Below are positions 1 to 40,832 of a stretch of 40,832 nucleotides of DNA, in pieces. The stretch comes from Candidatus Azobacteroides sp. GTDB lineage: Bacteria; Bacteroidota; Bacteroidia; Bacteroidales; WRGA01. Each line of letters begins with the position of its first letter. Positions within the stretch are counted from its first letter, which is position 1. The notes beneath the pieces are model-generated. The model saw only the letters and a list, made by a program, of their open reading frames with translations, ran no database searches and had not been told where the DNA came from. Location of the stretch: assembly GCA_009787405.1 (NCBI GenBank), contig WRGA01000108.1:1-40832 (forward strand), written 5' to 3'. A program made the translations under genes and the position numbers.

Positions 1-1040
1 CCGCTTGAAGGATTGCTGCTGTCTGTCGAATTATCAACACTCGTCCGATTTGTACGATCGGTAATATTGTCGTCGGAATGAGTACGCCCTTGCGTCCCGG
101 TACTTCTTGTCATTTTTTCAATACCGGATGAAGAAGAGCGACTGTTATAAACCACTTTACCGGTTGTCGGATCATAAGTATATTCACCGCTTCTGACTGT
201 TCGGCCGGAAGAAGTACGTCCGGTAGTACCATTGTCAGACGCTGAACTCCGCATGGTAGTTCCGGTTCTGCCGGATGAATACGTATTTCCGGATCTGACG
301 TCTGAACGTGTACGGGTACCTGCGGTATAATAATCATTTCCCGAATCATATCTCGTCGATCTGCCGCCGGCGGGTGAATATCCTCTCCGTCCGTTACTGT
401 AGTAAGCATACGGGGCATAATGATGTCCGCCATAATAAGAGGAATAGTATCCTCCGCCCCAATAACCGGAATAATACGGATAATAGCCTCCGTACCATCC
501 CCAGGAATATCCGGGCCAGCCCCAATCCCAGCTCCAGTTCCAAGCCCAATACGGATCACACCATACATTCCATCCCCAACCGAAAGACCAGCCCCCGTAC
601 AGGCCGCCCCAGCCGTAGTAGTAAGGACTTCCGTAATTATATCTGCCGTTAATATAAACATTCCAATTATTTTCAGGAACATAAACATTAATGTCATCGC
701 TTCCGGTTATAACCACCGAATTAACATTATGAAACCGGTCGATACGATCGCTGTATTGATAATTATCTTCGTCTGACGTATATTCATCATCATTATAGGC
801 AATGGTATCGGGTTCATCATTATTCCTGTAAACACGATTATACTCATCAACACTCACCGTCATGGGTTTGTTGGATGTAACAACGATTTGCGGTTGTTTT
901 TCAGGCGCTTTGGTTACTTCTTTCTTGGTTACTTGCGGTTCATCTTTCTCCGGTTGATAATAATAATCTTGTGCACCGGCCGTAAACAAAAATGAAGCCC
1001 ACGCCAATCCGATTAATAGTGTATTAATTTTCTTTTTCAT
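1..1040 (-). CDS. Exported Trp/Tyr/Gly-rich low-complexity protein (3' end outside window)
   Basis: The frame is open from an ATG at 1040 to the window edge (346 codons, no stop). Residues 1-23 form a signal peptide (basic MKKK, hydrophobic core, AGAQ cleavage region). Residues 30-130 are acidic and polar. Residues about 134-216 are extremely rich in Tyr, Trp, Gly and Ser, with runs such as YYYGWGG and WAWNWSWDWGW. From about 220 the chain becomes Ser/Thr/Arg/Gly-rich and looks disordered. I recognise no catalytic domain. Similar aromatic, glycine-rich exported proteins of unknown role occur in Bacteroidales; a cell-surface or periplasmic location is inferred from the signal peptide only. The gene is divergent from prmA across a 220-bp spacer. 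Open frames seen inside this stretch in other frames are shadows of its GC-rich codons. Confidence 0.8.
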   Translation of the reverse strand, partial: MKKKINTLLIGLAWASFLFTAGAQDYYYQPEKDEPQVTKKEVTKAPEKQPQIVVTSNKPMTVSVDEYNRVYRNNDEPDTIAYNDDEYTSDEDNYQYSDRIDRFHNVNSVVITGSDDINVYVPENNWNVYINGRYNYGSPYYYGWGGLYGGWSFGWGWNVWCDPYWAWNWSWDWGWPGYSWGWYGGYYPYYSGYWGGGYYSSYYGGHHYAPYAYYSNGRRGYSPAGGRSTRYDSGNDYYTAGTRTRSDVRSGNTYSSGRTGTTMRSSASDNGTTGRTSSGRTVRSGEYTYDPTTGKVVYNSRSSSSGIEKMTRSTGTQGRTHSDDNITDRTNRTSVDNSTDSSNPSS

Positions 1041-1159
1041 AATGATTATTCCTTTCTTTCCTTCAAATTCCTTCAAAATAACATGTTTCTTTTTTTAAGA
1101 CTATTTATGTTTGGATAAGTTTAATCCGTTAATTATTAAAAAAGAATAAAAAAAGAGAT

Positions 1160-1167
1160 TACTTTTG
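1160..1167 (+). promoter_or_regulatory. Candidate -7 box before prmA
   Basis: TACTTTTG matches the Bacteroidota -7 consensus TAnnTTTG, about 94 bp before the prmA start. No convincing -33 TTTG lies at the expected spacing, so the call is tentative. Confidence 0.3.
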
Positions 1168-1260
1168 CATTCCTTTTATCTATTCTCTCACAAAGATAAG
1201 ACTTTATCATAATAAACAACCAAGTTTGTCGGTGTTTAACATTTGCCCATTTAAAGATTT

Positions 1261-2109
1261 ATGAATTATTACGAATATTCTTTTTCTATTTTTCCGAACA
1301 AGGAATTTATCGGTGATATTCTTTCCGCCCTGCTTGCGGAAATCGGGTTCGAGAGTTTTGTTCAAACCGGCGAAGGTTTGACGGCTTATATTGCATCGGA
1401 AAATTTTGACCCGAAATTATTTGATGATGCGCTTTCTTCTTTCAAAGCCGATTATCCGGCTTATCAAATCCGGTACAGAACGGAAGATATTGCCCCGACC
1501 GATTGGAACGAAGAATGGGAAAAGCATTATTTCAACCCGATTATTATTGACGATCAATGTGTTATACACAGTTCTTTTCACAAAGACATTCCGAAAATGC
1601 GGTACGATATTCTGATTGATCCTAAAATGGCTTTCGGAACGGGACATCATGAAACAACTTCGTTAATGATTTCGGCCATGACGGATATTGATTTAACCCG
1701 GAAATCGGTATTGGATATGGGTTGCGGAACAGCGGTGCTGGCTATTCTCGCCGCCATGAAAGGCGCTGATCCCGTGGTTGCCATAGATATTGACGAATGG
1801 GCGTATAATAATTCATTGGAAAATATTCGATTAAACCGGACGGAGAATATATCCGTCAAGCATGGAGGCGCCGAAATCTTAGGAACCGGTGACGTTTATG
1901 ATTATATCTTTGCCAACATCAACCGAAACATTCTGCTGAACGATATGCATCATTATGTTCGTTGTATGCGGAAAGGCAGTGTTCTTTTTATGAGCGGCTT
2001 TTATGTCACAGACATCCCCGCTATTCAAAAAGAGGCCGGACGATTGGGTTTAGATTATGCCGGATTTTCGGAGAAAAATAATTGGGTTGCTGTGAGGTTT
2101 AATTTTTGA
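1261..2109 (+). CDS. prmA: Ribosomal protein L11 methyltransferase PrmA
   Basis: A 282-aa SAM-dependent methyltransferase that methylates ribosomal protein L11 in the cytoplasm. The N-terminal ~110 residues match the PrmA substrate-recognition domain. The catalytic domain follows, with the family motif DPKMAFGTGHHETTS (about 121-135), SAM-binding motif I VLDMGCGTAVLAI, an acidic strand end VVAIDIDEWA, and ANINRNIL, the PrmA counterpart of the NPPY-type motif. Length is slightly under the usual ~290 aa, typical of Bacteroidota forms. The gene stands alone, divergent from the exported protein and convergent with exuT. The stop codon TGA is the first triplet of a heptanucleotide repeat array. 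Confidence 0.95.
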   Translation: MNYYEYSFSIFPNKEFIGDILSALLAEIGFESFVQTGEGLTAYIASENFDPKLFDDALSSFKADYPAYQIRYRTEDIAPTDWNEEWEKHYFNPIIIDDQCVIHSSFHKDIPKMRYDILIDPKMAFGTGHHETTSLMISAMTDIDLTRKSVLDMGCGTAVLAILAAMKGADPVVAIDIDEWAYNNSLENIRLNRTENISVKHGGAEILGTGDVYDYIFANINRNILLNDMHHYVRCMRKGSVLFMSGFYVTDIPAIQKEAGRLGLDYAGFSEKNNWVAVRFNF

Positions 2110-2159
2110 GAGTTGAGAGTTAAGAGTTAAAAGTTGAGAGTTGGGGGTTAAAAGTTAAG
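2107..2159. repeat. Heptanucleotide array, unit GAGTTAA, abutting prmA stop
   Basis: About seven imperfect copies of GAGTTAA (variants GAGTTGA, AAGTTGA, GGGTTAA) in register. The array starts on the prmA stop codon and runs into the left end of the palindromic element at about 2156. Confidence 0.85.
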
Positions 2160-2644
2160 TATGGTGGAAAAATAGTTTATATTTTAAACGCCAAGTCGCA
2201 AAGGCGAAAAGACGCAAAGTTTAAAATCTTTGCGGCTTTGTGTCTTTGCATCTTCGCGTTTAAAATAATTTAAATTAATGATTATCGGATATTGCACCTA
2301 CCTATCCCCAAATTGGGCGTAAAAATGTAATATTCGTTTTTTTTGAAAAATCCGGTCTGAAAAATATTGCCTTCTGTCCCGCCGGGGACAACATATCGGT
2401 AGAAAGGAGAGTCCTTCCGGTGACCAAAGTCCCGGCAGGGACGTAATGTAAAGAAGAAAACATGTTGTCCCTGACGGGACAGAGGGTGAAGGAGGGTGTT
2501 TTTCTACCGATATAATGTCCCTGACGGGACAAAAAGAACGAATATTTTCTTGAAGCATCGACACATTTTTACACCCCGCCTGCGGGGATAGCCGGGTACA
2601 ACATCCGATAATCATTTTTAAATTAAATTTTGCCGGGTACTTAA
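2156..2644 (+). repeat. Dispersed palindromic element, copy A (interrupted)
   Basis: The core at 2186-2261 is an imperfect palindrome: a 34-nt left arm beginning AAACGCCAAG pairs with a right arm ending TTCGCGTTT at roughly 26 of 34 positions around TTTAAAAT. Copies B (21148-21289) and C (32000-32134), both in the opposite orientation, share the core and its flanks (AGTTTATATTTTAAACGC on one side, TTAAATTCTG then GGGTACTTA on the other). In copy A that last flank is found only at 2617-2644, because another element occupies 2278-2616. No protein is encoded. Confidence 0.75.
2278..2616. mobile_element. MITE-like inverted-repeat element nested in copy A
   Basis: The ends are inverted: ATGATTATCGGAT at the left and ATCCGATAATCAT at 2603-2615, and the complementarity continues inward for about 50 bp (GTAAAAATGT against ACATTTTTAC). 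Inside lie four 14-bp palindromes of form GTCCCnnnnGGGAC (2376, 2429, 2467, 2517) and inverted copies of ATATCGGTAGAAA (2393-2405 and 2501-2513). A 9-bp direct repeat TTTAAATTA brackets the element (2269-2277 and 2617-2625), as expected for a target-site duplication. No transposase is encoded, so it would be non-autonomous. Small open frames inside it are by-products of the repeats. Confidence 0.7.
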
Positions 2645-2715
2645 GAGTTGAAAATGTCGAAAATTTTAAACGTCATGCAACTTTCATGAATTTTTTGACT
2701 CTTTAAAATACCCGA

Positions 2716-2759
2716 CTTAACTCTTAACTCTTAACTCTTAACTCTTAAGTTAGGAGTTA
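2716..2759. repeat. Heptanucleotide array, unit TTAACTC, abutting exuT stop
   Basis: About four clean copies of the reverse-complement unit (CTTAACT register) followed by a degenerate TTAGGAG unit. It ends on the exuT stop codon and is inverted relative to the array behind prmA. Confidence 0.8.
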
Positions 2760-4190
2760 TAAATCGGTAATGGGTTTATACTTGGGAACCAACGATTTCA
2801 TAACGATCCAACCGATCAGATAAGCAACGGCACAGAAACAGAAAACAATAAAATATCCGGCAGTCTTGCCTTCAAAACCTAAAAGCTGAAATTTTTCAAT
2901 CTCTGCAAAAACGAATAATTTACCGGAGCCTTTGTTGATTATAAAAGAACCGATACCGCCGGCCATTCCTCCGATTCCGATAATGGTTGCAATGGCTTTT
3001 TTGGGAAACATGTCGCCTACGGTAGAGAATATGTTTGCCGACCACGATTGATGAGCAGCTCCCGCAAGACCGATAATAATAACCGAAAACCAGTACGAGT
3101 ATGCGGCTAACGGCTGTGCCAACAAGATAAGCAGCGGAAAGAAAGCAAATATCAACATGGCCCGCATACGGGCGGTATAGGGGTCTTTGCCGGTTTTATT
3201 AATGATAATCGTCGGTAATTTACCTCCATATAAAGAAAGCATTACAATAGCATAAAGAACTGTGAGAGGCAATATTTTTTGCCTTTCCGTCAGTTTGCAT
3301 ATTTCTCCCATGTATTTCGGCATCCAGAACAGAAGAAACCACCATACGCCATCGGTCATAAATTTACCGAACGCAAACGACCATGTTTGTTTATACCTGA
3401 AACATTGAAGAAACGATACTTTTTCTTTTACGACAACATCCTCCGATTCTTTGTCGGAGAGAATGTATTCCAATTCCGCATTGTTTACGCGCGGATGTTC
3501 GTCCGGTTTCTTATACAGGAATATCCAGAATCCCATCCAAATGAATCCCAGAATACCGATAATGAGGAAAGCCCATTCCCAGCTGAAAACCGCAGCCAAC
3601 GGAATAATGCTTACCGGAGCGATCATGGCGCCGATCGTTGCGCCGGAATTAAAAATACTTGTGGAATACGCCCTGTCTCTTTTGGGAAAATATTCGGCTG
3701 TAGCCTTGATGGCAGCCGGAAAATTTCCCGCTTCTCCAAGCGCCAATATCGCACGGGCAAAAATGAATAATCCCATTGAAATGCTTGCCACCCATGCAAT
3801 GTCGGATATCCCTTTAATAATTTCTTTCGCTCCGATAAATCCGACAAACCAACTTCCCTCCGCAATTCCGGAAACAGCTATGCCGCAAAATGCGTGTAAA
3901 CAAGCCCCCACCGACCATATTCCGATAGCCCATAAGAATCCTTTTTTTGTTCCCATCCAATCGACAAAGCGACCGGCAAACAGCATACATACAGCATAAA
4001 ATAATGAAAAAAATGCCGTGATCGTTCCGTAATGATTATCGTCCCAGTGAAATTCCGACTGGATTTCCGGCGCGAGCAGAGACAATACTTGCCGATCCAA
4101 ATAGTTGATTGTTGTGGCAAAGAACAGCAATGTGCAAATAACCCATCGGTAATTTGTCATTTTTTGATTTTGATTGTTTAAGGTATTCAT
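2757..4190 (-). CDS. exuT: MFS hexuronate transporter, ExuT/UxuT type
   Basis: A 477-aa inner-membrane permease of the major facilitator superfamily, anion:cation symporter branch, probably importing galacturonate and glucuronate. About twelve hydrophobic segments are visible. The first carries the family sequence TTINYLDRQVLSLLAPEI, and the loop after helix 2 has GRFVDWMGTKKGF, matching the MFS motif A position. The length exceeds E. coli ExuT (~430-470) because of hydrophilic insertions near residues 105-125. It is the last gene of the leftward uronate operon, 18 bp after eda. The start at 4190 was chosen over Met11, although Met11 (TNYRWVICTLLFF) is a possible alternative. Substrate is inferred from family and neighbours. 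Confidence 0.88.
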   Translation of the reverse strand: MNTLNNQNQKMTNYRWVICTLLFFATTINYLDRQVLSLLAPEIQSEFHWDDNHYGTITAFFSLFYAVCMLFAGRFVDWMGTKKGFLWAIGIWSVGACLHAFCGIAVSGIAEGSWFVGFIGAKEIIKGISDIAWVASISMGLFIFARAILALGEAGNFPAAIKATAEYFPKRDRAYSTSIFNSGATIGAMIAPVSIIPLAAVFSWEWAFLIIGILGFIWMGFWIFLYKKPDEHPRVNNAELEYILSDKESEDVVVKEKVSFLQCFRYKQTWSFAFGKFMTDGVWWFLLFWMPKYMGEICKLTERQKILPLTVLYAIVMLSLYGGKLPTIIINKTGKDPYTARMRAMLIFAFFPLLILLAQPLAAYSYWFSVIIIGLAGAAHQSWSANIFSTVGDMFPKKAIATIIGIGGMAGGIGSFIINKGSGKLFVFAEIEKFQLLGFEGKTAGYFIVFCFCAVAYLIGWIVMKSLVPKYKPITDL

Positions 4191-4208
4191 TGAGATTCAT
4201 TAAAAAAA

Positions 4209-4877
4209 TTATTTTTTCACGCCGGCTATAATGTTCAATGTTTCTTTGCACAATTGTGTGATTTTACCCCAATCTTTGCCGGCAATCACATCCGCCGGGA
4301 AAAGATTGGAACCCATTCCCACACAAGTGACTCCGGCATCAAACCATCCTTTCAAGTTAGATTCTTCCGGTTTTACACCGCCGGTCACCATTAACATCGA
4401 CCACGGCATGGGCGCTCTCAATCCTTTAATGAAATTCGCGCCGAGTACGTCGCCGGGAAATACTTTACAGATATCGCAACCCATTTCCTGCGCAAAACCC
4501 ACTTCCGATACAGAACCGCATCCGGGGATATAAGCAATCAATCTTCTATTCGCTATTTTGGCTATTTCGGGATTGAATAATGGTCCTACAATGAAATTCG
4601 CACCCAATTGAATATAGAGTGAAACCGTTCCGGGATCGACAACGGATCCGATTCCCATGATCATGTCGGGACATTCCTTTGCCGCCCATTTATTCACTTC
4701 CGCAAATACTTCGTGGGCAAAATCGCCGCGGTTGGTAAATTCGAATGCTCTGACCCCTCCTTCATAGCAAGCCTTGACCACATTCTTTGCCACTTCGGCA
4801 TCTTTATGGTAAAAAACGGGTACCATTCCCGTCGAAGCCATTGCGCTGATGACTTGTATTTTTGAAAATCGACTCAT
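4209..4877 (-). CDS. eda: 2-dehydro-3-deoxy-phosphogluconate (KDPG) aldolase
   Basis: A 222-aa class I aldolase that cleaves KDPG to pyruvate and glyceraldehyde 3-phosphate, the last step of uronate breakdown. The Schiff-base lysine is Lys138 in [10 protein letters not shown], and the catalytic Glu46 is in FEFTNRG; both are in the places known for the Eda family. A phosphate-binding glycine segment ([10 protein letters not shown], about 163-172) follows. Some family members also cleave 4-hydroxy-2-oxoglutarate. It lies between kdgK and exuT in the leftward operon; a heptanucleotide array ends three bases before its start codon, which leaves no obvious Shine-Dalgarno sequence. Confidence 0.93.
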
Positions 4878-4880
4878 AAA

Positions 4881-4925
4881 GTTAAGAGTTAAGAATTAAG
4901 AGTTAAGAGTTAAGAATTAAGAATA
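4881..4925. repeat. Heptanucleotide array, unit GTTAAGA, between kdgK and eda
   Basis: About six units of GTTAAGA/ATTAAGA in register fill the leader of eda within the operon, directly upstream of its start codon. Confidence 0.8.
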
Positions 4926-4959
4926 AAAATTATTTATTGTAACTCTTGATTTTAAATGA

Positions 4960-6003
4960 TTATCGGCTTACACGCCCCGAACCGTCGCCTTTCATCAGGT
5001 TTTCCACTTCGGAAACGGTAACCAGATTGAAATCTCCGTAAATCGTATGTTTCAGGCAAGAGGCGGCAACCGCGAAATCCAACGCTTTTTGGTCGTCGGT
5101 CGGATAAGTGATCAACCCATAAATCAATCCGCCCATGAACGAATCTCCACCACCTACACGATCGACAATGTGCGTAATGTCATATCGCTTGGAAACATGC
5201 AATTTTCCGTTTGAATATAAGCATCCGCCCCACGTATTGTGATTGGCGTTGACGGAACCGCGAAGCGTAATGATCACTTTTTTGGCGCGGGAAAATTTTT
5301 TCGTCAATTGCATACAAACCGATTCAAATTCGGCTGCATTCACTTCACCACCGGTATGAGACACGTCAAAACCTTCGGGCTTGATTCCGAATACCGCCTC
5401 GGCATCTTCTTCGTTGCCCAATATAATGTCGCAACCTTCCACCAAAGCCGGCATGATTTCCGTCGCCGTTTTTCCGTATTTCCACAAGTTTTTGCGAAAA
5501 TTCAAATCTGTAGAAACCGTAACACCCATTTTGCCGGCCACCTCAACCGCTTCCAAACAAGCGTCGGCGGCGCCTTGAGAAAGAGCCGGCGTAATTCCCG
5601 TCCAATGAAACCATTGAGCATCTTTAAATACTTCTTCCCAATTCACCATACCGGGTTTAATGTCGGCAATGGATGAATGGGCTCGATCATAAATCACTTT
5701 CGAAGCACGGGCCACAGCGCCTGTTTCAAGAAAATAAATTCCTAAACGCTCTCCGCCCCTGATCATGTTTTTGGTACAAACATCGTATTTATGAAGTTCT
5801 TTCATGCAAGCGTCTGCGATGTCGTTTTGAGGCAAACGGCTGACAAATTCCGCATTTAATCCGTAATTGGCCAAAGAAACAGCCACATTGGCTTCTCCAC
5901 CTCCGAAAGTTGCGGTAAATTCTTTGGCTTGACTGAAACGTAAATAGCCGGGAGTTGCCAAACGCAACATGATTTCTCCGAAAGTTACAATTTTCCTGCT
6001 CAT
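4960..6003 (-). CDS. kdgK: 2-dehydro-3-deoxygluconokinase (KDG kinase)
   Basis: A 347-aa PfkB/ribokinase-family sugar kinase that phosphorylates KDG to KDPG with ATP. Motifs seen: N-terminal GEIMLRL, the glycine-rich FGGGEANVAVSLA (about 33-45, PfkB signature 1 region), and DRVGGGDSFMGGLIYG (281-296, signature 2) with catalytic base Asp287 and the GGGD anion hole. HWTGITPAL (133-141) is typical of KdgK. It sits between uxaC and eda in the uronate operon, with about 80-bp spacers on both sides, so internal start or processing sites are possible. Context makes KDG the likely substrate rather than another sugar. Confidence 0.93.
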   Translation of the reverse strand: MSRKIVTFGEIMLRLATPGYLRFSQAKEFTATFGGGEANVAVSLANYGLNAEFVSRLPQNDIADACMKELHKYDVCTKNMIRGGERLGIYFLETGAVARASKVIYDRAHSSIADIKPGMVNWEEVFKDAQWFHWTGITPALSQGAADACLEAVEVAGKMGVTVSTDLNFRKNLWKYGKTATEIMPALVEGCDIILGNEEDAEAVFGIKPEGFDVSHTGGEVNAAEFESVCMQLTKKFSRAKKVIITLRGSVNANHNTWGGCLYSNGKLHVSKRYDITHIVDRVGGGDSFMGGLIYGLITYPTDDQKALDFAVAASCLKHTIYGDFNLVTVSEVENLMKGDGSGRVSR

Positions 6004-6083
6004 TTTGTTTTATTAATAAATTGTTTTTATCGACGTAAAGATAGTTTTTTATAATGCATACTTGTTTTATTTGCCGCTTAAAT

Positions 6084-7490
6084 TTAAAATCGGAAGAAAT
6101 TTTCAGCATTATTATAGGAAACATTTTCCACCATTTGACCTAAGAAGTCGAGTTCGCTTTCGGGAAGCAGTCCGCTTTCCACATCTTTCCCGATCAAATT
6201 ACATAGAATACGACGGAAATATTCGTGACGCGCATAAGACAAGAAACTGCGGGAATCCGTCAGCATGCCGACAAAACGGCTCAGCAAGCCCAATACCGAA
6301 AGTGAATTCATTTGAGCTTCCATGCCGATTTTTTGGTCTAAAAACCACCATCCGGCACCGAATTGAATTTTTCCGGCGACACTTCCGTCCTGGAAATTAC
6401 CGATCATGGTGGCTATCAAATCGTTGTCCCTCGGATTCAAGTTATAAAGAATGGTTTTCGCCAATTTATCGTCCGTATCCAAACGATCGAGAAATTTAGA
6501 CATCGCTTTAGCGACGGTGAAGTCGCCGATCGAGTCGAATCCGGTATCCGGTCCCAATTTTTTGAACAATCGGGTGTTGTTGTTTCGGATGGTGCCGTAG
6601 TGGAATTGTTGCGCCCAGCCTTTTTCCCAATCCATGACGGCAAATTCATACATCATGGCCGATTTGAATTTCAGTATTTCTTCCCGGGTCAATTCTTTGC
6701 CGCCGTACACCTTATTAAATATAGCATCGATTTCACGTTGTGTATAATCTTCGGCATAAAATTCTTCGATCCCGTGATCGGAAAGTTTACAGCCTGCTTC
6801 GGCAAAGAAATCGTGACGAACACGAAGCGCTTGCAACACATCCGCGAATTTGTTGATGGTGACTCCCGACACTTGCGACAATTTTTCGATGTAAGCACGA
6901 AAATCAGCCGGAACTTCAACGGCCATCGCCTTATCGGGACGCCATGTCGGAAGCACTTTTATTTCGAATCCTTCTTTTTTCAATGCAAGATGATATTCCA
7001 ATGAATCTACGGGATCGTCAGTGGTACAAACTACTTTCACCCGATATTTTTTCATCAATCCGCGAGCAGAGTATTCGGGAGTACGCAATTTGGCCGTACA
7101 TTCATCGAAAATTTCTTCGGCTGTTTCTGGTTTCAATATTTTTTCAATGCCGAAAGCCGTTTTCAATTCCAGATGAGTCCAATGATAAAGCGGATTCCGC
7201 ATCGTATAAGGAACCGTTTCGGCCCATTTTTCGAATTTTTCCCGGTCGGAAGTGTCTTTTCCCGTACAATAACGTTCGTCCACACCGTTTGTACGCATGG
7301 CGCGCCATTTATAATGATCGCCTTCCAACCAAATCCGGCCCAAATTATCGAACATTCTGTCATTTGCAATAAATTCGGGGTTTAAATGACAGTGATAATC
7401 AATGATCGGCATTTTTGCCGCATGTTCATGATACAAATTTCGTGAAGTTTCTGTTTCCAACAAAAAATCTTTGTCTAAAAATTTTTTCAT
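6084..7490 (-). CDS. uxaC: Glucuronate/galacturonate isomerase UxaC
   Basis: A 468-aa uronate isomerase of the amidohydrolase superfamily; it converts D-glucuronate to D-fructuronate and D-galacturonate to D-tagaturonate. The N-terminal metal site DYHCHLNP (His33 and His35) is intact, as are YHWTHLEL (about 102-109), a family-typical segment, and the CTTDDPVDSLEYH motif (about 154-166) near the active site. Length equals the E. coli enzyme (~470). It is the first gene of the leftward operon and faces the regulator gene; a palindromic operator lies 43 bp upstream of its start codon. Confidence 0.96.
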   Translation of the reverse strand: MKKFLDKDFLLETETSRNLYHEHAAKMPIIDYHCHLNPEFIANDRMFDNLGRIWLEGDHYKWRAMRTNGVDERYCTGKDTSDREKFEKWAETVPYTMRNPLYHWTHLELKTAFGIEKILKPETAEEIFDECTAKLRTPEYSARGLMKKYRVKVVCTTDDPVDSLEYHLALKKEGFEIKVLPTWRPDKAMAVEVPADFRAYIEKLSQVSGVTINKFADVLQALRVRHDFFAEAGCKLSDHGIEEFYAEDYTQREIDAIFNKVYGGKELTREEILKFKSAMMYEFAVMDWEKGWAQQFHYGTIRNNNTRLFKKLGPDTGFDSIGDFTVAKAMSKFLDRLDTDDKLAKTILYNLNPRDNDLIATMIGNFQDGSVAGKIQFGAGWWFLDQKIGMEAQMNSLSVLGLLSRFVGMLTDSRSFLSYARHEYFRRILCNLIGKDVESGLLPESELDFLGQMVENVSYNNAENFFRF

Positions 7491-7532
7491 AAATGGATGA
7501 TATTAATTCAAAATAAATTCAAAAGATACGCT

Positions 7533-7550
7533 TTCGTGTTCGCACACGAA
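7533..7550. promoter_or_regulatory. Palindromic operator O1 of the uronate regulon
   Basis: TTCGTGTTCGCACACGAA has perfect 7-bp arms (TTCGTGT/ACACGAA) around four central bases. Its core GTGTTCGCACAC differs by one base from the palindrome before uxaB. It lies in the uxaC-regulator divergent region, where a LacI-family repressor would be expected to bind. Confidence 0.7.
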
Positions 7551-7583
7551 GATAATAATAGTTCTCGGAATACAAAAATTTTC

Positions 7584-7601
7584 TATATTTGTGCAAAAAT
7601 A
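7584..7601. promoter_or_regulatory. Back-to-back -7 boxes for the regulator and uxaC
   Basis: TATATTTG at 7584-7591 (+) and TATTTTTG at 7594-7601 on the minus strand both fit TAnnTTTG. The plus box would give the regulator a leader of about 175 nt; the minus box would place O1 about 40 bp downstream of the uxaC transcription start, consistent with a roadblock. No clear -33 elements were seen. Confidence 0.4.
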
Positions 7602-7640
7602 ACTATGAGTATGCGTCCAAGACCTCTAAAATCGAACACA

Positions 7641-7680
7641 GATTCGACCGGCACGGACTTCCGGCAGCATCGGCCGAATC
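7641..7680 (+). promoter_or_regulatory. Hairpin in regulator leader
   Basis: GATTCGACCG (7641-7650) pairs with CGGCCGAATC (7671-7680), nine of ten positions, around a 20-nt loop. It lies in the predicted untranslated leader of the LacI-type gene. No known riboswitch was recognised. Confidence 0.35.
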
Positions 7681-7772
7681 AACAAAGTTCAGCTTTTTCA
7701 ATTGAACTCCGTGTTTTTTCGAAACTATTTTAACGATTTGTAGTATATTTTAACAAACTTGACCCGTTCATC

Positions 7773-8840
7773 ATGAAAGAATATCCGAAAAAATACAGAA
7801 TTAAAGATATAGCCAAACTTGCCGGTGTTTCTGCCGGTACTGTAGACCGAGTTTTACACAACCGGGGGGAAGTATCGGAAATCAGCGGAAAAAAAGTAAA
7901 AGAAGTGCTCAAAGCCATCGATTATCACCCGAATATTTTCGCCAGCACACTCGCTTCCAAAAAAACATATACGTTCATCTGCATATTGCCTCATTATCAT
8001 AAAGGTGAATATTATGAAGCCGTTGAAGAAGGTATCTCAAAAGCCGCCGCCGAATTTGGAGATTGGAATGTTTCCGTCAAAATGAACTATTTTGATCAGT
8101 TTGATGAATCGGATTACAGAAAGGTCTGCGAAGAAATTCCCGATTCGCATCCGGACGCCGTATTGATCATTCCTGTTTACAAAGAGGCGACAGCCGAATT
8201 TGCGGCAACGCTGAAAGATCATGATATTCCGTATGTTTTTCTCGACTCTCAGGTCGAGCATACCAACCCGTTGGCGTATTTCGGACAAGATTCTTACCGG
8301 AGCGGGTATCTGGTTGCCAGATTATTGACGGAAAATCTCGACCGGGACAAAGAAATCGTGATTTTCAGAATATTGAGGCATTCTCAAAGCAAAGACAATC
8401 AATCCATTGCCCGGGAAAACGGGTTTATGGCTTATTTAAAAGAAAACAATCCCGGAGTTATTGTTCATCCGCTTCATTTACATGCCGCCGATGAGGAAGA
8501 GAGCCGGAAATTGATGAATCATTTTTTCACCGGGCATCTGAATGTTTCGTCCGGAGTCATTTTCAATTCCCGGGCCTACATGATCAGTGAATATCTGTCG
8601 GCGCGGCATTTGCAGCACATTTCGTTGGTGGGATACGATTTATTGAGCCGGAATGTGGCCGGTCTGAAAAACGGCATTATCCGGTATTTGATCGGACAAC
8701 GCCCCGAAAAACAAGGATATAACGCCATCAAAGCGTTGTCCAGACATTTTGTTTTAAAACAACATGTGCGGACGGAAAATTTCATGCCGATCGATATTTT
8801 GACGAAAGAAAATATCGATTTTTTCATCGATTTTGAATAA
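7773..8840 (+). CDS. LacI-family transcriptional regulator of the uronate genes
   Basis: A 355-aa repressor-type protein. Residues 8-35 form the LacI helix-turn-helix (YRIKDIAKLAGVSAGTVDRV, then LHNRGEVSE) and hinge region YHPNIFASTLAS (about 51-62). Residues ~65-345 resemble a periplasmic-binding-protein-like ligand domain with PDAVLIIPV and FLDSQVE. It is encoded between the two arms of the uronate regulon, divergent from uxaC and 151 bp before uxaB. Control of both arms, with a uronate or pathway intermediate as inducer, is inferred from position and from the paired palindromes at 7533 and 8948. The start at 7773 gives the normal distance to the HTH. Confidence 0.88.
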   Translation: MKEYPKKYRIKDIAKLAGVSAGTVDRVLHNRGEVSEISGKKVKEVLKAIDYHPNIFASTLASKKTYTFICILPHYHKGEYYEAVEEGISKAAAEFGDWNVSVKMNYFDQFDESDYRKVCEEIPDSHPDAVLIIPVYKEATAEFAATLKDHDIPYVFLDSQVEHTNPLAYFGQDSYRSGYLVARLLTENLDRDKEIVIFRILRHSQSKDNQSIARENGFMAYLKENNPGVIVHPLHLHAADEEESRKLMNHFFTGHLNVSSGVIFNSRAYMISEYLSARHLQHISLVGYDLLSRNVAGLKNGIIRYLIGQRPEKQGYNAIKALSRHFVLKQHVRTENFMPIDILTKENIDFFIDFE

Positions 8841-8910
8841 GAAATGAGATTTTCAGCGGGAAATAAATGAAACCAATGTGAAATTTACCCTTTTTCTTGC
8901 TATTTTGTTG

Positions 8911-8918
8911 TACCTTTG
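8911..8918 (+). promoter_or_regulatory. -7 box of uxaB
   Basis: TACCTTTG fits TAnnTTTG and lies 81 bp before the uxaB ATG, between the regulator stop codon and the operator O2. Confidence 0.55.
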
Positions 8919-8947
8919 AATTCGAGAATATAAGCATGTTGTTTTCT

Positions 8948-8959
8948 GTGTGCGCACAC
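8948..8959. promoter_or_regulatory. Palindromic operator O2 before uxaB
   Basis: GTGTGCGCACAC is a perfect 12-bp palindrome, the same core as O1 (GTGTTCGCACAC) bar one base. It lies about 30 bp downstream of the uxaB -7 box and 32 bp before the ATG, suited to repression by blocking transcription. Confidence 0.7.
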
Positions 8960-8991
8960 GGAGAGTCATAAATCAATTTAATACTATAAAT

Positions 8992-10425
8992 ATGAAAGCT
9001 TTAAACAGAAAAACAGTTCAGGTCCGGACATATCCTGAACGCATCATTCAATTTGGTGAAGGTAATTTTTTACGTGCATTTGTGGATTGGATTATTTTTA
9101 ATATGAATGAAAAAACCGGATTCAACAGCGGCGTAGTGGCGATTCAGCCGATCGAAAACGGCATGGTGGATGTGTTGAACGCTCAAGACGGGCTTTATCA
9201 CTTGAATCTGCAAGGAATCGACAAGGGTGAAAAAATCGACAGCATTCAACTGATTGATGTGATCAGCAGAGGCTTGAATCCGTACACTCAATTTGACGAA
9301 TATCTGAAATTGGCCGAAAATCCGGACATGCGCTTTGTGATTTCAAACACGACCGAAGCGGGCATCGCATTCCGCGCCGAAGATAAATCGGACGACAAGC
9401 CGGCTCGATCTTATCCGGGTAAATTGACTCAGCTGCTTTATCATCGTTTCAAAACATTCAACGGCGACAAAAGCAAAGGCTTTATTATATTTCCCTGCGA
9501 ACTGATTTTCCATAACGGCGCCGAACTTAAAAAATGTATCGAACAATACATTCAAATCTGGAATCTCGGAAATGAATTTGAAAGTTGGTTTCATGAGGCA
9601 TGCGGCATATATTCTACGTTGGTCGACCGCATTGTTCCGGGATATCCCAAAGATACGATTGATTCGATTTTGCAAAGAATCGGCATGGAAGATAAGTTGG
9701 TGGTGAAAGGCGAGATTTTCCATTTATGGGTGATTGAAGCACCCGAAAGCGTTGCCGAAGAATTTCCTGCCGATAAAGCGGATTTGAATGTTTTGTTCGT
9801 TCCGAACGAAAAACCGTATCACGACAGAAAGGTAACGTTGTTGAACGGCCCGCACACCGTTCTTTCTCCGGTTGCTTATTTATCGGGATTGGACACCGTA
9901 AGGGAAGCGGTTGAAGATCCGGTCGTGGGCAAATTCGTGCATAAAGTGATGTTCGACGAATTGCTTCCGACTCTTGATCTTCCGAAAGACGAACTGGAAA
10001 AATTCGGCAACGATGTGTTGGATCGTTTCCGTAATCCGTTTGTAAAACACTTTGTTACCGGCATCATGCTCAATTCGTTTCCGAAATTCAAAACCCGTGA
10101 TTTACCCGGTTTGAAAATTTATTCGGAACGAAAGGGGGAATTGCCTTCGGGATTGGTATTGGGATTGGCCGGTATTTGTGTATATTATAAAGGAGGAAAA
10201 CGCGGTAACGACGTCATCATTCCGAACGACGATAAAGTCATCACCGACCTGCTGACCGAACTTTGGAAAACAAACGACCCTCAAAAAGTGGCGGAAGGTG
10301 TTTTGGCTTCGGAATATATTTGGGGTGAAGATTTAAATCAAATTCCCGGATTTACCGACAAATTGGCCGGATACATTCAATCGATCCTGAATGTGGGAAT
10401 GTTTGAAACAAGTAAAATTATTTGA
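8992..10425 (+). CDS. uxaB: Tagaturonate reductase (altronate oxidoreductase)
   Basis: A 477-aa NAD-dependent polyol dehydrogenase of the mannitol dehydrogenase family that reduces D-tagaturonate to D-altronate. Nucleotide-binding segment RIIQFGEGNFLRAFVDW (17-33) is at the N-terminus. The C-terminal catalytic domain carries KVTLLNGPHTVLSPVAYLSG (280-299) with the family's catalytic Lys280 and the Asn/His pair. The ATG at 8992 is chosen because an in-frame GTG at 8950 lies inside the operator palindrome and adds residues that do not fit the family. It faces the same way as uxaA and is separated from it by the four-helix-bundle gene. Confidence 0.93.
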   Translation: MKALNRKTVQVRTYPERIIQFGEGNFLRAFVDWIIFNMNEKTGFNSGVVAIQPIENGMVDVLNAQDGLYHLNLQGIDKGEKIDSIQLIDVISRGLNPYTQFDEYLKLAENPDMRFVISNTTEAGIAFRAEDKSDDKPARSYPGKLTQLLYHRFKTFNGDKSKGFIIFPCELIFHNGAELKKCIEQYIQIWNLGNEFESWFHEACGIYSTLVDRIVPGYPKDTIDSILQRIGMEDKLVVKGEIFHLWVIEAPESVAEEFPADKADLNVLFVPNEKPYHDRKVTLLNGPHTVLSPVAYLSGLDTVREAVEDPVVGKFVHKVMFDELLPTLDLPKDELEKFGNDVLDRFRNPFVKHFVTGIMLNSFPKFKTRDLPGLKIYSERKGELPSGLVLGLAGICVYYKGGKRGNDVIIPNDDKVITDLLTELWKTNDPQKVAEGVLASEYIWGEDLNQIPGFTDKLAGYIQSILNVGMFETSKII

Positions 10426-10460
10426 CAAATGGACAATTTACAATTTACAATTTGACGAAT
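10423..10460. repeat. Heptanucleotide array, unit ACAATTT, behind uxaB
   Basis: Units GACAAAT, GGACAATTT and two clean ACAATTT copies start at the uxaB stop codon. The complementary unit AAATTGT is repeated at 10877-10934, so the two arrays are inverted around the small gene between them. Confidence 0.75.
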
Positions 10461-10491
10461 ATCAAAAATGTGTGAATAAATAGATATACAT

Positions 10492-10887
10492 ATGAATAAA
10501 TATGATTTAAAAGACCGGTTACAGGATTTTGCCATTCGAATCATAAAAATGGCTGAAAAATTACCGGATACCGCCAGCGGATTAATCGTAAAAAAGCAAA
10601 TTATACGTTCCGGGACGTCTCCGGGTGCAAATTATCGTGCAGCTTGTATCAGTAAATCCGGAAAAGATTTTATCAACAAACTGAAAATAGTTGAAGAAGA
10701 ATTGGACGAAACGATTTATTGGCAAGAAATCATTATCAAAACGAATATGCTGAAATCCGATTTATTACAAAGTTTAATGCAAGAAAATAAAGAACTTCTA
10801 TCGATCATTATTTCATCCATAAAAACAAGTAAAAATTCACTCTTATCATCAAAATACAACAACGATGAAATCTCCGACAAATTGTAA
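10492..10887 (+). CDS. Four-helix-bundle protein (S23/IVS-type)
   Basis: A 131-aa, mostly helical cytoplasmic protein of the family named after proteins encoded in 23S rRNA intervening sequences. Diagnostic features are the DFAIRII segment near the N-terminus, KKQIIRSGTSPGANYRAA (34-51) and the EEELDETIYWQEII segment (68-81). Family members are about 110-135 aa and form a pentameric barrel of four-helix bundles; their biological role is not established. It sits between uxaB and uxaA, bracketed by inverted heptanucleotide arrays, so it looks like an insertion into an older uxaB-uxaA pair rather than a pathway enzyme. The last codons already lie in the right-hand array, and the Lys/Ser/Asn-rich tail may be derived from it. 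Confidence 0.85.
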   Translation: MNKYDLKDRLQDFAIRIIKMAEKLPDTASGLIVKKQIIRSGTSPGANYRAACISKSGKDFINKLKIVEEELDETIYWQEIIIKTNMLKSDLLQSLMQENKELLSIIISSIKTSKNSLLSSKYNNDEISDKL

Positions 10888-10934
10888 ATTGTGAAATGGT
10901 AAATTGTAAATTGTAAATGGTGAAATGGTAAATC
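10877..10934. repeat. Heptanucleotide array, unit TAAATTG/TGAAATGG, before uxaA
   Basis: About seven units (AAATTGT, GAAATGG, TAAATTG, TAAATGG variants) run from the end of the four-helix-bundle gene to just before uxaA. The array is the inverse complement of the one at 10423-10460. Confidence 0.8.
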
Positions 10935-10942
10935 CCAAAACT

Positions 10943-12436
10943 ATGTCGACAAAATCTATGCAAATAAATCCCGACGATAATGTGGCCATTGCGATTATGG
11001 CACTGTCCACGGGTGAAAAGGTGAATGTGGATAAACACCACGTGGTGCTGAAGGAAGATATTCCCGCAGGACATAAATTTGCGCTGAAAGAATTGAAACC
11101 GAACGACAACGTGATCAAATACGGCTTCCCGATCGGACATGCCGTTTCCGATATTGCGGAAGGCGGATGGGTGAATGAAAAGAATGTCAAAACAAATCTC
11201 GAAGGATTGTTGAATTACGAATACCATCCGAAAGAGGTGAAATTAGACATCCCCAACCGTCATTTGACGTTCAAAGGATATAAACGCGAAAACGGTGAAG
11301 TCGGAATCCGCAACGAAATTTGGATTGTGCCTACCGTCGGTTGCGTGAACGGAATCGCCGAAGCCGTCATCAACGATTTTAAATCACAAATCGGGATGTT
11401 GAAAAACATCGACGCCATCGAAGTGTTCAAGCACAATTACGGGTGTTCTCAATTGGGCGACGACCATGAAACGACCATGAAAATTCTCCGGGACATTGCG
11501 TTGCATCCGAATGCCGGCGGAGTATTGGTGTTGGGTTTAGGGTGTGAAAACAATCAGCTCGATGTTTTTCGCAAGTTTTTGGGGAAATTCCCGGAAAACC
11601 GGATCAAATTCTTAGTAGCCCAAAAAGTGAAAGATGAACATGCCGAAGGGTTGAAACTGCTTCACGAATTGTACGACGTTGCTTCGAAAGACGTTCGCGA
11701 AGAGGTTCCGCTTTCTGAATTGAGAATCGGACTGAAATGCGGCGGTTCGGACGGATTTTCCGGTATAACGGCTAACCCTTTGCTGGGTGTATTTTCCGAT
11801 TTTCTGGTTGCTCAAGGCGGAACGACTGTTTTAACGGAAGTTCCCGAAATGTTCGGCGCCGAAACCATTTTGATGAACCGGTGCGATTCGTTCGAAATGT
11901 TTGACAAAACCGTGCAACTGATCAACGATTTCAAAGCGTATTTTATCAAAAATAATCAACCTATATATGAAAATCCTTCTCCGGGAAATAAGGCCGGAGG
12001 AATTTCCACGTTGGAAGAAAAATCATTGGGTTGTACGCAAAAATGCGGCAAATCTTTGGTTCGGGACGTTTTAATGTACGGAGACCGGCTGAAAACAAAA
12101 GGATTGAACCTGTTGAGTTCTCCGGGAAACGATTTGGTGGCATCAACCGCATTAGGCGCCGCCGGTTGCCAGATGGTATTGTTCACCACCGGGCGCGGCA
12201 CTCCGTTCGGCAGTTTTGTCCCCACCCTGAAAATATCGACCAACACGCTGCTGTACGAAAATAAACCGGGATGGATCGACTTCAATGCCGGGGTATTGCT
12301 TCAAGAAAAATCGATGAACGATTTACACGAAGAATTTATACACTATATCATCAAAGTGGCAAGCGGAGAGCAGGTGAATAACGAAAAACATCATTTCCGG
12401 GAAATCGCCATATTCAAAACAGGTGTAACGTTGTAA
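10943..12436 (+). CDS. uxaA: Altronate dehydratase
   Basis: A 497-aa enzyme that dehydrates D-altronate to 2-keto-3-deoxygluconate. Residues ~1-95 form the SAF-type N-terminal domain (DNVAIAIMAL, VVLKEDIPAGHKFAL, IGHAVSDIAEGGWV). The rest is the galactarate dehydratase/altronate hydrolase fold, with cysteine-containing motifs VGCVNGIAEAV, HNYGCSQLGDDHE, VLGLGCENNQ and LKCGGSDGFSGITANPLLG, and KCGKSLVRDV later. The length agrees with E. coli UxaA (495). The ATG at 10943 is preferred; an in-frame ATG at 10925 lies in the heptanucleotide array. It completes the galacturonate branch together with UxaC, UxaB, KdgK and Eda. Confidence 0.94.
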   Translation: MSTKSMQINPDDNVAIAIMALSTGEKVNVDKHHVVLKEDIPAGHKFALKELKPNDNVIKYGFPIGHAVSDIAEGGWVNEKNVKTNLEGLLNYEYHPKEVKLDIPNRHLTFKGYKRENGEVGIRNEIWIVPTVGCVNGIAEAVINDFKSQIGMLKNIDAIEVFKHNYGCSQLGDDHETTMKILRDIALHPNAGGVLVLGLGCENNQLDVFRKFLGKFPENRIKFLVAQKVKDEHAEGLKLLHELYDVASKDVREEVPLSELRIGLKCGGSDGFSGITANPLLGVFSDFLVAQGGTTVLTEVPEMFGAETILMNRCDSFEMFDKTVQLINDFKAYFIKNNQPIYENPSPGNKAGGISTLEEKSLGCTQKCGKSLVRDVLMYGDRLKTKGLNLLSSPGNDLVASTALGAAGCQMVLFTTGRGTPFGSFVPTLKISTNTLLYENKPGWIDFNAGVLLQEKSMNDLHEEFIHYIIKVASGEQVNNEKHHFREIAIFKTGVTL

Positions 12437-12480
12437 AACCGATCAAGTTTTTTATCCGATCCATTCACCTTTCAAGGTTT

Positions 12481-12518
12481 TATAATGAATTGAAAATCAA
12501 TAATGAAAATATTTTCAC
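12481..12518 (+). promoter_or_regulatory. Conserved upstream box shared with the ompA-like gene (copy 1)
   Basis: This 38-bp block, starting TATAATGAATTGAAAATCAA, matches the block at 18451-18488 at about 30 of 38 positions without gaps. Both lie upstream of a TATATTTG promoter of an outer-membrane protein gene (here 46 bp before the -7 box). The function is unknown; a regulator-binding site or an old duplicated upstream region are both possible. Confidence 0.5.
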
Positions 12519-12540
12519 TTAAAAAATAGTTAAAAAATGA

Positions 12541-12571
12541 TTGGAAATGTCAAAAACAGTTTCTATATTTG
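12541..12571 (+). promoter_or_regulatory. Promoter of OmpW-like gene
   Basis: TTG at 12541-12543 and TATATTTG at 12564-12571 are separated by 20 bp, close to the Bacteroidota -33/-7 pattern. The predicted leader is about 72 nt. Confidence 0.65.
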
Positions 12572-12649
12572 CACTCGTTTTTAAACAACCAAACAATTAA
12601 TGCGGATGCCGAAAAGCATATAGAGTAGGCTTTCTAATAATAATTTGAA

Positions 12650-13249
12650 ATGAAAAAGTTTTTGACTTTGGCAGTAGTTGCCTTATTAGCAGTGGGTGCA
12701 AACGCACAAAAAGGTTCTACGTACATCGGTACGAGTGGTATTTCTTTTTGGAATACTGATGAAAATGCCGGACCTACTTCCTCCGGTTTTCTAACAGGCT
12801 TTAACATAGGCACAGGAGATTTAAAAGGGTCTCAATTCGGGGTGGCTCCTGAATTGGGTTATTTTGTTGCCGACAACATGGCCATCGGCGCTTCATTGGG
12901 CTTTACTCTGACTAATCCTGACGGAGATAACAACAATATCACTTCTTTGGGAATTGCTCCGTATTTCCGTTATTTCTTGGTTCAAAAAGGAAATTTCGGG
13001 TTATATTTGCAAGCAGGAGGCCAATATGATATAAATTTTTACCAAGCAGATGGAGTTGATAATTTGAATCACTTCAATGTCGGAGTTCTTCCGGGTATTT
13101 CTTATGCTTTCTCCGACAAATTCTCTGCAGCTGCATCTTTCGGTTGGTTAGGTTATGATTATTGGAAACAAGGTGATAGTGATGGTGGTACAGTTGGTCT
13201 TAAAGTGAATGGAAGTTCATTGAATTTCGGTTTATACTACAACTTCTAA
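12650..13249 (+). CDS. Outer-membrane beta-barrel protein (OmpW/porin-like)
   Basis: A 199-aa exported protein with a clear signal peptide (residues 1-19, cleavage after GANA). The mature chain has alternating hydrophobic strands typical of a small eight-stranded barrel: GVAPELGYFVADNMAIGASL, IAPYFRYFLV, NFGLYLQAGG, VGVLPGISYAFSDKFSAAAS. It ends in Phe (LYYNF), the usual BAM recognition residue. It matches the general outer-membrane beta-barrel family of Bacteroidota; no transport substrate can be read from the sequence. The gene has its own promoter, a conserved upstream box and a strong terminator, so it is monocistronic. Confidence 0.85.
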   Translation: MKKFLTLAVVALLAVGANAQKGSTYIGTSGISFWNTDENAGPTSSGFLTGFNIGTGDLKGSQFGVAPELGYFVADNMAIGASLGFTLTNPDGDNNNITSLGIAPYFRYFLVQKGNFGLYLQAGGQYDINFYQADGVDNLNHFNVGVLPGISYAFSDKFSAAASFGWLGYDYWKQGDSDGGTVGLKVNGSSLNFGLYYNF

Positions 13250-13272
13250 TCAACAGCTTTTTTAAATCAAAG

Positions 13273-13305
13273 AACCTTGCTTAATATGACAAGCAAGGTT
13301 TTTTT
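13273..13305 (+). terminator. Rho-independent terminator after OmpW-like gene
   Basis: AACCTTGCTT (13273-13282) pairs perfectly with AAGCAAGGTT (13291-13300) around an 8-nt loop, followed by a T run. Confidence 0.9.
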
Positions 13306-13357
13306 ATGTCTTGAAAACATATTATTTTTGGGCAAAAGAAATCGTAAATATAAGAGA

Positions 13358-15832
13358 ATGCCGACATCCCCTGTCATATATTACATTGATGCAATCCTGC
13401 CGCTTCCTTTGGCAGATTTCTATACTTACAAAATTCCCGGACACCTGATTGATGAAGTCAAAATCGGATGCCGTGTTGTCGTTTCTTTCGGAAAGAAAAA
13501 ATTTTATACCGCAATCGTTATCCGGATACATGATAAAGCGCCCGAATATGAAACCAAAGAAATCACCTCCGTATTGGATCATACGCCGATTGTCACCTCA
13601 CAACAATTGAAATTATGGGAATGGGTCGCCTCGTATTACCAATGCACATTGGGCGAGGTCTATAACGCCGCTTTGCCGGCCGGGTTAAAACCGGGCAGCG
13701 AAACCACCGTTTTTTACAATCCGGACTTTTACCCGGAAACTGAACTGACCGAAAAAGAACAGCGCATTCTTTCCGAATTTGCGGCGAAAGATAAATTGAC
13801 ATTGTCCGAACTTCAAAAATCGTCGGGAATAAAAAATGTACCGGCTGCGGTAAAAACACTGCTGGAGAAAAATGCTTTATTGATTAACGAAGAAGTTAAA
13901 CAAGGTTATAAAGCAAAAACCGAAACCTACCTTCGTTTATCCGAAGATTTTTCCGGCCGGGATCGTTTGGAAAAAGTGTTTGACGAATTATCGCGGGCGC
14001 CCAAACAATTGCATGTATTGATGACGTTTTTGGATTTGTCGCATTATTTTTCTTCCGAAATTCCCCCGAAAGAAGTTTCCAAAAAAGAATTAATCAAAAA
14101 GACAGATACTTCCGAAAACCCGGTCAACAGCCTGATCGAAAAAGGAATCCTGCTTGTTTACCGGAAAGAAATCAGCCGATTGCAAAATTTTTCATCCAAA
14201 ATATCATCGGTCAATACTTTAAACGATATCCAGCAAAAAGCCTATTCCGAAATTATTCAATCATTCGAAAATAAAGACATCATTTTGTTGCACGGCGTCA
14301 CCTCCGGCGGAAAAACCGAAGTATACATCCGGCTGATAGACGACGTCTTGAAAAAAGGCCGGCAAGTGTTGTATTTATTGCCCGAAATTGCATTAACCAC
14401 TCAAATCACCGACCGCATCACCAAAGTCTTCGGCAATAATGTCCGGGTCTATCATTCAAAATTCTCGGACAACGAACGGGTGGAAATTTGGAATCAATTG
14501 CTGCATGACCAAGGGTGCAAAATTGTATTGGGGGTGCGTTCGTCTGTTTTTTTGCCCTTTAAGAATTTGGGATTGATCATTATCGACGAAGAACACGAAA
14601 ACACGTACAAACAACAAGATCCGGCCCCGCGATATCACGCCCGCAATACGGCCATGATTCTGGCGGCAATGCATCGGGCCAAGACCTTGTTGGGAACAGC
14701 GACTCCGTCCGTCGAAAGTTACTTTCACGCCAAAACCGGGCGTTACGGATTGGTAAAAATAGAGAAACGATTCGAAGAAATTGAATTACCTGAAATCGAG
14801 ATTGTCGACTCCAAGAAATTGTATAAACGGAAACAGATGCAATCTCACTTTTCGCCGTTGTTGTTGGAAAAAATAACCCGGGCGCTCGAATCGAACGAAC
14901 AGATTATTTTATTTCAAAACCGACGGGGATTTGCACCCTTGTTGGAATGCAAATTATGCGCTTGGATTCCGAAATGCGTGAATTGCGATGTCAGCCTCAC
15001 CTATCACAAATATTTCAATCAGTTGGTATGCCATTATTGCGGCTATGCCGTCAACATTCCCGAATTATGTCCTGCCTGCGGTAATCCGTCATTAGTCACG
15101 CACGGATTCGGAACGGAAAAAATAGAAGAGGAAATAAAAGTTGTTTTTCCGAATGCGTCTGTTTCACGAATGGATTTGGATACCGCCAAAAACCGGGCTT
15201 CTTACGAAAGAATAATCCATGATTTTTCTTCGGGAAAAACCGACATCTTAATCGGAACTCAAATGATTTCCAAAGGATTGGACTTCGATCATGTCAGCGT
15301 CGTAGGGATTTTAAATGCCGATAATATGATCAATTATCCCGATTTCCGCTCGCACGAACGGGCATTTCAGTTGATGGTGCAGGTAAGCGGCAGAGCCGGA
15401 AGAAAAAACAAGCAGGGAACAGTGGTCATTCAAACCGGCAATCCGACCCATCCGGTCATCCGGCAAGTCAAAGAAAATGATTATGAAGGTATGTTTCACG
15501 AACAATTGGCTGAACGAAAAGTATTCCGTTATCCGCCTTTTACACGATTGATCTATGTGATGGTCAAACACAAAGAGCATCCGGTTGCCGTAAAAGCCGC
15601 TGCAAACATGGCCGAGGCGTTGCGTCAAGTATTCGGAAAAAGGGTTTTGGGGCCGGATAAACCGGTGATTGCCCGTATTCAGACTTATTATATTCAAAAA
15701 ATCATTCTGAAAATCGAAACCGAAGCCTCTCAAGAAAAGGTAAAAGATATTCTCAACCGGATCCGGCTGCAAACGTTGCAAAATCCCGAATTTAAATCGG
15801 TTATTATTTATTATGATGTGGATCCGATGTAA
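13358..15832 (+). CDS. priA: Primosomal protein N' (replication restart helicase PriA)
   Basis: An 824-aa superfamily 2 DNA helicase that reloads the replisome at stalled forks. Visible are the N-terminal DNA-binding domain (YYIDAILPLPLADFYTYKIP), Walker A GVTSGGKTEVY (from about residue 313), the DEEH box (410-413) followed by the PriA-typical ENTYKQQD, and an eight-cysteine zinc region (about 530-575: CKLC, CVNC, CHYC, CPAC). Helicase motifs follow: GTQMISKGLDFDHV and VSGRAGR. The start at 13358 is used because an in-frame upstream ATG at 13277 lies inside the preceding terminator and adds residues absent from PriA. The phosphatase gene follows after 32 bp. Confidence 0.96.
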   Translation: MPTSPVIYYIDAILPLPLADFYTYKIPGHLIDEVKIGCRVVVSFGKKKFYTAIVIRIHDKAPEYETKEITSVLDHTPIVTSQQLKLWEWVASYYQCTLGEVYNAALPAGLKPGSETTVFYNPDFYPETELTEKEQRILSEFAAKDKLTLSELQKSSGIKNVPAAVKTLLEKNALLINEEVKQGYKAKTETYLRLSEDFSGRDRLEKVFDELSRAPKQLHVLMTFLDLSHYFSSEIPPKEVSKKELIKKTDTSENPVNSLIEKGILLVYRKEISRLQNFSSKISSVNTLNDIQQKAYSEIIQSFENKDIILLHGVTSGGKTEVYIRLIDDVLKKGRQVLYLLPEIALTTQITDRITKVFGNNVRVYHSKFSDNERVEIWNQLLHDQGCKIVLGVRSSVFLPFKNLGLIIIDEEHENTYKQQDPAPRYHARNTAMILAAMHRAKTLLGTATPSVESYFHAKTGRYGLVKIEKRFEEIELPEIEIVDSKKLYKRKQMQSHFSPLLLEKITRALESNEQIILFQNRRGFAPLLECKLCAWIPKCVNCDVSLTYHKYFNQLVCHYCGYAVNIPELCPACGNPSLVTHGFGTEKIEEEIKVVFPNASVSRMDLDTAKNRASYERIIHDFSSGKTDILIGTQMISKGLDFDHVSVVGILNADNMINYPDFRSHERAFQLMVQVSGRAGRKNKQGTVVIQTGNPTHPVIRQVKENDYEGMFHEQLAERKVFRYPPFTRLIYVMVKHKEHPVAVKAAANMAEALRQVFGKRVLGPDKPVIARIQTYYIQKIILKIETEASQEKVKDILNRIRLQTLQNPEFKSVIIYYDVDPM

Positions 15833-15834
15833 TA

Positions 15835-15855
15835 TGAATTACGAATTACGATTAA
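15835..15855. repeat. Short heptanucleotide repeat, unit GAATTAC
   Basis: Two in-register GAATTAC copies plus a degenerate third (GATTAAA) lie between priA and the phosphatase gene, a third heptad type in the window. Confidence 0.5.
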
Positions 15856-15864
15856 ATTCTAAAC

Positions 15865-16347
15865 ATGATGAATAAAAAGAAACTGCTTTTCGTCTGTCTC
15901 GGAAATATCTGCCGTTCCCCTTCCGCCGAAGGAATCATGAAAAAACTGGTGAAAGAAGCCGGATCGGAAAATAATATTTACATCGAGTCGGCGGGGACTT
16001 CGGGTTGGCACGAAGGCGAACTCCCCGACTCTCGTATGCGTGTTCATGCCAAACGCCGCGGATATGCATTGGACAGTTTATCGCGTTCCGTTCGTCCGAA
16101 AGATTTTGAAGAGTTCGACATAATTCTGGCCATGGACGACAATAATTACCACATCTTGAAAAACTGTGCGCCGAATCTCGAATGTGAACAAAAAATATAT
16201 CGGATGACCGATTTCCGCAAACGGTTGAAATATGATCATGTTCCCGACCCGTATTACGGCGGTGCCGACGGGTTCGATTTAGTCATCGATATTTTGGAAG
16301 ATGCCTGCGAAGGACTTTTGGACGCCATTAAAAACAACAAAATCTGA
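15865..16347 (+). CDS. Low-molecular-weight protein-tyrosine phosphatase
   Basis: A 160-aa cytoplasmic phosphatase. The P-loop CLGNICRS (11-18) is the Cx5R(S/T) signature with nucleophile Cys11 and Arg17. SAGTSGWHEGELPDSRM (42-58) is family-typical, and the general-acid loop DPYYGG is present near residue 128. Length is normal for the family. It may start at Met2. Such enzymes dephosphorylate tyrosine kinases of polysaccharide export or act on small phosphoesters; the substrate here is unknown, and the polysaccharide cluster of this window is 17 kb away. It is probably co-transcribed with priA and yigZ. Confidence 0.93.
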   Translation: MMNKKKLLFVCLGNICRSPSAEGIMKKLVKEAGSENNIYIESAGTSGWHEGELPDSRMRVHAKRRGYALDSLSRSVRPKDFEEFDIILAMDDNNYHILKNCAPNLECEQKIYRMTDFRKRLKYDHVPDPYYGGADGFDLVIDILEDACEGLLDAIKNNKI

Positions 16348-16354
16348 TTTCCCG

Positions 16355-16396
16355 AACTCATAACTCTTAATTCTTAACTCTTAACTCCTAACTTTT
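16355..16396. repeat. Heptanucleotide array, unit CTTAACT, abutting yigZ start
   Basis: About five units (ACTCATA, ACTCTTA, ATTCTTA, ACTCTTA, ACTCCTA) run to the TTG start codon of the next gene. Confidence 0.8.
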
Positions 16397-16997
16397 GAAC
16401 GATACCTACAAAACAATTGCCCGTTTTTCCGAAGGGATTTACAAAGAAAAATCCGGTCGTTTTTTGTCATTCGCACATCCTGTAAAAACGACGGATGAGA
16501 TTAAAAGCATGGTGGAAAAATACAGAAAAGAATACTACGATGCCCGGCATGTTTGCTATGCTTATATGCTCGGACACGAGCGAAAAATTTTCAGAGCCTG
16601 CGATGACGGCGAACCTTCGGGAACTGCGGGAAAGCCGATTCTCGGACAAATCAATTCCCGTGAATTGACCGACGTCTTGGTTGTTGTCGTCCGGTATTTC
16701 GGCGGAATAAAATTAGGAACAAGCGGGTTAATCTCCGCCTACAAAGCCGCCGCCGCCGATGCCCTCGAAAACAACGAAATCGTCGAAAAAACAGTCGATG
16801 AAGAAATTTCGATCAAATTCGAGTATCCTTTTTTGAACGAGGTCATGCGGATCGTAAAAGAAGAGCATCCGGAAATCATCCGACAATCGTTTGACACGGA
16901 TTGCCTGATGATTCTGGGCATCCGGAAAAGCGAAGCGGAAAAATTGAAATCCCGGTTGTTAAAAGTGGAAACGCTGACGATCAATGGATCGAAATAA
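16395..16997 (+). CDS. IMPACT/YigZ family protein
   Basis: A 200-aa protein with an N-terminal UPF0029/IMPACT domain (about 10-125) and a C-terminal DUF1949-type domain (about 138-195). The family signature DDGEPSGTAGKPIL (70-83) is intact, followed by VVVVRYFGGIKLGTSGL (95-111). The IMPACT name comes from eukaryotic translation regulators; the bacterial function is not well established. The reading starts with TTG at 16395: no ATG is in frame before the conserved region, and the codon lies at the edge of a heptanucleotide array, which may have replaced the original start region. It is convergent with the DUF5103 gene, with 23 bp between the stops. Confidence 0.9.
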   Translation: MNDTYKTIARFSEGIYKEKSGRFLSFAHPVKTTDEIKSMVEKYRKEYYDARHVCYAYMLGHERKIFRACDDGEPSGTAGKPILGQINSRELTDVLVVVVRYFGGIKLGTSGLISAYKAAAADALENNEIVEKTVDEEISIKFEYPFLNEVMRIVKEEHPEIIRQSFDTDCLMILGIRKSEAEKLKSRLLKVETLTINGSK

Positions 16998-17020
16998 GCA
17001 TCAAAACAAGGAAAATACAA

Positions 17021-18274
17021 TTAACTTCTCGATTGCACCACCGTCATTCCCACCAACTTATCATATCTTCCGCCGACAGGACGATGATAAACCATGATCC
17101 GGTATTCATTTTCGGTTTCATAAAAATCGCCTTCCACCAAACCGGTTTGTCCGCGGGTCGAGCCGGTCGGCACAAATAAATACCGGTAATTGTACGAACC
17201 TTGTTTCAGCAACAATGACTTTTCGAAAGCCTTGCGTTCAAAGCTGTACGTCATTTTGCAAGCTTCATTGAATTGATAATCGGTCAGTTCCCCGTTCAAA
17301 TAAATCGAACCTTGTATCCCGGGATCATCCCACGGAAGCGTAAAATGAACAATCATATATTCACCTTCCGAATCATTGTCGGTGCCTTGTGAAGTCCGGA
17401 TCATGTAACGCCCGTTTTGATCCCGGTCATAAGAATAACTCCGGGTTCTTACCGCATCCCGTTCCAACACCACATGTGTATATGGTTCAAAGTAATCTAT
17501 TCTGTTGACATTCAATCCATTGTACCTGAAATTCACGCATTCGAAACGGCGAAATTCATTTCCGCCTTCGAAAATCAACTCGTTGTTATGTTCATACGTA
17601 ATTTCATTGATCCCGATCAGATAAGGCCGGGTTAACTTGACCTGATTGTCCGGCCGGTTATTTTGAATGACATAAACCTGCAAATCCGTCACGGCATTTT
17701 GAACCGGATAAGCGGAATAATTGATCCTGACCGAAAGCTGCTGATGTTTTTTGTAAGAATCGATATCTGTATTGAACTTTATCCCCGCGCCTATTGTCAC
17801 CGATTTTTCGAGAACGGAAAAACAAGCCCGTAACGCCACCTCTTTGTTGTCCCGACGATAAACCGTCACCACATAATTTCCCGATACTTTGAGTCCTACT
17901 CTATCATTGGGCAAGGTTATCCGATAATGAGTATAATCAACTTGAGTATTAAAAGAAGTAACATAATCATCCACGGGATTTTCGTCAAATCCCGTCATAT
18001 AATCGAAAGGAGAAAGCATAGATTGCGTCCAGTCTGCGTTGCAATGAATGATCGAATAATAATAATCGTTATAATTATGTGACAATTCATCAAAATTAAT
18101 CTCGATCCGGTCCTCTTTATTCAATTCAATCACCGGAGGCGCATACCAATCTTCGGCATTCCGGACTTGAAGCGATTTTATTCCCGGCGACAACGCTTCC
18201 GTTTGATAGGATTGCGCATGTAATAAAACGGGTACAAAACAAAAAACAAGAAATGTCGGATATTTCATTTTCAT
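17021..18274 (-). CDS. DUF5103 protein, type IX secretion plug-type
   Basis: A 417-aa exported protein; residues 1-20 are a signal peptide (MKMKYPTFLVF... HAQ). The mature chain matches the Bacteroidota DUF5103 family, whose members include the T9SS plug protein that closes the translocon in the outer membrane. Recognisable segments are FDELSHNYNDYYYSIIHCNADW (about 62-83 by position), a first beta-rich domain to ~150, and C-terminal NYRYLFVPTG and EGDFYETENEYRIMVYHRP (about 366-405), both strongly family-like. The role in T9SS is family knowledge and not visible here, but a T9SS sorting domain elsewhere in the window (24719) supports the organism having the system. It is divergent from the ompA-like gene. 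Confidence 0.8.
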   Translation of the reverse strand: MKMKYPTFLVFCFVPVLLHAQSYQTEALSPGIKSLQVRNAEDWYAPPVIELNKEDRIEINFDELSHNYNDYYYSIIHCNADWTQSMLSPFDYMTGFDENPVDDYVTSFNTQVDYTHYRITLPNDRVGLKVSGNYVVTVYRRDNKEVALRACFSVLEKSVTIGAGIKFNTDIDSYKKHQQLSVRINYSAYPVQNAVTDLQVYVIQNNRPDNQVKLTRPYLIGINEITYEHNNELIFEGGNEFRRFECVNFRYNGLNVNRIDYFEPYTHVVLERDAVRTRSYSYDRDQNGRYMIRTSQGTDNDSEGEYMIVHFTLPWDDPGIQGSIYLNGELTDYQFNEACKMTYSFERKAFEKSLLLKQGSYNYRYLFVPTGSTRGQTGLVEGDFYETENEYRIMVYHRPVGGRYDKLVGMTVVQSRS

Positions 18275-18450
18275 TGATGTAAAAAGTAAATTATGGATAT
18301 CGAATGGACAAAGTAAGCGAAAAAAATGAAAACTCGTACTTTTTGCCTCTTTTTGTAAGCATAACGATATGTTAATTATTTATAAAAAAGAATAATATAT
18401 GTGGCAAACGTTGTTATATCCATAAAAAAGAATACTTCGTCAGAGTGATT

Positions 18451-18488
18451 TATAATCACTTGAAAATCAGTAATTTAAATATTCTCTA
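18451..18488 (+). promoter_or_regulatory. Conserved upstream box shared with OmpW-like gene (copy 2)
   Basis: This 38-bp block starts TATAATCACTTGAAAATCAG and aligns without gaps to 12481-12518 at about 30 of 38 positions. Here it is 121 bp before the -7 box, further than in copy 1, which argues against a fixed-distance activator site. Confidence 0.5.
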
Positions 18489-18608
18489 AAAAAACAAAAA
18501 TTTTTTTTATTTTATCAAAAGCCGTTATAATACTGTTAAATGATTTGTAGAAGCTTTAATTACGGCGGAAAAAAAAAACGGATTTTTTTTTTTTAAATAG
18601 AATCACTA

Positions 18609-18616
18609 TATATTTG
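18609..18616 (+). promoter_or_regulatory. -7 box of the ompA-like gene
   Basis: TATATTTG followed by GCAGC, a typical Bacteroidota -7 context. The predicted leader is about 110 nt. Confidence 0.6.
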
Positions 18617-18663
18617 CAGCAACTTTTACACATTATATTGATATTGAAAAATAAGATTTCTGT

Positions 18664-18705
18664 ATCTGATTATGGATATGATCGTTGAATCTGCTGTAAT
18701 CAGAT
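18664..18705 (+). promoter_or_regulatory. Leader hairpin of the ompA-like gene
   Basis: ATCTGATTA (18664-18672) pairs perfectly with TAATCAGAT (18697-18705) around a 24-nt loop, followed by GCTTTTTG, 28 bp before the start codon. It could stabilise the mRNA or act as a weak attenuator. Confidence 0.4.
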
Positions 18706-18733
18706 GCTTTTTGAAAATAAAATTTGAACAATT

Positions 18734-20176
18734 ATGAAAAAAACGACGTTATTGCTAACAACTTTTTTCATTGCGTCCATTGCAATCAGTGCTTTTGCGC
18801 AAGAAAACAAGAAAAATCTCAGGCCGGTTTATCGAAACGGCGGTTTTTGGGATCATTGGTTTATTTCCGCGGGAGCCGGTGGGCAAATGTATTTCGGTGA
18901 AGATGATAACAAAGCCCAGATAAAAGATCGTATTTCTCTGTCTTTGCAACTTGCCGCAGGGAAATGGATTAATCACTTTATCGGCGCTCGTCTTCAAATC
19001 GGCGGGTTAAAACTAAAAGGATGGAATGACGGTATTGCAGGGGAATACCGCGTTAAAGATCCGGACTATCCCTATCAACAAACTCAGGGGCTATCTCCAT
19101 TGGACCCCCAAATAGGCAGCAGTATTGAAACAGATAACCGGAAGTGGACTACTCCCAGGCGTAAGGGATTGCCGACACTTTACTCTGAATATCCTTGGAA
19201 TACGGCAGCCGGCGACCCCATGTTTGGTCTTCATGGAGGCAGAGAAGGTGAAAACGGTGAATTATATCTTCAAGACTTGCGCTATTTTGATGCGCATGTT
19301 GACTTCTTGTTTAACATCACCAGTGCAATCAGAGGGTATTCTCCGACCCGTTTTTTTAATTTAATCCCTTATCTGGGTGTCGGTTTTGCATACGAATATG
19401 GTACAGAGAACGGTCTTGTTCGAGATCAATCATTTATTCCTGTCGGCGGTATGATGTTTAACTTTCGCTTATCCAAAGCATTGGATTTGGGATTGGATTT
19501 TAAAGGAGTTATTGTGCAAGAATCTTTTGACAGCCACATCGGAGGTGAAACGAGTTCTAAATTTTGGACACAAGAAGGATATGCAAGCGCAACCCTTAAT
19601 CTTACTTACAAATTCAAACAAAGAGAATTTGAAGCGGTATACGAAATGGATCCGAACGAAATTCAACAGTTAAACGACCGGATCAATGCATTGATGGTTC
19701 CGGTTCCGGTTCAGGCTTGTCCCCAATGTCCGCCGGCTGTTGAAGTGCCTGCGAAAACAAAAATTTATTTGGCACCGGTACACTTCCCGTTGGATGTTCA
19801 TATCGTTCCGCAAAGAGAAATGTACAAAGTTGATCTTGCCGCCAAATTCTTGACGGATGATGCTGCCAGAACATTGAGTCTCGAAGGATTCGCCGACAGA
19901 AAAACAGGTAATCCGCAATATAATCAAGCCATCAGCGAAAGACGTGTACGCGAAGTAAGACGCTTGTTAGTCGAAAAATACGGAATCAATCCGAACCGCT
20001 TGTCTATCGGATGGGAAGGTGATGTGGTACAACCGTTCGACTTGAATGATTTGAACCGCGCCGTTCTTTTCATCGGCGACGAAGATATTGTAACCGGCGG
20101 AGCTCCGGCAAATTATCGCCAACCGACGACACCGCCGCCGGCTGATATTCAAAACAACATATACAGAAGCAGATAA
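18734..20176 (+). CDS. OmpA-family outer-membrane protein
   Basis: A 480-aa protein with signal peptide (1-22, SAFAQ). Residues ~30-310 form an N-terminal beta-barrel (FISAGAGGQMYFG, FNLIPYLGVGFAYEYG, ASATLNLTYKF). A Pro/Cys-containing linker (VPVPVQACPQCPPAVEVP, about 323-340) leads to an OmpA C-terminal peptidoglycan-binding domain (about 345-455): SLEGFADRKTGNPQYNQAIS, ERRVREVRRLL and LNRAVLF. The layout resembles the Omp40/Omp41 proteins of Porphyromonas, which anchor the outer membrane and form complexes. The linker cysteine pair may allow disulfide-linked multimers. It has its own promoter, leader hairpin and terminator. Confidence 0.9.
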   Translation: MKKTTLLLTTFFIASIAISAFAQENKKNLRPVYRNGGFWDHWFISAGAGGQMYFGEDDNKAQIKDRISLSLQLAAGKWINHFIGARLQIGGLKLKGWNDGIAGEYRVKDPDYPYQQTQGLSPLDPQIGSSIETDNRKWTTPRRKGLPTLYSEYPWNTAAGDPMFGLHGGREGENGELYLQDLRYFDAHVDFLFNITSAIRGYSPTRFFNLIPYLGVGFAYEYGTENGLVRDQSFIPVGGMMFNFRLSKALDLGLDFKGVIVQESFDSHIGGETSSKFWTQEGYASATLNLTYKFKQREFEAVYEMDPNEIQQLNDRINALMVPVPVQACPQCPPAVEVPAKTKIYLAPVHFPLDVHIVPQREMYKVDLAAKFLTDDAARTLSLEGFADRKTGNPQYNQAISERRVREVRRLLVEKYGINPNRLSIGWEGDVVQPFDLNDLNRAVLFIGDEDIVTGGAPANYRQPTTPPPADIQNNIYRSR

Positions 20177-20202
20177 ATCATTTGAAAACATTGATTTCCA
20201 AT

Positions 20203-20234
20203 AAAAAACGCTGTTACCTTTAACAGCGTTTTTT
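20203..20234 (+). terminator. Rho-independent terminator after ompA-like gene
   Basis: AAAAAACGCTGTTA (20203-20216) pairs perfectly with TAACAGCGTTTTTT (20221-20234) around CCTT, with the T run built in. Confidence 0.92.
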
Positions 20235-20299
20235 ATTTCAACTCAACCCGATTGATCCGTTGCAGAAAATACAAATATTAAACTCATCCATACCGGCTT

Positions 20300-20332
20300 C
20301 AACTCTTAACTCTTAATTCTTAACTCTTAACT
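20300..20332. repeat. Heptanucleotide array, unit CTTAACT, abutting a TTG start
   Basis: About four and a half units (AACTCTT, AACTCTT, AATTCTT, AACTCTT) directly precede the TTG start of the AlkD-like gene. Confidence 0.8.
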
Positions 20333-21010
20333 TTGAAAGATCAGGTTCATCAGCTGAAAAAACTGCTTCGCTTATCCATGAATGGCGTAACAGCAGCAAG
20401 TATGAGGGAAAAAGGACTGAATTACAGCTTGAATTTCGGCGTGTCGATCCCTCAATTGAAAAATATTGCCGGCAAATTTTCCCGAAATCATGAATTGGCC
20501 GAGTATTGCCGTAAGTCAAAGTCCCGGGAAATGAATATATTGGCAACCCTGTTGTACCCCGTCGATGGCTTTTCGTCCGAAACAGCGGATGAATGTGTGA
20601 AAAACATCCCGACGACGGAGATCGCCCGGCAATACTGCATGAATCTGTTTCAATACCTTCCTTACGCCGAAGAAAAAGCCATATCGTGGATTACCCATGA
20701 ATCAGTATCGATCCGCACGACCGGTTACCTGTTGTTGCTCCGCTTATTGGCAAAAAACACACCGGTTTCAAAAGAAAATGAACGTATTTTTTTGTCCCGG
20801 GTAAAAGATGATTCAGAGTCCGACTATTTTGCATTGAAGGAAGCAAGTATCGACTGCCTCAAACGATACGGAAGAAGAAACAAAGCGTATGCCGAAGAAG
20901 CGTTACATTGCATTTCCGATTTTGAAAAATCATCCGATCCGGCAAAAAAAGAATACTATGAAGCAGTGAAATTCGACCTCGAGTTTTATCTTGATATAAA
21001 ATCACCCTAA
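20333..21010 (+). CDS. DNA alkylation repair family (AlkD-like) HEAT-repeat protein
   Basis: A 225-aa all-helical protein whose repeating helix pairs (ISWITHESVSIRTTGYLLLL, FALKEASIDCLKRYGRRN) suggest HEAT-like repeats of the DNA alkylation repair superfamily, whose AlkC/AlkD members are glycosylases for alkylated purines. FGVSIPQLKNIAGKF (35-49) resembles the N-terminal AlkD-type motif. I could not verify the catalytic Trp/Asp/Arg set, so activity is uncertain; many Bacteroidota members are uncharacterised. It starts with TTG at 20333; the next ATG would remove the first helix. The start abuts a heptanucleotide array, as in yigZ. Confidence 0.7.
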   Translation: MKDQVHQLKKLLRLSMNGVTAASMREKGLNYSLNFGVSIPQLKNIAGKFSRNHELAEYCRKSKSREMNILATLLYPVDGFSSETADECVKNIPTTEIARQYCMNLFQYLPYAEEKAISWITHESVSIRTTGYLLLLRLLAKNTPVSKENERIFLSRVKDDSESDYFALKEASIDCLKRYGRRNKAYAEEALHCISDFEKSSDPAKKEYYEAVKFDLEFYLDIKSP

Positions 21011-21094
21011 ATCAATTCGTTTAGGATAGGGTATATCCGCCCGGATAAATGATCCGGGTTCCGGGTACGAGTTGCCTACTCAGGCTATTTTTTG

Positions 21095-21102
21095 TAACTT
21101 CG
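21095..21102 (+). promoter_or_regulatory. Weak candidate -7 box upstream of ileS
   Basis: TAACTTCG resembles TAnnTTTG with one mismatch. If used, the palindromic repeat copy B would be transcribed as part of a ~180-nt ileS leader. Confidence 0.2.
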
Positions 21103-21147
21103 CAACAATTTTTTTAATCGTTATAAAAAAACATGTTTTATTCGATA

Positions 21148-21289
21148 TAAGTACCCGACAGAATTTAATATCTACTATTTTAAACGCGAAGATGCAAAGA
21201 CACAAAGAATTTAAACTTCACGTCTTTCCGATGTTGCGACTTTACGCCTTAGCGTCTAAAATATAAACTGTTTTTACGACATCCTTATG
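21148..21289 (-). repeat. Dispersed palindromic element, copy B, abutting ileS
   Basis: The same element as copies A and C, inverted relative to A. The core AAACGCGAAGATGCAAAGAC begins at 21182 and the other arm ends GCGTCTAAAATATAAACT near 21269. The outer end, TACGACATCCTTATG, contains the ileS start codon. No protein is encoded; a 64-codon open frame through it is chance. Confidence 0.75.
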
Positions 21290-24200
21290 AGCCATAAATT
21301 TACCGAATATTCTCATTTCGATTTATCGGAAGTGAATCAAAAAATCTTGGAACAATGGGAGAAAAACGATGTTTTTCACCTCAGTCTCAAAAACCGGCAA
21401 GGCGCCCCTTCATTCGTGTTTTATGAAGGCCCTCCTTCGGCAAACGGCATGCCGGGCATTCATCACGTCATGTCGCGTACCATCAAGGATATTTTCTGCC
21501 GGTACAAAACCATGAAAGGTTTTTTGGTCAATCGAAAAGCCGGGTGGGATACGCACGGACTTCCCGTCGAACTCGGGGTGGAAAAAGCATTGGGCATCAC
21601 CAAGGAAGATATCGGTAAAAAGATTTCGGTGGACGATTACAACGCCGCCTGTCGCAAAGATGTGATGAAATACACCAAAGAATGGGAAGACCTGACGCAC
21701 AAAATGGGGTACTGGGTGGATATGAGCGATCCGTACATCACCTGCGACAGCCGTTATATCGAAACGCTTTGGTATTTGCTGAAACAATTGTTCGATAAAA
21801 ATTTAATCTACAAAGGATATACCATCCAGCCGTATTCTCCCGCAGCGGGAACCGGATTAAGTACGCACGAACTGAACCAGCCGGGTTGTTACCGGGACGT
21901 GAAAGACACCTCTTGTGTGGCTCAATTCAAGGTAATCCGGAACGAAAAATCAGAAAAGCTTTTTGCCGCCGGCGGATCGGATAACGTTTATTTTTCGGCT
22001 TGGACGACGACTCCCTGGACGTTGCCTTCCAACACGGCGCTTTGTGTCGGCCCTGACATCGATTATGTCGAAATCCGGTCTTTCAACCCTTATTCGGGAA
22101 AACCGGTTACAATGATTGTGGCAAAAGCTTTGTGCGATTTATATTTCAATCCGAAAAACGCGGGTATTCCTTTATCCGGGTACAAACCGGGCGACAAACA
22201 AATTCCGTTCGAAGTGATTGCATCTTTCAAAGGAAGCGAATTGACGGGCATGGAATACGAACAATTGATCCCTTGGGTAAATCCGGGAAAAGGAGCATTC
22301 AGAGTGATTGCCGGAGATTTCGTCACTACGGAAGATGGAACGGGAATTGTACATATTGCACCGACTTTCGGAGCCGACGACGATCGCGTTGCCAAAATCA
22401 ACCATGTTCCGCCGCTGATGCTGGTCGATAAGGAAGGAACGCCACGGCCGATGGTTGACTTGACGGGGAAGTTTTTCCGGTTGGAAGATTTGGATCCGGA
22501 TTTCGTTTCGAAAAACGTAGACGTCCATTTATATCAAGAATTTGCCGGACGCTTTGTGAAGAATGATTACGACGAAAGTTCAACGCCGGACGATCCGACA
22601 TTGGACATCGACATTTGCATGATGTTGAAACAGGAAAACAAGGCGTTCAAGATCGAAAAATATGTTCACAATTATCCACATTGTTGGAGAACCGACAAAC
22701 CGGTGCTGTATTATCCGCTTGACAGTTGGTTTATCCGCACCACCGCCTGCCGCGACCGGATGATCGAACTGAACAAAACCATTTTATGGAAACCCGAAAG
22801 TACCGGTACGGGGCGTTTCGGCAAATGGCTGGAAAACCTGCAAGACTGGAACTTGTCCCGCAGCCGTTATTGGGGAACTCCCCTTCCGATCTGGAGCACG
22901 GAGGATCAATCGGAACGGAAATGCATCGGCTCGATCCGCGAATTATACGATGAAATCGAGAAAGCGGTTGCAAAAGGATTTATGCCCGAAAATCCATATA
23001 AAGGATTCGATTTCGACAACCGTTCGAAAGAAAATTACGAGAAAATAGATTTGCATCGTCCTTACGTCGACCGGATCATTTTGGTTTCCGACAACGGAAA
23101 ACCGATGAAACGTGAGACCGACCTGATCGATGTTTGGTTCGATTCGGGGTCCATGCCGTTTGCGCAGGTTTTTTACCCCCATATTCCGGAAGACGATTTT
23201 CATGCGGTATATCCCGCCGACTTCATTGCCGAAGGGGTGGATCAAACCCGCGGCTGGTTTTTTACGTTGCATGCCATTTCGACCATGATCAAAGACAGTG
23301 TGGCATTTAAAGCTGTGGTGTCGAACGGGCTTGTTTTGGACAAAAACGGCAATAAGATGTCGAAACGACTCGGAAATGCCGTCAATCCGTTCGAAACCAT
23401 CGATAAATACGGCTCCGATCCGTTGCGCTGGTATATGATTACAAATGCCTCGCCTTGGGATAATCTGAAGTTCGACCCGGACGGAATCGAAGAAGTGCGC
23501 CGCAAATTTTTCGGAACATTGTACAACTCGTATTCGTTTTTTGCGTTGTATGCCAATGTCGATCAATTCTCCTATAAAGAAGAGGAAATCCCGGTGAATG
23601 AACGCCCGGAAATCGACCGGTGGATCATTTCACTGCTCAACTCGTTGATCAAAGAAGTCGACAATTGCTACAATGCTTACGAACCGACCCGTGCCGGACG
23701 CGCCATCTCCGATTTTGTAAACGATAACTTGAGCAATTGGTATGTCCGGTTGAACCGGAAACGTTTTTGGGGAGGGGAAATGAGCAAGGATAAGTTATCG
23801 GCTTATCAAACGCTGTATGACTGTCTGGAAACCGTTGCCCGGCTGGCAGCTCCGATTGCTCCTTTTTACAGCGACCGGCTGTTCTCGGATTTGACCGGCG
23901 CCACAGGAAAAAACGATTGCTTGTCTGTCCATTTATCCGATTTTCCGATTGCGGATGAACGTGTGATCGATCGTGATCTTGAAGAACGCATGGAACATGC
24001 TCAACGCATTTCTTCGATGGTGTTGGCATTGCGCCGGAAAGTAAACATCAAAGTGCGTCAACCGCTTGCTAAAATCATGATTCCTGTGCCGGACGATCAT
24101 CAAAGGAAAAGTATCGATGCCGTAAAAGGATTGATCTTGAATGAAGTGAATGTCAAAAGTCTGGAGTTTGCCGATAATTCGGCCGGTATTTTGGTAAAAC

Positions 24201-24715
24201 GGATCAAGCCCGACTTCAAAAAACTGGGGCCGAAGTTCGGAAAAATCATGAAAGATTTGGCGAATGCTCTTGCCCGAATTTCTCAGGAAGATATTGCCGT
24301 ATTCGAGAAAGAAGGCTTTTTCACCGTTGAGGTCGCCGGACAAAAAGCGCCGGTGGAACTCGGTGATGTCGAAATCATTTCGGAAGACATTCCCGGTTGG
24401 TTAGTGGCCAACGAAGGAAACATCACCGTCGCTTTGGATATAACAGTCACCGATGAACTCCGTCGTGAAGGAATTGCCCGCGAATTGGTCAACCGCATCC
24501 AAAATCTGCGGAAATCGAACGGCTTTGAAATCACCGACAAAATCATACTCAAAATTACGGGAGACGACCAAGTAAAAGATGCGGTGAACACGTTCAAAGA
24601 GTATATTGCCGGTCAGGTTTTGGCGGCTTCGTTGGAATTAGCCGATAAAATCGACCGGGCCGTTCAACTGGATTTGGACGATTTGGATGCATCCGTTTCC
24701 CTCTCCAAGAGCTGA
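21287..24715 (+). CDS. ileS: Isoleucyl-tRNA synthetase
   Basis: An 1142-aa class I aminoacyl-tRNA synthetase charging tRNA-Ile. The HIGH-type motif is PPSANGMPGIHH (49-60), the editing domain shows AWTTTPWTLPSNTALCVG, and the second signature KMSKR is at 690-694 with GNAVNPFETIDKYGSDPLRWY behind it. DVWFDSGSMPFAQVF precedes it. Length and architecture fit the longer, eukaryote-like IleS type common in Bacteroidota, a type often linked to mupirocin tolerance in other bacteria. The start codon lies within the end of repeat copy B. No T-box leader is seen. Its stop codon TGA is followed after one codon by an in-frame TTG opening a T9SS sorting-domain reading frame. Confidence 0.97.
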   Translation: MSHKFTEYSHFDLSEVNQKILEQWEKNDVFHLSLKNRQGAPSFVFYEGPPSANGMPGIHHVMSRTIKDIFCRYKTMKGFLVNRKAGWDTHGLPVELGVEKALGITKEDIGKKISVDDYNAACRKDVMKYTKEWEDLTHKMGYWVDMSDPYITCDSRYIETLWYLLKQLFDKNLIYKGYTIQPYSPAAGTGLSTHELNQPGCYRDVKDTSCVAQFKVIRNEKSEKLFAAGGSDNVYFSAWTTTPWTLPSNTALCVGPDIDYVEIRSFNPYSGKPVTMIVAKALCDLYFNPKNAGIPLSGYKPGDKQIPFEVIASFKGSELTGMEYEQLIPWVNPGKGAFRVIAGDFVTTEDGTGIVHIAPTFGADDDRVAKINHVPPLMLVDKEGTPRPMVDLTGKFFRLEDLDPDFVSKNVDVHLYQEFAGRFVKNDYDESSTPDDPTLDIDICMMLKQENKAFKIEKYVHNYPHCWRTDKPVLYYPLDSWFIRTTACRDRMIELNKTILWKPESTGTGRFGKWLENLQDWNLSRSRYWGTPLPIWSTEDQSERKCIGSIRELYDEIEKAVAKGFMPENPYKGFDFDNRSKENYEKIDLHRPYVDRIILVSDNGKPMKRETDLIDVWFDSGSMPFAQVFYPHIPEDDFHAVYPADFIAEGVDQTRGWFFTLHAISTMIKDSVAFKAVVSNGLVLDKNGNKMSKRLGNAVNPFETIDKYGSDPLRWYMITNASPWDNLKFDPDGIEEVRRKFFGTLYNSYSFFALYANVDQFSYKEEEIPVNERPEIDRWIISLLNSLIKEVDNCYNAYEPTRAGRAISDFVNDNLSNWYVRLNRKRFWGGEMSKDKLSAYQTLYDCLETVARLAAPIAPFYSDRLFSDLTGATGKNDCLSVHLSDFPIADERVIDRDLEERMEHAQRISSMVLALRRKVNIKVRQPLAKIMIPVPDDHQRKSIDAVKGLILNEVNVKSLEFADNSAGILVKRIKPDFKKLGPKFGKIMKDLANALARISQEDIAVFEKEGFFTVEVAGQKAPVELGDVEIISEDIPGWLVANEGNITVALDITVTDELRREGIARELVNRIQNLRKSNGFEITDKIILKITGDDQVKDAVNTFKEYIAGQVLAASLELADKIDRAVQLDLDDLDASVSLSKS

Positions 24716-24718
24716 ACG

Positions 24719-24964
24719 TTGAAAAATAAAAGGATCGGCTATCCGGCTTATCCGAATCCGACAAGCGACTTTTCAACCATCGAATATCATGTCGATAAAG
24801 GCGATGAGTATCTTTCCGTGTTCAATGTGGACGGACGCTTGTCGGAATATGTTCAGTCGGATTCTCAAAACAACCGGCTTACATTAAATGTTTCCGATTA
24901 TCCGTGGGATGCCTATATTTATGTTTTCGGAAAAAATCCGGGAAAATTCATCGTTAAAAATTAA
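24719..24964 (+). CDS. Orphan T9SS type A sorting-domain fragment, in frame with ileS
   Basis: An 81-codon frame opening with TTG, one codon after the ileS stop and in the same frame. Its sequence is a near-complete type IX secretion C-terminal sorting domain: PAYPNPTSDFSTIEY (about 9-23), LSVFNVDGRL (about 32-41), LNVSDYPWDAYIYVF (56-70) and terminal GKFIVKN. Such domains normally end long exported cargo proteins with a signal peptide; neither is present here. It may be a relic of a lost cargo gene joined to ileS by deletion, a short expressed peptide coupled to ileS translation, or, if the TGA is read through, a tail on IleS. The relic is the simplest view. Confidence 0.6.
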   Translation: MKNKRIGYPAYPNPTSDFSTIEYHVDKGDEYLSVFNVDGRLSEYVQSDSQNNRLTLNVSDYPWDAYIYVFGKNPGKFIVKN

Positions 24965-25043
24965 AATCCGGAAATGGGTTCCGAACCAATCGCATTAACT
25001 TAAGAAATTCCGGGTTTATACCCGGTGTTTAGTGAAATTATAC

Positions 25044-25051
25044 TACTTTTG
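25044..25051 (+). promoter_or_regulatory. -7 box of nusB
   Basis: TACTTTTG followed by CAGC, in the typical Bacteroidota context, 34 bp before the nusB start. Confidence 0.65.
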
Positions 25052-25084
25052 CAGCGCTAAAATAAAATAAACGCTCTTTTCTGC

Positions 25085-26011
25085 ATGATTAACAGAATTC
25101 TTATCCGGATAAAAGTCATTCAAATTATTTATTCGTATTATCTCAACATCAAAAAAGATCTTTCGACCGTGGAAAATGAACTTTTTTTCAGTCTGGGAAA
25201 AACATACGAGCTGTATCATCTTTTGTTGTTGCTTCCGATTGACATCACCGAACTGCAAAAGCGTAAACAGGATGCCGCCAAACACAAATTACTGCCCTCG
25301 GAAAAAGATCTGACTCCGGATACAAAGTTCGTCAATAATAAATTCGTCGCTCAATTGTCGGAAAACAATTCATTGAGAAAGTTTGTCGCCGGTGAAAAAA
25401 TATCGTGGGTAAACGATGCGAATCTGATCAAAAAATTGCTGGATTCTATTTTATCTTCCGATATTTACAACGATTATATGCATTCGACGGACAACTCTTT
25501 TGAAGCCGATCGTGAATTTTGGAGAAAAATATTCAAAACTTTTGTCTGCAACAACGACGATCTGGAACAGGCGCTGGAAGATCATTCGATTTACTGGAAC
25601 GACGATCTGGATATTGTTTCCACGTTTGTGCTGAAAACCATCAAACGTTTCGACCCGCATTCCGGCCGGGAACAGGAGTTGTTGCCGATGTTCAAAGATC
25701 AAGACGATATGCAATTTGCCAAAGAGTTGTTACTTCAAACGATTTTGCATCAGAGCGAATACAACGAATGGATCCAAAAACAAGCGAAAAATTGGGAATT
25801 CGAACGAATCGCTTTCATGGATCTGATCATTATGCAAACGGCGTTGGCCGAGCTGACAAATTTTCCCACCATTCCCGTCAATGTCACCTTGAACGAATAC
25901 ATTGAAATTGCCAAACAATACAGCACCGAAAAAAGCGGTACATTCATCAACGGCATTTTAGACGGCATCATCGCTTCGTTGAGAAATGAAAACAAACTTT
26001 TAAAAAATTAA
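25085..26011 (+). CDS. nusB: Transcription antitermination factor NusB
   Basis: A 308-aa protein whose last ~130 residues form the NusB RNA-binding fold (ERIAFMDLIIMQTALAELTN, then VTLNEYIEIAKQYSTEKSGT and INGILDGI). NusB joins NusE (S10) on boxA RNA in rRNA antitermination. The N-terminal half (INRILIRIKVIQIIYSYYLN, then a helical region) is the extension usual in Bacteroidota NusB, roughly twice the length of E. coli NusB (139). It heads the conserved group nusB-yajC-ybbR-coaE but has its own terminator. Confidence 0.93.
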   Translation: MINRILIRIKVIQIIYSYYLNIKKDLSTVENELFFSLGKTYELYHLLLLLPIDITELQKRKQDAAKHKLLPSEKDLTPDTKFVNNKFVAQLSENNSLRKFVAGEKISWVNDANLIKKLLDSILSSDIYNDYMHSTDNSFEADREFWRKIFKTFVCNNDDLEQALEDHSIYWNDDLDIVSTFVLKTIKRFDPHSGREQELLPMFKDQDDMQFAKELLLQTILHQSEYNEWIQKQAKNWEFERIAFMDLIIMQTALAELTNFPTIPVNVTLNEYIEIAKQYSTEKSGTFINGILDGIIASLRNENKLLKN

Positions 26012-26092
26012 GGGTCAAGAGCCGAAAATCAAGCGTTTAATTGAAGTTGTCGCAATAACTTCCGGATTTCGGCTTTTAACTCTTAATTTTTT
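26008..26092 (+). terminator. Terminator behind nusB
   Basis: Arms at 26008-26030 (AAGAGCCGAAAATC) and 26064-26086 (GGATTTCGGCTTTTAACTCTT) pair with few mismatches, followed by six T at 26087-26092. The arms contain heptad-like AACTCTTAA sequence, and the stop codon lies inside the left arm. Confidence 0.65.
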
Positions 26093-26094
26093 CG

Positions 26095-26102
26095 TATCTT
26101 TG
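26095..26102 (+). promoter_or_regulatory. -7 box of yajC
   Basis: TATCTTTG fits TAnnTTTG, directly behind the nusB terminator and 29 bp before the yajC ATG. Confidence 0.6.
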
Positions 26103-26130
26103 TAACTTTCATAATTTTAAATACAAAAAA

Positions 26131-26472
26131 ATGAACTTACTGACTATTATTCTTCAAACCGGAGGAGCGCCGGGCGGCGGCGGATTGTTCGGCGGCGGAG
26201 GCACACAAATGATTGTGATGATGTTGCTGATCGTTGCGGTTTTTTATTTTTTCATGATTCGTCCTCAATCCAAACGTCAAAAAGAAATCCGAAAATTCAG
26301 AGAAAGCCTGCAAACAGGCGATAAAGTAATCACGTCCGGAGGTATACACGGCCGGATCAAAGAAGTAAAAGATGATTCGGTTCTTTTGGAAATCGCCGAT
26401 AATGTCCGCATCAAAGTCGATAAGGCTTCTATTTTCGCTACAGCAGCCGATACTCAACAAGCTAATAAATAA
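26131..26472 (+). CDS. yajC: Preprotein translocase accessory subunit YajC
   Basis: A 113-aa inner-membrane protein of the SecDF-YajC complex. After a Gly-rich N-terminus (GGAPGGGGLFGGGG, 11-24) comes one membrane helix (about 26-44, MIVMMLLIVAVFYFFMI), then the family hallmark RPQSKRQKEIRKFRESLQTG and DKVITSGGIHGRIKEV, with a short cytoplasmic domain. It is flanked by nusB and ybbR, the usual Bacteroidota neighbours. Confidence 0.95.
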   Translation: MNLLTIILQTGGAPGGGGLFGGGGTQMIVMMLLIVAVFYFFMIRPQSKRQKEIRKFRESLQTGDKVITSGGIHGRIKEVKDDSVLLEIADNVRIKVDKASIFATAADTQQANK

Positions 26473-26483
26473 ACAAAGTTGAC

Positions 26484-26525
26484 AAGATGACGAGTTGACA
26501 AATTAATTCGTCAACTCGTCATCTT
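26484..26525 (+). terminator. 16-bp perfect hairpin between yajC and ybbR
   Basis: AAGATGACGAGTTGAC (26484-26499) and GTCAACTCGTCATCTT (26510-26525) are perfect complements with a 10-nt loop, followed by TTGTTAAT. The arms themselves are heptad-like (TTGACAA, GATGACG, AGTTGAC). It may act as a terminator or processing hairpin; the T run is weak. Confidence 0.5.
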
Positions 26526-26544
26526 TTGTTAATCCGATAACACC

Positions 26545-27558
26545 ATGCTTCATGTAAACGACATAAAATCATTCTCTCGACATCTGCCGGAAAAAACCCG
26601 AAATTTTTTTCGAAGCGAACAATTTCATCGGAGTTTGATTTTTTTGTTCTTCCTTTTGGTGGCTTTTATTTTTTGGATTTTGCAAGTCATGCGGGAAAGT
26701 TATACTCACAGCTACGAAATCCCTCTCGTCTACAAACATTTACCCGACGAAGTCGTGATTACCGGCGATTTGCCGGAAAGCATTCAGATTACGGTATCCG
26801 CCAAAGGATCTTCCTTATTTCAATATTCTTACAGAAAAAAATTTCATCCGATTGTCATCGATGTCTCCAAAACGAAAAAAGGGCAAGATGCGTATACCGT
26901 TTCGTCCGATTTATTGAAATCGGAAATCCGGAAACAATTGATAACGGATACCGGCCTTTTGGGAGTTTCACCCGACAACATCGAAATTTATTATGCGTTG
27001 GAAGAAAGCCGGAAAATTCCCGTCTATATCAACGCAACCATTCTCCCGGCTTCTCAAAGGATGTTGAGCGGCAACATCGAAGCCATCCCGGACAGAATAA
27101 CCGTTTATGCGCAAAAATCGGTGTTGGATACCTTGTCGACGGCATCGACCGTTTATTTTGAAGAAAAAAATCTGCAAGATACGCTGATCCGGAAAACCGC
27201 TCTTAAAAAAATCAACGGCGTGAAATTTGTTCCCGACCGGGTGAATGTTTTGATTCCGGTCGAAGAGTTCACCGAAAAAACACTCGAAATTCCCGTTTAC
27301 CCGGTCAATGTTCCTCAAAATGTCATCATGAGAACGTTTCCCGCAAAAGTGAAAATTTCGTTTTTTGTCGTGTTAAGTAAATTTAACACGATAAAAGAAC
27401 CCGAATTTCAAGCCACCGTCGATTATCTCGATTTCAAAAAGGATACGATCGGAAAACTGAAAATCGATCTGTCAAAATATCCTGCCGCCATCGACAATAT
27501 CAGACTGAGCGCGGATAAGGTTGATGTTTTGTTGGAAGAAAAATCCACGAAAAAATGA
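26545..27558 (+). CDS. YbbR-like domain protein
   Basis: A 337-aa membrane-anchored protein: a short cytoplasmic N-terminus, one transmembrane helix (about 29-49, SLIFLFFLLVAFIFWILQVM), and an extracytoplasmic part of about three YbbR-like beta repeats (for example EVVITGDLPESIQITVSAKG, 69-88, and PDRITVYAQKSVLDTL). In Firmicutes the related CdaR regulates a diadenylate cyclase; whether that holds here cannot be seen, and no cdaA lies in this window. Its last bases overlap the coaE start codon by four nt (ATGA), indicating translational coupling. Confidence 0.88.
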   Translation: MLHVNDIKSFSRHLPEKTRNFFRSEQFHRSLIFLFFLLVAFIFWILQVMRESYTHSYEIPLVYKHLPDEVVITGDLPESIQITVSAKGSSLFQYSYRKKFHPIVIDVSKTKKGQDAYTVSSDLLKSEIRKQLITDTGLLGVSPDNIEIYYALEESRKIPVYINATILPASQRMLSGNIEAIPDRITVYAQKSVLDTLSTASTVYFEEKNLQDTLIRKTALKKINGVKFVPDRVNVLIPVEEFTEKTLEIPVYPVNVPQNVIMRTFPAKVKISFFVVLSKFNTIKEPEFQATVDYLDFKKDTIGKLKIDLSKYPAAIDNIRLSADKVDVLLEEKSTKK

Positions 27559-28136
27559 TTAAAATCGGTATCACCGGAGGAATCGGAAGCGGAAAATCAG
27601 TCGTTTCCAAATTATTCGAAATCATGGGAATCCCTGTTTATATCGCCGATATCGAAGCAAAAAAAATCACGGCGTCTTCTCCGGAAATCAAAAAACAATT
27701 GACAGCATTATTCGGGGAGGATTTATATTCCGACGGCATGCTAAACAAACAGCGTTTCGCCTCCATGATTTTCAATGATAAAAAAGCACTCGAACAGGCA
27801 AACGGTATCATCCACCCCGAAGTAAGAAAAGATTTCAACCGGTGGGCCGAACGACAAAAAAAGCCGGTTGTGGCCATTGAAACGGCCATTCTTTTGGAAG
27901 CCGGATTCGAAAAAGAAACCGACCGGGTCATTGTCGTAACCGCCCCTGTCGACTTACGTGTTTTCCGCGTCGTCAAACGAGATAAAATGCCGGAAGAAAA
28001 AGTGGAGGAAAGAATGAATAATCAACTTTCCGACAATGAACGAATAATGTATGCGGACGATGTGATTGTCAATGACGATAAAACTCCTGTCATTCCGCAA
28101 GTATTGAAGATCTTCAAGCAAATTGCCGGGTATTAA
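27555..28136 (+). CDS. coaE: Dephospho-CoA kinase
   Basis: A 193-aa P-loop kinase for the last step of coenzyme A synthesis. Walker A is GITGGIGSGKS (5-15); DIEAKKI (about 33-39) is the substrate-binding Asp region and the IETAILLEAGFE segment (107-118) is family-typical. Length is normal. It overlaps ybbR by four bases upstream and the convergent epimerase gene by four bases at the stop. Confidence 0.95.
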   Translation: MIKIGITGGIGSGKSVVSKLFEIMGIPVYIADIEAKKITASSPEIKKQLTALFGEDLYSDGMLNKQRFASMIFNDKKALEQANGIIHPEVRKDFNRWAERQKKPVVAIETAILLEAGFEKETDRVIVVTAPVDLRVFRVVKRDKMPEEKVEERMNNQLSDNERIMYADDVIVNDDKTPVIPQVLKIFKQIAGY

Positions 28137-29140
28137 ATCCAACGGTTTTTTTTATACCAATCAATACTTTCTTTTACTCCTTTCGCCAAATCATAGTCGG
28201 CTTTAAAAGCTGTATCTCTCTGTAATTCAGAAATATCGCACCGCCAATTCCGTTGTTTGATGATATGATATTTATCTTTGTTTAAAGTACTTGTTTTCCC
28301 GAAAATCCCGACAATTTTTTCAGTGACGACGGATATTGTTTTTACGAAACACAAAGGAAGCGTCAATCGGATCACCCGTTTTTTATTCAATGCTTTTTGA
28401 ACAAGCAATGAATAATCTTTTCCGGTATATACATTCCCGTCGGAAATAAAATAGGCTTTCCGGATGATATTTTCATTCCGGATGATCAAGAAGATGACTT
28501 TTACCAAGTCTTTCACATAAATAAATGTGATGTATTGGGGTTTTCGACCGACGGCAAAATCAAATCCTTGCCGAACCGACTTGATCATCAAAAAATAGTC
28601 TTTGTCTCTCGGCCCGTAAACTCCGGTCGGACGCAATATGACATAGGGAAAGCCGGATAAACTTTGCAAATGGGTTTCGGCTTTCAACTTGCTTTCCCCG
28701 TAAGCGGTATTCGGATGCGGAACATCTGTTGATTGTATCGGAACATCCGAATTTTCTTTTACAGGACCGAAAATGCTCAGGCTGCTCATTAAGATAAACT
28801 TGTCGGGAATCATATCGCATTCCATCAATGCCTCCGTCAAGGTTTCGGTAAACCGGAAATTCACCCGGTCAAAATCGCGTCGATCCCTGCATTTTGTCAC
28901 TCCCGCATTATGAACGACGAAATCCCATTTTCCGCAATGATCTCGAACTTCCGATAATTGTTCTTTCAATTTGGTTTTATCGGAAAAATACAAATCGATA
29001 AATCGAATCCGATGATCCTGCAAATACTCCCGGCTGCTGCCGGAACGAATGCCCGCCCATACCTCAAAACCCTCGCTTAAGGCTTGCTCAACGATGAAAC
29101 TGCCGATAAATCCGCTTGCTCCGGTAATGAGAATTTTCAT
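28133..29140 (-). CDS. NAD-dependent epimerase/dehydratase family protein
   Basis: A 335-aa extended short-chain dehydrogenase. The N-terminus has the Rossmann motif TGASGFIGSFI (6-16), then HNAGVT (about 77-82), an MSSLSIFG strand with the catalytic Ser/Thr, and the YGESK catalytic pair (Tyr-x-x-x-Lys, about 146-150), then LRPTGVYGPRD. The substrate is probably a nucleotide sugar or a hydroxysteroid-like compound; it cannot be told from sequence. It starts 15 bp behind ychF and is probably co-transcribed with it. Confidence 0.85.
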   Translation of the reverse strand: MKILITGASGFIGSFIVEQALSEGFEVWAGIRSGSSREYLQDHRIRFIDLYFSDKTKLKEQLSEVRDHCGKWDFVVHNAGVTKCRDRRDFDRVNFRFTETLTEALMECDMIPDKFILMSSLSIFGPVKENSDVPIQSTDVPHPNTAYGESKLKAETHLQSLSGFPYVILRPTGVYGPRDKDYFLMIKSVRQGFDFAVGRKPQYITFIYVKDLVKVIFLIIRNENIIRKAYFISDGNVYTGKDYSLLVQKALNKKRVIRLTLPLCFVKTISVVTEKIVGIFGKTSTLNKDKYHIIKQRNWRCDISELQRDTAFKADYDLAKGVKESIDWYKKNRWI

Positions 29141-29155
29141 GTGTTTATCATTTTG

Positions 29156-30259
29156 CTAAACATTAAATCTGAAATGCATGACATCGCCGTCTTGTACAAT
29201 ATAATCTTTCCCTTCGATTGAAATTTTTCCTGCATCCCGGCAAGCCGATTCCGAACCGTATTTCACATAATCTTCATATTTAATGACTTCCGCCCGGATA
29301 AATCCTTTTTCAAAATCGGTATGAATCACACCGGCACATTGCGGCGCTTTACTTCCTTTCAGATAAGTCCAGGCGCGAACTTCTTGCACTCCTGCGGTAA
29401 AATAGGTTTCGAGGTTCAACAGCTTATAGGCGGCTTTGATCAACCGCACAACTCCCGACTCTTCCAATCCGATTTCGCCCAAAAACATCCGGCGTTCTTC
29501 GTATGTTTCAAATTCGGCGATTTCCGATTCTATTTTTGCGGCAACAACAAGGATATCGGCATTTTCTTTCTTTACCGCATCCCTCACCATTTCTACATAT
29601 TTATTTCCGGTCACCGCACTTTTTTCATCCACGTTACAAACATAAAGCACCGGTTTGGAAGTCAGCAAAAAAAGTTCACGAGCTGCTTTTTGTTCATCTT
29701 TGGTATCGAAAGTAACGACACGGGCTGATTTACCCTGTTCCAAAACTTCTTTATATCGGCAAAGGACCTCGTAGACCAATTTAGCGCTTTTGTCCCCGCC
29801 TGTTTGAGCCTGCTTTTGTACTTTCAGGATGCGGCTTTCAACGGTTTCCAGGTCTTTCAATTGCAATTCGGCATCAATGATCTCTTTATCTCGCACGGGA
29901 TTAATCGTACCGTCGACATGAACCACATTTTCATCGTCAAAGCATCGCAAAACATGAAGAATCGCATCGGTTTCGCGAATATTGGCCAAAAATTTATTTC
30001 CCAGTCCTTCCCCTTTGCCGGCGCCTTTCACCAATCCGGCTATATCAACAATTTCAACTGCGGCGGGAACGATCTGTTGCGGATTTACCAACTCCGCCAA
30101 TTTGTTTAAACGATCATCCGGTACCGTTATGACACCTACATTCGGTTCTATCGTACAGAAAGGAAAATTTGCAGCTTGAGCTTTTGCGTTTGACAAGCAG
30201 TTAAAAAGAGTGGATTTTCCGACATTGGGAAGACCGACTATTCCACATTGTAATGCCAT
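29156..30259 (-). CDS. ychF: Ribosome-associated ATPase YchF (OLA1 family)
   Basis: A 367-aa Obg-family P-loop NTPase that prefers ATP. G1 is GLPNVGKST (9-17), G3 DIAGLVKGAGKGEGLGNKFL, and the G4 position is NVDEK (about 209-213) instead of NKxD, as expected for YchF's loss of guanine specificity. The C-terminal TGS domain follows (TYLKGSKAPQCAGVIHTDFE, then KDYIVQDGDVMHFRFNV). It is divergent from the AAA-nuclease gene, with facing promoters. Confidence 0.96.
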   Translation of the reverse strand: MALQCGIVGLPNVGKSTLFNCLSNAKAQAANFPFCTIEPNVGVITVPDDRLNKLAELVNPQQIVPAAVEIVDIAGLVKGAGKGEGLGNKFLANIRETDAILHVLRCFDDENVVHVDGTINPVRDKEIIDAELQLKDLETVESRILKVQKQAQTGGDKSAKLVYEVLCRYKEVLEQGKSARVVTFDTKDEQKAARELFLLTSKPVLYVCNVDEKSAVTGNKYVEMVRDAVKKENADILVVAAKIESEIAEFETYEERRMFLGEIGLEESGVVRLIKAAYKLLNLETYFTAGVQEVRAWTYLKGSKAPQCAGVIHTDFEKGFIRAEVIKYEDYVKYGSESACRDAGKISIEGKDYIVQDGDVMHFRFNV

Positions 30260-30302
30260 TATTTTATGCTGATTTATTCGTTATCGTTGATTTTCAAGCG
30301 TG

Positions 30303-30310
30303 CAAAGGTA
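30303..30310 (-). promoter_or_regulatory. -7 box of ychF
   Basis: TACCTTTG on the minus strand fits TAnnTTTG, 44 bp before the ychF start codon. Confidence 0.55.
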
Positions 30311-30333
30311 ATGAATTTACGGAAATTCTTTTA

Positions 30334-30341
30334 TACCTTTG
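30334..30341 (+). promoter_or_regulatory. -7 box of the AAA-nuclease gene
   Basis: TACCTTTG fits TAnnTTTG, 29 bp before the start codon and identical to the divergent ychF box. Confidence 0.55.
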
Positions 30342-30369
30342 TAAATCAATACAACAATACTGAAACAGC

Positions 30370-31929
30370 ATGTCACGCATCCGATTTTTCAATACGTCGG
30401 GACCCTGTAATCCCGTCGATCATTACATGTTGCCGCCCGAAGAACGTTTGGTCGGCGCTCAATTGCATCGTTATATCCGCGATGAGCTGTATTGGGTTCT
30501 TCATGCGCCGCGTCAAACAGGGAAAACTACATTTTTACTGAGTTGGATGCGTGAAATCAATGCCACCGGTAATCATGTCGCTTTTTATGTAACGGTAGAA
30601 GCCTGTCAGCGGGTAACAGATGTTAATGAAGCGATGCGTCTGATCAGTCATAATATATGTATAGCTGCCATGCAGTCCGATTTTCCGGATCCTGCACCCG
30701 AAAAAAGTATCTCGGAATCATTATTTACAGATACCTTGAGGCGTTTATCGGAGTTGGTGGCGCCAAAGCCGTTGGTGATTCTTTTCGATGAAGTGGATGT
30801 TCTGGAAGGCGATGTGCTGATCCGTTTTTTACGCTTATTACGAGGCGGTTATGTAACACGCGGTACAGGACGGTTCCCGGTATCCGTTGCTTTGGTCGGG
30901 ATGCGTGATTTGAAAGATTACATCACCGCTTCGAAAGACGGCGTTGCTCCCAATCCCGGCTCGCCGTTCAATATTAAAGAAGATTCGGCAATGCTGACGA
31001 ATTTTACCAAAGAAGGCATCATCCGGCTATTTGCACAACGTACCACAGAAACCGGACAACAGATCACATCGGAAGCGCTTGATTATGTGTATGAACAGTC
31101 GAAAGGACAACCGTGGATTGTCAATTCTTTGTTGAAACGGGCCACCATGCGCGTTTTGGATGAAACCGATACGGAAACCGTAACCGTCGAACATATTCTG
31201 AAAGCCCGTCAACAAATGATCCAAGCGCGTGAAACGCATTTGGATGCGTTGGCTTACCGTTTGGAAAATCCGGACGTTCGTTATGTGATGCAGGCGTTGA
31301 TGAGCGGCGAACCCGACCCTCGTTTGGCCGACAGCGAAGGATTTCGTTTGTGTTTGGATTTGGGCCTTGTCACGATTGAACACGGTACGCCTCAGGTCGC
31401 CAATCCGATTTATCGGGAAGTATTGGCCCGTCAGATGACATTCAGTCCTCAATTGGCGATTCCTTTTCCCGATTGGCCGTGGCAATTGCCTGACGGGAAT
31501 TTGGATATGGATAAATTGATGAAGGAATTTCAAAAATTCTGGCGACGCAACGCCGATGTCTGGGAACAGAAATCGGATTACTCCGAAGCGTTTCCGCATT
31601 TGCTGTTAATGGCATTCCTGCAGCGGATTCTCAACGGCGGCGGACGCATTGAACGGGAATATGCCGCCGGTCGCGGACGAATGGATTTAGCCGTGGAATA
31701 CAACGGAAAATGGTTTGTCATCGAAATCAAATTGATTCACGACTATGAAACGCCCCAAACGGTGGAAGAAGAAGGCTTGGAACAAATAAAGGGCTATCGC
31801 GACAAAATTGATGCGGCGGCTCAATCTTATTTAGTGATCTTCGACCGTCGGTCAAAATCGTTGCAACTTCCGTGGGAAGAGCGTATTTACCGGCGGATGG
31901 TCGGCGATATTATTGTCTTGGGGTGCTGA
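30370..31929 (+). CDS. AAA-like ATPase fused to a PD-(D/E)XK nuclease-like domain
   Basis: A 519-aa protein. Residues ~1-290 are an AAA-like ATPase with Walker A APRQTGKTT (46-54), Walker B LVILFDEVD (135-143) and ALVGMRDLKDYI (174-185) as likely sensor region; GQPWIVNSLL (247-256) resembles the lid of STAND-like ATPases. Residues ~290-365 look like a winged-helix linker. Residues ~405-519 carry a PD-(D/E)XK pattern: GRGRMDLAV with Asp439 and VIEIK with Glu452 and Lys454. Similar ATPase-nuclease proteins are common in Bacteroidota, Chloroflexota and cyanobacteria, with no established function; a defence or mobile-element role is a guess. The gene stands alone with its own promoter. Confidence 0.85.
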   Translation: MSRIRFFNTSGPCNPVDHYMLPPEERLVGAQLHRYIRDELYWVLHAPRQTGKTTFLLSWMREINATGNHVAFYVTVEACQRVTDVNEAMRLISHNICIAAMQSDFPDPAPEKSISESLFTDTLRRLSELVAPKPLVILFDEVDVLEGDVLIRFLRLLRGGYVTRGTGRFPVSVALVGMRDLKDYITASKDGVAPNPGSPFNIKEDSAMLTNFTKEGIIRLFAQRTTETGQQITSEALDYVYEQSKGQPWIVNSLLKRATMRVLDETDTETVTVEHILKARQQMIQARETHLDALAYRLENPDVRYVMQALMSGEPDPRLADSEGFRLCLDLGLVTIEHGTPQVANPIYREVLARQMTFSPQLAIPFPDWPWQLPDGNLDMDKLMKEFQKFWRRNADVWEQKSDYSEAFPHLLLMAFLQRILNGGGRIEREYAAGRGRMDLAVEYNGKWFVIEIKLIHDYETPQTVEEEGLEQIKGYRDKIDAAAQSYLVIFDRRSKSLQLPWEERIYRRMVGDIIVLGC

Positions 31930-31999
31930 TTCCCGGTAGAATATGGCAATTCTTTTTGATTTCCCGGGAAAATTCTTAGCGAATTTCAGGTATTGTTAT

Positions 32000-32134
32000 T
32001 AAGTACATGGCAGAATGTAATTTATAATATTTTAAACGTGAAGATGCAAACCCACAAAGATTTTAAACTTCACGTCTTTCTGTCTTTGTGACTTGGCGTT
32101 TAAAACATAACTTACTTTTTGCGACATGCTTATG
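32000..32134 (-). repeat. Dispersed palindromic element, copy C
   Basis: Same orientation as copy B, complete from TAAGTACATGGCAGAATG to GCGACATGCTTATG. The core runs from AAACGTGAAGATGC (32034) to GGCGTTT (32101). It lies 70 bp behind the AAA-nuclease gene. Confidence 0.75.
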
Positions 32135-32741
32135 TCACAAAAACGTTATGTTTGTCGAACATAATAAATGGTTAAAATGTGTTTTAAACTTTGTAGATAG
32201 AACCTTTTGACCTGTTTTATCCTTTCCTTTGAGGAACGTTTTTATCGTTAAGTGAGGTAATATAATTTTGGCATGATACCAGCTGTTTCCTCAATAAATC
32301 TTATCATTTCGTTTTTCTGTTAAGTGTCTGTAATTTAATATAATGCTATAATTACAGGAGAATTTGTATTTATACAATATGTTAAATTACTTTAAAAACA
32401 TGAATATTTCAATATATTTTTTGAATTAAGTATATCAGATATAAAATTTATATCTATTTTTGTATCGATAACTTATCATATAATATTTATCGAATATTTA
32501 TGATATTATTGAAGGTATAGTTTGTACTATTTGCATGACTTTATGATTTAATCATAGGTTTAATTTTAAAACCTATAGTTTAAATTACTTATTATTAATG
32601 AATTATATTTGTCAGCATTTTGTGTGATCATACATTTAATCTAATAATTAATTGATACTTATTGTTTTATATTTTTATATTCCGATTATTTTTTATGTGA
32701 TATAATATCACTTATTTTATAATTTTTAAAATTAATTTATT
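32135..32741. other. 607-bp very AT-rich non-coding stretch
   Basis: I see no gene. The stretch is far more AT-rich than the DNA to its left and marks the change to the polysaccharide cluster. It contains several small palindromes: TATGATTTAATCATA (32542-32556), the overlapping ATAGGTTT/AAACCTAT hairpin (32554-32576), and the 32697 palindrome. TATATTTG at 32604-32611 could be a -7 box, but such matches are expected by chance in this composition. Confidence 0.6.
32697..32711. promoter_or_regulatory. Perfect palindrome before XRE regulator, candidate operator
   Basis: GTGATATAATATCAC has perfect 7-bp arms around one central A, 30 bp upstream of the XRE-type gene. It fits an autoregulatory operator for a dimeric HTH protein. 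Confidence 0.5.
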
Positions 32742-33149
32742 ATGAGACTATTTGGTAACTATTTACGCTGTCTTAGAGTTAAAAAAGGATTAAGCCAGGA
32801 AAACATGGCTTATGAATTGAAAATTTCCGTAACAGCCTATTCAAAAATAGAAAGAGGGCTGACGGGCATTTCTTTGGAAAGGTTAAATCAAGTGGCAAAA
32901 TGTTTGGAAATGTCCATGACGTCCATAATCGAATTTTATGAGAGAGAGGAGGGTACAGTTTTCCAAAAAAGGTCTCAAGAGCAATCGAATTATGTTAATG
33001 CTTCGGAATATAATGAATCGACCATACTATTTATGGAAACAAGAATTCTGGAATTGGAAGAAAGCTTACGCCTTTTGGCAAAAACGGTGGAAAGTCTGAA
33101 AAACATCATTCAAGAACTTTTTTTCAATAAAATATTAAAATGCCCCTGA
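32742..33149 (+). CDS. XRE-family HTH transcriptional regulator
   Basis: A 135-aa protein. Residues ~5-62 form a Cro/C1-type helix-turn-helix (LRCLRVKKGLSQENMAYELK, then ISVTAYSKIERGLTGISLER). Residues ~95-125 are a probable coiled coil (METRILELEESLRLLAKTVE, then SLKNIIQELF), suggesting dimerisation. It is a solitary gene at the left border of the polysaccharide cluster, facing it tail to tail, with a perfect palindrome upstream. Its target could be itself, the cluster or something else; nothing decides this. It is not an UpxY-type antiterminator as found at Bacteroides capsule loci. Confidence 0.85.
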   Translation: MRLFGNYLRCLRVKKGLSQENMAYELKISVTAYSKIERGLTGISLERLNQVAKCLEMSMTSIIEFYEREEGTVFQKRSQEQSNYVNASEYNESTILFMETRILELEESLRLLAKTVESLKNIIQELFFNKILKCP

Positions 33150-33212
33150 GGAAAATTCACTCCAATCGTAAGGATTATTTTGGACATTCCGTGTGACCGG
33201 AATATGTAATAT

Positions 33213-33264
33213 GCTGATGTTTCGACGGAAATTCGATAAGAGAGAATGATCCGGTGACATCAGC
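33213..33264. terminator. Inverted repeat between convergent genes
   Basis: GCTGATGT (33213-33220) pairs with ACATCAGC (33257-33264), extended by wobble and AT pairs, with further CATTCCG/CGGAA complementarities nearby. It lies between the XRE gene and the end of the polysaccharide operon, so it may end both transcripts. There is no strong T run. Confidence 0.35.
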
Positions 33265-33292
33265 GTATTTCATTCCGTCCGTTAGGGTATTA

Positions 33293-34024
33293 TCAAAAGA
33301 ATTGTTTTACTTTAGATAAAATCTTTCGAGGCAAAGCAATATACGGATTTAAGCCGTGCTTCTTGTATAAATTCCAGTCTTCTTTCCATTTCGATAACAT
33401 TTTGGATGGAGAGGTACTGACCCCTCCCATTTTCATGCGGACAAAATACTTGTTTAAATAATAAACATCCAAATTAAACTCATACAGGTATCGCAACAAA
33501 AATTCGGAATCTGCCGAAATTTTATATGATTCGTCATACAGACCATCCTCATCCAATAACGACTTCTTTATATATACCGTCGTATGAAGGGGTAACCATC
33601 CTCTGGAGATCTTTACCCTGCTAAATTCTCCGCTGATCCAAGTTCGAATGATCCGATTTTTCGAATTCACAAATACACCGTTACCGTAAACCAGATCTGC
33701 ATCATTCTTCTTAAATGCTTCCACGACTGACGATATGACATTGTCGGCAAAAAAGACGTCATCAGAGTGCATTAAACCGACAATATCGCCCGTTGCCACG
33801 CGGATGCCTTTATCGATTGCATTATAAATGCCTGTGTCGCGTTCGGATACGACGACTGATATTTTCTCCCTGTAGGAATTGATAATATCTACCGTACCAT
33901 CGATAGAGGCTCCATCGACAACAATATATTCGATCACCGAATAATCTTGACGCAAAACACTTTCGATGGTATCTCGAATAGTGTTGACACGATTGAGACT
34001 GGTGGTTATGATGGAAACTTTCAT
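33293..34024 (-). CDS. Glycosyltransferase family 2
   Basis: A 243-aa GT-A enzyme, cytoplasmic or membrane-associated. The N-terminal MKVSIITTSLNRVNTIRDTI, VVDGASIDGT (36-45), ERDTGIYNAIDKGI (61-74) and the metal-binding SDD (87-89) are typical of the GT2 subgroup found in colanic-acid-type clusters. The start at 34024 gives the canonical GT2 N-terminus and lies 8 nt behind the previous stop; an upstream ATG at 34048 would overlap that gene. It is the last gene of the leftward polysaccharide operon; donor and acceptor sugars are unknown. Confidence 0.88.
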   Translation of the reverse strand: MKVSIITTSLNRVNTIRDTIESVLRQDYSVIEYIVVDGASIDGTVDIINSYREKISVVVSERDTGIYNAIDKGIRVATGDIVGLMHSDDVFFADNVISSVVEAFKKNDADLVYGNGVFVNSKNRIIRTWISGEFSRVKISRGWLPLHTTVYIKKSLLDEDGLYDESYKISADSEFLLRYLYEFNLDVYYLNKYFVRMKMGGVSTSPSKMLSKWKEDWNLYKKHGLNPYIALPRKILSKVKQFF

Positions 34025-34032
34025 GGATTTAT

Positions 34033-34926
34033 TTAACTGTTTCGACAATCAATGCCATAATTTATTTTTATATATTCAATTATTTTTTCCTTATCGTTTC
34101 CGCAAGCTTTTTTTATTTCAAAAATTTTGACATCTACCAAAGTACGATACCACCAACCTTGGAAAAAATGCCAAATAAAACCCGCCTTGCCCTGTAAAAA
34201 TCCTAATTTGAAAATATACCGATATACAAAATAGAAAAACGAACGCCAAAACAAAGGAGAACGTGCATATTTGAGTTTTTTATTCCGTTTTTCAATCGCC
34301 TCTTTTCCGATATTAATTGCCATGCGGTTTTTATCCGACAAGTTAAGCTCTACGTCCAATAAATCAATAGCCTCTCGAATAGAATAACCGTTGTGTTTTT
34401 GTATCCACCAACCAAAGGTATTCAGGTTATGGTCTAAAAACAGGTGTTCAAATTCCATCACTCTCCCTTCCGACAGTTGGATATGTTCATCCATCCACCG
34501 CTGTTCGCAAACACCTTTACCATTTTCAAATATTCGCAAAAGTTTTAACGGATGTACCCAGCTCCCAAAGCAATATTGTTTTCGTTTCAACACAATGCCT
34601 GTAACATCCTTCTCCGAATAAGGCAGTTTTTTTTGTATTTCTTGTACCAATTCTTCCGTCAAATATTCATCGGCATCCAAACGCAATATCCATCTTGTTG
34701 TGATGGGCAAATGGGTTAAACCCCAATTAAACTGTTTTGCGTGGTTGTTTTCCCACTTATTTTGATATACTCCGGCTCCTAACGATCGGGCTATTTCCAC
34801 CGTTCTATCGGTAGAAAACGAATCGACCACAAAAATATCCTTTGCAATGGGGAGAATGTTCTCTATGCAACGTTGAATGTGTAGTTCTTCGTTATATGTA
34901 AGTATGATGACAGAAATATCGAGCAT
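34033..34926 (-). CDS. Glycosyltransferase family 2, WaaE/KdtX-like
   Basis: A 297-aa GT2 enzyme. ISVIILTYNEE (4-14), VVDSFSTDRT (33-42) and the LRLDADEYL metal-binding strand (81-89) are present. KRKQYCFGSWVHP and RWMDEHI resemble the WaaE/KdtX-like subgroup, which adds a glucose-like sugar to LPS core or a repeat unit. The start at 34926 is preferred; a longer frame from 34989 would overlap the acetyltransferase gene and add unrelated residues. It begins 2 nt behind the acetyltransferase stop codon. Confidence 0.88.
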   Translation of the reverse strand: MLDISVIILTYNEELHIQRCIENILPIAKDIFVVDSFSTDRTVEIARSLGAGVYQNKWENNHAKQFNWGLTHLPITTRWILRLDADEYLTEELVQEIQKKLPYSEKDVTGIVLKRKQYCFGSWVHPLKLLRIFENGKGVCEQRWMDEHIQLSEGRVMEFEHLFLDHNLNTFGWWIQKHNGYSIREAIDLLDVELNLSDKNRMAINIGKEAIEKRNKKLKYARSPLFWRSFFYFVYRYIFKLGFLQGKAGFIWHFFQGWWYRTLVDVKIFEIKKACGNDKEKIIEYIKINYGIDCRNS

Positions 34927-34928
34927 GG

Positions 34929-35495
34929 TTAATTTTTTATTTCGCGTTTTTTGATGAATTTCGCAGGATTTCCTCCCACCACCGTCCAAGGTTCAACGTC
35001 TTTAAAAACGGCTGCACGAGCACCGACTACGGCACCTTCACCGATGGTTACGCCTGCCATTATAAAACTCTCGGCTGCAATCCATACCTGGTCTTCAATT
35101 GTAATCGGTTTGGAAAACCATTTATTATGTGCCGATGTAATATCATGAGAAGCAGTGTATAATGAAGCCTTCTGAGAAATAACCACGTTAGAACCTATCT
35201 TGATTTTGTCGGCATTATAGAAATCTACTCCCGAAGCAATACATGAATAGGCTCCCATTTCCAAGTTCCAAGGAGCATAAATTTTAGCTCCTGAATAAAC
35301 CGTGGATGTCCCATGTATTTTAGCTCCGAAACAGCGAAGCAGAAATATTTTCCACCCATTCAATATCGCACGGGGAATAGGACGGGCAAACAAAGTCCAT
35401 ACAATATTCCAAATGAACCGGACAATTTGCTCTTTTCTACTTGATGCTCTCTTATATTGAGAAAGGTTTATTTTCGGAATTTCAACACACCTCAT
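34929..35495 (-). CDS. WcaF-like hexapeptide acetyltransferase
   Basis: A 188-aa acyltransferase. Residues ~55-175 show the left-handed beta-helix hexapeptide pattern (VYSGAKIYAPWNLEMGAYSC, KIKIGSNVVISQKA, PITIEDQVWIAAESFIMAGV and TIGEGAVVGARAAV), ending GGNPAKFIKKR. The catalytic His is probably in TASHDI (about 113-118). It probably O-acetylates a polysaccharide sugar with acetyl-CoA, as WcaF does in colanic acid. It lies in the same transcription unit as the flanking glycosyltransferases. Confidence 0.9.
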   Translation of the reverse strand: MRCVEIPKINLSQYKRASSRKEQIVRFIWNIVWTLFARPIPRAILNGWKIFLLRCFGAKIHGTSTVYSGAKIYAPWNLEMGAYSCIASGVDFYNADKIKIGSNVVISQKASLYTASHDITSAHNKWFSKPITIEDQVWIAAESFIMAGVTIGEGAVVGARAAVFKDVEPWTVVGGNPAKFIKKREIKN

Positions 35496-35540
35496 ATTCT
35501 AATTGATATTTATTTTAACCAGACGTTTTCCGGAAATATT

Positions 35541-36668
35541 TTACTCATATACAAATTCCGGTTTTTTGCCTTCTTCTAAAATCCATTTATATAATTGCGT
35601 CATTTTCCCGGCAACAATTTCTATCGAATAATTATTTTTTATTAATTCCCGCCCTCTTATTCCCATTTGTTGATATTCTTCCTGAGATAAGGCAATCGCT
35701 TCCTTTAATGTTTCTGCAATGGTATTTACATCATTATCAATCCACCAACCGCAACGATGAGTTTCCAGTTCATGCCAAGGGGTACCCTTGGAGGTAATCA
35801 CCGGCGTTCCGCAAGCCAATGCTTCCGCTACAACAATTCCGAAACACTCACTATAAGTCGGTAAAACAAAAATATCAGCTTTTTGAAATAATTCCCATTT
35901 TTTATCACCATATACACCACCCACAAAGTCAAATAATGTTATTAATTCTGCTCTCTGGATCACTTCTTTTAATGAATTAATATATACTTCATCACCATTT
36001 CCTGCAATAATAAATTTATAATTATTGAAAGCATCCTTCGATTGAATTATCGCTTGAATAAGAAGTTCTATCCCTTTCTGATGATGAATACGCGATAAAT
36101 AAAGTATTGTTTTGTTTTTTTTCCAACATGTTTTTATCTCTATATTATTTACATTAACACCATTTGGTATTACTGCAATATTCTTATTATATCCGATTTG
36201 TAATAAATTATCTCTTTCCAATTCAGATGTTGCATGAATATAATCAGCTTTTTTAACAGCCTTTTTTTGATACAACCATAAAGCAGGTAGTTTCCTTGTA
36301 ATATAATTTCGTTTCATAATCCAAGGGTCTAACATGCCATGTGTAGAAAGAATGACTTTATACCCCAATTGTTGTGACCATTTTTGCGTAAGGGCGCACA
36401 AGGGCATCCAACAGCAATTGACATGAACCGTATCGGGCCGGATTGTTGTTAATAATTCCTGCCATTGTTTTTTTATGCGTCTTATTTGCAGCAAAGAAGC
36501 GGACAAGTAATGAATTTGTGCATTTTCAATCGGTACCTGTTGCGTTGAAAAATGAGTAGCAATATGTAATCCTACCGATTTTCCCAATTCTTTTGCCAAT
36601 AACTGCATATAGGTGGTTGTTCCACCGGAGGAACAGTCAAGAGAGGGTATGTAATGAAGGATTTTCAT
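35541..36668 (-). CDS. Glycosyltransferase family 4
   Basis: A 375-aa GT-B enzyme. N-terminal MKILHYIPSLDCSSGGTTTY (1-20) is the acceptor-side start, with ILSTHGMLDPWIMKRN (about 123-138) in the linker; the donor-binding half has ILYLSRIHHQKGIELLIQAI and the family motif ECFGIVVAEALACGTPVI (about 279-296) with the two glutamates of the EX7E element. Sugar specificity cannot be read. Its start codon overlaps the stop of the upstream glycosyltransferase by four nt (ATGA), so the two are translationally coupled. Confidence 0.9.
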   Translation of the reverse strand: MKILHYIPSLDCSSGGTTTYMQLLAKELGKSVGLHIATHFSTQQVPIENAQIHYLSASLLQIRRIKKQWQELLTTIRPDTVHVNCCWMPLCALTQKWSQQLGYKVILSTHGMLDPWIMKRNYITRKLPALWLYQKKAVKKADYIHATSELERDNLLQIGYNKNIAVIPNGVNVNNIEIKTCWKKNKTILYLSRIHHQKGIELLIQAIIQSKDAFNNYKFIIAGNGDEVYINSLKEVIQRAELITLFDFVGGVYGDKKWELFQKADIFVLPTYSECFGIVVAEALACGTPVITSKGTPWHELETHRCGWWIDNDVNTIAETLKEAIALSQEEYQQMGIRGRELIKNNYSIEIVAGKMTQLYKWILEEGKKPEFVYE

Positions 36669-37759
36669 ACAAATATATTTAAAGCATTATTAACCATACT
36701 ACTTACCGATAATTTCTCCTTTACCATTTGACGGGCATTGTTTCCCATGGCATTTATTTCATCATCGGTTATATTTTGCAATACTTGAAGACACTCTTCC
36801 ATATTGTTAAACAACATTCCGTTTTCTTTATCAGAAATATATGAATATTCAACACATTGTTTTATCTCATCCGTGCGTTTAAATGTAAATACAGGAAGTG
36901 AATAAGCCATGGCCTCTACTATTGAAAGCCCGACCCAACCCGGTTGAAAATAAATATCAGCGATTGAAAATAACTCGTATTTTATCTGATTGTCATAAAC
37001 AGTTCCAAAATCATAAACGTTTGGATATTCTCCGAAATCAGGCTTGAATACTCCGGCTCCGATAATGATAACCCCAAATTCGTCGGAAGGAAGTCGCTTA
37101 ATCGTTTCAATCAGCAAATCTACCCTGCGATAGGGATTTTCAAAACGGGCACAAAACAATAATATCCGGCGCTGTGTGATACCATATTTTTTCTTATTTT
37201 TGTTCTTATCGGTTGCCGCAATTTCCGTTTGAACTATTTCTGAAATATTACTTATTGTATTATTCAGTGCCTCAATCGGTTTTCGGGGAAAAATTCGGGC
37301 CCACTGTTTTTGTTCTTTTTCCATATATACCCATGCGCCATCCGCCAACTTCAACTGGTATTTTAATTTCCAATCCGGCTTAATTTCTTCTTTTAAATAA
37401 CGTTTAACCGAGATACCCTGCCCGAAAAGTATCATTTTTTTCCGATGAATAAATTTTGTCAGTAAAAGCAACCACGTAGTGATGTGCCCAAAATGCCACA
37501 TCAACACAATTGTGTCATACTTGCCGGATAAAAACGGTATCGGATTATAAATAAGGAATCCTTTCCATTGTATATTTCCAATGTTTTTCACATTAATATT
37601 ACTCTGTTGAAAATACTTCAATTTAGTCGGACTGCTTTCATACACATAAATATCCCGATCGACTTTTTCTCCCAGCAGTTGAAAAAATTCTTCGCGGTAA
37701 TGAGGTATAAATGGCTGTAAAAATATTATTTTATTTTCCACACTTATCTTAATAAACAT
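36665..37759 (-). CDS. Glycosyltransferase family 4-like
   Basis: A 364-aa GT-B fold enzyme: KIIFLQPFIPHYREEFFQLL (10-29) at the N-terminus, RRILLFCARFENPYRRVDLL in the donor domain, and GWVGLSIVEAMAYSLPVFTF near the C-terminus, where the GT4 EX7E element is reduced to a single clear Glu, which may point to an unusual donor site or another GT-B family. It overlaps the upstream GT14-type gene by 16 bp and the downstream gene by 4 bp. Donor and acceptor unknown. Confidence 0.82.
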   Translation of the reverse strand: MFIKISVENKIIFLQPFIPHYREEFFQLLGEKVDRDIYVYESSPTKLKYFQQSNINVKNIGNIQWKGFLIYNPIPFLSGKYDTIVLMWHFGHITTWLLLLTKFIHRKKMILFGQGISVKRYLKEEIKPDWKLKYQLKLADGAWVYMEKEQKQWARIFPRKPIEALNNTISNISEIVQTEIAATDKNKNKKKYGITQRRILLFCARFENPYRRVDLLIETIKRLPSDEFGVIIIGAGVFKPDFGEYPNVYDFGTVYDNQIKYELFSIADIYFQPGWVGLSIVEAMAYSLPVFTFKRTDEIKQCVEYSYISDKENGMLFNNMEECLQVLQNITDDEINAMGNNARQMVKEKLSVSSMVNNALNIFV

Positions 37760-38688
37760 TCATCAATCTTATTCAATAATTCTGTTGACTTCTCAGTCGA
37801 AACTTTTCGCACAAACAACTTATCAGAATTTCTTATGTACTCAAAATCTTCAATAGTGAAGTATTTTTGTAGGGATTGATCAATAATGTGTAAATTCGCA
37901 AATTTTGATGTGGCAGGGTAAAACGGCTCCCCACCACCCTCAGTATTTGTGTTGGCATATTGAGAATTAAAAAAAATAGTATGGAAAAATTTCTCATCTG
38001 ACGCCAACGAATACCTAAAATACGCATCCATGGATCTTCTTAATTTTTTATTCTCCATTACATATATTAAAAAATCCATATTTAACGCCCACCATGATGA
38101 TCCATGAAAAATATCCAATGTATATTTATCTATATTGATAAAATTTCTTTTAGAAAAAAAATAATTTACCACTATATACAATATCTTCCTTACACCTCTT
38201 GTAATTTCCTTATTAATAAAACTAAAATTAAAAAAATGATATTTACATATGCATTGATTATATTTAGGATGATTTGCTTTAGTTATATTCATTCCTCTAA
38301 TAAAATTCACATATTTATACTTATCAAAGAAAGAGTGAATATATGAATTGCTTTTAATCGGATAATCTGCACCGGATAATAATACTACTTTTTTATAATT
38401 ATAATTTTTTGCAATAACTTCATTCATCATTAATAAAATTGCTCTTACTTGAGATATACCCCCCCAAAAAACCTTAATTCTTTTTCCCTTGTCGATAAAA
38501 AACAAATTAGACAAATTAATTTCCCGTAAGAAGGGTTCAATATTAGTTTTCTTATCAATATGGATGAAGAAATCTGCATTAAAATTTAATTGTTCAACTA
38601 ACCTTTTCAAATTTTCAACATCATTATGAGCCTCTATGAGATATGCTATTTTCTGTTCCTTTTTTTTTGATAACATAAATTTTTCCAT
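37744..38688 (-). CDS. GT14-type beta-1,6-N-acetylglucosaminyltransferase-like protein
   Basis: A 314-aa protein resembling the core-2/I-branching enzyme family. Typical segments are KIAYLIEAHNDVENLKRLVE (13-32), FFIHIDKKTN (40-49), KVVLLSGADYPIKS (99-112), FHGSSWWALN (about 194-203) and the SDEKFFHTIFFNS block (about 229-241). In eukaryotes this family makes GlcNAc branches; bacterial members appear in exopolysaccharide clusters. Its start overlaps the Wzy-like gene by 53-65 bp, depending on whether Met1 or Met5 is used. It is strongly AT-rich. Confidence 0.85.
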   Translation of the reverse strand: MEKFMLSKKKEQKIAYLIEAHNDVENLKRLVEQLNFNADFFIHIDKKTNIEPFLREINLSNLFFIDKGKRIKVFWGGISQVRAILLMMNEVIAKNYNYKKVVLLSGADYPIKSNSYIHSFFDKYKYVNFIRGMNITKANHPKYNQCICKYHFFNFSFINKEITRGVRKILYIVVNYFFSKRNFINIDKYTLDIFHGSSWWALNMDFLIYVMENKKLRRSMDAYFRYSLASDEKFFHTIFFNSQYANTNTEGGGEPFYPATSKFANLHIIDQSLQKYFTIEDFEYIRNSDKLFVRKVSTEKSTELLNKIDECLLR

Positions 38689-39817
38689 TAATATTAATTA
38701 CTAATAAAAACCAATATAAATATACAGGAATACTGATTTGGTCAAGTAAAAAACCTTCCAACAAAGCCGAAAAAGCCATTGTCAAAATAAGTGATCTAAA
38801 TAAAATTATATGGTTTAGATATTTCCTCTTATGTTCTATAAAATATTTTTTTATTATTTCATAAATGCTTAAAAAGAAAAAAATCGCACCTATTATTCCC
38901 GAAGCAGCAATAGCAAATAAATAACTATTAGCTGTCGCATTTATGTCTATTCGTCCTATCCCAAATAAATTAAATTGCATTGCTTCTTTCATTAATATAG
39001 CCCATGTCTTGTCACGGTTAAAACTTCTTCCTGTATAATCTATATCTTCAAGCCGTAAATTTAGATTAAACAAAATTAATAACAATAGCAATATAATTGC
39101 TATTATTAGGATTTTTAATGAATTATTTTCTACTTTACAAAATAAAAAATAAAATAATGATACTAAAATCATGCCTATAGAATTTCGTGAATCTGAAAAA
39201 ATACAAACAGAAATTCCTATACAAACCATTATTATACAAACCATTATTAAAAACCATGATCTTTTTTGCATTTGAAAAAGCAAATAGTACAAAGAAAAAG
39301 TAATGCTAAATGCTGACACAATACCTGTATAATTGGGATGACCGCTTATGCCCGATAATCTACCACCCGAAAATAGAGATGGAAAATAAAAATAACATAT
39401 AAAATTAATAAGAGTATGTAGAAAAATGCCACAACATATAGCCAAGATAATATCGGATAATTTTAAGGTCGATACTACATAAATAAAATAATAAAACACT
39501 ATTAGCAGAAATATCATTCTCTGCAATATAACATCAATTTTTTCTTTGGAGGATAATATTACAACAGCTTGAAAAAGAAAAAAGAAAAAAACACCAGATG
39601 AAATTTTATTTTTTTTTAATATTTTAGTTAAATTTAAAATTAGAGACAAAAGCATTAACACGGATGCTATATACACAGAGTTATCCATAAAAAATAAAAT
39701 ATAAACAGGTATAGATACATCATAAAATCTACCATTTTTAAAATTTACTATAAAAAATATCAATCCTAAAAGATAATAGAGTTTATATTTTATAATATTT
39801 CTTAATATGATTTTCAT
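38624..39817 (-). CDS. O-antigen ligase/polymerase family (Wzy-like) membrane protein
   Basis: A 397-aa integral membrane protein with about ten to twelve hydrophobic segments. The longest soluble loop (about 245-285, LRLEDIDYTGRSFNRDKTWA) and the ligase/polymerase-family patterns GRLSGISGHPNYTG (152-165) and SDSRNSIGM (about 209-217) are visible, as is NLFGIGRID. It probably polymerises repeat units or ligates O-antigen in the inner membrane. The last 20 or so codons overlap the GT14-type gene, a longer overlap than usual. One base separates its start codon from the decayed glycosyltransferase upstream. Confidence 0.85.
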   Translation of the reverse strand: MKIILRNIIKYKLYYLLGLIFFIVNFKNGRFYDVSIPVYILFFMDNSVYIASVLMLLSLILNLTKILKKNKISSGVFFFFLFQAVVILSSKEKIDVILQRMIFLLIVFYYFIYVVSTLKLSDIILAICCGIFLHTLINFICYFYFPSLFSGGRLSGISGHPNYTGIVSAFSITFSLYYLLFQMQKRSWFLIMVCIIMVCIGISVCIFSDSRNSIGMILVSLFYFLFCKVENNSLKILIIAIILLLLLILFNLNLRLEDIDYTGRSFNRDKTWAILMKEAMQFNLFGIGRIDINATANSYLFAIAASGIIGAIFFFLSIYEIIKKYFIEHKRKYLNHIILFRSLILTMAFSALLEGFLLDQISIPVYLYWFLLVININGKIYVIKKKGTENSISHRGS

Positions 39818-39818
39818 T

Positions 39819-40187
39819 TTATTTACTAAATATAGTTCTTGAAAAATCTAACGATGTATTTAATAACCTATAATTTGTCATCACAATATTTTCATTAATA
39901 ATACGACTTGCTCTTTTCTTTGATTCTGCAATACTCTTTCCACCTATCTTATCTATCGTAATTCCCAACTCATAGTCATTTATTAATTCCCCTAACAGTC
40001 CATAGGAACTTCCAATAATTATTTTTTTGGCAGTAACCGCATGTCCGAAAATTCCGCTTGAGGCTTCCAGCATTTTGTAAGTCAAAAGTACACAAAATGA
40101 TTGATCAAACAATGTTTTCATCAGTTTTTTTGAAATAAATTCGTCAACCCAAATGATTTGTATATCGGATTCTTTCCTAAAAAAACT
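39819..40187 (-). pseudogene. C-terminal fragment of a GT4-type glycosyltransferase
   Basis: The open frame extends from about 40187 to the stop at 39819. It encodes ESDIQIIWVDEFISKKLMK, then SFCVLLTYKMLEASSGIFGH and SSYGLLGELINDYELGITID: the donor-binding end of a GT4-type enzyme, without the N-terminal domain. An ATG at 40121 would give 100 aa, but the homologous region starts upstream of it. The likely preceding part (FREKLQEKIEFF) lies in the neighbouring frame, and the two join at a seven-base T run (minus strand, near 40180), where a one-base shift would restore continuity. It is therefore broken. Confidence 0.65.
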
Positions 40188-40832
40188 CTATTTTCTCCTG
40201 TAATTTTTCTCTGAAATCACTATCGCTTTTTTCCATAAAAAAGAAACATATTTTTTTCTGTTCCGATTTTAAAAGATTATGAATAATGGTTTTGTATTGT
40301 ACATATAATGAATATTCCGACTCATAAGAGTTGTATTTATGAGATAAACCTATATTCATATCTCTTCTATAGTTGTAATTGCTACTGGAAACAAACCGAA
40401 TATACTCTGCATATTGTATATAAGACAACATAAAAAGCAAATCTTCTGAATAATGGATAGATTCGTCGAATCTTAACTTATGATTTTCTATAATTGACCT
40501 GTTATATCCTTTTGAAAAAGGATAACCATATTTTTCTATTTTCTTTTCAGTAAATGCTCGTAAAAAATTTGGTTGAAATAATAATAAATCATCAAAATTC
40601 AGTATTTTTTCAATTTTCCCTTCTTTAAAATAGGAAAATCCTTGAATAATCAATCCTTTTTTCTCATAAATAAGAACATCGACCAGATCTTTTAGATAAT
40701 TTATATCTACCAATCATCCGAATCTACGAATACAATAGAGTTTATGTAAATTAGATTTGATAATGCCATGAATTGATATTAATTCTAAAGTTATGTATAG
40801 CAGCACAAATTCTAAAGATTCGTTTGACGAAG
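40177..40832 (-). pseudogene. Frameshifted GT2 glycosyltransferase remnant (runs off window edge)
   Basis: The frame 40177-40713 encodes the second half of a GT2 enzyme (FDESIHYSEDLLFMLSYI, then YRRDMNIGLSHKY). The preceding metal-binding motif IVFVDSDDW lies in another frame at 40707-40769 and runs into a TAG; adding one G after TGG (near 40709) would give DSDDWVDINYL and restore the frame. Upstream of 40769 the reading is degenerate in all frames. The end of the frame seems fused to GT4-like sequence (FREKLQEKIEFF). The 178-codon frame opens with TTG and is unlikely to make an active enzyme. Confidence 0.65.

Follow-up and report, generated by a model that had tools for sequence, protein, structure and literature searches.

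A 340-bp IS1595-family MITE in a Candidatus Azobacteroides genome, with a body probably derived from the ends of a Y1 transposon

MITEs with ends that match those of an IS, MITEs nested in one another and REP-like repeats at Y1 transposase genes are all known kinds (PMC4596501, PMC3733652, PMC6006769). Among the Bacteroidota, Porphyromonas gingivalis carries MITE239, MITEPgRS and BrickBuilt (PMC4596501). For ISApl4, a member of the IS1595 family, AT-rich 8-bp repeats have been reported (PMC12561309). Among the Y1 transposases, TnpA_Y1 subclass 1.2, which is marked by the signature Y---Q--HH and occurs in Bacteroidetes and Cyanobacteria, has no REP listed and is described as generally lacking typical terminal structures; the automatic search used in that study accepted hairpins only if the stem measured at least 7 and the 5′ foot carried GT[AG]G (Quentin et al. 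2018, PMC6006769).

Here we analyse a stretch of 40,832 nucleotides from Candidatus Azobacteroides sp. (contig WRGA01000108.1; the window), in which a small element has inserted into a second dispersed repeat (Table 1). This nesting, proposed in a preliminary description made from the sequence alone, is borne out, as the tail of the outer repeat resumes after the insert. With a probability of roughly 87%, we propose that the small element is a non-autonomous IS1595-family MITE, the body of which is a once-captured pair of Y1 transposon ends that has been amplified as cargo by an IS1595 transposase.

Table 1. Features of the nested insertion (window coordinates)
Feature	Position	Strand	Basis
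Outer dispersed element, copy A	2156..2644	-	Ends TAAGTA / TACTTA, split by the inner element; copies and alignment
Left 8-bp target-site duplication	2269..2276	+	TTTAAATT; sequence and statistics of the duplications
IS1595-family MITE, 340 bp	2277..2616	+	Genomic copies, target-site duplication, ends common to the IS at G000:C70
Left terminal inverted repeat	2277..2300	+	22 of 23 aligned positions equal to the IS1595-family IS end (95.7%, E 1.9e-6)
105-codon open frame	2298..2615	-	Judged not a gene
Y1-element end module 1	2376..2442	+	Hairpin GTCCCGCCGGGGAC, box ATATCGGTAGAAA (2393-2405), hairpin GTCCCGGCAGGGAC; profile match to Y1-gene flanks
Y1-element end module 2, inverted	2467..2530	-	Hairpins 2467-2480 and 2517-2530, box 2501-2513; profile match to Y1-gene flanks
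Right terminal inverted repeat	2595..2616	-	21 nt identical to the other IS end (100%, E 5.4e-7)
Right 8-bp target-site duplication	2617..2624	+	TTTAAATT; sequence and statistics of the duplications

The nested insertion and its IS1595-family partner

The outer element, which is ~135-145 bp long and has a long internal palindrome between its inverted ends, is present in about 40 copies according to a genome search, three of them in the window (2156-2644, 21144-21282 and 31998-32134). Its terminal TA may represent a duplicated target dinucleotide, like that of IS630-type MITEs. When copy A is rejoined across the insert with a single TTTAAATT kept, it aligns without offset to about 30 of the other outer-element copies, so that a paralogous empty site is visible. 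An orthologous empty site was not found, the MITE being absent from both same-genus genomes searched. Further IS1595 MITEs and two free copies of the Y1 module described below lie inside or adjoin outer-element copies (L003, L012, L039, L130, L133, L203 and L204), perhaps more often than expected by chance. Heptamer runs (TTAAGAG / CTCTTAA), which flank the outer element at 2156-2644, are found near gene ends at 2106-2157, 2716-2751, 4878-4922, 16355-16393 and 20298-20333. Elsewhere in the window (10422-10932), the gene of a 23S rRNA-intervening-sequence protein (10492-10887, PF05635) lies between inverted ACAATTTACAATTTACAA repeats.

The inverted ends ATGATTATCGGAT / ATCCGATAATCAT first ascribed to the inner element can be read from the sequence, and its right end at 2616 stands; the left end had been placed one base off, and the element runs for 340 bp from 2277 instead of 339 bp. 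Other genomic copies have the ends AATGATTATC...GATAATCATT and thus the same boundaries, so that the observation named in the preliminary description as one that would speak against the insertion does not arise. Specifically, among 35 elements of 295-350 bp with the ends AATGATTATC...GATAATCATT, 12 are bracketed by perfect 8-bp direct repeats, compared with an expectation of 0.51 for re-paired flanks (at most 4 in any of 2000 shuffles), and none by 9-bp repeats. The 9-bp duplication claimed earlier is therefore rejected in favour of 8 bp: the ninth base in copy A belongs to the element itself, being its terminal A at 2277, and equals the base after the right-hand repeat by chance. The insertion flanks are 84% AT, compared with 60% for the window.

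Search counts for the genome give more than 40 full or near-full copies of the element, most of them 79-91% identical, and 215 occurrences (at most one mismatch) of the end motif TGATTATCGGATG versus 1 for a reversed control pattern, which corresponds to about 100 elements. Of the end motifs listed, at least 29 lie within about 200 bp of contig ends, indicating that the elements break the assembly. At another site (L089, G000:C99:22752-22819), two IS1595-type end repeats alone, without modules, make up a 72-bp near-perfect palindrome.

One MITE-type end runs into a 1.0-kb IS in the same genome (G000:C70, ~2886-3886), and this IS, the single one in the genome with the MITE's ends, is the full-length, transposase-bearing relative that the preliminary description had suggested looking for. 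Its single ORF encodes a 312-aa protein that contains both the catalytic domain DDE_Tnp_IS1595 (PF12762, E 3.9e-22) and an N-terminal zinc ribbon (Zn_ribbon_IS1595, PF12760), which places the element in the IS1595 family, and that matches the NCBIfam model of IS1595 family transposases (NF033547, E 1.5e-58). In an alignment of 19 proteins, its residues D133, D217, N255 and K257 are near-invariant, and no other IS1595 transposase gene was found in the genome. The alignment between MITE and IS is significant over 21 and 23 terminal nucleotides alone (E 5e-7 and 2e-6; 21/21 and 22/23 identical), and the interiors are dissimilar. Because the ends match this lone IS over 21-23 bp and the interior does not, the 340-bp element is an IS1595-family MITE; additionally, it has a constant duplication length equal to the family's 8 bp, many copies and no transposase gene. 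An internally deleted IS was rejected as the source of the interior, the similarity being confined to the ends.

No clean 8-bp duplication was seen at the flanks of the C70 IS, and its transposase has no match in the two same-genus genomes. The closest named relatives of this IS are mostly Bacteroidales. Relatives have ATGATTATCC-type ends, some with 8-bp duplications (TAAAATAA at L235; TAATGAAT in Flavobacterium branchiophilum, L260), and comparable ends occur in records from Parabacteroides, Paludibacter, Tannerella forsythia and Flavobacterium branchiophilum.

Two-hairpin modules in the MITE and at Y1 transposase genes

The interior of the MITE is built from a two-hairpin module, GTCCCnnnnGGGAC-3-ATATyGGTAGAAA-~24-GTCCCnnnnGGGAC, which is present twice, in inverted orientation. 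The four GTCCCnnnnGGGAC palindromes (2376-2389, 2429-2442, 2467-2480 and 2517-2530) and the inverted ATATCGGTAGAAA boxes, on the plus and minus strands respectively, are present as reported in the preliminary description, which had seen the GTCCC palindromes and the boxes and given no interpretation of either. The interior was first traced through short matches found in other families of this order. Of 395 Bacteroidota genomes, 11 contain the pattern GTCCCNNNNGGGACNNNATATNGGTAGA, with zero control hits, and in several of these 11 it adjoins a Y1 (PF01797) transposase gene. The genome studied here holds one intact Y1 (HUH) transposase gene (G000:C114:41351-41695, within a 166-codon frame), both flanks of which carry the module.

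To avoid circularity, a profile was trained on 65 modules from MITE copies alone. This profile gives four matches at the Y1 locus of the genome, on either side of the gene (E 1.4e-10 to 7e-8), and further matches at Y1 loci in other genomes; shuffled loci give none at E<10, and the best of 80 IS1595 loci reaches E 0.7. In a second set of 28 Y1 loci from other Bacteroidota, a few of which overlap the first set, 21 loci match at E<1e-3, and in the usual layout one module ends just 5′ of the start codon, with a second, inverted module downstream of the gene. In several genomes, modules in inverted orientation thus bracket Y1 genes. The Y1 genes of the same-genus genome G001 have no such hairpins nearby, which implies that the hairpins do not accompany every Y1 gene.

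Perfect 5-bp stems of the form GNNCC-loop-GGNNC reach 3.58 per kb at distances of up to 300 bp from these Y1 genes, versus 0.16 per kb beyond 600 bp. Such stems lie within 300 bp at 24 of the 28 loci, at 12 of them on both sides, mostly with a spacing of 49-54 nt, and total 59 compared with 0.1 in shuffled flanks; an earlier set of 17 Y1 loci gave 5.2 versus 0.42 per kb. The two inner stem bases, for which pairing was not required, can pair in 92 of 123 cases, where chance would give 1 in 16. Several letter pairs are involved; the stems covary, and it is thus the pairing that matters, beyond the letters themselves.

The Y1 protein encoded on C114 carries the motifs DHVH, WQ and YIQRQEYHH and, judged by the motifs HUH (DH[IV]H), WQ and Y---Q--HH, fits TnpA_Y1 subclass 1.2. 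It scores 73.8 bits with the IS200/IS605 model of NCBIfam (cut-off 55) and 30.8 bits, below the cut-off of 80, with the model of REP-associated tyrosine transposases (REP_Tyr_transpos, NF047646). In a REP, a GTAG or GTGG tetranucleotide precedes the hairpin by 0-2 nt on its 5′ side, and the hairpin stem measures at least 7; here the stems are 5 bp and GGTAGA sits about 9 nt 3′ of the hairpin. With two defining features failing, membership of the canonical REP/RAYT group (TnpA_REP, class 2) was rejected, and on the strength of the NCBIfam scores and the hairpin features we name the repeats Y1-element end modules, not REPs. With their 5-bp stems, they would fail the search rule of Quentin et al. 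(2018).

Another MITE-like element, found in genome G028 and ended by CACTACTGACCGGTTAAAAT, contains the same type of Y1 module (L052, 1438-1653; L332, 574-786). Its two full copies have coinciding ends but no clear target-site duplications, and the arrangement is at most suggestive of an independent capture of Y1 modules.

Proposed capture and spread of the module pair

Module copies without IS1595 ends are also present in the genome (C45, C109, C85 with three in tandem, C37, C15, C59, C44 and C100), in addition to the Y1 element itself (G000:C114:40949-41881). In nearly all of the free copies read, the final ~66 bp of the Y1 gene persist beside the modules, and in BLAST alignments most have one deletion point in common. 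This retained remnant indicates that the module behaves as the end of the Y1 element, and the free copies seem to form a second non-autonomous family, with the Y1 element as its source. In the MITE body no such ~66-bp remnant was found by BLAST, the few matches at MITE loci being outside the element or marginal. Among MITE copies, module identity is 0.86 at the left position and 0.83 at the right, whereas left and right modules are 0.65 identical to each other and either is 0.60-0.65 identical to the Y1-flank modules. Because each position is tight while left and right are as divergent from each other as from the Y1 flanks, the inverted pair was most likely acquired by the MITE lineage in a single event and copied as a unit thereafter.

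The sequences thus show the ends, the duplication, the copy number, the partner IS, the homology of the modules and the common origin of the pair, and from these we infer the following course. The IS1595 transposase of the single-copy IS would act in trans on the ~22-bp terminal inverted repeats, and insertion into AT-rich DNA by an 8-bp staggered cut would leave TTTAAATT on either side. Almost nothing of the IS remains inside the MITE. As its body it carries two of the hairpin modules in inverted orientation, which correspond to the ends of an unrelated IS200-like Y1 (HUH) transposon present once, at C114. This end pair, contributed by the Y1 element or a deleted derivative, would have been captured once between IS1595-type ends, either as an end pair or through insertion of a Y1 element into an IS1595 MITE followed by deletion. 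The chimera would then have been amplified to about 100 copies, and the Y1 enzyme would no longer be needed for its current spread.

That the Y1 enzyme still takes part is the nearest alternative: both the IS1595 DDE transposase, through the terminal inverted repeats, and the Y1 transposase, through the hairpin modules on single-stranded DNA, would spread the 340-bp unit. Each element does preserve both types of end, one enzyme of either kind is encoded in the genome in apparently intact form, and Y1-type modules also occur alone, as the free copies show. However, all intact copies checked end at the IS1595 terminal inverted repeats, the module pair has evolved as one unit with the MITE, and among the copies read no MITE-derived pair has been freed from those repeats, which makes spread by both enzymes quite unlikely. 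A dual-use chimera, with outer ends that serve a double-strand DDE enzyme and inner modules that serve a single-strand HUH enzyme of Y1 subclass 1.2, is likewise an unlikely arrangement; if true, two mechanistically unrelated enzymes could spread the same DNA, and subclass 1.2, thought to be REP-less, would have its own phylum-wide inverted two-hairpin end.

The remaining readings leave the Y1 enzyme aside. The modules could be retained for a role as transcription signals or structured RNA and resemble Y1 flanks only secondarily, and the strand indeed folds far better than shuffled versions (z -10.6), as would any long inverted repeat. Yet Rfam gave no match above the gathering score, only sub-threshold matches to miRNA models, mostly on the outer palindrome, and a regulatory RNA does not predict a fixed module geometry at Y1 genes across the phylum; we consider this very improbable. 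Equally doubtful is an ordinary nested MITE with palindromes as unremarkable filler: although Bacteroidota MITEs with IS-matched ends are known from Porphyromonas gingivalis (PMC4596501), the homology of the modules to Y1 flanks (E 1e-10, with clean controls) and the covarying hairpins argue against filler. As for a small protein encoded by the element, the 105-codon minus-strand frame is open in copy A but closes after 0-60 codons in most of the 28 full-length copies and has no Pfam or NCBIfam match; a coding element was rejected on these grounds, and its chance is practically negligible. The capture of a Y1 end pair by an IS1595-family MITE accordingly remains the reading that we prefer.

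Comparison with described systems

In the literature searched, which mostly did not extend to subscription papers, we found no report of a MITE with a body made from the ends of another transposon, nor of hairpin ends for subclass 1.2. If the capture reading holds, a MITE has multiplied another transposon class's ends to about 100 copies, and the amplified modules would be decoy or substrate sites for the Y1 enzyme. Subclass 1.2, described as REP-less, gains candidate ends with covarying hairpins that are conserved across Bacteroidota, and these make its end recognition and mobility testable. With at least 29 contig ends lying in them, the elements also shape how such genomes assemble.

Like the present element, the MITEs of P. 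gingivalis come from Bacteroidota, have terminal inverted repeats that match a resident IS, and include one MITE nested in another (PMC4596501). They differ in that they match IS5-family ISs, and we saw no Y1-type end modules reported as their cargo (PMC4596501). With ISApl4 (IS1016 subgroup) and IS1595-family MITEs, the system shares a DDE transposase with IS1595 domains, short terminal inverted repeats and AT-rich 8-bp duplications (PMC12561309). Unlike ISApl4-type IS1595 systems, however, about 100 MITEs here have just 21-23 terminal bp in common with one IS, their body comes from another transposon class, and their terminal inverted repeats start with ATGATTATC and not with GGGGCTGTA.

The modules resemble REP/REPIN sequences and their RAYT (TnpA_REP) in being short palindromes that form inverted pairs, are dispersed in the genome and flank a Y1 gene, but they lack GTAG at the 5′ foot, their stems are 5 bp, and the Y1 protein falls under the model cut-off. 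With TnpA_Y1 subclass 1.2, the Y1 protein of this genome shares the signature Y---Q--HH and the occurrence in Bacteroidota; in contrast to the published subclass, for which no REP is listed, the genes described here lie between inverted modules of two hairpins each, with stems of 5 bp.
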